DNA of 64,000 bases from Myxosarcina sp. GA_180221_E-2-1-MAG-40_15 (GTDB lineage Bacteria; Cyanobacteriota; Cyanobacteriia; Cyanobacteriales; Xenococcaceae), in contig JAIMKV010000004.1 of the NCBI GenBank assembly GCA_020692205.1, positions 1-64,000 on the forward strand, written 5' to 3'. Of the stretch, positions 1 through 64,000 are shown piece after piece (position 1 is the first letter of the stretch; each line of letters starts with the position of its first letter). A program made the position numbers and the translations under genes. The notes under the pieces were generated by a model. That model was not told the origin of the DNA, did not search any database, and saw nothing but the letters and a program-made list of their open reading frames with translations.

Positions 1-8
1 AGACAGAA

Positions 9-40
9 ACTCCATGTTCAAGCGTCAGCTAACATGGAGT
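9..40 (+). terminator. stem-loop upstream of panC-cmk
   Basis: A 10-bp perfect inverted repeat (9-18 and 31-40) with a 12-base loop lies just before the panC-cmk start. It may end transcription of a gene to the left of the window, but no clear run of T follows, so it may instead be a processing or leader hairpin. Confidence 0.35.
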
Positions 41-63
41 AGTTCATAAGATACTGATTGATT

Positions 64-1602
64 ATGGTGCTTTTGTTGAAAACCATCGCCAAATTACGCT
101 CTCAAGCGATTCATCGCCATAGTCATCAGGATAAAATTGGTCTAGTTCCGACGATGGGAGCTTTACATCAGGGGCATTTGAGCTTGATTAAACGAGCGAT
201 CGCCGAAAACGATCTGGTAGTTGTCAGTATTTTTGTCAACCCGCTACAATTTTCGCCAACAGAAGATTTAAACAGTTATCCGCGTCAGCTAGAGCAAGAC
301 TTGAAGCAATGTCAAGAGTTAGGTGTTGATTTCGTTTTTGCTCCTGAACCTGGAGAAATGAACAGTAGTGGAGATACTCAAGCTTTAACTAATCTTACGG
401 CGATCGCTCCACCTCAACATATGACCGAGGTACTATGCGGTAAATATCGCCCTGGTCATTTTACGGGAGTTGCCACAATTGTTACTAAGCTATTTAATAT
501 TATTCAGCCAAGTCGAGCTTATTTTGGTCAAAAAGACGCACAACAGCTAGCCATGATCCGTCGTTTAGTTGCGGACTTAAATATTCCTGTAGAGATTGTG
601 GCTTGCCCAATTGTCAGAGAGAAGTCAGGACTGGCATTTAGCTCTCGCAATCAATATTTGACAGCTACCGAGAAAGAACAGGCTGCTCAAATTTACCGCA
701 GTTTGCAACAGGTAAAATTGGCTTTTGCCCAGGGAGAATCTAGGGCTACAGCTTTCATTAATTTAGTTACACGAGAATTAAATCTGGTAGAAGAGGTTAA
801 AATTCAATACGTTGAGTTAGTCGATCCAGTCAGTCTGCGACCAATTGAACAAATTATGCAGACTGGATTACTCGCGATCGCTGCTTATGTTGGTTCTACT
901 CGTTTAATTGATAATATTGTGCTGCAAAAACGTTTGCCTATTGTTGCCATTGATGGCCCGGCTGGGGCGGGAAAATCTACCGTTACCCGTCGTCTAGCGC
1001 ATCAGTTAGGCTTACTTTATTTAGATACAGGGGCAATGTATCGTGCCGTCACTTGGTTGGTGATGGAGTCTGGTATTGCGATTGACGATCATGAGGCGAT
1101 CGCCGATTTACTCAAAAATCTTGACTTAAAACTAATCTCTCCTAATGGTGCAGAATTACCGACAGAGATTCATATCAACGGTCAAGATGTAACTACAGCT
1201 ATTCGTACTCCAGAAGTTACGGCAAATGTATCGGCGATCGCTGCTCACGCTGCGGTGAGAGAAAAGTTAGTGCAAATGCAGCAGCAATGGGGAGAAAAAG
1301 GAGGTTTAATTGCCGAAGGACGAGATATCGGGACAAATGTGTTTCCTAATGCAGAATTAAAGATTTTTTTGACTGCTTCTGTTCAAGAAAGAGCCAAAAG
1401 ACGCTGGCAAGATTTCCAAAATCAAGGTGATGATCTCGACTTGAAACAACTTGAGGATGACATTCAACAACGAGACGAACAAGATAGTAATAGAGCGATC
1501 GCACCTTTAAAAAAAGCTAACGATGCCATTGAATTAATTACCGACAATCTCACCATTGACGAAGTAATAGATAAAATCGTTGAACTTTATCAGCAAATTT
1601 AG
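64..1602 (+). CDS. panC-cmk: bifunctional pantothenate synthetase / cytidylate kinase
   Basis: The protein joins two enzymes. The N-terminal half (about residues 1-280) is pantothenate synthetase, which condenses pantoate and beta-alanine with ATP; it has the PTMGALHQGH motif, the VSIFVNPLQF strand and the YFGQKDAQQ motif. The C-terminal half (about 290-512) is cytidylate kinase, with the P-loop DGPAGAGKST, the LDTGAMYR motif and the AEGRDIGT motif. This fusion is normal for cyanobacteria, so it is not an assembly error. A TTG at 58 is in frame, but the ATG at 64 is the more likely start. The protein links coenzyme A precursor synthesis with CMP/dCMP recycling in the cytosol; coaD, a later step of the coenzyme A pathway, lies about 57 kb away. 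Confidence 0.95.
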   Translation: MVLLLKTIAKLRSQAIHRHSHQDKIGLVPTMGALHQGHLSLIKRAIAENDLVVVSIFVNPLQFSPTEDLNSYPRQLEQDLKQCQELGVDFVFAPEPGEMNSSGDTQALTNLTAIAPPQHMTEVLCGKYRPGHFTGVATIVTKLFNIIQPSRAYFGQKDAQQLAMIRRLVADLNIPVEIVACPIVREKSGLAFSSRNQYLTATEKEQAAQIYRSLQQVKLAFAQGESRATAFINLVTRELNLVEEVKIQYVELVDPVSLRPIEQIMQTGLLAIAAYVGSTRLIDNIVLQKRLPIVAIDGPAGAGKSTVTRRLAHQLGLLYLDTGAMYRAVTWLVMESGIAIDDHEAIADLLKNLDLKLISPNGAELPTEIHINGQDVTTAIRTPEVTANVSAIAAHAAVREKLVQMQQQWGEKGGLIAEGRDIGTNVFPNAELKIFLTASVQERAKRRWQDFQNQGDDLDLKQLEDDIQQRDEQDSNRAIAPLKKANDAIELITDNLTIDEVIDKIVELYQQI

Positions 1603-1609
1603 TTGGGGA

Positions 1610-2098
1610 TTATTTGATTAACGGTAATAAATTAAAGTCTTGACGTATTTCTAAAAGAGAACGATTGAGCAAAGGTTGATAATCGAGAAAAGGGTAATAT
1701 TTTCTCCTGCCACGAGTCTTAAACCAGATGATGATAATTTCTGGTAGCAATCGCGGTAAAACAAACAAAATTGAACTATACAGCCATAAGACTCCATGCT
1801 GTTTAATTAAGTCATCATACATAATGTCTATTGCAGGTCTTATTTTAGGATCTTGACGAGTGCGGATATAGTCGCCAAATTTAAAATCGCTTGTCCAAAA
1901 ACTCAGTGGTAATAACTTAATTTCGTCATACATATTGGTATCGCAACCAAGAACAACATGAGAAATATCATGCGCCAACAAGATTTGAGCAAATTCTGGA
2001 GGCAGTTCTCTAGGATCAGTAATATTAGAATTGATCTCGTAATACTCTTCTAATCCTTGCTGAAGACTCTGGGTGCTATGTTTATTGACCTTGATGAG
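1610..2098 (-). pseudogene. 5'-truncated Coq4-like gene
   Basis: From the TTG at 1981 the frame encodes 123 residues containing HDISH followed by 11 residues and then Glu. This fits the HDxxH-x11-E metal-binding motif of the Coq4 family, a scaffold-like protein of ubiquinone synthesis in other organisms. The frame stays open to 2098, giving coherent protein sequence such as LEEYYEIN and LPPEFAQ, but it has no ATG, GTG or TTG in that stretch. Coq4 proteins are usually about 200 residues or more, so the N-terminal third appears lost. The right edge runs into a TetR fragment that is also missing its N-terminus. The family assignment rests on one motif plus the general layout. Confidence 0.55.
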
Positions 2099-2407
2099 TT
2101 AATTGAAAATGCTGCACAAATTACGCTTAGCCCTTTAGGAAGGCAAACAGTCGCCATGATTATCAGTAGTGCTGCTAGTAATTCTCAATTCGCTCAAATC
2201 TATTGGACAAAATATCTACAGCCGCGACGAGAAGCATTTGTCGATGTGATTGAACGAGCAAAAATGAGAAATGAAATCGAGGCTGATGTAGATTCTGGTC
2301 TGATATTTGACTCGATGAGTGGAATTATGCTTTATGCTCTGATTTTTCCGCCTCAAACCGAATCTTGGAGAGAATATGTTCGGCGTGCATTACACTTATT
2401 ACTTTAG
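2057..2407 (+). pseudogene. N-terminally truncated TetR/AcrR-type regulator (C-terminal domain only)
   Basis: The 116 residues resemble only the ligand-binding C-terminal domain of TetR-family repressors, with the typical SPLGRQTVAMI helix, the PRREAFVDVIERAKMRNEI segment and a hydrophobic last helix. The N-terminal helix-turn-helix is absent, and a stop codon at 2051-2053 closes the frame just upstream, so there is no room for it. The first in-frame starts are TTG at 2057 and ATG at 2078. Without a DNA-binding domain it cannot act as a normal repressor. It overlaps the truncated Coq4-like gene, which suggests a deletion removed the shared divergent promoter and both 5' ends. Confidence 0.6.
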
Positions 2408-2485
2408 AGAGCATTTTGTTAATTTACTCCCTTCCCGCTGTAAGAATAAAGTAAAAAGGAAGAAGGCACTGGGAGTATCTCAATC

Positions 2486-2878
2486 TCACCAGATTGATTT
2501 TGAATAAAAATCTCTAATTTCTTTGTCCCTAGTAATAATCGAACAATCTCTAACTAAAGCCGTTGCTACCATAATTCGATCAACTGGATCGCGATGCAAC
2601 CAATGTAGATTTACGCTCTTTACTAAAATATCTTCATCCACTGGCATAATTTGCACCACATCAGACTGCTTAAGAGCGGCCAGGTAAATATCAAAAGGAA
2701 CACCTAGATCTAGTTTCTTATTCTTAACTTTAATCGCAATTTCCCAAATAGACATTGATGGAGTTATACCATTTTTTTCTCGTTCCATTTTGGCGATCGC
2801 GATCGCAGCAGATTGAGAAAACTCTTTTGGGTCTAAACTCCACCAAAGTAAAGCGCAAGTGTCTAAAATAACGCTCAA
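2486..2878 (-). CDS. type II toxin, PIN domain ribonuclease (VapC family)
   Basis: The 130-residue protein is a complete PIN domain. The expected acidic metal-binding residues are visible: Asp6 in ILDTCALLW, Glu46 in SIWEIAIK, Asp97 and Asp100 in RDPVDRIM, and Asp118 in ITRDKEI. Proteins of this group are Mg-dependent ribonucleases held inactive by a partner antitoxin. Its start overlaps the end of the upstream antitoxin gene by four bases (ATGA type), so the two are probably translationally coupled. The catalytic set is intact, so the toxin is probably active. The RNA target cannot be told from the sequence. Confidence 0.9.
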   Translation of the reverse strand: MSVILDTCALLWWSLDPKEFSQSAAIAIAKMEREKNGITPSMSIWEIAIKVKNKKLDLGVPFDIYLAALKQSDVVQIMPVDEDILVKSVNLHWLHRDPVDRIMVATALVRDCSIITRDKEIRDFYSKSIW

Positions 2879-3105
2879 ATCTCATCACCCCATTCCTCAA
2901 TAGTAGTATTAGTAGGGTCTTCAAAATATTTAATCCGGCCTCGCCAATCTTGAAATAAATCTTCGGTTGAAGGTGCATCTTGAAATTTAGATATTTTAGC
3001 GACAGGTTTACCTCGATCGGTCACAATCACTTCTGTATTTGTTGATTCAACTTCTCTGAGAATTTCAAGGAGCTTGCTTTTTAGTTTGCTTTTAGATATT
3101 TCCAC
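2875..3105 (-). CDS. type II antitoxin, Phd/YefM family
   Basis: The 76-residue protein has the Phd/YefM N-terminal DNA-binding fold, seen in the pattern SKLKSKLLEILREVE followed by EVIVTDRGKPVAKIS. The acidic C-terminal tail (about residues 45-76) is the part that usually wraps around the PIN toxin. The start is GTG at 3105 and no Shine-Dalgarno sequence is visible, because a perfect palindrome begins five bases upstream. Autorepression by the antitoxin at that palindrome is the expected mode of control. The gene overlaps the toxin gene by four bases. Confidence 0.88.
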   Translation of the reverse strand: MEISKSKLKSKLLEILREVESTNTEVIVTDRGKPVAKISKFQDAPSTEDLFQDWRGRIKYFEDPTNTTIEEWGDEI

Positions 3106-3110
3106 AGTTT

Positions 3111-3136
3111 ATAACTATAGTCATGACTATAGTTAT
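3111..3136. promoter_or_regulatory. perfect 26-bp palindrome, probable toxin-antitoxin operator
   Basis: Bases 3111-3136 read the same on both strands (half-site ATAACTATAGTCA). The palindrome ends five bases before the GTG start of the Phd-family antitoxin and contains -10-like TATAAC/TATAGT hexamers, so a bound antitoxin would block the promoter and perhaps the start codon. The role as operator is inferred from position and symmetry. Confidence 0.7.
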
Positions 3137-3185
3137 AGTTTACTTCATCTTTGAGAATAAGTACTAACGGTACTAAAAGGGGTAT

Positions 3186-3827
3186 TTATTCCCCACTTAG
3201 CCAGGCAATCGCGCTTCTAATCCATTCTTCTACATTATTATTTTTGAGCAAGAGATTATCCTGACTCAAGGCAGTTAAAACCTGCTCTATTTCTTCGTTG
3301 GTATAGCCCAAGGCTAATAAAGTCATTTCCAAATCTTCCTTGATTTCAGGTTTAGGGGCAAAGACAGCTTCAGGTTGTTGCACTTCCATGCCCGATATTT
3401 TGCGCCACTGAGCCAGCTTGGTTTTTAATTCTAAGGCAATTCTCTCGGCGGTTTTTTTGCCTACACCAGGAGTTTTAGTTAGAGTAGGAATATTACTAGT
3501 GACTATTGCTCCAACTAATTCGGAAATACCCAAAGTATCAATTAAAGCAATGCCCAATTGCGTTCCAATGCCACTAACGGCGGTTAACTGGCGGAACAGA
3601 TCTCTTTCGGCTGCGGAGGGAAAACCATAAAGAATTTGTTTGTCTTCCTGAATCTGGAGATGGGTAAAAACTTGAATTGGCTGCGCCTCATCTTCATCTA
3701 GCTTACGAGCAAAACGCGAAGAGATTTGCATTTCATAGCCAACATTGTTGACATCCAAAATCAAAAATAGGCGATTTTGAGTTGTTTTGGCGATCTCTAC
3801 TTTTGTACCTTTGAGGTAACTAATCAT
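3186..3827 (-). CDS. ruvA: Holliday junction branch migration protein RuvA
   Basis: RuvA binds four-way DNA junctions and loads the RuvB motor during recombination repair. The 213-residue length fits the family. The N-terminal OB fold starts MISYLKGTKVEI and includes the LQIQEDKQILYGF segment. Two helix-hairpin-helix motifs follow (FRQLTAVSGIGTQLG and LTKTPGVGKKTAERI). A flexible linker of about 25 residues precedes the C-terminal RuvB-binding domain (DLEMTLLALGYTNEEI). The gene stands alone, as is common in cyanobacteria, with no ruvB or ruvC adjacent. Confidence 0.95.
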   Translation of the reverse strand: MISYLKGTKVEIAKTTQNRLFLILDVNNVGYEMQISSRFARKLDEDEAQPIQVFTHLQIQEDKQILYGFPSAAERDLFRQLTAVSGIGTQLGIALIDTLGISELVGAIVTSNIPTLTKTPGVGKKTAERIALELKTKLAQWRKISGMEVQQPEAVFAPKPEIKEDLEMTLLALGYTNEEIEQVLTALSQDNLLLKNNNVEEWIRSAIAWLSGE

Positions 3828-4008
3828 TTAAGTGACTCGGTATAGCTAAAATTAATTGATTGGTTCTTAGCTCTTAGCTTTTAGCTTTTAGCCCTATGTA
3901 GTTTAAAGCAATTTCTATTTCCTGACTTTCACGACACAATGAAATCAGTAAAAAGATTTAAAACCTAAAAATAAATTCTACTTCTAGCCAATTCACCTTG
4001 AACACAAT

Positions 4009-6063
4009 ATGCCTAATCATCTGCAATCGACTCAAAGTCTTTATCTACAAAAACACGCTGATAATCCAATTAACTGGTGGTATTGGTGCGAATCGGCTTT
4101 GAAAGAAGCAAAACAAGACAATAAACCCATCTTTTTATCTATAGGTTATTCTAGTTGCCATTGGTGTACGGTAATGGAAGGAGAAGCATTTTCCGATCAG
4201 GCGATCGCCGATTATCTTAATGCAAATTTTCTCCCGATTAAAGTAGATCGAGAAGAAAGACCAGACATTGACAGCATTTATATGCAGGCGCTGCAAATGA
4301 TGACTGGACAAGGTGGTTGGCCGCTAAATATCTTTCTCAATCCAGAAGATTTAGTTCCATTTTACGGCGGTACTTATTTCCCTGTTGAACCAAAATATGG
4401 TCGTCCTGGGTTTTTGGAAATTCTCCAGGCAATACGTCGTTTTTATGACCATGAGCCAGAAAAGTTGATGGCTTTTAAAGCTGAAATCTTAGGTAATCTT
4501 CAGCAGTCGGCTGCTTTGCCTGTCAATCAAGGGGCAAGTTTAACCAAGGACTTACTCGATCAGGGAATTAATGCCAACACTGCTGCCATACAGCCTAATG
4601 ATTTTGGTCGTCCTAGCTTTCCGATGATTCCTTATTCTACTGTTGCCTTACAGGGTAGTAGATTTAAGCAAGAATACGATTATGATCCTCAACAATTAGC
4701 CCAACAGCGCGGACTAGATTTGGTTACTGGTGGCATCTATGACCATGTAGGAGGAGGATTTCATCGCTATACCGTAGATAATAGCTGGACAGTGCCTCAT
4801 TTTGAAAAAATGCTTTATGATAATGGGCAAATTATCGAGTATTTAGCTAATTTATGGAGTAGTGGGGTACAGCAACCTGCAATTGAAAGAGCGATCGCAG
4901 GTACGGTTAACTGGTTACAGCGAGAAATGACTCATCCTCAAGGTTATTTTTATGCTGCCCAAGATGCGGATAACTTCACCACTCCAGAAGCTGCTGAACC
5001 AGAAGAAGGAGATTTTTATGTCTGGAGTTACCAAGAATTAGCATCTCGCTTGAGTGCCACAGAATTAGCCGAATTACAGCACGAATTTACGGTTACGACT
5101 CAAGGCAACTTTGAAGGTAAAAACGTTCTGCAACGTTTATCGAGTGGAGTATTATCAGATAACGTTAATCAGGCTTTGGCAAAACTGTTTGCCATGCGTT
5201 ATGGACAACCGGCAACAGAAATAAACATTTTTCCTCCTGCAAAAAATAACCAAGAGGCTAAAACAAAAAACTGGCTGGGACGTATTCCCCCTGTTACCGA
5301 CACGAAAGCGATCGCAGCTTGGAATAGTTTGATGATTTCAGGCTTAGCTAGAGCTTATGCGGTATTTAAAGAACCTTCTTATCTGGATTTAGCAATTGGC
5401 GCAGTTCGGTTTATGCTGCGCAACCAATGGATAGACGGCAGATTCCAACGCCTTAATTATGACAGTGTGGCGACAGTTTTTGCCCAGTCAGAAGACTATG
5501 CCTTGTTAATCAAAGCTTTGTTAGATCTTCAGGCTGCTTGTCCTGATGATCCGCGATGGTTAGAACGGGCTATTAGAATTCAAGCAGAATTTGACAAACT
5601 ACTCTGGAGTATCGAACTGGGAGGCTATTACAATAATTCTACTGATGCAGGTCAAGAATTATTAGTCCGAGAACGCAGCTATATGGATAATGCTACACCT
5701 GCTGCTAACGGAGTCGCGATCGCTAATTTAGTCCGTCTGTCTTTATTAACTGATAATTTAGAATATCGCGATCGGGCGCAACAAGGACTTCAGGCGTTTA
5801 GCGTGGTGATGGAAAAGTCGCCTACCGCCTGTCCTAGTCTATTTACGGCATTAGATTGGTGGTTGCATGGTACAAATGTCAAAACCAGCATGGAGCAGAT
5901 AAAACAATTAAGTTCTAATTATTTACCTACTACCGTATACAGAATTGAAGCTGAACTGCCGAAAAATGCGCTCGCTTTAGCATGTCAAGGTTTATCTTGT
6001 CTTGAACCAGCAACTACTATTGAGCAAATACTAGAACAAATCAGGCAGGTAAATCAAAACTGA
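4009..6063 (+). CDS. DUF255 thioredoxin domain-containing protein (YyaL/SSP411 family)
   Basis: The 684-residue protein has an N-terminal thioredoxin-like domain (about residues 1-165) with a CHWC active-site motif at residues 50-53 and the MTGQGGWPLNIFL segment. It is followed by an (alpha/alpha)6-barrel region like that of N-acylglucosamine 2-epimerases, including GGIYDHVGGGFHRY, PHFEKMLYDN and FYAAQDADNF. The length matches the YyaL / spermatogenesis-associated protein 20 family, whose biochemical role is not settled. The gene is monocistronic here, following a 180-base gap after ruvA on the other strand. Confidence 0.9.
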   Translation: MPNHLQSTQSLYLQKHADNPINWWYWCESALKEAKQDNKPIFLSIGYSSCHWCTVMEGEAFSDQAIADYLNANFLPIKVDREERPDIDSIYMQALQMMTGQGGWPLNIFLNPEDLVPFYGGTYFPVEPKYGRPGFLEILQAIRRFYDHEPEKLMAFKAEILGNLQQSAALPVNQGASLTKDLLDQGINANTAAIQPNDFGRPSFPMIPYSTVALQGSRFKQEYDYDPQQLAQQRGLDLVTGGIYDHVGGGFHRYTVDNSWTVPHFEKMLYDNGQIIEYLANLWSSGVQQPAIERAIAGTVNWLQREMTHPQGYFYAAQDADNFTTPEAAEPEEGDFYVWSYQELASRLSATELAELQHEFTVTTQGNFEGKNVLQRLSSGVLSDNVNQALAKLFAMRYGQPATEINIFPPAKNNQEAKTKNWLGRIPPVTDTKAIAAWNSLMISGLARAYAVFKEPSYLDLAIGAVRFMLRNQWIDGRFQRLNYDSVATVFAQSEDYALLIKALLDLQAACPDDPRWLERAIRIQAEFDKLLWSIELGGYYNNSTDAGQELLVRERSYMDNATPAANGVAIANLVRLSLLTDNLEYRDRAQQGLQAFSVVMEKSPTACPSLFTALDWWLHGTNVKTSMEQIKQLSSNYLPTTVYRIEAELPKNALALACQGLSCLEPATTIEQILEQIRQVNQN

Positions 6064-6093
6064 GAAGATTTGGATGACCATGTTATGAACAAG

Positions 6094-6342
6094 TTAAAAA
6101 CCGTAGATTTTAACTTGGACTAACTCTTGATCTAAAAATGATGCTTTGACTTGACGTTTAGAATTATCTGAGTCGATCCAAATACGATGTTCAATCGCGC
6201 CATTATTTGCAGTTTTTGTTTGCTCTCCTGGAAATCCTAATATTGCTTGTACATTATCAAGATAGACAGGTTTAGGAGACTTAATAGATCTTGTGGCTGT
6301 CAGAAACTCTTGTTTCAAGCGATCAATATCTTTTTTAACCAA
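6094..6342 (-). CDS. small hypothetical protein
   Basis: I do not recognise this 82-residue protein. It has a charged N-terminal helix and then a segment (ILGFPGEQT ... VKASFLDQELVQVKIYGF) whose alternating pattern recalls the short beta-rich fold of BamE/SmpA-like domains, but it lacks a signal peptide. It lies tail-to-tail with the DUF255 gene. Function unknown. Confidence 0.6.
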   Translation of the reverse strand: MVKKDIDRLKQEFLTATRSIKSPKPVYLDNVQAILGFPGEQTKTANNGAIEHRIWIDSDNSKRQVKASFLDQELVQVKIYGF

Positions 6343-6560
6343 ACTACCACTGAAAAACTATTTTAAGGGTCGCATCGATGTTAAAAATAAACTGCGATCG
6401 CGTCCTGTTCCAATCTTGTGATATTAATCATTTACAGCAATCGACTATAAACATATTTGGTATAGATTTAGTCTGTTTATTAAATACTTTTAATCGAGAA
6501 TCAATATAAGAGAATTAGCACAATTGATCTTTTAAAAGAAGCGATAAAACCCAGAAAGTT

Positions 6561-6896
6561 ATGACTAAAAATAGAGATCCTCTTAATTCAGGCATTGTAT
6601 CGCAATGCGAAGCCAATGATTGCACCTACAATCAGGAACGACAATGTAATGCAGGAGCGGTCTACGTGAATTTTTTGGCGGGAAAAGCCAACTGTTCTAC
6701 TTATACAGCTGAGGCTGACAATCAACAACAGACTGCTTCAGGGATAGAAGCAGGTCAGGTCGCTCAATGTAGCGTAATGGATTGTTTTTATAACGAAGCA
6801 GAGGCTTGTGTTGCTGATTCAATCATAGTTTCTTTTTTAAATGGTGTGGCAAAATGCGATCGCTATGTTGTCTCAGACGGCGATCAACAAATATAG
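6561..6896 (+). CDS. protein with two DUF1540 Cys-rich repeats
   Basis: The 111-residue protein consists of two similar units. The first (about residues 13-47) has the pattern VSQCEANDCTYN, QCNAG and ANCSTY. The second (about 66-101) has VAQCSVMDCFYN, ACVAD and AKCDRY. Each unit carries four Cys spaced as in DUF1540, a short domain thought to bind metal. There is no signal peptide or membrane segment. The internal duplication suggests two metal sites, but the biological role is unknown. Confidence 0.85.
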   Translation: MTKNRDPLNSGIVSQCEANDCTYNQERQCNAGAVYVNFLAGKANCSTYTAEADNQQQTASGIEAGQVAQCSVMDCFYNEAEACVADSIIVSFLNGVAKCDRYVVSDGDQQI

Positions 6897-6976
6897 AGTT
6901 TCACAAGACAAGATCCGACTAAAACCAAAATAAAATTAAAATATAGTGAAGAACAAAGCAGACAATATTGATCTCA

Positions 6977-7561
6977 ATGCTTTCTACAGAACAACTATCG
7001 CATCACTACACTTTAGAAGAATATCTCAACTGTAGCGATATAGCTCACGATTGCGTGTACGAATTAGAAAACGGACAAATACAAGAAATGCCTCCCGAAT
7101 CCTGGCAAAATCTGCAAATTGTCATGTATTTGATTACCGAAATTACTAAAATCATTCCCTATCAACAAGTTACCAATAAAGCTGAGATTATTATTAGTGG
7201 TAGTAGAGTCACAGCGAGAGTTCCAGATTTAACTATCCTTACTCCAGAAGGAGCGACGGAATTAGCGCAATACAAACGCTCTACAATAACTCTTGATATG
7301 CCACCGCCTTTGTTAGTAGTGGAAGTGGTTTCTCCAGGTAAGAAAAATCGCGATCGCGATTATCGCTACAAACGCTCTGAATATGCTGCTAGAGGCGTTG
7401 CCAATTACTGGATTATTGATCCACAAGCTAAAAAGTTTGTTTGTCTCGAACTAATAGATGGTTTATATGAAGAAATAGTTTTTGATAATTCTAGAGAAGC
7501 AGTTTCTTTTACACTTCCTTTTGAATTAGAAATCAAATTTGAAAACATATTTGGGGAATAA
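6977..7561 (+). CDS. Uma2 family putative endonuclease (DUF820)
   Basis: Uma2 proteins have a PD-(D/E)XK nuclease fold and are hugely expanded in cyanobacteria; their biological role is poorly known. The fold's key acids are visible: Asp in RVPDLTIL, Glu in LLVVEVVSPG, followed by a Lys-containing helix YKRSEYAARGV and the strand NYWIIDP. The ATG at 6977 gives a normal N-terminus (MLSTEQLSHHYTLEEYL), better than the TTG at 6968. The ORF is full length (about 194 residues) and looks intact. Confidence 0.88.
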   Translation: MLSTEQLSHHYTLEEYLNCSDIAHDCVYELENGQIQEMPPESWQNLQIVMYLITEITKIIPYQQVTNKAEIIISGSRVTARVPDLTILTPEGATELAQYKRSTITLDMPPPLLVVEVVSPGKKNRDRDYRYKRSEYAARGVANYWIIDPQAKKFVCLELIDGLYEEIVFDNSREAVSFTLPFELEIKFENIFGE

Positions 7562-7801
7562 TTCTGAAGAAGATTAATATTCTCTGAAAACTAATCTTAC
7601 TGCGATCGCATACTAAATAGAGAACTAACAAAAGTTTATTCAGAAATCAAAAGCAATGTAGCATTTTCGTGAGTAAAATGAATTTTGAGCAATATCATGC
7701 TTAAACTAGTATTTAACTGACCTGGCATTAGTATAATAACTATGTTTATTACGTCAATTTGCGTTAACCCTTGGTAACTTGGTAAAAATTAGCTTTTGCT
7801 C

Positions 7802-8068
7802 ATGCCAACATTTGTCAAAATAGAAAAGGGAATAGTTAATCAAGCAGTTTTTGATCGATACGTATCGGCTCATAAAAGCTATGTTCGCCAACTCATTGCT
7901 AGAGGACATAAGGCTAAAACTGGCTATTGGGGAGAACTAGGGGGAGGAATGCTAATTTTTGACGCAGATTCTCTACCAGAAGCTCAAAAAATAGTAGCTC
8001 AAGATCCTCTGGTCGTTAATAATTGCGTTGATTATGAGCTGCATGAATGGTGCATTGTTGTTGAGTAA
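7802..8068 (+). CDS. YciI-like protein
   Basis: The protein is about 88 residues from the ATG at 7802. It shows the YciI-type ferredoxin-like fold: a first strand (PTFVKIEKG), the conserved RYVSAHKSYVRQLIARGHKAKTGYW region with a His in the active-site pocket, GGGMLIFDADSLPEAQKIVAQDPLV, and a final strand ending HEWCIVVE. Members are small cytosolic proteins of mostly unknown activity. An in-frame TTG at 7796 is a less likely start. Confidence 0.82.
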   Translation: MPTFVKIEKGIVNQAVFDRYVSAHKSYVRQLIARGHKAKTGYWGELGGGMLIFDADSLPEAQKIVAQDPLVVNNCVDYELHEWCIVVE

Positions 8069-8165
8069 ATACACGGTCGGTTTTAGATCCTCGCGCTTTT
8101 ATCCTGTTGGTTCAGATTACCATTGGCGATCGCCTAAACAGAAGTAGACATCGTATCCTACTCGA

Positions 8166-8804
8166 TTATCTTGGTTTGCGAGTTAAAAACTTTAATAACA
8201 TTAAACTAATCAGTAACCAAAAATAGCCGAAAACATAGCCAGCGAGAATATCGGTTGCCCAATGAGCCTTGATATATACACTGCTAAAGCCAATGAGCAA
8301 TAATAACGTAGAAGACAAACCATAAATACATTTGGCTAAATGAGGATATCGCGCCAAAATAATAAAAGACATATAGAAGTAAAAAACCAAATTTCCTGCT
8401 GCATGACCACTAGGAAAACTGTCTGGGCTTAAATTGTTGACTAAGCGAGGTTTAAAAGGGCGAGGACGATCAAACATCGGTTTAAGAACTTCGTCTACCA
8501 GCAGCAAAATCCCTAAAGTAGCAAAAACTAATGCTTTGACTTCTTGCCAATAGCGTTGACGAATTAAGGTAACTAGAGCAATTAACACCACTAATCCAGT
8601 GAAATAGGTTCCAGTAATGCGATAAATATTAATGAAAACAAAATCTAGGAAGAAGTTTCGTTGAGTGTCTAAAAACTGGTAAATTTGAATATCGAACTGA
8701 TAATAGTTTTTATTGATTGTCTGATAACAAAGCTGTATAAAAGGAATAAATAGCAATAATACCAAATAGAAGTTTTTGTGGTTAATCTGGCAATATTTGG
8801 GCAT
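8166..8804 (-). CDS. PAP2 superfamily phosphatase, integral membrane
   Basis: This 212-residue membrane protein has several hydrophobic helices and the three motifs of type 2 phosphatidic acid phosphatases. Motif 1 is KPMFDRPRP (KX6RP), motif 2 is PSGH, and motif 3 is SSVYIKAHWATD. In motif 3 the His and Asp are present, but the usual Arg of SRxxxxxH is Ser. Relatives hydrolyse lipid phosphates such as phosphatidate or undecaprenyl diphosphate at the membrane. The altered motif 3 makes the activity less certain. It is convergent with the YciI-like gene. Confidence 0.88.
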   Translation of the reverse strand: MPKYCQINHKNFYLVLLLFIPFIQLCYQTINKNYYQFDIQIYQFLDTQRNFFLDFVFINIYRITGTYFTGLVVLIALVTLIRQRYWQEVKALVFATLGILLLVDEVLKPMFDRPRPFKPRLVNNLSPDSFPSGHAAGNLVFYFYMSFIILARYPHLAKCIYGLSSTLLLLIGFSSVYIKAHWATDILAGYVFGYFWLLISLMLLKFLTRKPR

Positions 8805-8932
8805 CTAATCAGTCAAGAGCATACGGTTTTGCTTTGGCAATTATAATCATTTTCAAACTAGATGCGATTTATTAACCTACCAATTTCATTTATCATAAAA
8901 GACTAACCTCATAAGAACTTACTCATTCAGCT

Positions 8933-9460
8933 ATGATCAAGCAAACTATTTCTGTCTTAGTAGAAGACGAAGCAGGAGTTTTAACGCGCATTGCAGGATT
9001 ATTTGCTCGCCGTGGTTTTAATATTGAAAGTCTGGCAGTAGGGCCTGCTGAACAAGTAGGTGTCTCACGGATTACAATGGTTGTACCTGGAGATGAAAGA
9101 GTTGTCGAGCAGCTAATCAAACAGCTATACAAATTGATCAGCGTGCTGAAGGTACAGGATATCAGCCAGCAACCCTGCGTGGAAAGAGAATTAATGCTGA
9201 TTAAGGTTAACGCCACTGCTTCAAATCGAGCCGAAGTAATTCAGCTAGCGCAAATTTTTCGCGCCCGGGTTGTCGATCTTTCTGAAGAAGCTTTAACTCT
9301 TGAAGTTGTAGGCGATCCAGGTAAAATTGTCGCGATTATTCAAATGTTGAATAAATTTGGCATTCGTGAAATTGCTCGTACGGGCAAAATTGCTTTAATT
9401 CGAGAATCTAAAGTTAATACAGAATATCTTAAGTCTCTTGAAGCGAAGGTAACTCTTTAA
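8933..9460 (+). CDS. ilvN: acetolactate synthase small (regulatory) subunit
   Basis: The 175-residue protein has the N-terminal ACT domain ([34 protein letters not shown]) that binds valine for feedback control, followed by the C-terminal domain ([14 protein letters not shown] ... [13 protein letters not shown]) typical of IlvN/IlvH. It regulates the large catalytic subunit in branched-chain amino acid synthesis. The large-subunit gene is not adjacent, which is usual in cyanobacteria. The gene is alone on its strand between two minus-strand genes. Confidence 0.95.
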
Positions 9461-9535
9461 GCAGGCATATATTTTAACCCTAAATTAATTTCAGCAACTT
9501 ATTGAATGCCTGAACCTAATAATGAACTAAATATC

Positions 9536-10333
9536 TCAGCAAAGAGCATACTTAGCTGGAATAAAATTTTGCTTGACCAAAATCTGATATAAGTTGATCT
9601 CGGTTTCTAAAAGACAAGCATGACCACTTTGAGGCAATATGGTCATGTGCGCATGGGGTAAAAGATGGGTCAATTTTTGCGCTTCTTTTACTGAGGGCAA
9701 TAAGTCATCTGCTGCCCCAGCAATAACTAAGCTAGGAATATTCAGATTGCGTAATTCTTCGTTGGTAACTTGAAAATTTTTGAGCAGAGACAATCGCCAG
9801 CTAACTACATGAGGCGGTACAGATTTCATACTTTCAATCAGACGATCGCGATCGCAATCACTAATTCGATTCAGCCGAACCAGAAAGGGTAATAGTCCCG
9901 CAGCTGAATAGCGATGTATCCAGGATGGTACCCAAGAAGTAATGTCTGCTCCCCAGCTCAAAATCGGTAGCTGATTGAAGCAAGAAGCAGGATTAACCAA
10001 GACTAGCTTTTTTATTAAATATGGCGCAGCCAAGGCAGTTTTTAATGCTAGACAACCGCCAAAAGATTCCCCACAAAGATAAACTTCGGTATTGGTTTTC
10101 TTAGCCAATTCTAATTTAATTAATTCTACCGTATCTCTAGCTAAGTCTTGCCAAGTACTGTGATTGTCAATCCGAATGGATAAACATCGCAGATCAAAGC
10201 TAGCGGCCAAATCATCTGACTGAGTTTGTAACAGTTTACCTGTACCGTCCATACCAGGAAGGTAGACAAATAAAGGAGCATCCCGATTAACCTCTCGGGG
10301 ATCGATAAAATCTACACTGGATCTAAAACTCAT
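9536..10333 (-). CDS. alpha/beta hydrolase related to the phytyl ester synthase esterase domain
   Basis: The 265-residue protein is an alpha/beta hydrolase. The oxyanion region is YLPGMDGTGK, the nucleophile elbow GESFGG holds the catalytic Ser, AGAADDLLPS holds the likely Asp, and SGHACLLE holds the catalytic His. The FVYLPGMDGTG start and overall layout resemble the esterase part of plant phytyl ester synthases. It lies 122 bases downstream of an acyltransferase gene on the same strand, giving the two activities of that bifunctional plant enzyme as separate proteins. The substrate is inferred, not shown. Confidence 0.75.
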   Translation of the reverse strand: MSFRSSVDFIDPREVNRDAPLFVYLPGMDGTGKLLQTQSDDLAASFDLRCLSIRIDNHSTWQDLARDTVELIKLELAKKTNTEVYLCGESFGGCLALKTALAAPYLIKKLVLVNPASCFNQLPILSWGADITSWVPSWIHRYSAAGLLPFLVRLNRISDCDRDRLIESMKSVPPHVVSWRLSLLKNFQVTNEELRNLNIPSLVIAGAADDLLPSVKEAQKLTHLLPHAHMTILPQSGHACLLETEINLYQILVKQNFIPAKYALC

Positions 10334-10455
10334 ATATATAATATTAAACGAAATAAAACTTAAAATTTATTAATGGTTATTATTCTCTAACATTTATCGC
10401 TTGAGATAGATTTCAACACTTTTTTCTTTACATTTCCAGCTAATAGCTATTTCAT

Positions 10456-11178
10456 TTAATAACATCCTTCCCGTAGTAACTTAGTGATTTGATCCTGGCA
10501 ATAGTCGGTTAAATCTAAAGCTAGCTCTTTGGCCTGTCTGCCTTTATATTCCTGTTTTTGAGTCGCATTAATCAAGTAGGGTCTACCGATCAATACCTTG
10601 GCACGGTGATAAACCAACATTGGATGTAAACCCCGTCGCTCAAAAAAGGGTTCATTTTGATCAAACTGCTTCAGCCAGCGAATGGGAATGCTAGGATAAT
10701 TTGTTTCCGACAAAGAGGCGATCGCCACTGGCAAAACGGCTAGATTAGCCACGGGGGTTTTCCAAGCCAAATGAGCAAAACCACGATGAAACTCATTAAT
10801 CTCATTGGGTGCAGTTGGTTCGATCATCGGTTTAGTACCTTCAGGAAATAATCCCACCCACTGTCTAGAGGTCAAAAGATGATTTGCTTGTTCAAAAAAC
10901 TGTCGTTGTCGGCGATCGGCCTCTGCCAAAGGGAAACAACCGAGAGAATTAACAATTTCTCGTACACCTGGAGTTTGACCCATGTAGTGATGACAGGCAA
11001 TTCGTAAAGTATTAGGAATTGAGTTAATTAAAATCGGCGCATCTAGAAAGCTACGATGATTACTGATCACAATAGTCGGAATGTCAGTCGGAATACGCTC
11101 AGTATAAGACTGAGTTAAATTGAGGTTAACGGTCGATATGATCGATTGAGCAATTAAACGAGGTGTAAAAGATAACAT
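10456..11178 (-). CDS. PlsC-type glycerolipid acyltransferase
   Basis: The 240-residue protein has the PlsC/LPLAT motifs: motif I NHRSFLD (NHxxxxD), and motif III FPEGTKP, which binds the phosphate or acyl acceptor. The family transfers acyl groups to lysophosphatidate or other alcohols. The first gene of a probable two-gene unit with the alpha/beta hydrolase at 9536, it may be the acyltransferase half of a split phytyl ester or wax ester synthase rather than the housekeeping PlsC. No strong membrane segment is obvious. Confidence 0.8.
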   Translation of the reverse strand: MLSFTPRLIAQSIISTVNLNLTQSYTERIPTDIPTIVISNHRSFLDAPILINSIPNTLRIACHHYMGQTPGVREIVNSLGCFPLAEADRRQRQFFEQANHLLTSRQWVGLFPEGTKPMIEPTAPNEINEFHRGFAHLAWKTPVANLAVLPVAIASLSETNYPSIPIRWLKQFDQNEPFFERRGLHPMLVYHRAKVLIGRPYLINATQKQEYKGRQAKELALDLTDYCQDQITKLLREGCY

Positions 11179-11675
11179 TCAATTAGATTATTCGCAGATC
11201 TGTACTAAGTTGCCTCATACCTTGGTTTTACTGCCAAACCGAAATTATTCTCGTCTGGAGCAATGTTTAACAATTAACAAAAATTTCCTGCTCCTGCTAC
11301 GGTCTAAAGCTATATTGAAGCAGAAATAAATAATCTTAAATTCGTAGTTTTTATGATGACAATCATCTTTGTCGGGTAGCTCTTCAAAATTACTAACAGT
11401 TTATCGTCAGCTTTGTTAACGAAATCGAAAATTTATTAAGTATTTTCCTTAACGTTAGTTTAAAGCCCTGTTGTAATTGATACTGTGTAGAACAAGTTAT
11501 CAAAATCTGATATATCAAATCGAAAATTTATTATCGGTCAAGATTATGCTTGAAAAAGGTAATAATAACCTAAATTACGGCGTAATCAAACATCGATTTA
11601 GCAACGCTGCCCTTAAATATGAAAGGCTATGATGCTTTAAACCTTTTGGGTTGAGCAATTTATCGTTAATTTAGA
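11179..11675. other. intergenic region before metG
   Basis: This 497-base AT-rich gap between the divergent acyltransferase and metG genes must hold both promoters. I saw no convincing ORF, RNA family or repeat in it. A T-box is not expected in cyanobacteria and none is visible. Confidence 0.4.
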
Positions 11676-13271
11676 ATGAACAATCCCGACCATAACCATA
11701 AATTCTCTTTAACTACTCCTCTTTACTATGTTAACGATGTCCCCCACATCGGCAGTGCCTACACTACCATTGTGGCAGATGCGCTAGCAAGATTTCAGCG
11801 TTTACAAGGCAAATCAGTCCTGTTGATTACGGGGACAGATGAACATGGGCAAAAAATTCAGCGTACTGCTGCCGAACAAAACTTAGTTCCCCAGGTTCAT
11901 TGCGATCGCATTGTCGATAGTTTTAAATCTCTGTGGGACAAACTAGACATTAAATATGATCGCTTTAGCCGTACTACCGCACCGAAGCACCAGCAGATCG
12001 TGAATGAATTTTTTGATCGTGTCTGGCAACAAGACGACATTTATCTAGATCGCCAGCAAGGCTGGTATTGCGTATCTTGTGAAGAGTTCAAGGAAGAGCG
12101 AGAGCTAATTGCCAATCATCATTGTGCCATTCACACTAATAAACAAGCAGAATGGCGTGATGAAGAAAACTATTTTTTTCGTCTCTCTAAATATCAGCAG
12201 CAGCTAGAAAAACTTTATGAGTCTCAGCCAGACTTTATTCAACCACCTAGTCGGCGCAATGAAGTACTTAACTTTGTTCAACAAGGCTTAAAAGATTTCT
12301 CGATTTCTCGCGTCAATTTAGACTGGGGTTTCCCCGTGCCAGAAGACCCAAAACATACTATTTATGTTTGGTTTGATGCGCTTTTAGGCTACGTTACTGC
12401 TTTATTAGAACCCGATCAAGAACCTACCTTAGATCATGCACTATCACAATGGTGGCCGATTAATTTACATTTAATTGGTAAAGATATATTAAGATTTCAT
12501 GCAGTTTACTGGCCTGCTATGTTAGCCTCTGCTGGTTTGCCTTACCCAAAAAGGGTATTTGGTCATGGTTTTCTAACCAAAGATGGGCTAAAAATGGGCA
12601 AAACTTTGGGTAATACCATCGATCCTTCTAAGTTAGTCGATAGATACGGTGCAGACGCTGTACGCTATTACTTTCTTAAGGAAATTGAACTAGGCAAAGA
12701 CGGCGATTTTAACGAGACTCGTTTTATTAATGTACTTAATAACGATTTGGCTGATGTTCTGGGTAATTCGCTCAATCGTAGTTTGGGAATGTTAAAAAAA
12801 TATTGCCAGAGTACTGTGCCGCAATTAACCAGTGCTGACTACAGTTTAGACCATCCTCTAAAAAGTATTGGTTGGGATTTAGGCGATCGCGTCAGCCAAG
12901 CTTATGAAAATCTTCAAATTAGTCACGCTTGTGAAGCAGTTTTGACCCTGGTGCGAGCAGTTAATAAATATATTGACGATAGCGCGCCTTGGAAGCTGTT
13001 TAAACAGGAACAACAGGCTGAAGTAGAGCAAATTTTATATGCTGTTTTAGAGTCTGTTCGCTTATCTGCCTATCTTTTATCTCCTGTCATTCCCGTTACC
13101 AGCAGCAAAATTTATCAGCAGCTAGGGTTTGACTGGGATTTTAATCGCGACCAACTAGCGCAGATTGAAGAGTTTCAGCTTCATTCCAAGTGGGGCAAAC
13201 TGTCTCCTAATAAAACTTTGGGCAAGGCTAATCCCGTCTTTTCTAAATTAGAATTACCGTCAGAAGATTAA
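11676..13271 (+). CDS. metG: methionyl-tRNA synthetase
   Basis: The class I synthetase charges tRNA-Met with methionine. The 531-residue length fits the short bacterial form without a C-terminal tRNA-binding extension. The HIGH motif is PHIGSAYT, the zinc or structural knuckle region is CVSCEEFKEE, and the KMSKS loop appears as LKMGKTLGNTIDPS, the KMGKT-like variant seen in some MetG subgroups. The segment RYGADAVRYYFLKE and the anticodon-binding helical domain follow. The gene is monocistronic. Confidence 0.95.
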   Translation: MNNPDHNHKFSLTTPLYYVNDVPHIGSAYTTIVADALARFQRLQGKSVLLITGTDEHGQKIQRTAAEQNLVPQVHCDRIVDSFKSLWDKLDIKYDRFSRTTAPKHQQIVNEFFDRVWQQDDIYLDRQQGWYCVSCEEFKEERELIANHHCAIHTNKQAEWRDEENYFFRLSKYQQQLEKLYESQPDFIQPPSRRNEVLNFVQQGLKDFSISRVNLDWGFPVPEDPKHTIYVWFDALLGYVTALLEPDQEPTLDHALSQWWPINLHLIGKDILRFHAVYWPAMLASAGLPYPKRVFGHGFLTKDGLKMGKTLGNTIDPSKLVDRYGADAVRYYFLKEIELGKDGDFNETRFINVLNNDLADVLGNSLNRSLGMLKKYCQSTVPQLTSADYSLDHPLKSIGWDLGDRVSQAYENLQISHACEAVLTLVRAVNKYIDDSAPWKLFKQEQQAEVEQILYAVLESVRLSAYLLSPVIPVTSSKIYQQLGFDWDFNRDQLAQIEEFQLHSKWGKLSPNKTLGKANPVFSKLELPSED

Positions 13272-13549
13272 ATTATGGCAAGCAATTTAGCTCAGTATAT
13301 TTTTTTACTGATATAAATTTACTAAGTAAAAGAAAAAAGAAAAGTGAGTCGTAGCTACGCTGCTTTTAACAGTTGAGCAAAAAATACTTAGTTTCAAGCT
13401 AGCTATTTATTTCTCTTCAGAAAAATTTTAAAAGCTTCTTCACCTATAAAACTAGAATACTCGGTTTGGCTACTTTTGTAGCCAGTAATCAGGGGGCTAA
13501 TCCACCCAAATAAAATACTATTTTTTCATAAAAAACGAGGCTTAATACA

Positions 13550-14143
13550 ATGCTGGATAATTTCGGAAGCGATCCTATTTTTACACCTGAACAAATTCTA
13601 GAAAATAGAGGACGCGTAGCAATTTTTATCGATGGCTCAAATTTATTTTATGCTGCACTGCAACTAGGAATCGAAATCGATTATAGCAAGCTTTTATATC
13701 GCCTAACGGGTGGTTCGAGACTGCTGAGATCGTTTTTTTATACTGGAGTAGATCGCACCAATGAAAAACAACAGGGCTTTTTACTCTGGATGCGGCGTAA
13801 TGGTTATCGCGTCATCGCCAAAGATCTGGTGCAGCTACCTGATGGCTCTAAAAAAGCTAATCTCGATGTCGAAATTGCGGTAGATATGATGGCTCTTGTC
13901 TCGGCTTACGATACAGCAGTTTTGGTTAGTGGGGATGGGGATCTAGCCTATGCAGTAGATGCGGTTAGCTATCGAGGAGCAAGGGTAGAGGTAGTGAGCT
14001 TACGCTCAATGACTAGTGATAGTCTGATTAATGTAGCCGATCGCTATATTGATTTAGATCAAATTAAAGACGATATTCAAAAAAATAATAAGCATAGCGA
14101 TCCCTACCGTAGTTTTTCAGGGTTCGGTATTTTAGATGATTAA
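13550..14143 (+). CDS. LabA-like NYN domain protein (DUF88)
   Basis: The 197-residue protein has a PIN-like NYN nuclease fold: AIFIDGSNLFYA near residue 25, KANLDVEIAVDMM and VLVSGDGDLAYAVD carry the conserved Asp residues. It matches the group that includes LabA of Synechococcus elongatus, which affects KaiC-dependent circadian output. Residues for a metal-dependent nuclease are intact, although nuclease activity of LabA itself is not well established. A long stem-loop follows the stop codon. Confidence 0.85.
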   Translation: MLDNFGSDPIFTPEQILENRGRVAIFIDGSNLFYAALQLGIEIDYSKLLYRLTGGSRLLRSFFYTGVDRTNEKQQGFLLWMRRNGYRVIAKDLVQLPDGSKKANLDVEIAVDMMALVSAYDTAVLVSGDGDLAYAVDAVSYRGARVEVVSLRSMTSDSLINVADRYIDLDQIKDDIQKNNKHSDPYRSFSGFGILDD

Positions 14144-14151
14144 ATCATCGT

Positions 14152-14215
14152 GGCTCAAAATCTTTAGCTTTAGTTTGAATGGCTTGATTGTACTTGATAG
14201 CTAAGGATTTGAGCC
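14152..14215 (+). terminator. long stem-loop after the labA-like gene
   Basis: An imperfect inverted repeat of about 17 bp (arms near 14152-14169 and 14199-14215, outer GGCTCAAA/TTTGAGCC) begins eight bases after the labA-like stop codon. A clear T-run is missing, so it may stabilise the mRNA 3' end as well as end transcription. Confidence 0.45.
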
Positions 14216-14228
14216 TAAAAATCCGTTA

Positions 14229-14331
14229 ATTTTGCTCAATCTGATTGATTAATCGCTCACAGGCTGATGGCGAATAGGTCTGGGCTTGATATTTTTGGGG
14301 ATCAGGGATCAGATTGTTTAAAATACCTTTT
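14229..14331 (-). pseudogene. possible C-terminal remnant of an unknown gene
   Basis: On the minus strand an open frame without a normal start codon reads LIPDPQKYQAQTYSPSACE and ends in IEQN and a stop. The composition looks protein-like, and a stop codon closes it upstream. It may be the decayed tail of a lost gene. Support is weak. Confidence 0.2.
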
Positions 14332-14461
14332 TATAGACGAAAATACTAGTTAGCTTCTTTAGTCTCATGATCTCATTGCTCAAATTAGTAAATGACAAGG
14401 ATAGAGTAAATTAATAATTATAATCATGCTCTTGTGCTGACTAAACTGGAATATAGCTAAA

Positions 14462-15595
14462 TTGAGAGAAACCCAGCTAAATAGATTGTTTTTGTTGCTT
14501 ATAGTGAGTGTGGTTGCTTGCCAACCATCGACTCCTAATTCTGGCGAATCTGAGTCAAAAGCTGAGGAAAACAATAGGTCAGACACTCAGCTAGTGTTGA
14601 ATAATGCCATTTTGGAGCAGTCCAATCAGTTAGAAAATACTGTTTGGAAAATAAAGGCAGATAGCATTATTTATAGCGAAGATAAAAAAACCGCAACTTT
14701 GAATAATGTGGTCGGCAATTTATTATTAGACAACCAGATAATTCTCAAAATTAGTGCCAAAACAGGCGAAATTCAGGACAACGGCAACATAATTCGCTTA
14801 AAGGAGCAAATAATCGCCAGTGATCCCCGTAACGGTAGCACCATAAATAGTAATTCTGTCGAATGGCGACCTCAAGAAAATCTGTTGCTCATTAAAGAAA
14901 AGCTCAACGGTGTTCATCCTAATTTAGAAGTTACCGCCGAGTCGGGAAAATATTTTACCGATACCGAAAGTTTAGAAATACAAGGGAACGTGGTAGCAAC
15001 TACTAATCAGCCATCAATACAGCTAAACAGCGATCGCCTGGTGTGGGATATTCCCCAAGATGAGATTACCAGTCCTGGTGCAGTTGAGCTAGTCCACTAC
15101 AGCAAGAATCAAACCGTTACAGATAAGTTAGTCAGCGATCGCGCTCGGGTAAATCTGGCTGAAAATAAGGCGATCTTAAATAAAAATATTGAGTTAACTA
15201 CTTCAGATCCTCAGCTACAGGTGGCAACAGACTTTCTTACCTGGAATTATCAAGAGCGGATCGGCAATACAAATCGACCAATTCAAATCGTAGATCGCGA
15301 TCGCCAAATCAGCCTGACTGGTAATCAAGGCGAAATAAACCTAAACCAACAAATAGCTAAATTACAAGATGGGGTCAAAGGAATAAGTCAGTCACAAGCT
15401 TCGCAAATATACGCTCGTCAACTGATCTGGAAAATTGCTACTCAAGAAGTCGAAGCGACGGGAGATGTAATTTATGAACAAGTCGATCCTAAAGCTCGTC
15501 TAACTGGGGAAAAAGCCGTAGGAACTTTAGACAACAATAACATCATCGTAACTAGCAATGGTAAGAAACAAGTAACTTCGGTAATTGACAATTAA
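14462..15595 (+). CDS. lptC: LPS export protein LptC, cyanobacterial type, predicted lipoprotein
   Basis: The 377-residue protein starts with a short signal sequence ending in a lipobox-like SVVAC, so Cys20 may be lipid-modified. The rest is beta-rich with repeated LptC/OstA-like units (for example IIYSEDKKTATLNNVVGNL, and later LTGNQGEINLNQQIAKL). LptC bridges the inner-membrane ABC transporter LptBFG to the periplasmic bridge. The cyanobacterial form is longer than the E. coli protein (about 190 residues), which matches. The only usual start is TTG at 14462, because an in-frame stop lies at 14438-14440. Confidence 0.8.
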   Translation: MRETQLNRLFLLLIVSVVACQPSTPNSGESESKAEENNRSDTQLVLNNAILEQSNQLENTVWKIKADSIIYSEDKKTATLNNVVGNLLLDNQIILKISAKTGEIQDNGNIIRLKEQIIASDPRNGSTINSNSVEWRPQENLLLIKEKLNGVHPNLEVTAESGKYFTDTESLEIQGNVVATTNQPSIQLNSDRLVWDIPQDEITSPGAVELVHYSKNQTVTDKLVSDRARVNLAENKAILNKNIELTTSDPQLQVATDFLTWNYQERIGNTNRPIQIVDRDRQISLTGNQGEINLNQQIAKLQDGVKGISQSQASQIYARQLIWKIATQEVEATGDVIYEQVDPKARLTGEKAVGTLDNNNIIVTSNGKKQVTSVIDN

Positions 15596-15602
15596 ATAAT
15601 AA

Positions 15603-16262
15603 TTAAATATTTTTATGTTGCTGCTGTTCCCAAAGCCTTAATCTAACTAGAAATTGCTGCCAATAATCACTTAAGTCTTTAGAGTTAAGCTGAAAAAGCT
15701 GAGCAGACTGATTTTCCAGTGCGATCGCAATTATTGCCTGATCGATTTGAACATTATACAAATGGTTAATGGCAGCGGTGTAGGCGGTAACCTGTAGACA
15801 ATAATCAGTTACCCATTCGATTTTTTTGGGTTTGGCAGCAGTTTTCCAATCAAAAACACAAAGATTTCCTGACCATTCTCCTAAACAGTCAAAACGCCCT
15901 GCATACTCTTGTTCTGCATGATAAACTGCTGACTCTAATAAATGAACCTCTGAGACAGATTCTAAAACTGGTTTAATCGAATGCCAGTAAAGATTTTCTT
16001 CTATGTCATCAGGTAGGGCTTGACTATTAAGATAATAGTTGATTGCAGTATGTACGGAAGTGCCACGTCGGCATGCTTGCGTACTAATTTGCTGTGCTTT
16101 TTTGACTCCGACTCGCTTACGCCATTTGTGCAAAGCTAAGCGATCTTGTTCAGGTTTGGTAGCAGCTAAAATTTTGCTGACGGAGGGGTAGTCTTGTCCA
16201 TCAAAGCTCATTCTTCTTTGGCGGTCAACGGTGATATATTTGGCAGGAATATAAGTAAACAT
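15603..16262 (-). CDS. MGME1-like PD-(D/E)XK exonuclease
   Basis: The 219-residue protein resembles the exonuclease family that includes the mitochondrial MGME1. It has YPSVSKILAATKPEQ and LHKWRKRVG near the N-terminus, RRGTSVHTAIN (conserved His), and the nuclease core YAGRFDCLGEW (Asp), VFDWKTAAK (Asp-x-Lys) and QVTAYTAA. These are the usual metal-binding and catalytic residues of the RecB-like fold, and all look intact. It probably trims single-stranded DNA ends. It is convergent with lptC, with only seven bases between stop codons. Confidence 0.75.
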   Translation of the reverse strand: MFTYIPAKYITVDRQRRMSFDGQDYPSVSKILAATKPEQDRLALHKWRKRVGVKKAQQISTQACRRGTSVHTAINYYLNSQALPDDIEENLYWHSIKPVLESVSEVHLLESAVYHAEQEYAGRFDCLGEWSGNLCVFDWKTAAKPKKIEWVTDYCLQVTAYTAAINHLYNVQIDQAIIAIALENQSAQLFQLNSKDLSDYWQQFLVRLRLWEQQQHKNI

Positions 16263-16317
16263 TCAATAAATAGAGCAATTTTTGCGAGGGAAGATGCATC
16301 ATGATCTCTATAGTTTG

Positions 16318-17250
16318 TCAAGCTAGATCTACAGCAAACTGTTGCAATAAATAATTGTAAAACTTTTCTTTATTTACTTGCGTCATTACTTTGATTTTTT
16401 TCCCACCAGATTTAAGAATTGTTCTGCCTTGACTAATACCTGTAGCAATGATGTCTGTTTCATGTTCTTTTGTTTGATATAGTTGTGGACGAGCTAAATA
16501 AGCGGTGGCGAGAATATCCCAAAAGTAGTAGTTTTGGGGGATTGCCAAGGAATAGCATAAACCCGCTAAATCTGATAAAAGATGTCTGCGCTGTTTAGTT
16601 AAGTCATGAATAAACTCTGGAGTCACAGGGACCTGATTAGTTAAGTCTAATGGACATAGTGTAATCGAAATATTGGTATCCCAAATTTGTTTAGCTGCTA
16701 TGGGATCCCAAAAAACATTCCATTCTGCTGTTCCATCATGTTCTAAGGCAAATACTTTTGCGACATTTCCCGCTACGGTTAATGCCCCTCCCATCCAAAC
16801 AATTTCCGTTATTTGGTTAGCTATTGATGGTTCAAGAGCGATCGCTTCTGCTACGGTAGTTAAAGGTCCAGTGACCATTAAAGTGACAGGTTGAGATGCG
16901 TTTTGCAACGTTTCGACCATAAATTCTTGCCCCGATATTTCTACTAAAGGTGGCAAAATTTGATTCGACTCATTGAGCAGCGGAAAATAATCAATAATCG
17001 TGCAATCGCGCCGAAAATCAGCAGGAAAAGGATTCATTCCTCTAACGGTACTTTTAGCGATCGGCACCTGAATCTGCCCCATTAAATTTAATATTTTGCG
17101 ACTAACGCTAACCGCAGCATTGATATAACAGTCGGCTGGAGTAACAACTATCCCTAACGGTTCGATCTCGGTCATTGTCATCAATAAGATCAGCGACAAA
17201 AAATCATCAATCGCTCCATCATGATCCATCAACACCAGTTTTTTAGTCAT
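16318..17250 (-). CDS. inosine/uridine-preferring nucleoside hydrolase family protein
   Basis: The 310-residue enzyme should split ribonucleosides into base and ribose. The N-terminal calcium-binding loop reads DHDGAIDDFLS, close to the family DxDxGxDD signature. MVTGPLTTVAEA and the WNVFWDPIAA segment are also typical. The first Asp of the loop is shifted to Met-Asp-His-Asp, a common variation. It lies 55 bases upstream of the MGME1-like gene on the same strand, so they may be co-transcribed. The substrate cannot be told. Confidence 0.85.
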   Translation of the reverse strand: MTKKLVLMDHDGAIDDFLSLILLMTMTEIEPLGIVVTPADCYINAAVSVSRKILNLMGQIQVPIAKSTVRGMNPFPADFRRDCTIIDYFPLLNESNQILPPLVEISGQEFMVETLQNASQPVTLMVTGPLTTVAEAIALEPSIANQITEIVWMGGALTVAGNVAKVFALEHDGTAEWNVFWDPIAAKQIWDTNISITLCPLDLTNQVPVTPEFIHDLTKQRRHLLSDLAGLCYSLAIPQNYYFWDILATAYLARPQLYQTKEHETDIIATGISQGRTILKSGGKKIKVMTQVNKEKFYNYLLQQFAVDLA

Positions 17251-17298
17251 ATTTAAGCTTTAGTTATTCTCAGTGTGGTCCAAGCGATTGTTTCTTGA

Positions 17299-17433
17299 TT
17301 AACAGAAAAAATCCGCCATTTGCCGATCTCTAGTTAAGTTTAGAGCTTGCAGGCGGAAATTGTCCCTGGTATCAACGTCAACAGAATGATGGTTAAAACT
17401 ACAGGAAAGAATTTGAGACTTAGCTGCTGACAT
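17299..17433 (-). CDS. possible 44-residue ORF
   Basis: An ATG-started frame encodes 44 residues, including ILSCSFNHHSVDVDTRDNF. I do not recognise it and no strong Shine-Dalgarno sequence is visible. It lies between the nucleoside hydrolase and metallothionein genes, on the same strand as both. It could be real, a remnant, or chance. Confidence 0.2.
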   Translation of the reverse strand: MSAAKSQILSCSFNHHSVDVDTRDNFRLQALNLTRDRQMADFFC

Positions 17434-17493
17434 GAATACTGGGTTAATCGACTTGTTGTTGGCAATAAAAAGACTAATTACTGGTTCTCTAGC

Positions 17494-17658
17494 TTAACCA
17501 CAGTCACAGTTTGACATCTTGCAACTTTGATCGTCGAGATGACCATTGGCACAAGCTTCACAACAGTAATATTTGTCGTCTTTTTTAATTGCATCTTCTA
17601 AGGATATTTCACAGGAACAGCGATCGCATTCGCATTTTACTAAACTAGCGTTAGTCAT
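17494..17658 (-). CDS. smtA: bacterial metallothionein (SmtA family)
   Basis: A 54-residue protein is encoded from the ATG at 17658. It has 10 Cys arranged as CECDRCSC near the N-terminus, YYCCEACANGH in the middle and SCKMSNCDC at the end. This closely follows SmtA of Synechococcus (CACEPCLC ... YYCSEACADGH ... CNC), which binds zinc through Cys and His in a four-metal cluster. It should buffer or detoxify Zn and related metals in the cytosol. A dyad typical of ArsR/SmtB-type repressors lies upstream. No smtB gene is adjacent. Confidence 0.9.
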   Translation of the reverse strand: MTNASLVKCECDRCSCEISLEDAIKKDDKYYCCEACANGHLDDQSCKMSNCDCG

Positions 17659-17689
17659 AATATTTTCATTTGTTTTGTAATGGTCAACT

Positions 17690-17722
17690 ATATTATATAC
17701 ATAATATATGAACGTATGTTCA
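17690..17722. promoter_or_regulatory. candidate SmtB-type operator and promoter of the metallothionein gene
   Basis: Two dyads lie 32-64 bases upstream of the smtA start. One is TGAAC-GTAT-GTTCA (17709-17722), which fits the TGAA...TTCA pattern bound by ArsR/SmtB zinc sensors. The other is ATATTAT-ATAC-ATAATAT (17690-17707), which also holds a TATAAT -10 hexamer on the minus strand. Repressor binding here would block transcription until metal is in excess. The role is inferred from position and similarity to smt operators. Confidence 0.6.
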
Positions 17723-17810
17723 ATTATAATACTCAGCTTAATTAATTTTATTTAAGGGTTGCAAACTAGACATTTAGTCTGCTAAATTAGTTGAGCGCAA
17801 TTAAAAGCGA

Positions 17811-17883
17811 GCCAGGATAGCTCAGGTGGTAGAGCAGAGGACTGAAAATCCTCGTGTCGGCAGTTCAAGTCTGCCTCCCGGCA
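17811..17883 (+). tRNA. tRNA-Phe (anticodon GAA)
   Basis: A 73-base cloverleaf is visible. The D arm has GCTC/GAGC, the anticodon stem is GAGGA/TCCTC with loop CTGAAAA (anticodon GAA), and the T arm is GGCAG-TTCAAGT-CTGCC. The acceptor stem GCCAGGA/TCCCGGC has one A-C mismatch at the fourth pair. CCA is not encoded. The discriminator base is A, as expected for Phe. Confidence 0.95.
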
Positions 17884-18259
17884 TTTTTCTCCAAAGGTTG
17901 TAAGTGGTATACTCAACTGAATATGCTGATATAAACCCCTTTTCCAGAGAAGGAAGAGATTTGACTATTAAAACTTTTGCAGGCGATCGCTATTATTCTT
18001 TAGATACTCCTTGCGGTTGCCGTCACAATGTGTTGTAAATTAACTTTGTCCAAACCTATATGTTGTTAAATCTTTTTTATTGACGATCGCGTTAACGCTA
18101 TATTGTTAAGTTCGTGGCTCAGTATCACACGCTACAAAAACACCAATTTTCTCGCCTATGTCTAGATAGATGTAACCGCTTTTGTTTCATGAGGTGCAAG
18201 ATCTGAGTTTTAAAGCAGTTTTCAACAGCGTGGTTGGAATATTGCCTAAATGAGCAAAA
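17884..18259. other. intergenic region between tRNA-Phe and smc
   Basis: This 376-base gap holds no convincing gene. A 25-codon TTG frame near 17961 preceded by GGAAG was considered and not accepted. Bases 18193-18210 (GGTGCAAGATCTGAGTTT) recur in inverted orientation at 29368-29385. Confidence 0.4.
18193..18210 (+). repeat. dispersed 18-bp repeat, copy 1
   Basis: GGTGCAAGATCTGAGTTT occurs here and, as its exact reverse complement, at 29368-29385. Both copies are intergenic. It may be a leftover end of a mobile element. Confidence 0.5.
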
Positions 18260-21200
18260 TCACTTCATTTTAATCCCTAGTACTTGAGTATGTGCGCCTC
18301 TAGCTTGGGTAACGCCGATAGTTCTTTCTGAAGCTTCAATCATTGGGCGACGCAGACTGACCACAATAAATTGTGCCGACTGCGCTTGTTTTTTTACCAT
18401 GCGGGATAGCTTTTCGACGTTTGCACCATCAAGAAACATATCTACTTCATCAAAGGCATAGAAGGGAGAAGGACGATATTTTTGTAGAGAAAAAATAAAG
18501 CCAAGTGCGGTTAAGGATTTTTCTCCCCCAGACATAGAACTTAGCTTTTGTACTGGTTTACCTTTGGGATGAGCAACCAGATTTAAACCGCCGTTGAAAG
18601 GATCGTTTTCATCTTCTAGCTGTAGATGTCCATCACCATCGGAGAGTTCAGCATATATTTTCTGAAAGTTTTCATTTACGGCATCATAAGACTCTTTAAA
18701 CGCTCGTAAACGCAGAGTGGTAAATTTTTCTACCCGTAGTAATAATTCAGTTCTTTCAGCTTCGATAGTATCTAATTTATGGGATAGTTCTTGTAATCTG
18801 GCTTCAGTTTTTTCATACTCTTCCAACGCCAACATATTGACAGGTTCCATCGCCTCAAGGCGTTTTTCTCCGTTACGTATTTGCCTTTGTAGCTGCTCTA
18901 CTTGTTCTTGAAGATTAGCAAAGGTAATTAATTCTCCTGCTTCAATACCATCTTGGTTAACTAACTGTGGTTCGGAAATCGGATCGGGTAATTCTTGCTC
19001 TTGTTGGGCTATTTGTTGCTGTAAGGTTTGGAGCATGACTTGTCTTTCTTGTTGTGTTGACTGAAGTTTTTCTAGTTTCCAAGCCTGTTTTTGATGCTGT
19101 TCTCGCAACTCTTTTAGTGATTTTTCTAGGCGATCGCGCTGTTGTTTTGTTGCTCCTAATTTCTCGGATAGCTGTTCTAATTCTACTTCTAAGGTAGAAA
19201 TTTTTTGAGCTATTTCTGTTAGTTGTTGCTCAATTACCTCTTGTTGGTTTTTAATTGCGACTTGATCGTTATTCGACTGAACAAGATCTTGTTCTGCTTC
19301 GGCAAATTTTTCTCTGGCTCTTTGATGTCTATTACTTAGTTCTAACAACTGAGTTTCTGCTTGCCTCAAAGCCTGTTCTTGCTGCTGTAGCTGTTCTTCC
19401 TGGTTGTTAATTACTATTCTGACTTGTTGCCATTCACTTTGAGAATGAGATTCTTCTAATACTTTTAGCTGCTGCTGCAACTCCATTAATCTAGCTTCTT
19501 GTTCGGGAATTTCTTGATTTAATATTAATAAACGAGATTGAATGTTATCTCTTTCCTGGCGATTAGTATGTAGCTGATTAATTAATAGTTCTCGTTGACC
19601 ATTTAAACGTTTTAAATCTTTGACTAATTGTTCAGACAGGAGCTGATTATCTCGCCCTAACTGTCTGGCTGCGGTTAACTCTTCGGCTAAGTTCTTGATT
19701 TGTGCTAACTGATTTGCTATTGTTTGGTCATAGTTGTTTAGGATGCGCTCTATTTCTGCCAAACGCTGTCTTAATGCTTCTACTTGATTAGATTCACGAT
19801 TGGCAACACCGCCAAAATGCAGACTGGAACGACTAGATTGACTTCCTCCAGTCATTGCACCACTGACTTCTAAGATTTCTCCTTCTAAGGTGACAATGCG
19901 ATGTTTTCCCAACTGCGAACGGGCATTATTTAAGTTGTCAAAGACAACGGTATTGCCAAAGACATAGGCAAAGATCTCTTCATAGCGAGGATCGCAATCA
20001 ACTAGATTTACTGCTAGATCGACAAAACCACTACCAAAGCGCATGGTTGCCAGATTGCCCAGATGCGGTGCTTGAATTTTGTTTAAAGGCAAGAAGGTTG
20101 CTCTGCCACCTCGTTCTCTTTTCAATAATTCAATACCTTGTGCCGCAACGCGATCGCTTTCTACCACAATAAAGCCCAATCTTCCCCCCGCAGCGGTTTC
20201 TAAAGCCAATCGGTAACGCTCTTCTACCTGTCCTAACTGTACGACCAACCCCTCTACTCCTGATAGGTTGGAGTTCAAAATAATCTTGCTGGCGTAAGTT
20301 CCCTGAACTTCCTGTTGTGCTTGGGTTTTAGCCTCTAGCTTATCTAGTTCCCGTTGCTTGTCTCGCTGTTCTTTTAAAAGACGTTGTTGGGTTTCCTGTT
20401 GCAAAGAGCGATCGCTTTCTGCTGCTGCTAGCTGTTGAGCAATTTCTTGAACATGAGCTTGTTCTGTCGCTACTTTACCCGCAAGGGCATCATATTCGGT
20501 TTGCTTGGTGGTTAATTCCGCGTCGACTGCTGCTAAAGACTGGCTTTGTTCTGTGATGGTTTTTTCTAGCTGGTTATGTCTTTCGCTAATTCTGGCTTGT
20601 TCGGTGCGCTGAGGATTTAAGATTGCTTGAATTGTCGCGGATTGACGCGAAAGAGTTGCCTGTTCTTGCACCCAAGCTTCCGAAGCTTCAGCGATCGCAT
20701 TAGCATTTTCTTTACTCTGAGTAACGGTTTCTCTGGCTATGACAGCATTTTTAGTTAGCAAGGGAATAGTTTCAGCTTCCAACTTGTCTTTCTCAACCCC
20801 AAGCTGCCGAATTTCCTGCTGGTACTGTTCCAAATTTTGCTGAGTTTGGATTAAGGTAAGCTGTTTGTGCTGGCTAGTGTTGGTTAATTCCCCTTGCTTT
20901 TGCTGTAGAGTTAGCTGTTTAGCTTTCTGGGTAGCCAAATCTGAAGCTACCGATAGCTGTTCATCCTCACCCAAGGCTTTTACTTGAGCATTGAGAGTTT
21001 CTAGCTTTTGACTTTGTTCTGCAACTTCCGTATCCAGCCTGGCGATGTTTTCCGTTAGCTGCACCGCCTCAGTTTCTCCCGTGCTAAACTTCTCCTGCAA
21101 TTCTGACTGCTGTTGTGTAAGCGATCGCCAAATTAAAACTTTTTCTTGATTCTTTTTCTCCTGCACATTTTCTTTTAACTGGCGATATTTTTCCGCCTTT

Positions 21201-22117
21201 ACCCGATCTGCTGCCAGGCGATCGCGATTAGCAATGAGTTCTTGAGCAATAATATGGCATTTTTCGGCTCTTTCCTGTACCTTATCCAGCGTATTGCGCG
21301 TTTGCTGAATTTTCCGATCAAATGCTGCCACTCCCGCCAATTCATCAATAATTTCGCGTCTTTCTTTGGAATTCATCGTAATGATGCTGGTAACGTCACC
21401 CTGCAACACTACGTTATAGCCTTCTGGATAAATCCTGAGTTTTTGTAGTTGTTCGTGAACTTCCGTTGCTGTAGCTACTTCCCCGTTAATATAAAACGTC
21501 GAAGTATAGTTACCTTTTTTGCCAACTCTCAACCGACGAGTAATCTTCCATTCCAGACTATTTCCATTAGCGATCGCGATAATTTTCTTATCGTCTCGAT
21601 CTACTGCGATGCTTTCTGATTCCTCTTCAACTTCTGGATTTATTTCTGCTTCAAAATGACCATGGCTGTCACCATTACCATTGCCGTTTTGATCGCCGCC
21701 ATCTTCCATAGCTACTTGCAACTCTTTGGTGGAAGAAATAACGGTCACAGGTTCACCGCCTTGAAAAGGCGGTGCTTGCCTGTGACCGCATTCCGCGGTT
21801 AAATCTTTAGCGTCAGTAACTGTTGTCACCACATCTGACAAATCACCTAAATCGGTCAAATCAAAGGTAACAGAAACAACAGCCTCTGCGGCTTTACCGC
21901 TACCAATATGCTTGTTGTTAACTAAATCGGGCAAGCGATCGGCACGCATCCCTTTGGAACTTGCTAAACCTAAACAAAACAGTAGCGCATCTAAAATATT
22001 CGACTTTCCTGATCCATTTGGCCCCGAAACTACGGTAAAACCAGGTAATATGGGAACTTTTGTTGTGCCACCAAAAGATTTAAAGTGGGACAGTTCAACG
22101 CGCTTTATATGAACCAT
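18260..22117 (-). CDS. smc: chromosome segregation protein SMC with an inserted segment
   Basis: SMC forms the ATPase arms of condensin, which organises and segregates the chromosome. Walker A is SGPNGSGKSNI (residues 31-41), the hinge lies around residues 560-720 (GVEGLVVQLGQVEERY ... LLKRERGGRATFLPL), flanked by two long coiled coils rich in Glu and Gln. The ABC signature is SSMSGGEKSLT and Walker B is FYAFDEVDMFLD. The protein has 1285 residues, about 90 more than usual. The excess is a low-complexity, acidic insertion at about residues 88-187 of the head domain, part of which (residues 111-125) is encoded by a 45-base palindromic element. The frame is open throughout, so the gene is probably functional. 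Confidence 0.95.
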   Translation of the reverse strand: MVHIKRVELSHFKSFGGTTKVPILPGFTVVSGPNGSGKSNILDALLFCLGLASSKGMRADRLPDLVNNKHIGSGKAAEAVVSVTFDLTDLGDLSDVVTTVTDAKDLTAECGHRQAPPFQGGEPVTVISSTKELQVAMEDGGDQNGNGNGDSHGHFEAEINPEVEEESESIAVDRDDKKIIAIANGNSLEWKITRRLRVGKKGNYTSTFYINGEVATATEVHEQLQKLRIYPEGYNVVLQGDVTSIITMNSKERREIIDELAGVAAFDRKIQQTRNTLDKVQERAEKCHIIAQELIANRDRLAADRVKAEKYRQLKENVQEKKNQEKVLIWRSLTQQQSELQEKFSTGETEAVQLTENIARLDTEVAEQSQKLETLNAQVKALGEDEQLSVASDLATQKAKQLTLQQKQGELTNTSQHKQLTLIQTQQNLEQYQQEIRQLGVEKDKLEAETIPLLTKNAVIARETVTQSKENANAIAEASEAWVQEQATLSRQSATIQAILNPQRTEQARISERHNQLEKTITEQSQSLAAVDAELTTKQTEYDALAGKVATEQAHVQEIAQQLAAAESDRSLQQETQQRLLKEQRDKQRELDKLEAKTQAQQEVQGTYASKIILNSNLSGVEGLVVQLGQVEERYRLALETAAGGRLGFIVVESDRVAAQGIELLKRERGGRATFLPLNKIQAPHLGNLATMRFGSGFVDLAVNLVDCDPRYEEIFAYVFGNTVVFDNLNNARSQLGKHRIVTLEGEILEVSGAMTGGSQSSRSSLHFGGVANRESNQVEALRQRLAEIERILNNYDQTIANQLAQIKNLAEELTAARQLGRDNQLLSEQLVKDLKRLNGQRELLINQLHTNRQERDNIQSRLLILNQEIPEQEARLMELQQQLKVLEESHSQSEWQQVRIVINNQEEQLQQQEQALRQAETQLLELSNRHQRAREKFAEAEQDLVQSNNDQVAIKNQQEVIEQQLTEIAQKISTLEVELEQLSEKLGATKQQRDRLEKSLKELREQHQKQAWKLEKLQSTQQERQVMLQTLQQQIAQQEQELPDPISEPQLVNQDGIEAGELITFANLQEQVEQLQRQIRNGEKRLEAMEPVNMLALEEYEKTEARLQELSHKLDTIEAERTELLLRVEKFTTLRLRAFKESYDAVNENFQKIYAELSDGDGHLQLEDENDPFNGGLNLVAHPKGKPVQKLSSMSGGEKSLTALGFIFSLQKYRPSPFYAFDEVDMFLDGANVEKLSRMVKKQAQSAQFIVVSLRRPMIEASERTIGVTQARGAHTQVLGIKMK
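21743..21787. repeat. palindromic element inside smc
   Basis: A 45-base double hairpin sits in frame within smc. The outer arms are GGTCACAGG (21743-21751) and CCTGTGACC (21779-21787). The inner arms are CACCGCCTT (21754-21762) and AAGGCGGTG (21766-21774) with a GAA loop. It is GC-richer than its surroundings and encodes residues GHRQAPPFQGGEPVT. It looks like an inserted repetitive palindrome of REP or MITE type. Confidence 0.7.
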
Positions 22118-22355
22118 GAACTAAGGCTTTGACTCGGTAAGGTAAATAGTATTTTTATACTAGTTGACAGTCACGCTATTGGGAACACTAATGGTTGTAA
22201 CTACAATCAGTCAATATAGGGGAAAAAACTCGATTTTCTTAATACTTAGTAATATTCGGCTTTTTTGAGTTGAGATCACAACGTTCAATTTTTTAAAAGA
22301 TTAAGCTGTAGTGACAAGTATAAAGTTTTAGTAAAGTTACGATCAAGATTTGATT

Positions 22356-22523
22356 ATGAACAACCTAACTATTCAACAATTTTGTCAGCTAGAAACTTTA
22401 AAAACCGATCTAGATTTAGAGTCTAGCCATAGATACCAGGAAAAAATTAAAGGCAATTTAACCGTACTTGAAATTACTGACCTTGAAGGGAACATTCTTC
22501 AAGAGTTAATCATCGTGCTTTAG
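22356..22523 (+). CDS. small hypothetical protein (55 residues)
   Basis: An ATG-started frame encodes 55 residues, beginning MNNLTIQQFCQLE and ending NILQELIIVL. The alternating pattern of the second half (GNLTVLEITDLEGNIL) suggests beta strands, so it looks like a real small soluble protein. It lies between the smc and tocopherol cyclase genes, both on the other strand. No function is recognised. Confidence 0.5.
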   Translation: MNNLTIQQFCQLETLKTDLDLESSHRYQEKIKGNLTVLEITDLEGNILQELIIVL

Positions 22524-22537
22524 CTAAGCAGCAAAAT

Positions 22538-23623
<1,086 letters not shown>

Positions 23624-23838
23624 CTAAATCATATTATCTAGGATTATTATGGTCTTAGCTTTAGTTGTCTGTAATTAAGCAAAGGCAGCGATCTAAAATC
23701 AGAGTGAGGAGTGTAGCAAAAGTCATGCTGCATTATGGTTTCAAGTTATTGGCACTGGTTGCCATTTCTATAGTTGTTAATTATTACCGAATTACTTAAA
23801 TGAAATTAATCATAATTTGATCGATATTGAAGTTAAAT

Positions 23839-24588
23839 ATGGATACTAGAAATCTAACAGAGAATCTTCCAGCGACATCCACAGAAAAATTAGAAAATGC
23901 TCTGAAAGATATTTATTGTGTTAGCGGTTTGGGTGCAGACGGGCGCGTGTTTGAGAAGTTGAAGTTTCAGGGTTATAAGCCCGTGCATATTCATTGGTTA
24001 GAGCCAAAAAAGGGAGAAACTATTGCTGATTATACTAAGCGATTAACTACACAAATAAAATCAAAAAGACCAATCTTAATTGGCTTGTCTTTTGGTGGCA
24101 TTATTGCTGTAGAAATAGCTAAACAAATAGATACTGAAAAGGTTATTTTAATTTCTAGTACTAAAAATGAGCAGGAAGTACCTTTCTATTTTAAAATATT
24201 TCGTTGGTTGCCGATCTATCTTCTACTACCTGCAAAACTGTTGCTTTGGTTTGGTAGAATGATCGCCAGTTGGTTTTTTGGTCTAAAAACCATTGATGAG
24301 CGCAAATTGCTAAATGCAATTTTGTTTGACACCGATGCCCGTTTTGTCAAATGGGCAATTCATCAAATTGTTACCTGGAAAAACGAACTAATTCCCCAGA
24401 ATATTTATCATATTCATGGTGAAGGCGATCGCATTTTTCCCTTTCAGTTTGTTCATGAAGACTTTAGTGTTGAAAAGGGTGGACATTTGATGATTATCAC
24501 CCAGGCTGATTGTATTTCTAATCTGATCCAAAAGATTGTTAATTTAAGTACTAAGACAGATGATTCCCTGGCAGAGGATCATGATTAA
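23839..24588 (+). CDS. alpha/beta hydrolase
   Basis: The protein of about 249 residues has the alpha/beta hydrolase layout: a first strand (YCVSGLGADGRVF), the nucleophile elbow GLSFGG with Ser, the acid segment HIHGEGDRIFP, and a late His in KGGHLMI. There is no lipobox or clear membrane anchor, although the lid region (LPIYLLLPAKLLLWFGRMI) is very hydrophobic and may contact membranes. The ATG at 23839 is a better start than the TTG at 23827. It sits between two tocopherol genes on the opposite strand. Its substrate is unknown. Confidence 0.8.
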   Translation: MDTRNLTENLPATSTEKLENALKDIYCVSGLGADGRVFEKLKFQGYKPVHIHWLEPKKGETIADYTKRLTTQIKSKRPILIGLSFGGIIAVEIAKQIDTEKVILISSTKNEQEVPFYFKIFRWLPIYLLLPAKLLLWFGRMIASWFFGLKTIDERKLLNAILFDTDARFVKWAIHQIVTWKNELIPQNIYHIHGEGDRIFPFQFVHEDFSVEKGGHLMIITQADCISNLIQKIVNLSTKTDDSLAEDHD

Positions 24589-24638
24589 TCTAATCAAAGA
24601 TCATTGCTCTTAATATCACTAAAATTTAGAATCAACTG

Positions 24639-25538
24639 CTAAATAAAACAGGCAATCGGAAATAACAAATACTCTAAAAAGAATAACTTCCAGATAAATT
24701 GATAAAAGTCAGCGATCGCGCTTTTCTCTGATAAATCTACATTCCGACTACGCCACCAAAGTAATCCTAATAAGATAATGTGACTAGCAACAAAAAAGCT
24801 GACGTTTAAGGAAGTTAGCCAAAACAAACCCGCAACTACCATCCCAAAATAGCAAACGGTAATTACCCCACGGGAAAGATTGAAGACTGCTGGTTTACCA
24901 ATAACTAAAGTAAAGGTATTGATGTTGTACTGCCTGTCTCCTTCTAAATCGGGGACATCTTTGAAAATAGCGATCGCAACTGTAAACAGCAAAATAAATA
25001 AAGTCAGCGTCCAAACATAGGGATTTAATGCTTCTCTGCCATTTAATTTGTCGCCATAGTGTAAGAACAGTCCAATATTGACAATAACTCCCCTAACCGT
25101 AAGTATGCAAAAAGCTGCCCAAAAAGGAAATTGCTTCAGGCGTATTGGTGGTAATGAATAAGCCGTACCAATGATTAAACTAACAGCTACGGTAGCAAAT
25201 ACCCATCTTCCTGATAAGGCGGCAACAAGTAAGCCTAAAATACCTGTAAATCCAACAATCAATCTACCTTGGGCGATCGTCAATTTTCCCGCAGCTAAGG
25301 GCAAATCTGGTTTGTTAATCCGATCTATTTCAAGATCGTAAAGTTGATTTAAACCGACTATATAGATATTTCCACAGATACAGGCTACCCAAACCGCCAA
25401 CATCTGCTCTATATTCAGTGGCGTAATCTGGGTGCCAGTCGTAGCCAAAGAGATAAAATATAGTGCCAGAACGCTAAGGCTAGTACCGATAACAGTATGG
25501 GGTCGAGAAAATTTCCATAAGCTTTTGATCCACGTCAT
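24639..25538 (-). CDS. homogentisate phytyltransferase
   Basis: The 299-residue UbiA-type prenyltransferase has eight or nine membrane helices. The two Asp-rich motifs are visible: NQLYDLEIDRINKPDLPLA and KDVPDLEGDRQYNINT. The KFSRPHTVIGT N-terminus is typical of homogentisate phytyltransferases (plant VTE2, Synechocystis Slr1736). It joins phytyl diphosphate to homogentisate, the committed step to tocopherol. A solanesyl or chlorophyll-type prenyltransferase would be the main alternative, but the nearby tocopherol cyclase supports this call. Confidence 0.9.
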   Translation of the reverse strand: MTWIKSLWKFSRPHTVIGTSLSVLALYFISLATTGTQITPLNIEQMLAVWVACICGNIYIVGLNQLYDLEIDRINKPDLPLAAGKLTIAQGRLIVGFTGILGLLVAALSGRWVFATVAVSLIIGTAYSLPPIRLKQFPFWAAFCILTVRGVIVNIGLFLHYGDKLNGREALNPYVWTLTLFILLFTVAIAIFKDVPDLEGDRQYNINTFTLVIGKPAVFNLSRGVITVCYFGMVVAGLFWLTSLNVSFFVASHIILLGLLWWRSRNVDLSEKSAIADFYQFIWKLFFLEYLLFPIACFI

Positions 25539-25936
25539 ATTGCTTTGATCGAATATTGAATTATTAAATGCTTAAAAGCTCTACAAATAAAGAATCAAAT
25601 CGTCGTAGAGGTTATCTTTGAATATAGCGCGATCGGCAAAGCAAAATATTGATATGTGTATGTCCTCAACAATTATGCGATTTTGAGTATAATTCTTGTT
25701 ACTTCTTTACATAAAAGTATTGGCAAACAAACCAATTGAGCTGAATACTACTTGCCGAGAAAACTAAGGTTCTGTTTAAAATTACCGCTTTTTTCTCGAT
25801 CCCTAATTATTAGCGACAGTATTTTTCCAGCTTCAATCTAAAACCCAAGCACGATTTGACGCGATATTCTTACCTAAGTTAGATAGATAAACTATTTTTT
25901 ACATTTATAATTATTATTAATGTTATATTGTAAAAC
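25539..25936. other. intergenic region upstream of the phytyltransferase gene
   Basis: This 398-base AT-rich gap contains no gene or repeat that I can support. Confidence 0.4.
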
Positions 25937-26050
25937 ATGAACATCAACTTATTAATTGCTGCGACTTATTTAATTAATCTATTTTTGGTTTCGCTTTTTA
26001 TCCTTCTAATTAAAAGCTTGCTGCGTCGTAAATCTTCTGGTCATAATTAG
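25937..26050 (+). CDS. possible 37-residue single-helix membrane protein
   Basis: The ATG-started frame encodes 37 residues: a hydrophobic helix (LLIAATYLINLFLVSLFILL) followed by a basic tail (LLRRKSSGHN). This resembles the small subunits of photosynthetic membrane complexes in size and layout, but I do not recognise a family. A perfect palindrome that looks like a terminator lies 84 bases after the stop. No clear Shine-Dalgarno sequence is present. Confidence 0.4.
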   Translation: MNINLLIAATYLINLFLVSLFILLIKSLLRRKSSGHN

Positions 26051-26133
26051 AAGCTTTCAATTTCTCGTTACTGTTAGCTTTATTATCGTACTCGAAGCTA
26101 AATTTACTAATTAAACAAAAGATTTTATTTACT

Positions 26134-26168
26134 TGCCTGAGGGAAATTTCCCTCAGGCATTTCTGTTT
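26134..26168 (+). terminator. rho-independent terminator
   Basis: A perfect 26-base palindrome (26134-26159, arm TGCCTGAGGGAAA) is followed by TTTCTGTTT. It would end a transcript of the small membrane ORF at 25937. Confidence 0.7.
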
Positions 26169-26292
26169 AGATTTGTCGACTATGTATAATAATTCAAGCT
26201 ACAGTTACACACTTCAGTTCCAGATCGTATATAAAGTTAGGATTTCAGCTTATTGTCCCCCGAGCTTACAGCTAAAATCAGTATGCTGTTTT

Positions 26293-26321
26293 ATACCCGA
26301 CTAAAATTGTCGGGTATGTTT
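26293..26321 (+). terminator. stem-loop upstream of thrC
   Basis: The 9-bp stem ATACCCGAC/GTCGGGTAT with a 7-base loop is followed by GTTTG. It may end a short RNA that starts after the TATAAT near 26187, or act in the thrC leader. Confidence 0.5.
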
Positions 26322-26381
26322 GACTCGTGGTTTTTGCCTGTGATAGTATCCAACTACTGTTGACGAAATAAATGTTTAATT

Positions 26382-27680
26382 ATGACTCAGACACCAATCA
26401 AAACCTCAAAGGGACGGACTTTTACCAATTTGGTTTCCAAAGAGGGAGGCATAAAATATCCTCTAGAAGCTCTCAATGTATGCGAGGAAACTTTTTCTCC
26501 TTTGGAAGTTGCTTACGATTATGACGAAATTCGTCGTCAAGTAAGCCGTGAAAGTATTGCAGCAGGACCTCATTCCATCTGGCGTTACAAAGCATTTTTG
26601 CCCGTAGAAAGCGAAAATCCAATTGACGTAGGTACTGGGATGACTCCTTTAGTTAAATCTAATCGTTTAGCTCGTCGTTTGGGTCTGAAAAATCTTTACA
26701 TTAAAAACGATGCGGTAAATATGCCTACCCTTAGCTTCAAAGACAGAGTAGTGTCAGTAGCTTTAACTCGCGCGCGAGAACTAGGATTTTCTACGGTTTC
26801 TTGTGCTAGTACTGGTAACTTAGCCAACTCTACAGCCGCGATCGCCGCTCATGCTGGGATGGACTGTTGCGTCTTTATTCCTGCGGACTTAGAAGCAGGT
26901 AAGATAATGGGTACGTTGATTTACAATCCTACAGTGATGGCGGTTAAAGGCAACTATGACCAAGTAAATCGTCTTTGTTCAGAAGTAGGCAATAGCTACG
27001 GCTGGGGTTTCGTCAACATTAATCTTCGTCCTTACTATTCCGAAGGATCGAAAACTCTAGGTTATGAGGTGGCAGAACAACTAGGTTGGGAACTGCCAGA
27101 TCATATAGTTGCGCCACTAGCTTCTGGTTCTCTGTTTACTAAAATCTACAAAGGCTTTAACGAATTTGTCAAAGTTGGTTTAGTAGAAGACAAAACAGTC
27201 CGCTTCAGTGGCGCACAGGCAGAAGGCTGTTCTCCTATCGCCCAAGCATTTAAAGAAGGAAGAGATTTTGTTATTCCTGTTAAGCCGAATACAATTGCTA
27301 AATCGATTGCGATCGGTAATCCTGCTGATGGATACTATGCTTTAGATATTGCTCGCAAAACCAATGGTAATATCGAATCGGTGACCGATGCGGAAATTAT
27401 CGCTGGAATGAAGCTGTTAGCAGAAACCGAAGGTATCTTTACCGAAACTGCTGGTGGTACTACTATTGCCGTGCTAAAAAAACTTGTTGAAGCGGGTAAA
27501 ATAAATCCTGAGGAGAAAACAGTTGTCTATATTACTGGTAATGGTTTAAAAACCCAAGAAGCAGTACAAGGATATATTGGCGAACCTTTAACTATTGACC
27601 CCAAACTAGAAAGCTTCGAGCGCGCACTAGAACGTTCTCGCACTTTGGAACGTCTTGAATGGCAGCAAACTAGCGTTTAG
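26382..27680 (+). CDS. thrC: threonine synthase
   Basis: The PLP enzyme converts O-phosphohomoserine to threonine. The 432-residue protein has the PLP lysine in PTLSFKDRVV, the SCASTGNLANSTAAIAAHAG phosphate-binding region and the C-terminal TETAGGTTIAVLKKL and VVYITGNGLKTQE segments. The N-terminus (FTNLVSKEGG ... YPLEALNVCEETFSPLEV) is the cyanobacterial form with a zinc-ribbon-like region mostly lost. A MoaD/ThiS-like gene follows 187 bases downstream on the same strand. Confidence 0.95.
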   Translation: MTQTPIKTSKGRTFTNLVSKEGGIKYPLEALNVCEETFSPLEVAYDYDEIRRQVSRESIAAGPHSIWRYKAFLPVESENPIDVGTGMTPLVKSNRLARRLGLKNLYIKNDAVNMPTLSFKDRVVSVALTRARELGFSTVSCASTGNLANSTAAIAAHAGMDCCVFIPADLEAGKIMGTLIYNPTVMAVKGNYDQVNRLCSEVGNSYGWGFVNINLRPYYSEGSKTLGYEVAEQLGWELPDHIVAPLASGSLFTKIYKGFNEFVKVGLVEDKTVRFSGAQAEGCSPIAQAFKEGRDFVIPVKPNTIAKSIAIGNPADGYYALDIARKTNGNIESVTDAEIIAGMKLLAETEGIFTETAGGTTIAVLKKLVEAGKINPEEKTVVYITGNGLKTQEAVQGYIGEPLTIDPKLESFERALERSRTLERLEWQQTSV

Positions 27681-27867
27681 TCGCTGTTGCTTGGGGATAT
27701 TAGATAGCTAGTAATATTTCTTCCTAGCTATTAGCTCTTAATAAATTAGGTAACAGTAAATATTACAGCTGTTACTACTAGACTGAATAATTATTGGTTT
27801 ACCATTTATTGTTTTTCAGCCTAGTAAATGGTTTGACTATTCACTTTCTATTTACTTTCCACAAATC

Positions 27868-28143
27868 ATGACCGTCAAAGTATTAGTTCCGACTCCCCTA
27901 CAAAAGTTCACCAACAATCAAGCAACCATTGAGTGTAATGGTGGTAACATTGATGAGTTGATCGACGCTTTAGAAACCAACTGTCCTGGGATCAAAGCTC
28001 GTATTTGTGATGAAACTGGTAAACCCCGTCGTTTTTTAAACCTTTATGTTAACAGTGAAGATATCCGTTTCTTAGAAGGCACGGATACAGCATTAAGTGA
28101 TGGTGATGAAGTTAGTATCGTTCCTGCTGTTGCGGGGGGGTAA
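27868..28143 (+). CDS. MoaD/ThiS family ubiquitin-like protein
   Basis: The 91-residue protein has the beta-grasp fold and ends in Gly-Gly (SIVPAVAGG), the C-terminus that is adenylated and converted to a thiocarboxylate in sulfur carriers. [16 protein letters not shown] and [11 protein letters not shown] are typical. It may supply sulfur for molybdopterin, thiamine or another product. Its place after thrC is a pairing I believe recurs in bacteria, but what links it to threonine synthesis is unclear. A strong terminator follows. Confidence 0.88.
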
Positions 28144-28176
28144 AATAACAGATTTACAAATTTCGTAACAGTTTAG

Positions 28177-28209
28177 GAGAGGTTGCAGCTACGCTAACCT
28201 CTCTTTTTT
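28177..28209 (+). terminator. rho-independent terminator of the moaD-like gene
   Basis: The 8-bp stem GAGAGGTT/AACCTCTC with an 11-base loop is followed by six T. It lies 34 bases after the stop codon. Confidence 0.85.
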
Positions 28210-28293
28210 AACTGGCGATCGCTTACTAGGTCTATTGCTTGTCATTGAAACGAATACGACCTAGATAATCTAAAAACTAAGTTAGAACTATAG

Positions 28294-28494
28294 TTAGAAA
28301 TCTATGCCATAGGCAGAACTCAAGCTTCTGCTCATGTTGATAAATTTTTGTGCATCCCAGGAATCTGCTTTCTGCTGAGACTTATCGCCACTTAATCCAG
28401 GACAATAGCCTTGACCCAGATTTTGACTCATCTGAATTCGCTGTTGATTAGTCCAGCCTTGATATTTAGTGGTTACTTTTTTATTAATTGACAT
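28294..28494 (-). CDS. small hypothetical protein (66 residues)
   Basis: I do not recognise this 66-residue, Gln- and Ser-rich protein (MSINKKVTTKYQGWTNQQR ... AYGIDF). It has a strong Shine-Dalgarno sequence (AAAGGAGATAAATT before the ATG), which supports real translation. There are no membrane segments or Cys clusters. It lies convergent with the moaD-like gene. Confidence 0.65.
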   Translation of the reverse strand: MSINKKVTTKYQGWTNQQRIQMSQNLGQGYCPGLSGDKSQQKADSWDAQKFINMSRSLSSAYGIDF

Positions 28495-28708
28495 AATTTA
28501 TCTCCTTTCTGTAGCAAAATATACATTTTGTATATATCTAAATAATAAAACTAAAAGTTATGTAAAGCCAAGGTGATGATGACCGAACTAAATCGGCTAA
28601 TATATTTGCCTGTAAAATCTTGATGTTTAGGCAATTAGGCGCAAAAGTTTCTATCTTTTGGCTAATATTAAATGAAATTCAAAATTGTTTATGATTAAAG
28701 AGTAGGCG

Positions 28709-28813
28709 GAGAATCGTTCATCTCTCTACAGGTCAAGAATTGAGAGACGGAAGTAAGGAAGATGATCGTACCTGAAGGAACGCACCTCAAGCTAAAAACA
28801 GAGGTGAAATGAC
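28709..28813 (+). promoter_or_regulatory. glutamine riboswitch (glnA RNA motif) with Shine-Dalgarno sequestering helix
   Basis: The leader matches the glnA-type glutamine aptamer. P1 is CGTTC (28715-28719) with GAACG (28778-28782); the TCTCTC/GAGAGA stem leads into GACGGAAGTAAGG, the E-loop-like conserved core; CTGAAGGAACGCACC closes the aptamer. Next, CACCTC (28783-28788) is exactly complementary to the Shine-Dalgarno GAGGTG (28801-28806), eight bases before the ATG. Formation of the aptamer should compete with this helix, so glutamine would raise translation. The mechanism is inferred from these pairings. Confidence 0.85.
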
Positions 28814-29173
28814 ATGGAATTAATTTATCGGGGTATTAAATACAAAAGCAATCAAGCAAATCGCGATTTTGCTACCCATAAAAAGTTGCCAATAACATAT
28901 TGTAAAAAATTAGTTAAAACAGCAACAAATAACAAGTTCCCAATTATTAAATATTGTAAACAGCTATTTTCTTACCAAAAGCCAGCAGTTTGCGATCCAT
29001 TGGAATTTTTACATCAGCATCAGAGTCAGCTGTTAGAAAATTGTTGGCAATTAGATGTGCTGCAACAGCTCAATTTGTGTTGGGAAACAACTTTAAAAAT
29101 AGAGCTAGAGAAAAACTTGCCAAGTAATCCTCCTGTTCAACTTAAATATCGTGGCGTTACTTACTATATTTAA
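28814..29173 (+). CDS. DUF4278 protein under a glutamine riboswitch
   Basis: The 119-residue protein begins MELIYRGIKYKSNQ and ends LKYRGVTYYI. Both ends carry the YRG-x-x-Y motif of DUF4278, a short cyanobacterial domain of unknown role. The middle is Lys- and Cys-containing with a helical LHQHQSQLLENCWQLDVLQQL stretch. It does not resemble the Arg-rich inhibitors IF7 or IF17, which are the known riboswitch-controlled glutamine synthetase inactivators. The glutamine riboswitch directly upstream suggests a job in nitrogen balance, perhaps binding an enzyme of glutamine or nitrogen metabolism. Confidence 0.8.
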   Translation: MELIYRGIKYKSNQANRDFATHKKLPITYCKKLVKTATNNKFPIIKYCKQLFSYQKPAVCDPLEFLHQHQSQLLENCWQLDVLQQLNLCWETTLKIELEKNLPSNPPVQLKYRGVTYYI

Positions 29174-29255
29174 GTTTTTGCGGGATAAATTTAAAATTTA
29201 ATCGAACATACATGATACTAAATCCTGTTTGGATAGAATACTTTAAGGTTAGGTA

Positions 29256-29287
29256 AGTCAGAAGTCAGAAGTCAGAAGTCAGAAGAG
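29256..29287 (+). repeat. tandem octamer repeat (AGTCAGAA)x4
   Basis: Four uninterrupted copies of an 8-base unit. This kind of simple repeat often varies in copy number through replication slippage. Confidence 0.85.
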
Positions 29288-29344
29288 TTATAGCTATCTC
29301 AAGGAAAGAACACTTTCTCAATCGGATTTAGTATGACAAATATC

Positions 29345-29364
29345 AAAGAGCGATCGCTCTTTGG
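29345..29364. terminator. 20-bp palindrome containing HIP1
   Basis: CAAAGAGCGATCGCTCTTTG is a perfect palindrome built around the HIP1 octamer. Lying 145 bases after the pyruvate kinase stop on the minus strand, it could help end that transcript. Confidence 0.4.
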
Positions 29365-29367
29365 TTT

Positions 29368-29385
29368 AAACTCAGATCTTGCACC
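29368..29385 (-). repeat. dispersed 18-bp repeat, copy 2
   Basis: The exact reverse complement of bases 18193-18210. It lies directly beside the HIP1-centred palindrome, in intergenic DNA. Confidence 0.5.
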
Positions 29386-29508
29386 AAGAAAAGTTGATAT
29401 GTTGGGTAGTGGCTGAAGAGAGTTTCAATAGGGGATTGTAGATTGTTCGCTATCAACTAAGTCGAACTAAGCTCAACTATTATCAAAAACTCCTTCTTCA
29501 TACCTAAA

Positions 29509-31266
29509 CTACTGCTGATTAACTGCGCCAGAATAAACTACGCCGCGCTTAGCATCTAAGGTTAAAATTGCTCCTTCTCGAATTACTTCAGTCGCGTTTT
29601 TAAAGCCAACGATGACAGGAATCCCGAGGCGCAAACCGATAACCGCAGCATGACTAGTTAGATTGTCTTCTTCGGTAATAATACCTGATGCTTGGCGAAT
29701 AATATCGACAAACTGAGCATTAGTAGAAGGAGTGACCAAAATCTCCCCAGGGTTAAAGTCATGAATATCTTTAGCAGTATTGGCTACTCTTGCCCTACCG
29801 CTAATAGCTCCCTGTCCAATTCCTGAACCTTCGCCTAAAACCGCCTTGACTAATTCAACTTTAATCAGATCGGTTGAACCAGCTACACCCTGAAGTGTGC
29901 CTGCCGTCATAACTACTAAATCTCCTGCTGATAGCCAATTTTTTTCTTGGGCCACATTAATTGCTGCCTGGAAGGTTTGAGTTGCTGAAGAGAGATCTAA
30001 AACCAGCAGAGGTTTTACGCCCCAAACTAGCTGTAGCCTACGGGACACATAAACGTGAGGCGTAATCGCTAAAATTGGCGTTTTTGGTCTAAATTTAGAG
30101 ACGTTGCGCGCCGTCGCCCCAGTCTTGGTTAAGGTCATAATTGCTGCTGCGTCTAGCTGAGAGGCAATCTGACCCACCGCAGCGGATATTGCATGGGTAA
30201 TCGAACGTTTAGTTCGTTTAAAATTATTAGTCTGCTGCTCTTGCTCGATCCGACAGGCGATCGTTGCCATAATTTCTACGGCTTCTACAGGATAATTACC
30301 AACCGCAGTTTCATTGGATAGCATTACGGCATCTGTACCATCCAAAATAGCGTTAGCAACATCAGATACTTCGGCGCGAGTTGGTCGAGGGTTATTAACC
30401 ATACTGTCCAGCATTTGAGTTGCGGTGATAATTGGTATACCCAATCGATTGGCAGTAGCAATTAGACGTTTTTGCAAAATGGGTACATCTTCAGCAGGCA
30501 GCTCTACTCCGAGATCTCCTCTGGCTACCATTACTCCATCACAAAGAGAGAGAATCGCATCCATCTGTTCGATCGCCTCATGCTTTTCAATTTTCGCAAT
30601 TACCGGAATAGATTTACCAGCACTGGCGATTAAGTCTTTAATTTCCAAAATATCTTGAGGATTGCGGACAAAACTTAGCGCAATCCAGTCGACACCTTGG
30701 TCTAAACCAAACATTAGGTCTTCACGATCTTTGGGCGTTAATGCCTTGACCGATAGACATACGCCAGGAAAGTTAACTCCTTTGTTGCTAGAAAGATCCC
30801 CCCCAACCACGACTCTACAGTGAAGATCTTGATTAGCTCGATCTATTTTCTCTACCTTCATTTCTACCTTGCCATCATCTAGCAAGATCGTGGCTTCTTC
30901 TGGCACTTCCTGAGCCAGCTTAGTGTAGCTGATATAACCGATGTCTTGGTTACATTCAACTTGGCGACTAGTAAGAATATAAGCATCGCCTTTGGCGAGC
31001 TTAATTTTTCCTTCGGCAAACTTACCCAAGCGAATTTTTGGTCCTTGTAAATCCTGTAAAATGCCCACTGGCTGATCTAATTCAAAAGCAGTCTGTCTGA
31101 TCAAACGAATTGCCTTTTGATGGTCTTGTTGTGTACCATGGGAAAAATTGATCCTCAAGGTAGTTGCTCCTGCCTCAATCAATTGGCGTAGAATCTCGGG
31201 TTTAAGTGTAGCTGGCCCTACTGTAGCAACAATTTTTGTCCGACGCGGATTATTTAGCGATGGCAT
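29509..31266 (-). CDS. pyk: pyruvate kinase with C-terminal PEP-utiliser mobile domain
   Basis: Pyruvate kinase converts phosphoenolpyruvate and ADP to pyruvate and ATP. The TIM-barrel core has RTKIVATVGPAT, LRINFSHGT, ILQDLQGPKIR, IAKIEKHEAI and MVARGDLGVE. The protein has 585 residues instead of about 470. The extra C-terminal part (about 490-585) is a phosphohistidine-type domain with EDNLTSHAAVIG and its conserved His, as in PEP synthase. Such long forms are known in cyanobacteria and Gram-positives. In this domain the His may have no catalytic role. The gene is monocistronic. Confidence 0.95.
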   Translation of the reverse strand: MPSLNNPRRTKIVATVGPATLKPEILRQLIEAGATTLRINFSHGTQQDHQKAIRLIRQTAFELDQPVGILQDLQGPKIRLGKFAEGKIKLAKGDAYILTSRQVECNQDIGYISYTKLAQEVPEEATILLDDGKVEMKVEKIDRANQDLHCRVVVGGDLSSNKGVNFPGVCLSVKALTPKDREDLMFGLDQGVDWIALSFVRNPQDILEIKDLIASAGKSIPVIAKIEKHEAIEQMDAILSLCDGVMVARGDLGVELPAEDVPILQKRLIATANRLGIPIITATQMLDSMVNNPRPTRAEVSDVANAILDGTDAVMLSNETAVGNYPVEAVEIMATIACRIEQEQQTNNFKRTKRSITHAISAAVGQIASQLDAAAIMTLTKTGATARNVSKFRPKTPILAITPHVYVSRRLQLVWGVKPLLVLDLSSATQTFQAAINVAQEKNWLSAGDLVVMTAGTLQGVAGSTDLIKVELVKAVLGEGSGIGQGAISGRARVANTAKDIHDFNPGEILVTPSTNAQFVDIIRQASGIITEEDNLTSHAAVIGLRLGIPVIVGFKNATEVIREGAILTLDAKRGVVYSGAVNQQ

Positions 31267-31777
31267 TACTTTTCTGCTCTTGATTTACTGGATTTGTTTC
31301 AAATAGCTGCATCTTAGCGACTCAAGAAAAAAATCATACAGGAATTTTAGTCGCCAGCCTAGTTTACAACACAATAATTCTTAAAAGCACATTTTTTCTG
31401 TTCATTGGTTAACCAGCTTAAATATCAAATCGACTCATCAATTCCCATGATATTTTTGGCTAGTTATTTTGAATAATATGTTACTGAAAAATTTAGCTGG
31501 CTAATGTTATGTGGTGTTGAAACTAAATCATCTACCTATCTGAAGTTTGGCGTAGAAATTAAATCTAGCATACCAAAGAAACTGAATTTGATTCTAATTT
31601 TTACTAATTAAATTAATCGATGCACAATCAATAGTGTCAAATAAAAAATAGTCAATCTTTTCTAGGTCAAATTTTTGGCTGATCAGACAATAAAGTTAAA
31701 TTTTTTTTCAAGTTGCTGGGCTAAAAATAAATCTAATTAAACAGCTATTTGGTCTATATTCTTTCTACAAATCAAAT
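31267..31777. other. intergenic region between pyk and the lipoprotein gene
   Basis: This 511-base, very AT-rich gap holds the pyk promoter region. I see no ORF with a ribosome site, no strong hairpin and no known RNA family. Confidence 0.4.
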
Positions 31778-32338
31778 TTATGGTTCTTGAGGATTAAGCA
31801 AATTTTGGGGCGTAGAGAGATCGATGCCTAAACCTCGGTCATAAATTTCAATATCCCATTGCCCTGAGCGATCGCCTTCAAAGGACACAAAGCGACCATT
31901 CCCGCTAATACTCGGTCGTTGAACTTCGCCGATAAAATCTCTAGTCAGGTTTTGGCTTTTTGCCGTCAAGCGGTCATATAAAAAAATATCGGACTTACCC
32001 AATTGCTCCGATAGATAGACAATATAGCGTCCATCAGCACTGATATCTGCCTGAGACTGCATGCTGCCTGGTTGATTTAATCCAGGAAGAGCAATTAATC
32101 GCCGAAGCTGCAAATCGTAGAGATATACGCTACGCTTAGATCGGCGATCGCTAGTATAGATTAGATAACGGCCATCATGGGAAAAATTCGCGTCTGCTTC
32201 GGCTGCGGTAGAATTTAACGTGGCGTTAATAGTTTGAGTCGGTGGCGTGATATATCTAGAAGTCTGACAACTAGCTAAACCAAACGCGATCGCCATCAGA
32301 ATTAACTTAACACAATGCGATTTAAGGCAGCACTTCAT
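31778..32338 (-). CDS. TolB/PD40-repeat lipoprotein
   Basis: The 186-residue protein starts with a lipoprotein signal sequence ending in GLASC, so the Cys at residue 24 is probably lipid-modified. It then has three PD40/TolB-type beta-propeller repeats, each with a motif like DANFSHDGRYLIYTSDR, QADISADGRYIVYLSEQ and RPSISGNGRFVSFEGDR. Three blades are too few for a full propeller, so it may assemble with others. The start codon lies inside the end of the upstream HTH gene (17-base overlap), so the two are probably translated together. Function unknown. Confidence 0.8.
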   Translation of the reverse strand: MKCCLKSHCVKLILMAIAFGLASCQTSRYITPPTQTINATLNSTAAEADANFSHDGRYLIYTSDRRSKRSVYLYDLQLRRLIALPGLNQPGSMQSQADISADGRYIVYLSEQLGKSDIFLYDRLTAKSQNLTRDFIGEVQRPSISGNGRFVSFEGDRSGQWDIEIYDRGLGIDLSTPQNLLNPQEP

Positions 32339-32621
32339 TGTGATTTACGGTCTGACTGCTATTTGGTAAATAACAGCAGTTAACATTATCCAAACAAACT
32401 TTACCCCATTGCAAAGACCAGCGAACTAATTCAACGCGGTTGATTGTGCCAGTTTTTTTTAAAATATTGCTGATGTGATTATCAACAGTTCTTTTACTGA
32501 TCTCTAGTTGATGAGCAATTTTATGATTGCTCAAGCCAGTTACTACCAGCTCAACAATTTCTAACTCTCGCGTTGACAACAGTGCTTCATGACTAAGTTG
32601 CTCAGCTTCCATCAATACCAC
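32322..32621 (-). CDS. LuxR-type single-domain HTH regulator, PedR-like
   Basis: The 99-residue protein is almost only a LuxR-type DNA-binding domain: LSTRELEIVELVVTGLSNHKIA, then the recognition helix region EISKRTVDNHISNILKKTG. There is no receiver domain. The tail KVCLDNVNCCYLP has three Cys and resembles the small cyanobacterial regulator PedR, which senses photosynthetic electron transport through redox change in Synechocystis. That link is by similarity only. It overlaps the downstream lipoprotein gene by 17 bases and lies near nblA and phycobilisome genes. Confidence 0.8.
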   Translation of the reverse strand: MVLMEAEQLSHEALLSTRELEIVELVVTGLSNHKIAHQLEISKRTVDNHISNILKKTGTINRVELVRWSLQWGKVCLDNVNCCYLPNSSQTVNHNEVLP

Positions 32622-32827
32622 CTAGTACAATTACTTACTACTCTACCTATTTTAAAAGGTAATGTTTCTAAATTATTGCTACTAAACTGATAAATGAATT
32701 ATTCTTTAACAATTGCTCTAGCTTTTGTAAGCTATTGCTAATTATAGTTGCGAATTATCAACAATTCTTTACTGAATATTATGTAGCGAATTTCAGGATC
32801 AAAATATGACTTTGGTCGATTAATTAT

Positions 32828-32851
32828 CAAGATCATTCAATGATGATCTTG
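32828..32851 (-). terminator. stem-loop between the HTH gene and nblA
   Basis: The 9-bp stem CAAGATCAT/ATGATCTTG with a 6-base loop is a plausible end for the minus-strand nblA transcript, about 210 bases after its stop. The following sequence is AT-rich without a clean T-run. Confidence 0.35.
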
Positions 32852-32906
32852 CTGGTAAGCTTTTAACTCTTCACTTTAAGCTCCAAATTATAGCTCAATT
32901 ACTGTA

Positions 32907-33024
32907 AGTGCGAAGCATTAAAGTAAATTTGATTCACGACGTTCCCAAGTACTAGAATCTTTCAATCATCAACAGGTTATTCTGCTTCAATAACCGCTGT
33001 GTTTGAGATCAATAACTTCGCACT
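32907..33024. ncRNA. candidate structured RNA of unknown type
   Basis: The 118-base stretch is closed by a perfect 9-bp pair (AGTGCGAAG 32907-32915, CTTCGCACT 33016-33024), with inner TTGAT/ATCAA and a hairpin GGTTATT-CTGCTTC-AATAACC (32975-32995). No ORF explains it. The strand is not known. It could be a small RNA or the 3' untranslated region of nblA. Confidence 0.3.
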
Positions 33025-33061
33025 ATATATAACTAAGCTCATTACATTGATAACTGGAATC

Positions 33062-33229
33062 TTAGGCGTTTTTGAGCAGATGTTTGACTAAGTTATCTTT
33101 AACCATCATTTGGCGAAACATTTCTAATAAATATTCTTGAGCTTGTTCCTTGCTTAAGCTTTGTACTTGTTCTTGTAATACTTTTAACTTGAACTGCTGT
33201 TCCATGCTTAATTGGCTTGATAGATTCAT
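33062..33229 (-). CDS. nblA: phycobilisome degradation protein NblA
   Basis: A 55-residue protein is encoded from the ATG at 33229, with an AAGGAG ribosome site eight bases upstream. It matches NblA: LSMEQQFKLKVLQEQVQSLS, then KEQAQEYLLEMFRQMMVKDN. NblA is a small helical adaptor that binds phycobiliproteins and the ClpC protease to break down phycobilisomes during nitrogen or sulfur shortage. It lies next to the phycobiliprotein lyase and rod-core linker genes, which fits. The gene is short and easily missed in annotation. Confidence 0.92.
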   Translation of the reverse strand: MNLSSQLSMEQQFKLKVLQEQVQSLSKEQAQEYLLEMFRQMMVKDNLVKHLLKNA

Positions 33230-33502
33230 TGGCACCACTCCTTAATCTAATAATTACTCAGCCTCTGAAAATGTAATTTTTTACCTGACTAAGTGTTAAT
33301 TTGCAATTAATCTAACACCGACACTATAAAAAGTCTACGATGTCAAGTATTAATTAATTAAAGCAACAAAAAGTTATAAAATACTTATAGAAGAGTCGTA
33401 ATTTTGGTGTATTTTGATGCGGAAATAAAATATAAATCAGCTATGCAGAGATAGCCACAGATTACCGATATAGTAGTAATTAAGGTGATCAATAAAATTT
33501 AG

Positions 33503-34108
33503 ATGACGATGAATTCAATCAAAGACGCAAAAGAATTTTTTCAACAGAGTGCAGGAAAATGGCGATCGCAACGCACTACGCATCATTTACCCTTTAGAAG
33601 AGCAGAAAGCGGAAACTCCGAGATCAACGTTGAATTTCTCGATGCTGGGGATGAAAAAATAGCTGCAATCTGCCAAATGCATGATGTCGAACCTCAAAAA
33701 GCGATCGGCGGTGCATTTGTTAGCTGGGATGGATCAATGGCATGGGACAAAGAAAATGAGGATCACAAAGGAACAACTGTATTTGCTTTAATTCCTGACT
33801 CGGAAAATCCCCGCAAAGGTAAACTACTTAGAGAAAGAGGCTATGCAGAGATTGTTCCTGTAGCGGGAGAATATCACCTGGACCGAGAAGATGGACTAGT
33901 CTTAATTACTGAATATGAAACCATGAGTATCATGGAACGCTTTTGGTTCGTTAGTCCTGATTTACGCTTAAGAAGTAGTACCGTTAAAAGATTCGGCGGA
34001 TTTAATACCGCTACCTTTTGCGCCGAATCTCGTGTGAGCGAAGCAACCGAACCAGAACCAACCACAGCAGATACCGACGCTAAAGCATTTGCGATTTCAG
34101 GATGGTGA
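33503..34108 (+). CDS. cpcS: CpeS/CpcS-type phycobiliprotein lyase
   Basis: The 201-residue protein is a lipocalin-fold bilin lyase. It begins IKDAKEFFQQSAGKWRSQRTTHHL, typical of the S-type family, and has EYETMSIMERFWFVSPDLRLRSSTV and FCAESRVSE later. These lyases attach phycocyanobilin to the Cys-84 site of phycobiliproteins. The CpcS, CpcU and CpeS subgroups cannot be firmly separated by eye; the length and residues favour CpcS. The start is ATG (MTMN). The next gene, cpcG, is on the same strand 144 bases downstream. Confidence 0.85.
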   Translation: MTMNSIKDAKEFFQQSAGKWRSQRTTHHLPFRRAESGNSEINVEFLDAGDEKIAAICQMHDVEPQKAIGGAFVSWDGSMAWDKENEDHKGTTVFALIPDSENPRKGKLLRERGYAEIVPVAGEYHLDREDGLVLITEYETMSIMERFWFVSPDLRLRSSTVKRFGGFNTATFCAESRVSEATEPEPTTADTDAKAFAISGW

Positions 34109-34252
34109 ACAGTACTCCGCTTTAAAAAGCTGGGATACCGTTGACTAATTACTCTGTAATATTTTGTTACCGTTGTTCGTTTGTAGCCCCTATCTACCGT
34201 ATGATTGGGACTAAGATTTTTAACATAACTTACAATAGACGGAGGTTTTGAC

Positions 34253-35002
34253 TTGTCTATTCCCTTACTAGAATATAAGCCTAGTTCCCAAAATCCTCGT
34301 GTCGCAGGATACGAAGTTGGGACTGATGACCAACCCAGAATCTATTCAGCAGAGAGCGCGTTTTCTCTGACTGAGATGAACGAACTGATCGATGCAGCAT
34401 ATCGTCAAATCTTTTTCTATGCTTTTCGTTGCGATCGCGAAATTTTCCTAGAATCTCAATTACGTAACCGTCAAATTACCGTTCGTGATTTTATTCGTGG
34501 ACTTTTGCTGTCAGAAACTTTTAGAAACAGCTTTTATGAAAAAAATAGCAACTATCGTTTCGTCGAACAGGTCATCCAAAGAGCTTTAGGACGCGATCCT
34601 TATAACGAAAGAGAGAAAATTGCTTGGTCAATTAAAATAGGCACTAAAGGCAGAGAAGGATTTATTGACGCACTGCTAGATAGTGACGAATACATAGAAA
34701 ACTTCGGTTACGATATTGTGCCTTATCAACGCCGTCGAGTACTTGCTGGTCGCCAAATAGGAGAGCGCCCTTTTAATATCAAGTCTCCTCGCTATGACGA
34801 ATACTATCGTTCTATTTTGGGCTTCCCGCAAATTATTTGGCAAACTGAGGTACGTCGTTATACTCCTCAAGAAAAGCAACCCAAAGCAGGAAGTCCCGCT
34901 TTATATTTGGATATGGCTCGTAGCTTACCCAATAGAGCGAATGCTCCTAGCACGACTTCAGCGACCAATGTTGACTACCTGAGTAAAGTTCCTTATCGTT
35001 AA
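34253..35002 (+). CDS. cpcG: phycobilisome rod-core linker polypeptide CpcG
   Basis: CpcG links phycocyanin rods to the allophycocyanin core. The 249-residue protein starts [21 protein letters not shown], a CpcG hallmark, and contains the PBS linker domain ([40 protein letters not shown] split over residues 45-85, through [11 protein letters not shown]). The start is TTG, set by a GGAGG site seven bases upstream. A hydrophobic C-terminal tail, as in CpcG2/CpcL, is absent, so this is the core-attached type. Confidence 0.93.
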
Positions 35003-35451
35003 GTAACTTAGTTCCCAGTTGAATCTTGGCAGTTAGTAGCTTGGTAAATTAACTTGACCGTATCTAAGAGGGAAAGTTATGAATTGGCTTCATAGTTTGG
35101 TAAAAATTATGTTGTTAATCTGTAACTTCTCTCTTTTTGGTTGTTAGTTGCAGCAAAAACTAAATTCTATCTTGTCTATTTAATTTCCAATTAATTGGCA
35201 ATTGCGCCAAAAGTCTCATCCTCAATCTTCTTATTTGCTTTGTGCTATATCCATAGAGGCATCATTAACTAGTTATAACCGCTACAATAGAAAATCATCT
35301 AAGCTTAAGCATCATTCATCATGATGCTACCCAATTTTTCGCTCAAAATTAATTAAATAGAAAATAGAATCTCTTAAACTTCAGCTTTAGCGTTTAATCA
35401 AGATTAATTACCCGCGTTTTAGGATCTACTATTTAGTTTGTTGAAGTATTT
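35003..35451. other. intergenic region after cpcG
   Basis: This 449-base gap holds a 22-codon ORF at 35079-35147 (MNWLHSLVKIMLLICNF and so on) with a weak ribosome site, which is too short to call a gene. Otherwise nothing specific is seen. Confidence 0.4.
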
Positions 35452-37809
35452 ATGAAGCTCAAGAACCAAATTAAAAAGCTAATTAAGGGCATACACAAGC
35501 CACGTTTGGGAATTAAAAATATATCATTGTACCTGATAATTTTAATGCCAATTATCGCCAATCCCTTAGCCATTGATTGGTTGACACAATATTTTTCGAC
35601 TCAACAAAACTATAAAAATATTAGTGATAACGTTGGTAATCATACAGAGAATATAAGTGATCGGCTGCTTTTTTATTTGGATAATGCAGCAGAAATACAA
35701 AATATCAGTTCTGATCGTGAACCAAATCAACTTTTGTCTGAGATACTTAACCGATACTTAACCCAGATAGATCTAGATTTTTCAGCCAAAGTTGTTGTCA
35801 TCAATGAAGATGGTTTAATTATTGCTAGCAACTTAGAACAAATAGACAACAGATCATCTTTTGCTATTCAAGATGTTTTAATCTATCTGCGACAGAAATT
35901 TGAATCATTGGATAATATAAATAATGCTCAACAATTTAGTTTCAAGATTAGACAGCATTTTCTTTTCGGACAAGTAACTCCCTGGCAAAGCGAAGCATTA
36001 GGTTTAAATGGGCTAGTAGTCGTAATGATTCCTCAAACAGAATTAATGCTTGACGAATCAGTACAACAAAGCAATCTGAGACGAAAATATTTAATTTATC
36101 TGTCGTCAACCGCTTTTTTAGGGATATTAACCTGCATCTGGATAACTAGATTAATTAAATCTCAATCCAATCAATTGACATCGATGAATGAGCTGCCCGA
36201 TAATCAGCAGATTGGATTCAGCGATCTGCATAACGATGAAGTGTCGTCTTCATTATTAAACCGTGCGTATCCCGCTTTAGAAGGACATAACTCACCTACA
36301 CCAGAGACTGAGTCTGAAGAAAACCTCAACTTAAACCTGCCGCTGCGACAGGATGATTTATTGATCGCTCCAATCAATCAAACAGTTCATGATGAACCAT
36401 ATGAATTATTGGCAGATATGAGCCATGAATTGCGATCGCCCTTGAATGCTATCTTAGGGTTTGTGCAAATTATGGAGCAAGAATTATCGATTACCCCGAC
36501 AAGCCGAGAAAATATTGCCATTATCAATCGTAGTGGCGAACGTTTATTAGCAATTATTAATGACGTAGTCGATCTGGCTAAAATTGAAACGAACCGACTG
36601 ACTTTAGAACGCAATAACGTTGATTTTTATGCTTGGTTAGACACTATAGAACAAAACCTCAAGCTCCAGGCTTGTGATCGGGGTGGTAAATTTTCTCTAA
36701 TTAGAGAAAATTTACCCCAATATATTTGTATTGATGAACGCAGACTACGCCAGATTCTGCGAAATTTAATCGATTATTGCTTTAAGTCCACGCCAACGGC
36801 AACAGTAATCTTGCGAGCTGCCTGCGACAATATCCCTGAAACGAATGCTGTGACGAGCCAGCAAAGCTCTTCCAAAAACCTTAATGTTTATTTTGAGGTA
36901 GAAAATGCTAATCTTCAAGTCAAGGCTACAGAATTAGCTACCCTATTTAATCCTGCGGTTAGAGTACGACAAGAACAACAGTCGCAATCTGCTACAGGTA
37001 GTTCCTTAAATCTACCAATTAGCCGTCGGCTTGCTCAATTAATGGGAGGAGACATTACCGTCAGCAATAAAAGCAATTCAGGACAAGGCATAATCTTTAA
37101 TCTAAAGATTCAGACACAAAGCATTGTCGCTCAAAAATTGCAGGTTCAGTCTAACCTGAGAAGGATTATCCGTTTAGAATCAGACCAGATTGAATATCGA
37201 ATTTTGATTGTCGATGACTCTAAAACCAATCGTAAGATTATGTCGCTGCTATTAGAACCAGTAGGTTTTAAAGTTAAAGAGGCAGTTAATGGTAAGGAAG
37301 CAGTAGATATATGGTTGCAGTGGCAACCTCATATGATTTGGATGGATTTAAGAATGCCTGTGATGAACGGTTATGAGGCAACAGAACGAATTAGGTCTTA
37401 TCCTCATTTATACACGCCGATTGTAGCACTGAGTGCTAGTACCCTAGAAGAAGAAAAACTATTATTTAAAGCAGCAGGATGTGATGATTTTGTCGGTAAA
37501 CCCTTCTCAGAAAACGTTATTTTTGACAAAATTGCTCAACACTTAGGGATACGATATGTCTACGAATCGATTAGTCCTTTGACTCCTAGTAACTTCAAAT
37601 TGACGGCAGATACATTAAATGTCATGTCCGAGCGATGGTTAAATCAAGTAGAACAGGCAGCGATCGTGTTAGATCGAGATTTACTAATTCAACTATTAGA
37701 AGAAATTCCCTCAGAACATACTGATTTGAAAAATGCCCTGCAAAAGCAAGTTAACAATTTTGATTTCGATAAAATTCTTAATTTAGTTAGAAAAAGCGAA
37801 AATAGTTAA
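35452..37809 (+). CDS. hybrid sensor protein with degenerate kinase ATPase domain
   Basis: The 785-residue protein has two membrane helices (near residues 27-45 and 218-233) around an extracytoplasmic sensor region. A HisKA domain follows with an intact H-box (MSHELRSPLN, His325). The ATPase domain looks degenerate: the N-box reads NLIDYCFKS, the DxGxG box is replaced by VENANLQVK, and the G2 box reads ATGSSLNLPIS. A receiver domain follows with VDDSKTN, the phospho-acceptor Asp near 632 (WMDLRMP) and the Lys in VGKPFS. The tail has an HPt-like helix region without an obvious His. It may be a pseudokinase that relays a signal from a partner. Confidence 0.85.
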   Translation: MKLKNQIKKLIKGIHKPRLGIKNISLYLIILMPIIANPLAIDWLTQYFSTQQNYKNISDNVGNHTENISDRLLFYLDNAAEIQNISSDREPNQLLSEILNRYLTQIDLDFSAKVVVINEDGLIIASNLEQIDNRSSFAIQDVLIYLRQKFESLDNINNAQQFSFKIRQHFLFGQVTPWQSEALGLNGLVVVMIPQTELMLDESVQQSNLRRKYLIYLSSTAFLGILTCIWITRLIKSQSNQLTSMNELPDNQQIGFSDLHNDEVSSSLLNRAYPALEGHNSPTPETESEENLNLNLPLRQDDLLIAPINQTVHDEPYELLADMSHELRSPLNAILGFVQIMEQELSITPTSRENIAIINRSGERLLAIINDVVDLAKIETNRLTLERNNVDFYAWLDTIEQNLKLQACDRGGKFSLIRENLPQYICIDERRLRQILRNLIDYCFKSTPTATVILRAACDNIPETNAVTSQQSSSKNLNVYFEVENANLQVKATELATLFNPAVRVRQEQQSQSATGSSLNLPISRRLAQLMGGDITVSNKSNSGQGIIFNLKIQTQSIVAQKLQVQSNLRRIIRLESDQIEYRILIVDDSKTNRKIMSLLLEPVGFKVKEAVNGKEAVDIWLQWQPHMIWMDLRMPVMNGYEATERIRSYPHLYTPIVALSASTLEEEKLLFKAAGCDDFVGKPFSENVIFDKIAQHLGIRYVYESISPLTPSNFKLTADTLNVMSERWLNQVEQAAIVLDRDLLIQLLEEIPSEHTDLKNALQKQVNNFDFDKILNLVRKSENS

Positions 37810-37909
37810 CCAGTAAACATGATCCTGTCTTCCATACGGATAATTCTTTGGCAAGGTCAGGCTGCTGTTCACTTGATCAAGATTATCCATCTTCACCCCA
37901 ATAGGAAAA

Positions 37910-39751
37910 ATGACGACTTCTATTTCAGACAAGGCAATTAGTATTTTAGTAGTTGATGATGTTGCTGATAATTTACAAATTTTAGCGACTACTCTCAGCA
38001 AACAAGGGTATCAGGTTCGCTGTGCCAAAAATGGTTTCACAGCAATACGTGGGGCAAGTACCATTCTGCCCGATCTAATTTTATTAGATATTAAAATGCC
38101 CGATCTTGACGGTTATCAAGTCTGTCAAAAGTTAAAAGCTAATAAACAAACCCGCGATATCCCAGTAATTTTTCTCAGTGCATTAGATGATGTTTTAGAT
38201 AAAGTTAAAGCTTTTGAAGCGGGTGGAGTAGATTATATTAGTAAGCCGATTCAAGTTAAAGAAGTTTTAGTTCGGGTTAAAAATCAAATTGCTCTGCAAT
38301 TAGCCAATGCGAAGATCAATGAATTAAATCAGAATCTCGAAAAAAAAGTTTATCAACGTACTATTGAATTAAAAACTGCGGTTCAAAAACTGCGTCAAGA
38401 AATTAACGAACGTCAGCGAGTACAACAGCAGTTAATCCATGATGCACTGCACGATAGCTTAACAAGATTACCGAATCGCGCTTTATTGATGGAAAGAATT
38501 GAATTTACCATCGCCCATGCCAGACGTAATCCTGGCTACATGTATGCATTATTATTTATCGACCTCGATCGCTTTAAAATTATCAACGATAGTCTGGGAC
38601 ATTTAATTGGGGATCAATTACTAATTGCCGTATCCAACTTACTCCAAGGATGTGTCAGGGAAAACGATATTGTGGCTCGCTTAGGAGGCGACGAATTTGT
38701 CATTTTGTTAGATGACATCAAACAGCTTCAGGATGCAACTTTAATTGGCGATCGCATTCAACAAAAATTGCGCTCACCGTTTAAACTAAAGGGTCAAAGT
38801 ATTTTTACCAGCGCCAGTATTGGTATTGTGTTTAGCTCAATCGAATATCACAATGCCGCTGATTTAATGCGAGATGCTGATATTGCCATGTATCGTGCCA
38901 AAGACAATGGAAAAGCACGCTATACCATCTTTGACCAGACTATGTATGATGAAACCCTCAGGTTAGTTGAATTAGAAAACAATTTGCGTCTGGCTCTTGA
39001 ACGTAATGAGTTGGTGATGCACTACCAACCAATTATGTCTTTAGATCCTAATAGCTTGGTTGGGTTTGAAGCCCTAATTCGTTGGCAACATCCTGAAAGA
39101 GGTTTTATTTCTCCTGTCGAATTTATTCCCATTGCCGAAGACACAGGCTTGATTTTGAGCATTGGTGAATGGTTACTAAAAGAAGCTTGTCAACAATTAC
39201 AAACCTGGCGACAACAATTTAGTTCCATAGCTCAAATGAACTCCTTGAAGATGAGTATTAATTTAGCTAGTCAACAGCTACAACAGCCTGAGTTTATTAA
39301 GATGTTAGATCAAATCCTCTTAGAAACTGGGTTAGACGGTAGTTCTTTGAGGTTAGAAATTACTGAAAGTGCTTTAATTGAACCCGAAGGCAATATTCAA
39401 AACACTCTACAGCAAATTAGAAATAGAAACATTAAGCTAAGCATTGATGATTTTGGGACGGGTTATTCTTCTTTGAGTTATTTACGCCGTTTTCCCATTG
39501 ATAATTTAAAAATTGACCGCTCTTTTATTGAACAAATGAACTTTGATTCAGAGAATTTTGAAATTGTTCGCTTGATTATTACTCTGGCAAAAACCCTGGG
39601 GATGGATACCATTTCTGAGGGAGTAGAAACAGCTCAACAACTCGATCAGTTAAAAATCTTAGGGTGTGAATTCGGACAAGGTTTTTTATTTTCCAAACCT
39701 CTAACTGTTAAAGCAGTTGAGTCAATGTTAGCCGAGTATCCTCCAGGTTAA
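37910..39751 (+). CDS. response regulator with GGDEF and EAL domains
   Basis: The 613-residue protein has an N-terminal receiver domain (VVDDVADN, the Asp in LLDIKMPDLDG, the Lys in ISKPIQV), a coiled-coil linker, a GGDEF domain with an intact LGGDEFVILL (about residue 259), and an EAL domain with GFEALIRWQHP, MSINLASQQL, DDFGTGYSSL and LKIDRSFI. Both catalytic sets look intact, so it could make or break cyclic di-GMP depending on phosphorylation. It lies 100 bases after the hybrid sensor gene on the same strand, so the two probably form one pathway. Confidence 0.93.
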   Translation: MTTSISDKAISILVVDDVADNLQILATTLSKQGYQVRCAKNGFTAIRGASTILPDLILLDIKMPDLDGYQVCQKLKANKQTRDIPVIFLSALDDVLDKVKAFEAGGVDYISKPIQVKEVLVRVKNQIALQLANAKINELNQNLEKKVYQRTIELKTAVQKLRQEINERQRVQQQLIHDALHDSLTRLPNRALLMERIEFTIAHARRNPGYMYALLFIDLDRFKIINDSLGHLIGDQLLIAVSNLLQGCVRENDIVARLGGDEFVILLDDIKQLQDATLIGDRIQQKLRSPFKLKGQSIFTSASIGIVFSSIEYHNAADLMRDADIAMYRAKDNGKARYTIFDQTMYDETLRLVELENNLRLALERNELVMHYQPIMSLDPNSLVGFEALIRWQHPERGFISPVEFIPIAEDTGLILSIGEWLLKEACQQLQTWRQQFSSIAQMNSLKMSINLASQQLQQPEFIKMLDQILLETGLDGSSLRLEITESALIEPEGNIQNTLQQIRNRNIKLSIDDFGTGYSSLSYLRRFPIDNLKIDRSFIEQMNFDSENFEIVRLIITLAKTLGMDTISEGVETAQQLDQLKILGCEFGQGFLFSKPLTVKAVESMLAEYPPG

Positions 39752-39771
39752 ACCATGAGTGTCGCCAAGAA

Positions 39772-40701
39772 TTAATTTCGGTTACGCAAAACTTGCAAGA
39801 GTTTGGTAAATTCTGCGGGTAAAGGGGCGATCGCCGTAATCATTTCACCTGAGACTGGATGTAACAAAGATAGTTGTCTGGCATGAAGAGCTTGACCCGA
39901 TAAATTAACTTTTAAAGAGCGATGTGAACCGTAGGTAGTGTCTCCTAATAAGGGATGTCCTAGATAAGCGCAATGAACTCTAATTTGATGAGTCCGTCCT
40001 GTTTCTAAGAGAAATTGGCTTAAGCTATAGTTACCAATTCGTTCCAAAGTTTTCCAGTGGGTAACAGCTTCCCTGCCGCCTTGCTCTACAGGAATCACCG
40101 CCATCTTTTGGCGATCGCCTCGGTGACGACCAATCGGTAAGTCAATTTTTCCCGTTTCGCTGGCAAAAGAACCGTAGATGATCCCCCAATATTCTCTTCT
40201 AGCAGTTTTGGCCTTAATTTGTGCCTGTAAGTTTTGATGAGCGCGATCGCTTTTGGCTACCACAATCGCCCCCGTAGTATCTTTATCGATCCGATGGACA
40301 ATTCCTGGTCGTTCTACCCCGCCAATTCCAGCTAAAGTGTCGCAGTGATACAATAAGGCATGAACCAGCGTTCCCTGGTAGTGTCCAGGCGCAGGATGCA
40401 CCACCATACCCGCAGGTTTGTTAACAATAATTAGATGTTCGTCTTCATAAAGAATCTCTAAAGAAATATTTTCAGGCGTTAAATTGAGCGGTTCTGGTTC
40501 GGGAATAACGACGCGAATCCAATCTCCAGTCGCAATTTTTGCTTTCTTGCTGCTACACACCCGACTATTTAACCAAACATTGCCATTCTCAATTAATTTT
40601 TGAATCCGAGAACGAGAAATATTAGTTAGGTTGTTCGATAGCCAAAGGTCTAGGCGATCGCCTGCTTCTGTTGCCTCTAATCTAATTTCTTGAATAATAA
40701 T
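39772..40701 (-). CDS. RluA/RluD-family 23S rRNA pseudouridine synthase, start codon unusual
   Basis: The catalytic domain has GIVHRIDKDTTGAIVVAK with the conserved Asp and GRTHQIRVHCAYLGHPLLGD. A GTG at 40560 would give 262 residues without an S4 domain. The frame continues upstream through a full S4 RNA-binding domain (GDRLDLWLSNNL, ISRSRIQKLIENGNVWLNS), closed by a stop at 40702-40704. Within this extension there is no ATG, GTG or TTG, only three ATT codons at its start. The real start is therefore probably ATT, giving about 309 residues, the normal family length. The rRNA target cannot be told. Confidence 0.8.
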   Translation of the reverse strand: MIIQEIRLEATEAGDRLDLWLSNNLTNISRSRIQKLIENGNVWLNSRVCSSKKAKIATGDWIRVVIPEPEPLNLTPENISLEILYEDEHLIIVNKPAGMVVHPAPGHYQGTLVHALLYHCDTLAGIGGVERPGIVHRIDKDTTGAIVVAKSDRAHQNLQAQIKAKTARREYWGIIYGSFASETGKIDLPIGRHRGDRQKMAVIPVEQGGREAVTHWKTLERIGNYSLSQFLLETGRTHQIRVHCAYLGHPLLGDTTYGSHRSLKVNLSGQALHARQLSLLHPVSGEMITAIAPLPAEFTKLLQVLRNRN

Positions 40702-40911
40702 CTAATTAAATATTTAATCATCCAGTTTAAGGCTGGCTTTAAACTTACAGCTAAATAACCTACAATCCAAAGCCATTTTAATTTTAGCGAGTTTTGGGCG
40801 TAGTTTTCGCTATGATTTATATGGCATCAGATTTTGTTTTGTGTAGATCTGATCAACCTAGTTGCCTCGTATATTTAAAATTACCAGTTTATTCTCAATT
40901 AATAAATTCTG

Positions 40912-41616
40912 ATGACTAGTATTACTACATCTGCTTATAGCGATCGTCAAATTGTGGCTTGGCTTAGAGGTTTATATACTATTGCCCTAGCAGACGGACA
41001 TTACGACCCTGAAGAAAAAGAATTAATTGGTCAACTCACTCAAGATTTGGCTAACCTAGATGATGCTAACCGCCTGGAAACAATTACGCCCCAAGAACTT
41101 GCTGAAAATTTAGGTAAAGAACCTGAAACAGCGGAAAACTTCCTCCGCACTGCGGTACTAGTTGCAGTTGCCGATGGAGTTTACTCCACACCTGAATATG
41201 AGTTACTTTATCAGTTTAGCCATGCGCTAAATATTGAGGTTGAAGCCCTCAAATCTTTAGAAAACAGCTTATACAAACCAGAACTCCAAACGGAAGCTAC
41301 GGGTGCTGCTGCTTTGACCCCACCAGCCGAAAAATCAAAACCATGTATTGATGTACTCCATCCAGTTAAAGATTGGCTGGAAGATATGGAAATAAAAGAT
41401 CCCCGTTTGGCTAAATTTGTCTGTAAAGTGATTCCGCCACAGTGTCCTTTTGAGCGCGATATTAACCTATTTGGACGCAAAGTTGCTCATATTCCTCCTC
41501 TTTGCAAGTTAAATCCTCTATATGAGCAGTTTACAATGTTGCGCTTTCGTTCACTTTCATATCTAGCCGATGAATGTGGTGAAGATGTAACAAAATACGT
41601 ACAGCAATCTGATTGA
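40912..41616 (+). CDS. TerB-like and Mo-dependent nitrogenase C-terminal domain protein
   Basis: The 234-residue protein has an N-terminal TerB-like helical domain (VAWLRGLYTIALADGHYDPEE, then AVADGVYSTPEYELLYQF) and a C-terminal Mo-dependent nitrogenase family domain (HPVKDWLEDMEIKDPRLAKF, CPFERDINLFGRK, IPPLCKLNPLYEQ). Despite the family name, the C-terminal domain is common in cyanobacteria that do not fix nitrogen, and its role is unknown. Three Cys in the C-terminal part could bind metal. The gene sits 110 bases before obgE on the same strand. Confidence 0.85.
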   Translation: MTSITTSAYSDRQIVAWLRGLYTIALADGHYDPEEKELIGQLTQDLANLDDANRLETITPQELAENLGKEPETAENFLRTAVLVAVADGVYSTPEYELLYQFSHALNIEVEALKSLENSLYKPELQTEATGAAALTPPAEKSKPCIDVLHPVKDWLEDMEIKDPRLAKFVCKVIPPQCPFERDINLFGRKVAHIPPLCKLNPLYEQFTMLRFRSLSYLADECGEDVTKYVQQSD

Positions 41617-41726
41617 TCTGCTTTGTAGCTATTAGCTTAGGTGAGCAAGTATCAAAACCCAAGGTAATCAGCTAGACAAAGTTTGATTGAAGCAACACAC
41701 ATTAGCTAAACATTAAAAATTTATCA

Positions 41727-42734
41727 ATGCAGTTTATCGATTTAGCAGAAGTAGAGGTAATAGCAGGAAAAGGAGGCGATGGGATGGTGGCATTTCGTCG
41801 CGAAAAATACGTCCCTGCTGGGGGGCCTGCTGGGGGCAATGGTGGCTGGGGCGGGTCAGTAATCTTCGTAGCTTCAAATCGGCTGCAAACTTTACTAGAT
41901 TTTCGCTATGCCAGAATTTTCAAAGCGGAAGATGGCAAAAAAGGAGGCCCGAATAACTGTACGGGGGCCAAGGGAAGCGATCGCCTGATTGAAGTTCCTT
42001 GTGGTACTCTGATTACTGATGCCGATACGGGAGAGTATATTGGCGACTTGACTATTGACGGTGAAACTCTTTGTGTTGCCGCAGGTGGCAAAGGCGGCCT
42101 CGGAAACAAACATTTTTTGAGTAATCGTAATCGCGCTCCAGAACACGCTTTACCTGGGTTAGAAGGAGAAATTAGACGCTTACGCCTTGAATTAAAGCTG
42201 ATTGCCGAAGTCGGAATTATCGGCTTGCCCAATGCCGGGAAATCTACTCTGATTTCTGCTTTATCTTCGGCTAAACCAAAAGTCGCTGACTACCCTTTTA
42301 CCACTCTAGTTCCTAATTTAGGCGTGGTACGTAAACCGACGGGAGACGGTACGGTGTTTGCTGATATTCCTGGATTGATTTCAGGTGCTTCTGAAGGTAT
42401 TGGTTTGGGTCATGACTTCTTACGTCATATTGAACGAACCCGCATACTGCTACATTTGATCGACGCTACAGTAGACAACCCCATAGCAGATTATCAAACT
42501 ATTCAGCAAGAACTAGAAGCCTATGGACATGGCTTACCCGAACGACCACAAATTATTGCCTTTAATAAAATAGATGCAGTAGATTCCGAGATTTTAGCCT
42601 CAATTACTTCTGAATTACATCAGCTTACCTCGATGCCGATCTTTCATGTCTCGGCAGTAACTCGTCAGGGATTGGACACTTTAGTGCAAGAAGTTTGGTC
42701 AATTTTAGATGCAGAAGCATCGATAGTAGTTTAA
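41727..42734 (+). CDS. obgE: GTPase Obg/CgtA
   Basis: ObgE is an essential GTPase of 50S ribosome assembly and stress response. The N-terminal Gly-rich Obg fold (about residues 1-158) starts MQFIDLAEVEVIAGKGGDG. The G domain has GLPNAGKST, ADIPGLISGA, FNKIDAV and SAVTRQGLD. It lacks the C-terminal OCT domain, as is usual in cyanobacteria; 335 residues fits. The upstream TerB/Mo-nitrogenase-C gene may be co-transcribed. Confidence 0.95.
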   Translation: MQFIDLAEVEVIAGKGGDGMVAFRREKYVPAGGPAGGNGGWGGSVIFVASNRLQTLLDFRYARIFKAEDGKKGGPNNCTGAKGSDRLIEVPCGTLITDADTGEYIGDLTIDGETLCVAAGGKGGLGNKHFLSNRNRAPEHALPGLEGEIRRLRLELKLIAEVGIIGLPNAGKSTLISALSSAKPKVADYPFTTLVPNLGVVRKPTGDGTVFADIPGLISGASEGIGLGHDFLRHIERTRILLHLIDATVDNPIADYQTIQQELEAYGHGLPERPQIIAFNKIDAVDSEILASITSELHQLTSMPIFHVSAVTRQGLDTLVQEVWSILDAEASIVV

Positions 42735-42832
42735 CCTAGTAAACTCCCCTAGTTTAAATATAAAGCTTACGATTTAACAGTAATTGCCACACTTTAGCAA
42801 AATTTAACCAGCTAATCATCAACCAATATCGA

Positions 42833-43663
42833 TCACTCAAACTCAATATTAGGATGAGCTAATTTAAAGCCAGCATTTTTGATCTTTTGGTTAGAAAGCT
42901 TCATATTATAGGCGCGAGTCGACGGTTGAGAACGATCCCAAGTAACTGGCGGTAAGTTGTGAGCCTCAAATAATCTTTGCAAAAATTCTTTGGTAGTCAA
43001 AAATTCATCGCTATTGAGATGGTAAATCCCCTGCAACTGTTTTACTCTCGCAAAGTCGATCGCTCGCGCAATATCTTCGACGTGAACCCAATTAGTATAG
43101 TCTTCTCCTGTTCCTGGACGGGTTGTTCCCGCTACGCGGCTAAATATCTTAATCAATTCTCTTCCTGGTCCATAAATTCCACTCAAGCGGAGGATACAGG
43201 TTTGAACCTCTGTTTGAGCCAATGATAGCAATACTTGCTCTGTTTGATGGAGGATTTCGCCAAATTCATCTTTGGGATTAACAGCAGCGGTTTCATCGAT
43301 AGGATCACCGCTTTGACAATTAAGAATGCCATAGCTGCTGGTATATATAAGCTGCTTAATTCCTGGAGTAGTACTAATTGCCGTTACGACATTTTGTGCC
43401 GTTTCTAAATAGGCTTGGCGATAGGCTTGGGGTGTACGTTGCTTTGACCCGACGCTGAGAACAACCACATCTTGATCTACTATTGCCTGTTGCAAACTTT
43501 CTAAATCATTTCCGTTTAAAATAACTACTTTTGATGCGATCGCCTGTAACTCTGATTTTTTAGCTGGGGTAGTTGTGGTTACCGTTACCTCATACCCAGC
43601 CTCGTGCCATAAACGGGATACCGCACTCCCTACATATCCACAGCCAATAATTGCTAATTTCAT
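42833..43663 (-). CDS. NAD-dependent epimerase/SDR family protein
   Basis: The 276-residue protein has an N-terminal NAD(P)-binding GCGYVGSAV (GxGxxG) and the extended-SDR layout: VVVLSVGSKQRTP, IYTSSYGILNC and LRLSGIYGPGRELI. The usual YxxxK appears altered near DEFGEILHQTEQ, so it may be an atypical member. It resembles YeeZ-type proteins whose substrate is unknown. It is convergent with obgE. Confidence 0.85.
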   Translation of the reverse strand: MKLAIIGCGYVGSAVSRLWHEAGYEVTVTTTTPAKKSELQAIASKVVILNGNDLESLQQAIVDQDVVVLSVGSKQRTPQAYRQAYLETAQNVVTAISTTPGIKQLIYTSSYGILNCQSGDPIDETAAVNPKDEFGEILHQTEQVLLSLAQTEVQTCILRLSGIYGPGRELIKIFSRVAGTTRPGTGEDYTNWVHVEDIARAIDFARVKQLQGIYHLNSDEFLTTKEFLQRLFEAHNLPPVTWDRSQPSTRAYNMKLSNQKIKNAGFKLAHPNIEFE

Positions 43664-43797
43664 TTTATCCGCTTAATGTGAATTAGTTCCGTTTAGATTT
43701 ACTGATTTTTAGCTTTTAGCTACGCAAATATATCTTTGATCTTCTTAAGATTTAACTAGACGAATTATACGTTTCTATTTTATTAAATAAACGATCA

Positions 43798-45108
43798 ATG
43801 AAAATTGTTGCCTATATTTACAGCGATCCGCTTCTGGAGTCTGCACCAAGCCAAGATATCTGGGGATTAGAAATTGATCGCGTTTATCAAGACTTTGGCG
43901 AACATCAACAATTAAAACAGTTGATTGCAGACTGTCAACCAGAAAAATTTGATTATTTATTAGTTCGTCGCCTAGAAGAATTAGGGGATGATGTCAAAAT
44001 TATTTGCGATCGCCTTGAGCAGTTAGAAGCTCTAGGAGTCAAAATTATCGCTACAGAACAAGCATACAGTTCACCTCAAGGGAATCAACTCAATGAGCAA
44101 AATCTTAAGCTCAACTTGAGCAATTTAGTCAATATACAGGGATATCAACAGCGTATTCGCTTAAAACAAGGGCATGCTCGTAATCGCTTGAAAATACTTC
44201 CTCCTCCAGGTAAAGCACCCTACGGATATCGCCGAGGACAAGATAAATACATTATCGACAAAAGTACTGCACCAGTCGTCAAGGATTTTTTTGAGAGATT
44301 TTTGCTGTTTGGTTCTTTACGGGGTGCAGTTCGCTATCTAGAAAAGCGTTATGGTAAAAAAATCTCTCCCTCAACAGGGCGTAGCTGGCTGATTAATCCC
44401 GTATACCGAGGCAATCTCAAGTATAAAAACAACGAAATAATTTCTAATACTCATGCCTCAATGCTCAATTCTGAAGAAGCAGCCCAGATAGATCGTCTTT
44501 TACGTCGCAATCGTCGTCTTCCTGCCCGCACAGCTAGCGCACCTCGTTCACTAGCTGGATTGGTTGTCTGTCAGCAATGCCAGTTAACGATGAAGATTAC
44601 TCGCGTCACGCAACACCAAAAGAAGACCGAGTATCTATACTTACGCTGTCACCAATGTCCCAAAATACCCAAGTGCAAAGCGATCGCCTATACTCAAGTC
44701 TTGAATCAAACTATTGCCAAAATTTGTGTTGAGCTTCCTGTGGCAGTAGCCCAGTTAAATTTAGCCAATAACTCCACGATTAAAAATCAATTTAAGCAAG
44801 AAATTATCCAAAAACAAGACGTTCTTAACCAATTGTCAAGCTTGTTACAACAGAATATTTTGGATCGAGAGACTTTTGATCTGCGTAACTATAAATTACG
44901 CAGTGAAATAGCTCAATTAGAAAATCAAATTGCTCAACTACCGCCAGGAAATTTACCAGCGATCGCGCTTGCTGTATCATTACAACAGTTTTGGCTCGAT
45001 CTATCGGAAACAGAAAGACGGTTTTATTTTCGTGAATTTATTAAACAAATAGAAATTATTCGTCAAGATACTCAATCATGGAGCTTAGAGTTAGTCTTTA
45101 TTTTCTGA
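43798..45108 (+). CDS. large serine recombinase family protein
   Basis: The 436-residue protein has an N-terminal resolvase-like domain (YIYSDPLLE, where the Ser is the likely nucleophile, and LLVRRLEELGDD with the usual Arg pair), a Recombinase domain (APYGYRRGQDKYIID ... SWLINPVYRGN) and a zinc ribbon (VCQQCQ, CHQCPKIPKC), then a coiled coil. This layout matches XisF-like recombinases of cyanobacteria, which excise elements interrupting genes during heterocyst formation. No element ends were found around it, so its target is unknown. Confidence 0.85.
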   Translation: MKIVAYIYSDPLLESAPSQDIWGLEIDRVYQDFGEHQQLKQLIADCQPEKFDYLLVRRLEELGDDVKIICDRLEQLEALGVKIIATEQAYSSPQGNQLNEQNLKLNLSNLVNIQGYQQRIRLKQGHARNRLKILPPPGKAPYGYRRGQDKYIIDKSTAPVVKDFFERFLLFGSLRGAVRYLEKRYGKKISPSTGRSWLINPVYRGNLKYKNNEIISNTHASMLNSEEAAQIDRLLRRNRRLPARTASAPRSLAGLVVCQQCQLTMKITRVTQHQKKTEYLYLRCHQCPKIPKCKAIAYTQVLNQTIAKICVELPVAVAQLNLANNSTIKNQFKQEIIQKQDVLNQLSSLLQQNILDRETFDLRNYKLRSEIAQLENQIAQLPPGNLPAIALAVSLQQFWLDLSETERRFYFREFIKQIEIIRQDTQSWSLELVFIF

Positions 45109-45293
45109 GTTTATGCTACTGTATCGATCATTATTGCTTAAGGAATTTTAGGCGTTGCTGAATTGAAACATGAAGCACAAAATTTCTCATCAATGGAGAT
45201 ATCTTAAAAAGCTATTAGCTAGTTTTATGACTAACGTCCTAATCTATTGTTCACTTGATATACAATAATTTTTGGCACATTTTTAAATTGTAG

Positions 45294-46334
45294 ATGACTA
45301 AAAAACATTTATACACGCTGCTAATCTGTTTTGCCCTAATTGCGGTAATTGTGCCTCAAGTTCTCAGTTCTTCAGCTAATTGTAGCTACAATCCCGAAGC
45401 CTATCAAGGCTTGTCAATGGCAAGCTTAGCTCAGGAATTAACTAATACAGGATTGATTGGCAGAATTCATGGTGCAGCAGGGGAAACTCAGATGTATGTC
45501 ATGGCGGTGCGTGAACCAAGTAATTTTTTTAGTCAGCGAGAATTTTCTTTAATAGCCAAAGATCGGCAAACCGAGTCAGCGTTAAACCAACTCAATCGTC
45601 ACGATCTAGTCTGTATCCAGGGCGAGTTAATCGCCAATCCTAGTCCACAAGAACACATTGTCTTAAGTTCGGTTCAAGTTTTAGAATCTTGGACGCAGCC
45701 AGAAGGTTTTCTCCCTTACCAAAGACAGCCAGATATCCCCGCAGAATTAAAGCAGCGAACCAGCATCATCGGTAAAGTACACGCCATTGGCGCAGCAGGC
45801 AAAATCTTAGTGATCGAATATCAGGATGCTATAGTTCCTATTTTTGTCTTGGCAACAGAATATAGCCAGAATTTATATCGGGGAGACATCGTTAAACTTA
45901 CCTATCAGATTCAACAAGATCCTCAAAGACCATTGCATCTTCAATTAGATACTACAGTAGAACAACCCATAGAGGTAATGGATGCGATCGCAGCCTGGAA
46001 TGGTCAGCCTAAAATCTTCTCAGGGAATTTAGTTAAGTTTCCCCAAAGTCCTCAACTTAAATTTGATGTCTATGCCATGGAAGTAAATACCCAGGGAATT
46101 AAACGCTACTTCACTTTGATCAACTTTGAAAATATGGCAGAATTTGCCAAAATTCGCCAAAAGCTAGCAAATATTTGGGATAAAAACGCAGCAACCGCTG
46201 TATCTGGCAGAAATATGCTGATTAATCCCGAAGTTACCATTGAAGCTACTGGTTTAGGCAATATCATTTCTCCAGAACAAGCAAATCCGCAAATTTTGTT
46301 AGAAAGTGCCGCACAGGTGCGACAGCTTAATTAG
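45294..46334 (+). CDS. exported hypothetical protein
   Basis: I do not recognise this 346-residue protein. It starts with a signal peptide or N-terminal anchor (LYTLLICFALIAVIVPQVLSS). The rest is soluble and beta-rich, with two segments that look alike (GLIGRIHGAAGETQMYVM and SIIGKVHAIGAAGKILVIE), hinting at repeated OB-like units. It is probably periplasmic or on the outside of the inner membrane. Its neighbours give no functional clue. Confidence 0.7.
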   Translation: MTKKHLYTLLICFALIAVIVPQVLSSSANCSYNPEAYQGLSMASLAQELTNTGLIGRIHGAAGETQMYVMAVREPSNFFSQREFSLIAKDRQTESALNQLNRHDLVCIQGELIANPSPQEHIVLSSVQVLESWTQPEGFLPYQRQPDIPAELKQRTSIIGKVHAIGAAGKILVIEYQDAIVPIFVLATEYSQNLYRGDIVKLTYQIQQDPQRPLHLQLDTTVEQPIEVMDAIAAWNGQPKIFSGNLVKFPQSPQLKFDVYAMEVNTQGIKRYFTLINFENMAEFAKIRQKLANIWDKNAATAVSGRNMLINPEVTIEATGLGNIISPEQANPQILLESAAQVRQLN

Positions 46335-46346
46335 GCTCTAAGCTAA

Positions 46347-47711
46347 TTACGGCACAGTTTCTAGGGATGTACTGATTTGCTGGCTTAAACTGCGCTGCAT
46401 CTTTAACATTTGCCAACCAAGATAAATTACCAAGGCAAACATATAGACAGTGAGAGCAAGCCACAACAAATCGACGCTACCCAAATACCAGGCAGAAGTA
46501 ACTACAGGCAGAAAAACTAGAAAAAAAGCAATCAACGAAGCATTACGCAAGACTGCACCTGCTTTTAAACCGATAAAATAGGCTTCTAGCATAAAGGCGA
46601 TCGCAGTCAGACTCAACAGAGGCAACAACCACACGGTATATTGAGTAATTTCCTGATTGATTTCTTGGTGACTGGTGAGCAAGCCAAATAATGTCTGCGG
46701 AAACAGCAAGCACGCCAGGGCAAACATTAAAGCAATCGGTAAGCTATTGATAATTGCTGTTGTCATCAGTGGCATGAGTTTATTGAGTTCTCCCTTGCCT
46801 TGGAAATTACCAATTAAAGTTTGAGTTGTCATGCCAATTCCTTGAATAGTAAACTGACTTAACAGCGCGATTTGCAACAATAGTCCATTCTCGGTGAGCA
46901 ACTCGGTGCTAATCCCAGCACTAAGATTAGTAAAAATAGCGTAAGCAGAAATTAAAGTTAAAAAGCGAATTAAAATATTAGCCTTAAGAGTTACCGCACT
47001 CTGTAATGCCTGAGGTTCTAAAACTTGTGGTAATAACTGTTTACAATCTTGCCAGTTGATCGTCATGGCGATCGCAATTAAGCCAACCAATAAAGCCAAA
47101 TATTGACTAAGGGCGGTAGCTAAACCCGCCCCCATACTTGCCCAACCCCAGCGCAAGATCATCAGGTAGTCTAATAAGACGTTGGAGCCATTAGCGACCG
47201 CGGAAATCAACAGCACTGTGCCATTTTTTTCTCTGCCTAAAAACCAGCCAATCAACACAAAGTTCAGCAATACCGCAGGAGCACCCCAGATCCTAGCGTT
47301 GAAGTATGCTACCCCAGCCATTTCGGTATCTTGGGTGCCAGATAAAATGAAAAATCCTAGCTTTTGAATTGGATACTGTAGCAGCAGAATCACTAAAGCG
47401 ATCGCTATGGCAATTAAGCTACTGCGTAAACCTGCTAACAAAACCCCGTCACGATCATCTTGGCCTACGGCTTGTGCCGTCATGGCATTAGTACTATTAC
47501 GTAGAAACTTCAGAATACGATAAAGGTAGTCAAACAAAATACTTGCCAAAATCACCCCAGCTAATTGTTTTAAATCTGATAAATGTCCCAAAAAAGCCGT
47601 ATCACATAATCCAGCCAAAGGAACCATCATATTAGATAAAACGCTTACGGTAGCCAATCGATAGAAGCGGGGTAAAAAGCTACGGAGTTGATTTTGATTT
47701 ATAGCAGACAT
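46347..47711 (-). CDS. MATE family efflux transporter (DinF-like)
   Basis: The 454-residue protein has about 12 membrane helices and the MATE layout: MMVPLAGLCDTAFLGHLSDLKQLAG near the N-terminus, QAVGQDD and a mirrored second half beginning near GMTTQTLIGNFQGKG. The sequence resembles DinF more than NorM. It probably exports organic cations or drugs using a sodium or proton gradient. It is convergent with the exported hypothetical gene and divergent from the EamA gene, which is 125 bases away. Confidence 0.9.
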   Translation of the reverse strand: MSAINQNQLRSFLPRFYRLATVSVLSNMMVPLAGLCDTAFLGHLSDLKQLAGVILASILFDYLYRILKFLRNSTNAMTAQAVGQDDRDGVLLAGLRSSLIAIAIALVILLLQYPIQKLGFFILSGTQDTEMAGVAYFNARIWGAPAVLLNFVLIGWFLGREKNGTVLLISAVANGSNVLLDYLMILRWGWASMGAGLATALSQYLALLVGLIAIAMTINWQDCKQLLPQVLEPQALQSAVTLKANILIRFLTLISAYAIFTNLSAGISTELLTENGLLLQIALLSQFTIQGIGMTTQTLIGNFQGKGELNKLMPLMTTAIINSLPIALMFALACLLFPQTLFGLLTSHQEINQEITQYTVWLLPLLSLTAIAFMLEAYFIGLKAGAVLRNASLIAFFLVFLPVVTSAWYLGSVDLLWLALTVYMFALVIYLGWQMLKMQRSLSQQISTSLETVP

Positions 47712-47836
47712 GAATTAGTCAGATGCTCGAATACAGAGTTCAAAGCTAGTTGAGGCAGTAATCATACTCTACTCTCAGATGCTATGGTTAAGATCAAATT
47801 AAGCAAACTTAAATATCTAATTAACCTCAAATTAAC

Positions 47837-48808
47837 TTGAATAAAAATATTCTTTTAACCTCTCATGAAATTAATCATTCATCTCAAAGCAAGCTGATTA
47901 AAGATGTCGTAAGTTTAGGAATTTTAACTATCGCCGTCATTGCTTTGGCTTTCTCGCCTATATTAACCAAACTCAGCGAAATAGAACTTAGCCCTACTGC
48001 AACTATCTTCAATCGGCTCTGGATAGCCACGATGATTACGGGTTGTTGGCAACTCACTAAAACTCCCGCAAAATTCAAGCAAATTCCTTTATCAAAATCT
48101 AGTTTTGATGTCACACTAGGTTTATTAATTCTAGCTAGTCTTTGTGCGACTGCTTCTGCCGTCTTGTGGGCAATATCTTTGACTCAAACTAGTGTTGCTA
48201 GTTCAACTGTACTGCGTAGTCTTACTCCTTTGTTTATTAGTTTGGGGGCATGGTTAATTTTAAAACAAAGCTTTAATCGTCAATTTATTCTCGGCATGAT
48301 CTTAGCAACGATTGGCGGAATGACAATTGGCTGGGATGATCTACAGTTGGGTACAGCTCATTTGCTTGGTGATGGCATTGCTCTATTTTCTGCCGCCCTG
48401 CATGGAGCAAATATCTTGATTATCGGCTACCTACGCGATCGCGATTGTACTACTAACCGAGTACTACTCTGGCGATGTGCTTGCGGTACGTTGATGGTTT
48501 TGCCCGTGGTTTGCTTGACAGATACGCAAATCTTACCAATTTCCTGGTCAAGCTGGTTAATTGTAATTGCCTTGGCAGTTATTTGTCAGACTTGGGGACA
48601 GGGTTTACTTGTCTACAGTCTCAAACAGTTTTCTGCTAGTTTTGTCGGCATATTTGCCCTGTTAAAACCATTAATTACCGCCCTGCTAGCTTGGATTATA
48701 TTTGCCGAAGCAATCAGCGTTACTAGCGCTATAGCTTTAGTTTTAATTTCAATTGGCATCTATTGGGCAAAATCCAGCGAATCTTTAATACCAGAGCCAG
48801 CTAATTAA
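47837..48808 (+). CDS. EamA/DMT family transporter
   Basis: The 323-residue protein has ten predicted membrane helices in two EamA repeats. The first includes FSPILTKLSEIELSPTATIFNRLW, and SSTVLRSLTPLFISLGAWLILKQSF closes it. The second starts near GDGIALFSAALHGANILIIG and ends ALLAWIIFAEAISVTSAIALVL. These are drug/metabolite exporters of unknown substrate. The start is TTG at 47837, as no ATG gives the first helices in frame. Confidence 0.88.
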   Translation: MNKNILLTSHEINHSSQSKLIKDVVSLGILTIAVIALAFSPILTKLSEIELSPTATIFNRLWIATMITGCWQLTKTPAKFKQIPLSKSSFDVTLGLLILASLCATASAVLWAISLTQTSVASSTVLRSLTPLFISLGAWLILKQSFNRQFILGMILATIGGMTIGWDDLQLGTAHLLGDGIALFSAALHGANILIIGYLRDRDCTTNRVLLWRCACGTLMVLPVVCLTDTQILPISWSSWLIVIALAVICQTWGQGLLVYSLKQFSASFVGIFALLKPLITALLAWIIFAEAISVTSAIALVLISIGIYWAKSSESLIPEPAN

Positions 48809-48870
48809 TCTCCAGTCGCCTTGCCAATTTAGCTAACGAATACCCAAGCAAGTGCGATCGCTCCTTCAAC

Positions 48871-49743
48871 TCAGTCAATCTGAGAATGCCTTCTTGCCCG
48901 TATTTTTGAACCATACATCCGCGTATAAACATGGGTAAATTCTGCGCCTAATAAAACAATTTGGGCTGAATAATATACCCAAGCCAGGAAGACAATTAAA
49001 GAGCCAGCAGCACCATAGGCTGAGCCTAGACTGCCTCTACTAATGTATACACCGAGTAAGAATTTACCGAATAAAAATAACAGGGCGGTAATTACTGAGC
49101 CAACTATAACATCTTTCCAGGCGATCTTCGCATCGGGAACATATTTGAACATCAGGCAAAATAGAAAAGTCATTAAGCCCAAAGAAACAACAAAATCCAA
49201 ATTTTCCCACAGAATTGCCGAACCAGGGAGAAAGTCAGTTCGATACTTACTTAAGGCAGAGACAACAGCGCTAAGTACCAAAGACAGAATTAACAAAAAC
49301 CCGATCGCCAATACCATTAAAAAAGAAGAGATCCGCTTGCGAATAAATATCCCAATACCTCGCCCTGGCTGTGGTTTAACTTTCCAAACTGTATTTAAAG
49401 CATCTTGCAGTTGGGCAAAAATTCCCGAAGCACCAAGGAGCAAAACTGCAATACTAATTAAGGAAGCTATCCCCCTAATTTCTGGCTGACTAATATTATT
49501 TAGTGCCAACAAAATTGGTTTAACCCCATCTTCTCCGACTAAATCGGTAAGCTGATCGGTAATTTGATCCTGTGCTGTTTGCTGCCCAAAAAAAGCCCCC
49601 GCAATAGCGATCGCAATTACCAGTAAGGGTGAAATCGAAAAAACCGTGTAATAGGCTAAGGCTGCTGCGATACGAGATGCTTTGTCTTCCTGCCACTGTT
49701 TAAAAGTTTCTTGGAGTAATCTCCTGACTTTACGTAAGTTCAT
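48871..49743 (-). CDS. YihY/BrkB family membrane protein
   Basis: The 290-residue protein has six predicted membrane helices. YYTVFSISPLLVIAIAIAGA, a hallmark of the YihY/virulence factor BrkB family, lies near residue 31, and GSLGSAYGAAGSLIVFLAWVYYSAQIVLLGAEFTHVY closes the domain near the C-terminus. It was once called RNase BN, but that activity belongs to another protein. The true role of the family is unsettled. It is convergent with the EamA gene. Confidence 0.9.
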   Translation of the reverse strand: MNLRKVRRLLQETFKQWQEDKASRIAAALAYYTVFSISPLLVIAIAIAGAFFGQQTAQDQITDQLTDLVGEDGVKPILLALNNISQPEIRGIASLISIAVLLLGASGIFAQLQDALNTVWKVKPQPGRGIGIFIRKRISSFLMVLAIGFLLILSLVLSAVVSALSKYRTDFLPGSAILWENLDFVVSLGLMTFLFCLMFKYVPDAKIAWKDVIVGSVITALLFLFGKFLLGVYISRGSLGSAYGAAGSLIVFLAWVYYSAQIVLLGAEFTHVYTRMYGSKIRARRHSQID

Positions 49744-49918
49744 TAATTTTTGCGATTTTTAATCACCTAAAGTACGCTCTTGTTGTTTTTTATCAAGGAA
49801 ATATTAAGCATTAAGCACTTCGTATCAAGATTCCATTAATTCAAGCTCAGTATAATGCTCTAAGTAAAAATGCGTAATAACATAGGTGTATTCCTCAAGT
49901 TTCAACTAATGAGCCTTC

Positions 49919-50665
49919 ATGAAATTTAAAAATTTGTCTTGGAGTATTTGTACAATTTGCGTCATATTTGCGCCGTTTTTAAATACCAAAGTAAGTGTAA
50001 GTGAACCTGGCAATAATACCCAAGTCAATCGTGATAAATTCTTGGGCAAAAATCCCAGCTTTGCCTACGCTCAAGATATTACCCATAAGTTGCTCGGCTC
50101 AAGAATAATTACTCAATTTACGCCTAAAAATAGCCAAGGTCAAAACATTGAACTGAATAAGCTAGCTTCAAGTTTAGGATATGATCATTTTAATTGGGTA
50201 AACTATGTCGAAACAGACCCTTATGGCATTACCAATAAATTGGGGCAGCAGGTACATACACCATATAACGATCCTCCCAAAGGTGGATACCATTATGATG
50301 CAGCAGACGAGCTACCTTTTTACTGGGATTTAGTAGAGTGCGATCGCTGTCAACCACGCCATCACTTTCAAAATCCTAGTAATCTAAGTCAATTTGAACT
50401 AGTCTTTCAAGACTCTCCCGCAGATTATCGCCTGCAACCAGGAGAAGCGATCGTGTTTATCACTAATTTAGTGGGAGTCAAACAATATGATCCGAGCCAG
50501 CAGACAGCAGAATGGGAAATTTTGCACACTTTTCGCTGGAAACTGACTAACCCTCATCCTCATTTCAGCCAAGCATCTCTTGTCGATTTAGAGGTTAATT
50601 TAAGTGATTTATCACCATTATTAGTTAGTAAAATGCAGCAAGATGGAGCAGTATTACGTTATTAA
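49919..50665 (+). CDS. exported hypothetical protein
   Basis: I do not recognise this 248-residue protein. It begins with a signal peptide (LSWSICTICVIFAPFLNTKVSVSE). The mature part is soluble, with HTPYNDPPKGGYHYDAAD, PFYWDLVECDRCQPRHHF and several His and Cys that could bind metal. Such a pattern of His and CxxC might suit a metalloprotein, but no family is recognised. Confidence 0.6.
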   Translation: MKFKNLSWSICTICVIFAPFLNTKVSVSEPGNNTQVNRDKFLGKNPSFAYAQDITHKLLGSRIITQFTPKNSQGQNIELNKLASSLGYDHFNWVNYVETDPYGITNKLGQQVHTPYNDPPKGGYHYDAADELPFYWDLVECDRCQPRHHFQNPSNLSQFELVFQDSPADYRLQPGEAIVFITNLVGVKQYDPSQQTAEWEILHTFRWKLTNPHPHFSQASLVDLEVNLSDLSPLLVSKMQQDGAVLRY

Positions 50666-50718
50666 AACTTTTATTTAAATGATAATCATAATTTGGCTAA
50701 CTTAAACAAAGTCCTGGA

Positions 50719-51207
50719 TTAATCTAATGGTTTAACACTTATAGTTTCAGGCATACCAAACATTTTCCACGTATCGTTATGTTTTCTAATAGTTTGTATC
50801 GAAATACCTATATTATCTTGAAATTCTGCACCGCCAACCTCCTTAGTTATTTGAGTGGTTTTTACTTTTGCTTCTGTCTGAGAAAACTCAACAATTTCTA
50901 AACTATTAAACTTGACATCTAAATCATAAATTTCCCAAACAAATTCGATCGCAGCAATTATTTGTTCTCTATTAGGAGAGTCAGGATGAACAATAGATTC
51001 ATAGCCTTGCACATCTTCTGATTGAGAAATTTTTGCTATTTTTAAGAAGAATGAAACAATAGAATCAAGAGTCTTGCGATCGGTATTTTGGGTCGATTTA
51101 ACTTTTATATCTATTTGGGCGATCGCAGTTAAATTAGCTAAACTTATACACAATGCTGATGTAGCAATAGTTAAGCTGAGGCGATTTATTTTTTGCAGTA
51201 AATTCAT
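50719..51207 (-). CDS. exported hypothetical protein
   Basis: This 162-residue protein starts with a signal peptide (LTIATSALCISLANLTAIAQ). The mature part has a helix-then-strand order (SFFLKIAKISQ ... EVDS-like YESIVHP ... NIGISIQTIRKHNDTWKMFG) that recalls NTF2-like folds. The fold call is tentative. It lies tail-to-tail with the exported protein gene at 49919. Confidence 0.55.
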   Translation of the reverse strand: MNLLQKINRLSLTIATSALCISLANLTAIAQIDIKVKSTQNTDRKTLDSIVSFFLKIAKISQSEDVQGYESIVHPDSPNREQIIAAIEFVWEIYDLDVKFNSLEIVEFSQTEAKVKTTQITKEVGGAEFQDNIGISIQTIRKHNDTWKMFGMPETISVKPLD

Positions 51208-51292
51208 TGACTAAAAACAGCTTGAGATTCTTTTGATATAAATAAGATTAATATGCTACATATCGTCGCACTATGCAAGTATCCTATTGCTG

Positions 51293-51334
51293 CTTAATTT
51301 CCAATTTTGATTACTTAATTTCCAATTTTGATTA
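51293..51334 (+). repeat. 21-bp tandem duplication
   Basis: The unit CTTAATTTCCAATTTTGATTA occurs twice in direct succession. The second copy includes the stop codon of the downstream asparaginase-type gene on the minus strand, so it marks a recent slip or duplication. Confidence 0.75.
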
Positions 51335-52294
51335 CTTACTACCTAATTGACAACCAACTAAATCCTGATTATTCCAGTTAAGCGTATCACCAATCTTTTG
51401 GCCATCATGATAGGCAGCTAAGATCACCTCGCTAGTTTTACCCCAGGAAATAGTGCCGTCGGCAGCGATCGCAATTGCCCCTAAATCACGTTTACGGCTA
51501 CGAGATTCAATCATCGACTTTTGCATCGCCTCGCCTAGGGACATGCCATCAGTAACGCGGATCACAATTTTGGCAGCTAAACATTCATCCATAATATCTT
51601 CGCCGATGCCCGTACAGCTTACTCCAGCAGAGGCATCAGCATAATTACCAGCAGGCATGGCTGAATCGCTAACTCGACCGATTCTTTCCAAACCTTTGCC
51701 TCCCGTAGACGTTCCTGCGGCAATTTTACCGTTACAGTCTAGTGCTACTACGCCGATTGTACCTTTGCGGGGTTCATGAATTAATGCCTGTTCGGCAACT
51801 ACTCCCGCCATCTCCTTATCAAAGTTCTCATCTCGTTCTTGGATCCATTCTTGGAGACGAATTTCGATTAGCGGATCATATACAGGGACATGTAGTTCTC
51901 TTAGTAATTCTCCAGTACCACAATCTGAGATCACGCGATCGCTTTCTCCCTGCAAAAACTTGGCTAATTCAATCGGATGCCTAACGCGAGAGACATTAAT
52001 TATGCCACTAAAGCGTTGTCTGAAGCCATCCATCAAAGCAGCACTCATGCGGATTTGACCATCAGACTGTAAAACTGAACCCGTACCCGCATTAAAGGTT
52101 GGCTGATTTTCTAGTAGCTGACATCCCATAACTACAGCATCGACGGCACTACCGCCATAAGAGAGCAAATCATAAACTTCTTCAACCACAGAATGAAGTG
52201 CTTGTCTAACTTTAGCTTCTCCTGCTGCGCTTTTTATATGACCTCCTGCGCCACCGTGAATGATTAACTTGGGCTGTACTTGGTTAACAGACAT
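51332..52294 (-). CDS. isoaspartyl peptidase / L-asparaginase (plant type)
   Basis: The 320-residue protein is an Ntn-hydrolase precursor. It begins KLIIHGGAGG, and the self-cleavage site is in RKGTIGVVALD, whose Thr becomes the N-terminal nucleophile. Later it has AGTSTGGKGLERIGRVSDSA and AGVSCTGIGEDIM. It splits beta-aspartyl dipeptides and asparagine, helping in protein repair and in cyanophycin breakdown in cyanobacteria. Cyanophycinase genes are not adjacent. Confidence 0.92.
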   Translation of the reverse strand: MSVNQVQPKLIIHGGAGGHIKSAAGEAKVRQALHSVVEEVYDLLSYGGSAVDAVVMGCQLLENQPTFNAGTGSVLQSDGQIRMSAALMDGFRQRFSGIINVSRVRHPIELAKFLQGESDRVISDCGTGELLRELHVPVYDPLIEIRLQEWIQERDENFDKEMAGVVAEQALIHEPRKGTIGVVALDCNGKIAAGTSTGGKGLERIGRVSDSAMPAGNYADASAGVSCTGIGEDIMDECLAAKIVIRVTDGMSLGEAMQKSMIESRSRKRDLGAIAIAADGTISWGKTSEVILAAYHDGQKIGDTLNWNNQDLVGCQLGSK

Positions 52295-52348
52295 AATAAT
52301 GTTATTGACGGTTACTTAATTAATATTTTTAGGTCTTTTAGTCTGAGA

Positions 52349-52519
52349 CTATTTTGTTGCCGATTCGCGATCGACAGACTGCTTACGACGGCGACAACGA
52401 TCCGAACAGTATTTAACATCATCCCAGCATTTCTCCCACTTTTTACGCCAGGTAAAGGGGCGATCGCATACCAAGCAAACTTTAGTCGGCAGATCTGATT
52501 TCTTGCGCTGTCGAGCCAT
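52349..52519 (-). CDS. DUF2256 domain zinc-ribbon-like protein
   Basis: A 56-residue protein is encoded from the ATG at 52519. It has [20 protein letters not shown] followed by [11 protein letters not shown]. The four Cys of CLVC and CSDRC and the RPFTWRKKW core match DUF2256, a small family presumably binding one zinc. It is 55 bases upstream of the isoaspartyl peptidase gene on the same strand. Its role is unknown. It is short and easily missed. Confidence 0.85.
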
Positions 52520-52701
52520 TTTCAAAAGATCAAGAATTAGGGATTAGGGATAAAAGATCAAAAGCATAACATCATTATTCCTCATAGGCCATCAAGAATG
52601 CTAATTATAAAGTACTTTTTGAATGAACTTTAACTTTAATCAGCGAAGAAGAAAAGTTTAAGATGAACGAAGCCAATTCAAATTAGGTGTAGTTTAAACA
52701 G

Positions 52702-53484
52702 ATGAGTCAAAATCTGTTAGCAAATATTCGGATCGTGTTAGTCGAACCTGCGGGAGCGTTGAACCTAGGCTCGATCGCCAGAATTATGAAAAATATGGGA
52801 TTAACTAAACTAGTACTGGTCAATCCTCAATGCGATCGCCATGACGAATCAGCCAGGCTGATGGCGGTTCACGCGGCGGATGTTTTAGCCAATGCCCAAA
52901 TTGCTAGTAGTTTACCTGCTGCATTAGCTGGATGTCATCAAGCGATCGCGACTACGGTTCGCTCTCGCAGTGTCCCAATTAAGCTTGAATCTCCTTCCAT
53001 AGCGCTGCGTTGGTTACTAAAGCCTGATGTTCAATCTGCTTTGATCTTTGGTGCAGAAGAACGAGGTTTAAGTAACGCTGAACTAAAGTTTGCCCAAAGG
53101 TTTGTGTGCATCGAGTCAAATCCTGATTACCCCTCGCTCAATCTGGCTCAAGCCGTTGCTGTTTGCGCCTATGAACTCTATCAAGCCTGGCTAAAAATCG
53201 ACCGTAGTTCTCAACCGTTAATCGTACCCCAACCCCAGGCAGCGATCGCTTCTACGCCGACTAACGCGCCAATCGAAGTATTAGAAAATTATTATCAAGA
53301 TTTAGAGGCGATGCTACTGGAAATTGGTTATTTATATCCTCATACTGCTGCGGTCAAAATGGAAAAATTTCGTCGCTTATACAATAAGGCTAATTTACAG
53401 ACAGAAGAGATAGCTATGCTACGAGGCATTTTGCGTCAAATTCGCTGGGCAAAACGCAATCAATCAAGCTCACCTAATAATTAA
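52702..53484 (+). CDS. trmJ: tRNA/rRNA 2'-O-methyltransferase, TrmJ family
   Basis: The 260-residue SpoU-type protein begins NIRIVLVEPAGALNLGSIARIMKNMGL, with the knot motif FGAEERGLSN and SLNLAQAVAVCAYELYQAW. These are the SPOUT knot motifs that bind SAM. TrmJ methylates position 32 of several tRNAs. The C-terminal tail (ALLEIGYLYPHTAAVKMEKFRRLYNKANL and IRWAKRNQ) fits TrmJ rather than TrmL. The gene is alone on its strand here. Confidence 0.9.
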   Translation: MSQNLLANIRIVLVEPAGALNLGSIARIMKNMGLTKLVLVNPQCDRHDESARLMAVHAADVLANAQIASSLPAALAGCHQAIATTVRSRSVPIKLESPSIALRWLLKPDVQSALIFGAEERGLSNAELKFAQRFVCIESNPDYPSLNLAQAVAVCAYELYQAWLKIDRSSQPLIVPQPQAAIASTPTNAPIEVLENYYQDLEAMLLEIGYLYPHTAAVKMEKFRRLYNKANLQTEEIAMLRGILRQIRWAKRNQSSSPNN

Positions 53485-53743
53485 TTCATGATCAACACCA
53501 GTATTGATACACGATTTTCTTAGATAAATCAGTAATTTTATCGGTGTAATTTAACCGAGAAACACTACATACTGTTTATGTTCGCCAATTAGACCGTGAG
53601 TAACTTAAACAACGAATGTGGATATCTAGATAAAGTTTTAAGTTTTCTTAGAATACGGAATTTTTAAGCGATATCAGCTAGCATCTTTTTTGCTTACCAT
53701 TGGAATGGATTAGTATGAGATGAAATCGCTAATTAGAGCGAAT

Positions 53744-53885
53744 CTGGCTTTGTCACGGACATCTCACGCGCCTGGGGTAAACTCAGGCGGCGTGTCCTTC
53801 TCAATCGGGCCACAAAGTAGTTGCGTTGAGGAGTTATTTCAAACCTGTTTAACCCCGTCATCTATAGCCAGAGTCATCTCTGACT
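53744..53885 (+). ncRNA. candidate structured RNA or leader with pseudoknot
   Basis: The stretch is closed by CTGGCT (53744-53749) and AGCCAG (53866-53871). Inside are GGACA/TGTCC, CGCCTG-loop-CAGGCG (53769-53789) and ACAAAG, which can pair next to the outer stem. The hairpin's loop, GGGGTAAAC (53774-53782), is complementary to GTTTAACCCC (53847-53856) with one bulge, suggesting a pseudoknot. CAGAG-TCAT-CTCTG (53869-53882) follows. I cannot name a family. It could be a leader of the downstream gene or a separate RNA. Confidence 0.35.
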
Positions 53886-53919
53886 TCGTTAATTTTTAAT
53901 TGTTTTCCAGGAGTTGAGA

Positions 53920-55218
53920 GTGAATCGCAAAGGCAAAAATCCTCTTACTAAAGTCAAAGGTGCTAAGGCTAGCCCGAAGCGTCAAATCAATCAAAATCGT
54001 AGCTTATTTAGTAGCTTATTTAATTTTAAAAGTGATTCTGCTGTAGCTAAGAATTTAGTTAAACCGAAGCAGAAGAAAGCTCAGGCCAAAGCTATGGTGA
54101 GCAGTAATCCTCGACTAAAACAAAGCTTGATTGCCTCAAAAAAAGCTCTGGCTAAATCTTCTAACCCGCAAAAAAATCAACCGATCTCAGCCAAAAAATC
54201 TCGATTGGCTTTACGTTCAGCTGTCTATGTGATCACAATTGCCGTGGGACTTAGTACAATTTTGGGGACATTAGTTTCGATAGCAGGCTCATTCCAAACT
54301 AATGCTCCAGACAATTTTAATCTTCCTCCCGCTGTAGCACAAGATTCCCAGACTAAGAGTAAATTAGATAACTTATTTGCGATCGCCTCATTAGGCAAAG
54401 AACTAATTACTCTTAAATCTAATCTAGAGCAGTTAGCAGCTCAATATCCTGATCTAGAGCCTGAGGTTTTTATTGTGGATTTAGATACTAAAGGCTTTGT
54501 CAGTATCAAAGGAGCCGAAATAATTGCTGCTGCCAGCACGATTAAACTGCCCATTCTCGTAACATTTTTTCAGGATATAGATCAAGATAAAATTAAGCTA
54601 TCAGAACCCTTAAGCATTACTGAAGATGTCATTGGGGAAGGCTCTGGCAGTATGCAGTATGAGAAACTAGGAACGAAGTTTTCTGCCTTAGAGACTGCCG
54701 ATAAAATGATGACGATTAGTGACAACACTGCTACTAATATGCTGATTAAACGCTTAGGGGGAATGGAGCAATTAAACCAGCGATTTGACAAAATGGGTTT
54801 GAAAGGAACAAGATTGCGCAACCCCTTGCCAGATTTAACGGGAACCAACACCACTACCCCAGAAGATTTAGGCAATCTACTAGTTAAACTTGACCATGGG
54901 GACTTAATTTCTTTGCGATCGCGCGATCGGCTTTTGTATATTATGCGTAATATAGCCAGAAATACTTTACTGCCCGAAGGTTTAGAATCAGATGCCATTA
55001 TTGCCCATAAAACAGGAGATATCAAGCCTGTTTTAGGAGATGTCGGCATTATTGATCTGCCAAACGGGAAACGTTACATAGCTTCTATACTAGTTAAACG
55101 CCCAGATAATGCTCCTCAAGCTCAAGAATTTATTCAAAAAGCATCTCACATTGCCTATCAATATTTTAAAAATCCTCAGACAACTAGTTTTAATTTAAAC
55201 GAAGGGCGATCTAGGTAA
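53920..55218 (+). CDS. class A beta-lactamase-like serine hydrolase, membrane-anchored
   Basis: The protein has a basic N-terminal tail of about 90 residues, then a membrane helix (VYVITIAVGLSTILGTLVSIAG), then a beta-lactamase/transpeptidase-like domain outside. The catalytic motifs are STIK (SxxK), SDN in TISDNTATN, and KTG in AHKTGDI. The omega-loop Glu of true class A enzymes is not evident in LPDLTGTNTTTPEDL, so hydrolysis of antibiotics is doubtful, and a peptidoglycan role is as likely. The GTG at 53920, six bases after AGGAG, is the best start. A possible structured leader lies upstream. Confidence 0.85.
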   Translation: MNRKGKNPLTKVKGAKASPKRQINQNRSLFSSLFNFKSDSAVAKNLVKPKQKKAQAKAMVSSNPRLKQSLIASKKALAKSSNPQKNQPISAKKSRLALRSAVYVITIAVGLSTILGTLVSIAGSFQTNAPDNFNLPPAVAQDSQTKSKLDNLFAIASLGKELITLKSNLEQLAAQYPDLEPEVFIVDLDTKGFVSIKGAEIIAAASTIKLPILVTFFQDIDQDKIKLSEPLSITEDVIGEGSGSMQYEKLGTKFSALETADKMMTISDNTATNMLIKRLGGMEQLNQRFDKMGLKGTRLRNPLPDLTGTNTTTPEDLGNLLVKLDHGDLISLRSRDRLLYIMRNIARNTLLPEGLESDAIIAHKTGDIKPVLGDVGIIDLPNGKRYIASILVKRPDNAPQAQEFIQKASHIAYQYFKNPQTTSFNLNEGRSR

Positions 55219-55238
55219 TGGATCGATCTTCGTTTAAA
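55194..55238 (+). terminator. stem-loop spanning the beta-lactamase-like stop codon
   Basis: The 11-bp stem TTTAAACGAAG/CTTCGTTTAAA plus inner CGATC/GATCG spans the stop codon at 55216-55218. No T-run follows, so it may protect the mRNA end rather than terminate it. Confidence 0.5.
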
Positions 55239-55357
55239 CCAAATTAAGCGATTGCCAGACTCAAACCATGATTCAGTAAATTGGCGATCGCATTCCCGTA
55301 AATTATCAAATGCTTTTTGTTGGTGATCGCGATCGCGTCACTGACTTTGATATTTTA

Positions 55358-56101
55358 TTAGTTAATAAAAACTAAATAGCTAAGCAATAAAACAGTAGAA
55401 ATCATAACTAAACTACAGATTAATTGAATTTTAATTGTCAAATTCATTTTCTGCTCCAGTCGATCAAACTTATGTTTGAGTCGGTCAAACCTAAATTGCA
55501 GATTAGCATCGCGCTCTTTTTTAACAGCCATTTCTTGTTTAACAATGTTTTCTATAGTTTCATTCAAACTATTTGGCGTTAATTCTTCAAGAGAGCCAAT
55601 TTTTTGTTCTATTTGAGCTAAAACCGTATCTACCATATTTAGTTTATAGTTCAGTTCCAAATCTTGTTTTGAGACTGAGTTTGGTATTGTGGTTTTAGCA
55701 AAGTGCTTTTCTACTAGTTCTAAAGCTAACTGAAAATAACCTTTGTGAACATGGCGAATTGCATCAGCCAATTCTTGTGCCGAGGTGTTTTTGAGCCAGT
55801 AGCCTTTTGCGCCTAACTTTAAAGCCAGGGCGATATCTTGCTCTCGGTCGTGTATGCTTAGCATTAATACTTTAGTGTCTTTAAACTTTTCGGCAATAGT
55901 TTTTGTCGCAGCTAAACCATCCATTATAGGCATTTCAATATCCATCAAAACTACGTCTGGGTTCAGATTTGCCACTCGATCAATTGCTACTTTGCCATTT
56001 TCAGCAAAACCAATTATGTTAAGGTCTAACTCGGGTGCTAAATAAGACTCTAAAGTTTTGCGAACAAAATTTTGATCATCAGCTATAAGAACATTGATCA
56101 T
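55358..56101 (-). CDS. response regulator with C-terminal coiled coil and membrane helix
   Basis: The 247-residue protein has a complete receiver domain (residues 1-120): IADDQN, the phospho-acceptor Asp in VLMDIEMPIMDG, Ser in LMLSIHD and Lys in YWLKNTS. After a linker it has a charged coiled coil (about 165-220, RFDRLKHKFDRLEQKMN) and ends with a hydrophobic helix (IQLICSLVMISTVLLLSYLVF). There is no DNA-binding or enzyme domain. The output is probably through protein contacts at the membrane. No histidine kinase gene is adjacent, so its partner is unknown. Confidence 0.85.
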   Translation of the reverse strand: MINVLIADDQNFVRKTLESYLAPELDLNIIGFAENGKVAIDRVANLNPDVVLMDIEMPIMDGLAATKTIAEKFKDTKVLMLSIHDREQDIALALKLGAKGYWLKNTSAQELADAIRHVHKGYFQLALELVEKHFAKTTIPNSVSKQDLELNYKLNMVDTVLAQIEQKIGSLEELTPNSLNETIENIVKQEMAVKKERDANLQFRFDRLKHKFDRLEQKMNLTIKIQLICSLVMISTVLLLSYLVFIN

Positions 56102-56398
56102 TGCAGTATCAACACATAATGTTTTTAGAAGGTTTTTAAAAGGATGGAATTGACGAAGATAGTAACTTTGTTCATACTATTAATTTAATTTCAAATGTAC
56201 TCTAATAGTCTGAAGAAAACAAATAATTTTCTAATATAAGCCAGGGTAGTTAAGATCATTACAATCAGCATCCCTGACGTAAACTTTAATCACAGATAAT
56301 TTAAATTAATTTTTTGCTCAAAGATCTTAATAACTGCAACTTAATTAACTGTCAGTAGGTCTGCTGATTTAAGCTGAACGCAAAATAAAAATTTAATA

Positions 56399-57205
56399 AT
56401 GGAAAATTCAATAAATGTTAACGAATTGCAGGAAATTTCTCAAACCCTTTTAGTTACTACCTATTTAAGAAGTCTGGAAACCAAAAGACAAGATGGAATT
56501 ATTAAAGATTATAAATCTGTTGAAATTGTCGATCGCATCAATTATGATTTTTCTCAACATGATTCTCCAATCAATCAAGCTTTGATTGCGATTAGAACCG
56601 AAATTATTGATGAATTTGTCAGCAACTTCATCAAACAACATCACCAGGTTACAGTTGTTAATCTAGGAGCAGGTCTATGTACCAGATTTTTTCGCGTGGA
56701 TAATGGATTAATTCAGTGGATTGGCATAGATTTGCCCCGAGTTGAGCCAGTTTGGGCGAATTTTATGGATGAAAATGAAAGATACAAATATTATGCTCAT
56801 TCTGTCTTAGATTTAGAGTGGATGAAGCGGGTAAAAGCAACAACATCAGGAAAACTTTTATTGATTGCCGAAGGGTTGCTAATGTTCTTTTCAGAAACCG
56901 AAGTAAAGTATTTGATTCAGAATATTGGAAATCATTTTGCTAATTCGGAAATGATTTTTGATTCATTAGGCGTGCTTTTAGCTCAAAATAGCAGGTTAAA
57001 TTCGGGCGAGTTAGAAATTAAGGCATCGTATAAATGGGGCATTAAAAATTTATGCGAGATTGAAGATTGGGGGCAAGGAATTGAGTTAGTCAAGCAATGG
57101 CATTATTTGGATAGACACAAAAATAGATTAGGATGGCTCGGATTGTTGAGCTATATCCCGATGTTAAGAAATCAGGTAAAAATAGGACATCTACGGTTTT
57201 CCTAA
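56399..57205 (+). CDS. SAM-dependent O-methyltransferase (LCM/PPM family)
   Basis: The 268-residue protein has the leucine carboxyl methyltransferase family layout: VVNLGAGLCTRFFRVDN binds SAM, then WIGIDLPRVEPVW, and LLIAEGLLMFFSETEVKYLI. Relatives include polyketide O-methyltransferases such as TcmP and protein phosphatase methyltransferases. The substrate is unknown and no biosynthetic cluster is nearby. The start is ATG, after a 297-base gap. Confidence 0.85.
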   Translation: MENSINVNELQEISQTLLVTTYLRSLETKRQDGIIKDYKSVEIVDRINYDFSQHDSPINQALIAIRTEIIDEFVSNFIKQHHQVTVVNLGAGLCTRFFRVDNGLIQWIGIDLPRVEPVWANFMDENERYKYYAHSVLDLEWMKRVKATTSGKLLLIAEGLLMFFSETEVKYLIQNIGNHFANSEMIFDSLGVLLAQNSRLNSGELEIKASYKWGIKNLCEIEDWGQGIELVKQWHYLDRHKNRLGWLGLLSYIPMLRNQVKIGHLRFS

Positions 57206-57296
57206 ATTAAGCCAAGGGCGATCGCTCAACAAGAATTACCATATATTGCGATCGCGCAGTTAACCAAAAGTATTGTTTGTTAAAGTTGGTTTTCGC

Positions 57297-57497
57297 TTAG
57301 GCTAAGACATAAATAATTGCATCTATACCTTCGTAGCGTAAAGATATAGTTCCGTTATTCTGATTAATTCTGGGTAACCTACCTCGACGTTCTAACACAT
57401 ATAACAACATCGGATTGTTTGGGGCAAAACGTACTGTATCGCCATCAGGTCTACCTGGATCTGGTTTAAAAGTTCCTTGAATCAGGGTAAAAGGCAT
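57297..57497 (-). pseudogene. truncated nuclease-like protein gene (N-terminal fragment)
   Basis: The 66-residue frame encodes only the start of a nuclease-like protein: FTLIQGTFKPDPGRPDGDTV, then APNNPMLLYVLERRG and SLRYEGIDA, the pattern at the N-terminus of larger thermonuclease-like proteins. It stops right after the EGIDA strand where the rest of the domain should follow. I infer that the 3' part was deleted. It could be a real short protein, but the abrupt end argues for a remnant. Confidence 0.5.
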
Positions 57498-57629
57498 AAT
57501 TTTGACTACATAAGCTTTATTTCCCCATGTTGTATTGTTCAGACTAACTTTTAGTTAAGAATCCTTAAAAAGATTTGACACAGGATTTAGGATGAGTTGT
57601 CCCGAGCGTAATTTTTAGCCAAGCTATGA

Positions 57630-58214
57630 TTAATCTAATTGCTGACGACCATTTTGAATAATCTCCAGCATTTGTTGCAGTCTTTGTTCCATGTCGCCTA
57701 AAACCTGATCAGCATAATTGTCTGCACCCGTCTGAATTGCTAAACTCTCGGCGATCGTAGCTCGTCGCAACTGTTCTATTTCGCTTAAAGTTGCTTGCTT
57801 TAACTCCTCACATTCTCGTTCGGTTTTTAATCTAATTTTTGCTCCATCTAACTCGGCTTGGCGCACAATAGCCGACTCTTGCAAAATTTTACTAGCTTTT
57901 TCTTCGGCCGACTTAACTATTAAACAGGCATAACCTTCAGCTTCGGAAATTATTTGTTGTCTACAATTAGCAATTTCAATTGCTGTAGCTAAATCTACAG
58001 GCAAATTCTCTTTGATTTGATTTAGCTGATGCAGTAACCAATCGCGATCTACAATCGATAATTCGGTTAGGGGAATACGAGTACTATTAGAGATTAGTTC
58101 TTCTAAATTGTTCAACTCAATTTCAATCTTAAAACTAGGCTGGGAGCTGCTAGTTAAATCTTCTGCTGTATTAGCTGAGGTGGCATTTTTCTGAATATAA
58201 TCTGATGTCAACAT
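57630..58214 (-). CDS. coiled-coil protein, possibly DivIVA-like
   Basis: The 194-residue protein has an unstructured N-terminal tail, an ELNNLEELISNSTRIPLTELSIVDRDWLLHQLNQI segment, and a long Glu- and Ala-rich coiled coil (about residues 80-190). It recalls DivIVA/Cdv3-like and ATP synthase b-like proteins, but no signature settles it. It lies 113 bases upstream of coaD's end on the same strand, in a run of coaD and the AI-2E transporter gene. A part in cell shape or division is plausible but unproven. Confidence 0.65.
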   Translation of the reverse strand: MLTSDYIQKNATSANTAEDLTSSSQPSFKIEIELNNLEELISNSTRIPLTELSIVDRDWLLHQLNQIKENLPVDLATAIEIANCRQQIISEAEGYACLIVKSAEEKASKILQESAIVRQAELDGAKIRLKTERECEELKQATLSEIEQLRRATIAESLAIQTGADNYADQVLGDMEQRLQQMLEIIQNGRQQLD

Positions 58215-58327
58215 TATTATATTTAATTCTTTGATTTTATTTCTAACTCAAATAACTAATAATTGCCAACCTGTGTTTTAACATTGAAAAACTAATTATT
58301 TTTTTCGTCTTATGTCGTACATAGATA

Positions 58328-58807
58328 CTATTTTTTTTGATATTTGAGATACATATCTTGAGCTACATTATCAGAAACTAAATGATCAATTGACCCTCCA
58401 AATTGAGCGATTTCTTTGACAATACTGCTACTTAAAAAACTGTATTCTTTAGTAGTAGCTAGAAACACTGTTTCAATTTCGTGATTAAGAGTTTTGTTGG
58501 TATGCGCCATTTGTAATTCTTTTTCAAAATCAGACAAGACTCTTAAACCTCTAAGCAAAACTCCTCCATGGTGTAGTTTGGCGTAATCGACAGTTAAACC
58601 AATAAAGCTATCAACTTCTACATTAGCAATATGTTTAGTGCATGCAGTAATTTGTTCAATTCTTTTGGCAACAGTAAATAAAGGTTGTTTACTAGTGTTA
58701 GAAAGAACGGCAACAATAACTCGATCAAATAGTTTTGCTCCTCTTTCAATGATATCAATATGGCCTAAAGTAATTGGATCGAAGCTACCTGGATAAATGG
58801 CGATCAT
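58328..58807 (-). CDS. coaD: phosphopantetheine adenylyltransferase
   Basis: CoaD makes dephospho-coenzyme A from 4'-phosphopantetheine and ATP. The 159-residue length is typical. [21 protein letters not shown] holds the TxGH-type nucleotide motif, and [21 protein letters not shown] and [14 protein letters not shown] are the substrate and ATP-binding segments. Upstream on the same strand, 29 bases away, is the AI-2E transporter gene, so the two may share a transcript. Confidence 0.95.
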
Positions 58808-58836
58808 AATTTTAATGGAGCAAATACGAGAATTAT

Positions 58837-59898
58837 TTAAACATTTTGGGGCATCTCATTATGCTTAGGTTGGGATTTAAACAGAGTCAACAAGGCGTTA
58901 ATAAAGCTAGCTATTGGTACAGCTAAAATTAAGCCCAAAAAGCCTCCTAACTGCGCTCCAACTAATAGAGAAACTAAAACTAAAACAGGATTCAAGCCAG
59001 TAAACTCACCCAAGAGGCGAGGCGCAATCACGCTTTCGACTATTTGTTCAATGACAAAGGCGATCGCTAAAACTCTCAAGCCTAACCAAATGCTTTTTAA
59101 CGCCATTAAGAAGCTAACTAAGCTAATACCCAAAGCTGCGCCAAAAGGAAATAATGCCATAATACCCACTACTAACCCAAATAATAAACCAAAGGGGACT
59201 TGAATAATTAAGAAAGTAATTGTCATGGAAACCCCCATCACTGAAGCAACCGTAAGTTGTCCCACAAAATAGTTGTTGAAAGTTCGTTTGAGGGCCGCGC
59301 GAATTTTTTCTCGGGAATCTTCAGGAAAAATTTGGAACAGATCTTGCCATAGTTGAGTACCGTGAAGCAACAGATAAAAAGTTAAGACTACGGTTAACAG
59401 TAAATCCAATAGGCTGCCAACTACCGAAAAGAAACTGCCCAAAATCTGACCGCTTAATTGCTGTAGTTGATAAGAAACGCGACTTAGAGAATCCGCTACT
59501 AAGCTGCTGATGCTGACAGGAAAGTTACGTTCATCCGCCCAAGCTTCAAAGACTTTTGCCTGTTCGCTACCTGAGGCGACATAACTAGGTAAACGTTCTA
59601 GCAAACCATTGAGCTGGTCAAGTAAAATCGGAATGACGGTAACGCCAATTATGCCCAGGAGTAGGATACCAATCAAGAGAACAATTAATATGGCGATCGC
59701 TCTGGGAATTTTACGTTGCTCAATAAAGCGGACAGGGTAATCTAAAATAAAAGATAGCAAGGTTGCGGTCAGAAATATCGTAACCAGAGATTGGAAGTAT
59801 TCGCACACCAATATTAATAGCCAGCCGTTTAATACTAATAGGGGTAACATCAAACCTCTAATGAGCCATGTCGGTAATTTGGCAATTTTGTCGATCAT
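58837..59898 (-). CDS. AI-2E family transporter
   Basis: The 353-residue protein has about eight membrane helices and the AI-2E family layout: [19 protein letters not shown] near the middle of the first half, a soluble segment, then [19 protein letters not shown] and [15 protein letters not shown]-type helices, with [27 protein letters not shown] at the end. Members include TqsA and various ion or small-molecule exporters; few have a proven substrate. coaD follows on the same strand. Confidence 0.9.
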
Positions 59899-60098
59899 AT
59901 TCTCGGTATAGATAGCAGGGTTAAACGTAATAATCTATCTCAAAAACATGATAATCGACCTCTCACAGAAGTAAGATAAACCCGATCTTGGCTGGTAAAT
60001 TGCTTGATAATTTAAAGCTTAATAAACATTAGCCAGGGATAAATAGTAAGTAAATTTAAGCTAATTTAATTTCAAATATATATTGCCTAAACATCAGC

Positions 60099-62321
60099 CT
60101 AATACCGTAGTTTCAATTGCCTAACCTTCTTAGCATTTAGGAACATCAATGGTCTGAGCAAAAGCTTGAATAAAATCAGTGCAGACTGGAGTTCATTGGG
60201 AGTATCACGTTTTTGCCATTGACCAGGGCGACAATATAACATCTCAATTAGCTCTCGATGTTGCTCGATACTAACCTTTTGAAACTTGATCACTGCTCTT
60301 ACATCACCATCTTTAACATAGCTGCGGGTGATTTTGCCTGAGAGAAGCAACACTTCTGGTATAAGTTCTAACATGACATCGGTAGCTAAATTAACTTGCC
60401 GATCTAATAAGATTTCGATACCTTCTTCCGAAATCTTTTGCGTAATCCCCTGATAACAGCCACGGTCGCTATAAAGATTAATTTCTTTTTTGTGGTCATA
60501 CCACTCATAGAAGCTTGGCTTAGGTAAATCCAATAAAGTCATCATCGCTACGGTGATTGTCAGCAAATTGTAGCTACTCCAATACAAGCCTAAATTAAAA
60601 CCTGTTTCGCGAAGGCTAAGTATGCTAATGCTAAAGCTAGCTAAAGTTGCCACAAATAGAATCGTCATCGGTATAGCCAGTGACCAGTTGTAGTTAAATT
60701 TATCTTGGGCTAATCCTTTAGGCGTAACTTTAAATCCTTGACCAAAGGGACTAAATAATACTTCGATCACCGTAATTGAGACAGGAATAGCCTGAATTAA
60801 GGCATAAACGTCACTTAGCAAAATGGAGCGAGATCGCTTGTTTAACCAAGAAAATATCGTCAGTAGTAAAGCGTAATAAGGCAGAAAAATATAGATAATC
60901 TCGGGCAACGTGGCAACCACAGGAGTTAACTGCGCCAAAATACAGACTGTAGGCACAATGAGAAAAAACACCCGGGGCAAACAGGTAAACCAGTGCAGTA
61001 AACCTTCTAGGTGTCCTAGTCTTTGCCGCAAACCTAAACCTGAGATAGTCAACGGATTAGATTTGATAAAAAAGGCCTGTAGAGTTCCTCTTGCCCAACG
61101 CAATCTTTGGTCGATATGTGCGCCGATGCTTTCTGCTGCCAAACCAGCACTGAGTTTTTCGTCAATGTAAGCCAGTTCATAACCTTTAGCCGATAACCTA
61201 ATGCCGGTGAAATAATCTTCACTTACCGAATCCGTAGCAAAATAACCAATTTCTTTTAACGCACTACGCCTGGCAACAAAAGAAGTTCCTGCACAAACCA
61301 CGCTACCTGCACCATCTTTAATCGGCTGTAGATAACGATAGAAAACTTCTTCCTCAGCGGTTAAGACCTTTTCTAAGCCAAGATTACGAGCAATAGGGTC
61401 AGAATTATAAAAGCTTTGAGGAGTTTGAACTAAAGCGATTTTTTCTTGCTGGAAAAAACCAACGGTACGTTCTAAAAAGTTAGTTGTCGGGACAAAATCG
61501 GCATCAAAGACAACGATTAATTCACTATTAGTTTGTTTGAGAGCATTGTTTAAGTTACCTGCTTTGGCATAAGAATTGTCAGGTCGAGTAATGTAGTGGC
61601 AGCCTAATTCTTGAGCAAGCTGTTTAATGCTTTGTCTTCTAGTGTCGTCGAGTACATAGACTTGTTTGCGGTCATAGTTGATCGCCTGACAACCAATAAT
61701 AGTTCTTTTAACGATAAAGTCAGGCTCGTTATAGGTAGGAATAAATATATCTACGGTTGGATTGTAGCGATTTTCTCGGACTGCAACACTGTATTTGTCG
61801 GCTTCGCGATCGCGCTTTTTAGCGGTAATGATCAACAACATCTGGAACGCACTCCCCACCATTGCCAGTAACTCCATAGCCAACAAAGAGACGCTGAACA
61901 TACCGTCTACTGGATTGGAGAAGTTGAGCGTACACAGCGATCGCCACAAAAAATAGCGCACAAATAAAGCTAGTAAGATCCCCCCGATTAAACGCCGTGA
62001 CCAAGCTTGAGGTTCAGGGGAAAATTTCATGATCACTTGCGCCACCAAGAATAAAACCAGCGTCGGGATCAATAGATAATACTCGTTGCCCAATTGCGGT
62101 GGCATCAACCATTGAGGAGGATTTGACTGAATTAAATGTAGCTGGACAAATAATTCTGTAACATGACTGTTGCCCAACAGCCAAGAAATTGCGATCGCAG
62201 CCAAAAAACCTAACACCGACAAAATCAGCAAAGTAGGAATGTAAATCGGGAATTTTTGCCCAAATTTCTGAGTATTATATACTCCTCTTCTGTTCCCTGA
62301 CGCTGGCTTAATAGTTTGCAT
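60099..62321 (-). CDS. cellulose synthase-like glycosyltransferase (BcsA family)
   Basis: The 740-residue family 2 glycosyltransferase has N-terminal membrane helices, then the catalytic core: DIFIPTYNEP (191-200), the DxD at 273-275 (VFDADF), the ED at 368-369 (SEDYFTG) and QRLRW at 405-409. More helices and a C-terminal PilZ-like domain (from about residue 600) follow. In the PilZ part the NxSxxG motif appears as QKISEEG and the upstream RxxxR is not seen, so c-di-GMP binding is doubtful. No bcsB, bcsZ or bcsC gene is adjacent. It may make cellulose or another glucan. Confidence 0.9.
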   Translation of the reverse strand: MQTIKPASGNRRGVYNTQKFGQKFPIYIPTLLILSVLGFLAAIAISWLLGNSHVTELFVQLHLIQSNPPQWLMPPQLGNEYYLLIPTLVLFLVAQVIMKFSPEPQAWSRRLIGGILLALFVRYFLWRSLCTLNFSNPVDGMFSVSLLAMELLAMVGSAFQMLLIITAKKRDREADKYSVAVRENRYNPTVDIFIPTYNEPDFIVKRTIIGCQAINYDRKQVYVLDDTRRQSIKQLAQELGCHYITRPDNSYAKAGNLNNALKQTNSELIVVFDADFVPTTNFLERTVGFFQQEKIALVQTPQSFYNSDPIARNLGLEKVLTAEEEVFYRYLQPIKDGAGSVVCAGTSFVARRSALKEIGYFATDSVSEDYFTGIRLSAKGYELAYIDEKLSAGLAAESIGAHIDQRLRWARGTLQAFFIKSNPLTISGLGLRQRLGHLEGLLHWFTCLPRVFFLIVPTVCILAQLTPVVATLPEIIYIFLPYYALLLTIFSWLNKRSRSILLSDVYALIQAIPVSITVIEVLFSPFGQGFKVTPKGLAQDKFNYNWSLAIPMTILFVATLASFSISILSLRETGFNLGLYWSSYNLLTITVAMMTLLDLPKPSFYEWYDHKKEINLYSDRGCYQGITQKISEEGIEILLDRQVNLATDVMLELIPEVLLLSGKITRSYVKDGDVRAVIKFQKVSIEQHRELIEMLYCRPGQWQKRDTPNELQSALILFKLLLRPLMFLNAKKVRQLKLRY

Positions 62322-62776
62322 TATTTAGTTAGAATTATCCTACCTGTCCGAGTAGAGCCAGCTTAACAAAAGATATGTAAATTTCTCGTTAACATAAGCT
62401 TCTATTTCTGGTGTATTACAATGCCTCACTAAAATATTAACTATCAAAAATTTAATTCGTCTAGTTATCGTAAATAAATAAATTTGTGCTACATAATACA
62501 TTTATTCTCGGGCATATATTGCCGAAAATATTAATGTTAGCTGTTAACGGTTAGCCGATTAACTAATTAAATGCCAGTTATTTATATGTAAACTTAATTG
62601 CCTGAGAATAAATTAGCTTTTAGCTTTTAAATCACTGATATTAATAGACATAAGATCAAAACATTACACATTCAGCAACACTCAATTTTAAGTTTACTCT
62701 AAAGTTACCGTTGATTGAAAAACAGACAAAAAAAGGCAGGTTCTCTTTTAATCTGCCTGAATAACTTGCCACTTAT
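62322..62776. other. intergenic region between bcsA-like gene and clpB
   Basis: This 455-base AT-rich gap holds the clpB terminator (62728-62758) and a run of AGCTTTTAGC-type short repeats near 62611-62627. Nothing else is supported. Confidence 0.4.
62728..62758 (-). terminator. rho-independent terminator of clpB
   Basis: On the minus strand a 6-bp stem AGGCAG/CTGCCT with a 13-base loop is followed by six T. It lies 19 bases after the clpB stop codon. Confidence 0.8.
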
Positions 62777-64000
62777 TTACTTGGTTAACATTTCGGCGGA
62801 AAGTTTTTTAAACACCAATCTTTCTCCTTCGACATCAACAAAAATGGTATCGCCGCCTTGATATTCTCCCCGCAGAATCGATTTAGCGATCGCTGTTTCT
62901 AAATATCGCGAGATCGCCCGTTTTAATGGTCTGGCACCATATACGGGGTCGTAACCCAAATCAGCGAGATAGTCTAAAGCAGCATCGGATATTTTCAAAG
63001 CCAGTTTTTGATCTGACAAACGTTGTTCTAAACCTCTAATCTGTAACTGAACAATCTGGCGTAACTGTTCTTTGACTAAGGCATGGAAGATGATAATCTC
63101 GTCAATACGGTTAAGGAATTCAGGACGGAAGCTATCCCGCATTGCCGCCATGACTCGCGATCGCATTTCTTCGTACTGGGTATCATCACCGGAGACATCT
63201 AAAATGTATTGCGAACCAATATTACTAGTCATAATAATAATGGTATTAGTGAAGTCTACAGTACGACCCTGAGAATCTGTGAGTCTGCCATCATCGAGAA
63301 CTTGCAGCATCAGGTTGAAAACATCAGGATGCGCTTTTTCAATTTCGTCAAACAAAATTACTGAGTAAGGACGACGACGAATTGCTTCGGTTAATTGTCC
63401 TCCTTCGTCGTAACCAACATATCCTGGAGGCGCACCAACTAGACGAGATACGGAATGTTTCTCCATATATTCTGACATATCGATGCGGACAATCGCTGCT
63501 TCGGTATCAAACAGACTTTGTGCCAAAGCCTTAGCAAGTTCGGTTTTACCAACTCCAGTCGGGCCTAAAAAGATAAAGCTAGCGGTGGGACGCTGAGGAT
63601 CTGCTAATCCAGCGCGCGATCGCTGAATTGAATCCGCTACGGCGATTACAGCTTCTTCTTGTCCGATGACTCGCTCGTGTAATTCTGACTCTAAATTAAG
63701 CAGCTTAGATTTTTCCGACTCAATCAGTTTCCTGAGCGGAATCCCCGTCCATTTGGCGATAATTTCGGCGATATCTGACTCTAAGACTTCTTCTCGTAAC
63801 AAAGATTTACCTGTGGTTTGCCTTTGGGCTAGTTTTTGCTCAATTGCTATCACTTCTTCTTGAAGTTTGGGCAATTTACCATGACGCAGTTCAGCAGCAC
63901 GATTAAGGTCGTAAGCTCGTTCTGCCTGTTCAATTTCCAGGTTGACTGCGTTTATTTCTTCTTTTAGGGTACGAATTTGCTCGATTACTTCTTTTTCCGA
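62777..64000 (-). CDS. clpB: ATP-dependent chaperone ClpB, 3' part (runs off window)
   Basis: The frame is open to the window edge and covers about the last 407 residues of ClpB, which with ClpB's usual length of about 870 is a bit under half of the protein. The second AAA+ domain is complete: Walker A GPTGVGKTELA, Walker B LFDEIEKAHPDVF, sensor and Arg finger region FLNRIDEIIIFHAL. The start of the visible part (EVIEQIRTLKEEINAVN ... EQAERAYDLNRAAELRHG) belongs to the M-domain coiled coil. ClpB pulls proteins out of aggregates with DnaK. The gene begins outside the window to the right. Confidence 0.93.
   Translation of the reverse strand, partial: SEKEVIEQIRTLKEEINAVNLEIEQAERAYDLNRAAELRHGKLPKLQEEVIAIEQKLAQRQTTGKSLLREEVLESDIAEIIAKWTGIPLRKLIESEKSKLLNLESELHERVIGQEEAVIAVADSIQRSRAGLADPQRPTASFIFLGPTGVGKTELAKALAQSLFDTEAAIVRIDMSEYMEKHSVSRLVGAPPGYVGYDEGGQLTEAIRRRPYSVILFDEIEKAHPDVFNLMLQVLDDGRLTDSQGRTVDFTNTIIIMTSNIGSQYILDVSGDDTQYEEMRSRVMAAMRDSFRPEFLNRIDEIIIFHALVKEQLRQIVQLQIRGLEQRLSDQKLALKISDAALDYLADLGYDPVYGARPLKRAISRYLETAIAKSILRGEYQGGDTIFVDVEGERLVFKKLSAEMLTK

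What the first reader, a model, noticed from the sequence alone, without database searches (positions are those of the whole stretch)
28709..29173. Glutamine riboswitch controlling a DUF4278 protein instead of a known glutamine synthetase regulator
The leader matches the glnA-type glutamine aptamer core (GACGGAAGTAAGG and GAAGGAACGCACC). The CACCTC segment at the end of the aptamer is exactly complementary to the GAGGTG Shine-Dalgarno sequence, giving a clear OFF helix that glutamine binding should compete with. Known cyanobacterial targets of this riboswitch include glnA and the inactivating factor gene gifB. The gene here encodes an unrelated protein with a YRG motif at each end, so it may be a new nitrogen-control factor.
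Basis: partly seen in the sequence, partly recalled or inferred. Interest (0 to 1): 0.8.

Follow-up and report, generated by a model that had tools for sequence, protein, structure and literature searches.

The report
Glutamine riboswitch before split DUF4278 gene
A cyanobacterium carries a glutamine-sensing RNA switch in front of a small protein related to the known brakes on glutamine synthetase; this relative has another module in place of the known inhibitory half and sits in a genome in which the enzyme those brakes act on was not found, so it may brake something else in nitrogen use.

Summary
Window 28713-28786 is a type 1 glutamine riboswitch (RF01739, 57 bits, cut-off 35), with a CACCTC/GAGGTG helix over the Shine-Dalgarno that covaries at one pair among relatives. 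It precedes an intact 119-aa ORF with DUF4278 at both ends. The variant is what is new. Nineteen of 170 aptamer-linked genes, all in the window's family, have DUF4278 interrupted by an unnamed module that also occurs alone elsewhere, and no IF7-like half. None has an NtcA site within 120 nt, against 31 of 48 IF17-like genes. The genome shows no IF7/IF17 and no type I GS, only GSIII; neither GS type is common to all carriers. Nine of the 19 lie tail-to-tail with a guanidine-cluster symporter, urea-transporter or hydantoinase gene; the window copy does not. Best reading: a glutamine-induced protein brake on nitrogen use other than type I GS, perhaps organic-nitrogen uptake. No target is shown.

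The parts
28713..28786 (+). type 1 glutamine riboswitch aptamer (RF01739)
   Evidence: cmscan 57.0 bits, gathering score 35
28783..28788 (+). CACCTC, 5' arm of the proposed OFF helix (anti-Shine-Dalgarno), overlapping the aptamer's last four positions
   Evidence: position; C[AG]CCTC in 18 of 19 leaders of the family, CATCTC in one; covariation
28801..28806 (+). GAGGTG, Shine-Dalgarno and 3' arm of the OFF helix
   Evidence: AGGTG invariant in 19 of 19 leaders; hairpin -6.9 kcal/mol
28814..29173 (+). 119-aa basic protein (pI 9.3), split-DUF4278 family
   Evidence: ORF; PF14105; 19-member alignment; pI
28814..28879 (+). N-terminal DUF4278 piece, MELIYRG (residues 1-22)
   Evidence: Pfam stretch 1-22; M1 L3 Y5 R6 G7 Y10 invariant in 19 of 19
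28937..29116 (+). inserted module (residues 42-101), related to stand-alone cyanobacterial proteins; boundaries approximate
   Evidence: hits of the family alignment to stand-alone proteins; helices 44-52, 62-77, 80-101 in a low-confidence model
29108..29170 (+). C-terminal DUF4278 piece, LKYRGVTYYI
   Evidence: PF14105 positions 38-57 at 29108-29164, E 0.139 on its own; K-Y-R-G and T-Y-Y invariant in 19 of 19

Best explanation
A translational-ON type 1 glutamine riboswitch controls a small basic protein derived from the DUF4278 half of the IF17 kind. With little glutamine the CACCTC end of the aptamer pairs with the Shine-Dalgarno and translation is off; glutamine binding should free it, so the protein is made when nitrogen is in surplus. 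The protein has no IF7-like GS-binding half; between its first and last DUF4278 strands it carries another, probably helical, module. I think it works like the IFs, PirA and NirP1 (a small nitrogen-controlled protein that blocks a partner), but its partner is not type I GS, which was not found in this genome. My best guess for the family is uptake or breakdown of organic nitrogen (guanidine, urea, purines), from gene neighbourhood. Step probabilities: aptamer real 0.98; ON switch by SD release 0.85; product a nitrogen-surplus brake 0.55; target in organic-nitrogen use 0.3. Sequence and neighbourhood facts are shown; ligand response, inhibition and target are inferred.
For: Aptamer and anti-SD helix; published ON behaviour of this aptamer class on gifB (PMC6316151, passages). 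Family of 19 with invariant end and module residues, pI 9.3 to 9.96. Own genome: four aptamers, no IF7-like match, no type I GS above cut-off, one GSIII. IF and GSI are both absent in 11 and both present in 29 of 40 relatives (sets taken), yet the split family is in 8 of those 11. It also occurs without a GSIII match (G398, G399, G401, G408), so neither GS type is common to all 16 genomes that carry it. Of the 19 aptamer-linked members, 7 are tail-to-tail with a symporter (same family as in the guanidine cluster), 1 with urtE, and 1 overlaps hydantoinase A. Precedents of that layout: gifA-glnA in Nostocales (PMC11288750, passages) and, here, IF17-like genes and glnA in 2 of 48 loci.
Against: The window copy has no such neighbour (upstream a PALP-family enzyme and a ThiS-family protein; downstream, 335 nt away and convergent, pyruvate kinase by eye) and is a long branch (1.5 changes per column), so family-level inference may not hold for it. 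The symporter is near a gene of this kind in only 8 of its 16 copies in 40 relatives, and 5 of the 16 carrier genomes lack a full copy (G395 has a fragment near the gene). The neighbourhoods are related by descent (label clustered, 5 of 500 shuffles as low) and may amount to few events. Lack of an NtcA site is not special to this family: IF7-like genes have it in only 2 of 16 and the two-helix membrane peptides in 0 of 23. Two relatives have no aptamer match (L240, L246). Promoter scan no better than shuffles. Structure models too poor to use.
Confidence: 0.5

Rival explanations
1. The split-DUF4278 protein inactivates type III GS (GlnN), the only GS found in this genome, in place of IF7/IF17 that act on type I GS.
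For: Own genome and all 13 genomes of its genus in the sample have GSIII; GSI and IFs are absent together; PMC6316151 section 2.8 (read) reports rapid ammonium-dependent inactivation of GSIII by an unknown mechanism in GSIII-only Pseudanabaena 6903.
Against: The family also occurs in four genomes without a GSIII match, one with three copies, and in genomes that have GSI and IFs; no full-length member was found in GSI-less G386 (81% complete), G388 and G409.
Confidence: 0.15
2. It is a glutamine-induced partner of a general nitrogen regulator such as PII, as PirA is, not of any transporter or GS.
For: Basic small protein under nitrogen-surplus control, like PirA (PMC8092223, passages); distribution independent of GS type and of the symporter.
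Against: No kinship with a known PII partner was found; none was specifically searched for.
Confidence: 0.2
3. The transcript matters more than the protein: a 3' extension acts as antisense on the convergent transporter gene, as gifA does on glnA in Nostoc.
For: Last codons 26 to 118 nt apart from the symporter in seven loci, 52 nt from urtE; precedent PMC11288750 (passages).
Against: A translational switch would not by itself set transcript level; end and module residues are invariant in 19 of 19; the window copy has a 335-nt gap and an unrelated neighbour.
Confidence: 0.08
4. The window copy is a decaying paralogue that keeps its leader by inertia.
For: Long branch, no middle YRG, no close orthologue seen in the genus.
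Against: Open frame intact, all 20 invariant residues kept, aptamer as strong as that of the C57 paralogue (57.0 and 57.1 bits).
Confidence: 0.12

Closest known systems
gifB / IF17 with its type 1 glutamine riboswitch
   Same: RF01739 leader, SD-sequestering helix, DUF4278 start, small protein
   Different: no IF7-like C-terminal half; unnamed module between the DUF4278 ends; no NtcA site within 120 nt; no type I GS found in the genome
DUF4278 proteins without IF7 half under glutamine riboswitches (e.g. PMM1846, as described in PMC6316151)
   Same: riboswitch plus DUF4278 without an IF7 half
   Different: PMM1846 is described as a 7-kDa protein with a glutamine riboswitch and an NtcA motif; here the domain is split by a module and no near NtcA site was found
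PirA and NirP1 small protein regulators
   Same: proposed mode of action only: a small nitrogen-controlled protein that blocks a partner (inferred)
   Different: no homology was found in the searches made; the passages read describe NtcA control of both, not a riboswitch in front of them

Membership tests
type 1 glutamine riboswitch (RF01739) | covariance-model match above the gathering score | tested here: met
   57.0 bits against 35
type 1 glutamine riboswitch (RF01739) | expression platform on the ribosome-binding site | tested here: met
   CACCTC/GAGGTG, covarying at one pair in 109 of 170 leaders; sequence evidence only, kinship not corrected for
type 1 glutamine riboswitch (RF01739) | binds L-glutamine and changes translation | not testable with these tools
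   needs in-line probing and reporters
GS inactivating factor IF17 (gifB) | N-terminal DUF4278 | tested here: inconclusive
   DUF4278 above cut-off but in two end pieces
GS inactivating factor IF17 (gifB) | C-terminal IF7-like half with conserved arginines | tested here: not met
   no NCBIfam match to the protein; IF7 alignment and NF052599 find nothing in the genome, while NF052599 matches the IF17-like protein of L017 at E 2.4e-11, under its own cut-off
GS inactivating factor IF17 (gifB) | NtcA site over the promoter | tested here: not met
   0 of 19 of the family within 120 nt against 31 of 48 IF17-like; 3 of 19 within 300 nt, the window's at -202
GS inactivating factor IF17 (gifB) | inactivates type I GS | tested here: not met
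   no GlnA match above cut-off in the genome, listed as 99.99% complete in 131 contigs; binding itself not testable
DUF4278 (PF14105) | Pfam gathering score | tested here: met
   33.3 against 25.3 bits

The most novel reading that the evidence does not exclude
In a lineage of Pleurocapsales that discarded type I GS and its inactivating factors, the glutamine riboswitch was rewired to a new class of DUF4278-module proteins that shut off organic-nitrogen acquisition (guanidine, urea, purines) when glutamine is plentiful: feedback control of scavenging by glutamine sensing without NtcA.
Probability: 0.25. Interest if true: 0.8.

Novelty: new variant of a known kind. Interest (0 to 1): 0.58.

Why it matters
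In the papers seen, glutamine riboswitches of cultured cyanobacteria are tied to GS control or to DUF4278 genes of unknown role. Here they persist in 9 of 11 genomes of the family in which neither type I GS nor IF was found, so the regulon is wider than GS control. PMC6316151 leaves open whether GSIII-only cyanobacteria use protein inactivators (section 2.8); these strains give a short list of candidates to test, and the gene neighbourhood gives a rival target.

Tried and rejected
Aptamer as chance match: rejected. Stem length as evidence for the OFF helix: rejected, shuffles reach it in 469 of 850; a first covariation count used a faulty pattern and was replaced. Kinship of the insert with the stand-alone YLERC proteins (class E): only 19 columns at 73% probability, not claimed. 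Structure: two AlphaFold2 jobs, pLDDT 61.7 and 60.7, pTM 0.25 and 0.26; no fold search was run on them. Solved relatives of the family: none at E 1. Sigma-70 scan: 4 sites, 3.6 expected. Tail-to-tail neighbours of the other classes as a control: 74 opposite-strand neighbours outside classes D and I; families matched by two or more include GS twice and a carbamoyltransferase domain twice, no symporter, but only 25 of 82 families are shown, so single cases may be hidden; none of them clustered with the symporter. Class counts rest on my own regular expressions and an automatic choice of start; at least three rows under 'other' are IF17-like (L025, L044, L058). Of the matches, fourteen below the cut-off were not followed; three below it (G385:C71, G114:C43, G400:C131) were.

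In-print check: searches. Two papers name DUF4278; nothing in the listings or passages seen describes a split form or a link to guanidine genes. The primary paper (Klahn 2018, PMC6212724) is not held, so its target tables were not seen and could contain such genes. Of PMC6316151 I saw passages and section 2.8; of PMC11288750, PMC8092223, PMC7760959, PMC10907346 and PMC2864571 passages; of the others listings only.

Full report
What is there. The window holds one match to RF01739, at 28713-28786 on the + strand, 57.0 bits with a gathering score of 35. The quoted core strings are at 28746 and 28774. CACCTC (28783-28788) begins within the last four positions of the aptamer match and is complementary to GAGGTG (28801-28806), 7 nt before the ATG at 28814. 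The ORF 28814-29173 has 119 codons and matches PF14105 DUF4278 above its cut-off, mainly by its first 22 residues, with a second stretch at the other end. No NCBIfam model matches it.

Is the OFF helix real. In 19 leaders of this family AGGTG is invariant and the other arm is C[AG]CCTC in 18 and CATCTC in one. Of 170 aptamer-linked leaders, 109 have A or G at the second position of the 5' arm and T or C opposite: A-T 18, G-C 83, G-T 7, A-C 1 (Fisher 5e-14, not corrected for kinship; without this family A-T 6, G-C 83, G-T 0, A-C 1). Stem length by itself is not informative. That glutamine opens the helix is taken from the published gifB switch (PMC6316151, passages), not shown here.

The same review says that these aptamers are mainly found with DUF4278 genes and that DUF4278 is the N-terminal half of IF17. 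So the association is known. The variant described next was not met in the papers seen.

The variant. I followed 170 aptamer matches from a phylum sample (62 of 386 genomes over the cut-off) and from 40 relatives (32 of 40) to the next ORF. Rough classes by my own patterns: IF17-like 48, stand-alone IF7-like 16, DUF4278 only 23, the window's kind (D) 19, other groups 50 (3 YLERC, 11 short LCW membrane peptides, 23 two-helix membrane peptides, 5 FDFxLWA, 2 MRLFKSFS, 6 DUF4278 with another C-terminus), unsorted 14. The window's kind starts with M[KE]LxYRG, in 13 of 19 has a second YRG, and ends in KYRG[VIL]TYY plus one or two residues; 20 columns are invariant in 19 of 19, seven of them in the middle part (F42 P43 Y47 L51 P62 F65 W90 of the window protein). 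The window copy and five others lack the middle YRG. All 19 lie in the window's own family. The middle part matches stand-alone proteins of other cyanobacteria: 41 of 386 genomes, the own one included, have a match to the family alignment at E 1e-5 or better, mostly to this part only; 29 of these other matches were read as frames, mostly of 62-95 codons between stops, and several matches run over stop codons. Two representatives have no Pfam or NCBIfam match above cut-off. A further relative in the own genome, on C58, has the module and a C-terminal YRG and no aptamer match near it.

Control region. A perfect GTAN8TAC lies within 120 nt upstream of the aptamer in 31 of 48 IF17-like, 13 of 22 DUF4278-only and 6 of 6 class K genes, but in 0 of 19 of the window's kind (0.7 expected by shuffling), 0 of 23 two-helix membrane peptides and only 2 of 16 IF7-like genes. 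Within 300 nt it is 3 of 19; the window's is at -202, 17 nt from the start of the divergent small ORF. So these genes seem to have glutamine sensing without the usual NtcA site, which they share with some other classes.

The genome. Four RF01739 matches: two genes of this kind (window, C57), a 50-aa gene on C51 and a 40-aa membrane peptide on C2. No IF7-like match by alignment or NF052599. The only hit to TIGR00653 (GlnA) is E 1.3e-13 in a 777-aa frame that also holds GSIII_N at E 5.8e-75. Over 40 relatives IF and GSI are both absent in 11 and both present in 29. Several of the 11 have other GS-family proteins below the cut-off of 429 bits, the best at 288; the own genome has none beyond the GSIII. 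The window's kind is in 8 of the 11 and in 8 of 14 GSI-bearing genomes of the family, and in four genomes without a GSIII match. Hence neither GS is common to all that carry it. GSIII-only cyanobacteria are known: Pseudanabaena 6903 and Synechococcus RS9917, the first with ammonium-dependent inactivation of GSIII by an unknown mechanism (PMC6316151 section 2.8, read).

Neighbourhood. At the C57 paralogue the order is guanidine-I riboswitch, arginase-family enzyme, methyltransferase-like and GST-like proteins (by eye), HypA, HypB, a symporter, then the gene of interest tail-to-tail, 19 nt between the stop codons. The enzyme passes the agmatinase cut-off narrowly (176.2 against 174.3 bits) and is in Pfam Arginase; that it is a guanidine hydrolase is my inference from the riboswitch and HypA/HypB. 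The symporter matches the sodium/solute family at E 8.7e-34, under that model's cut-off. Orthologues of it are tail-to-tail in six more loci (L331, L338, L342, L343, L345, L240; last codons 41 to 118 nt apart), as a fragment about 302 nt away in G395, and at 1.6-1.7 kb in two. In L331, L338 and L345 no HypA/HypB clusters with it in the stretch taken. In G398 the partner is UrtE (52 nt; TIGR03410 E 3.2e-98), with UrtD, UrtA and UreG nearby; in G393 the gene follows an 8-oxoguanine deaminase and its end overlaps hydantoinase A. Of the 19 aptamer-linked genes 9 are tail-to-tail with such genes (7 symporter, 1 UrtE, 1 hydantoinase) and 10 are not, two of these having the symporter at 1.6-1.7 kb. 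From the symporter's side: 16 copies in 15 of 40 genomes, 8 near a gene of this kind (6 within 120 nt), 8 not. The own C51 gene is also tail-to-tail, 34 nt, with a polar-amino-acid ABC ATPase whose best model is GlnQ, under its cut-off. The layout resembles gifA-glnA of Nostocales, where the overlap acts as antisense (PMC11288750, passages), and IF17-like genes beside glnA in two genomes here. The window copy shows none of this: pyruvate kinase (by eye) is convergent 335 nt away.

Reading. I take the gene for a glutamine-induced protein brake, related to IF17 by its DUF4278 ends but not a member of the IFs. The target is not type I GS in this genome, if the assembly is complete. Organic-nitrogen uptake is the best-supported guess for the family, GSIII or PII the main rivals. 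For the window copy, a long branch, even that is weaker.

Named kin. The search for related loci returned ten relatives, labelled Pleurocapsa, Xenococcus, Waterburya, Xenococcaceae and Pleurocapsales, eight of ten with RF01739. The window's own strain was not identified.

Noticed in passing
L004:1600-1719 (own genome C2) and ten other loci of class F: Glutamine riboswitches before 33-53 aa membrane peptides with an LCW motif; the own one has no Pfam or NCBIfam match.
   Followed up: partly
e.g. L119:499-714; 23 loci of class G: Glutamine riboswitches before membrane peptides of about 72 aa, 0 of 23 with a perfect NtcA site within 120 nt.
   Followed up: partly
L003:1316-1468 (own genome C51): Glutamine riboswitch before a 50-aa protein (DUF1858 E 0.0016, under cut-off), tail-to-tail with a GlnQ-like ABC ATPase.
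   Followed up: partly
G169:C2:1066802-1067466 (L080, L082, L095): Three glutamine aptamers about 300 nt apart, each before its own 56-aa DUF4278 gene.
   Followed up: no
L179 (G398:C4:194001-194074): A 41-bit glutamine aptamer match upstream of what looks by eye like petC (Rieske protein).
   Followed up: no
upstream of aptamers of the family, e.g. L001, L132, L159: By eye, a TTGATTATCAT-like element roughly 18-30 nt before the aptamer in many members (printout); unexplained.
   Followed up: no
window 28294-28524 (-): A 66-aa ORF on the other strand with a GTAN8TAC at 28511, just before its start.
   Followed up: no
L246 (Pleurocapsa CCALA 161) and L240: Two members of the family without an aptamer match whose leaders still show the anti-SD and SD arms.
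   Followed up: partly
L008, L009 (own genome): Two plain DUF4278 genes at places where one search lists no glutamine aptamer.
   Followed up: partly
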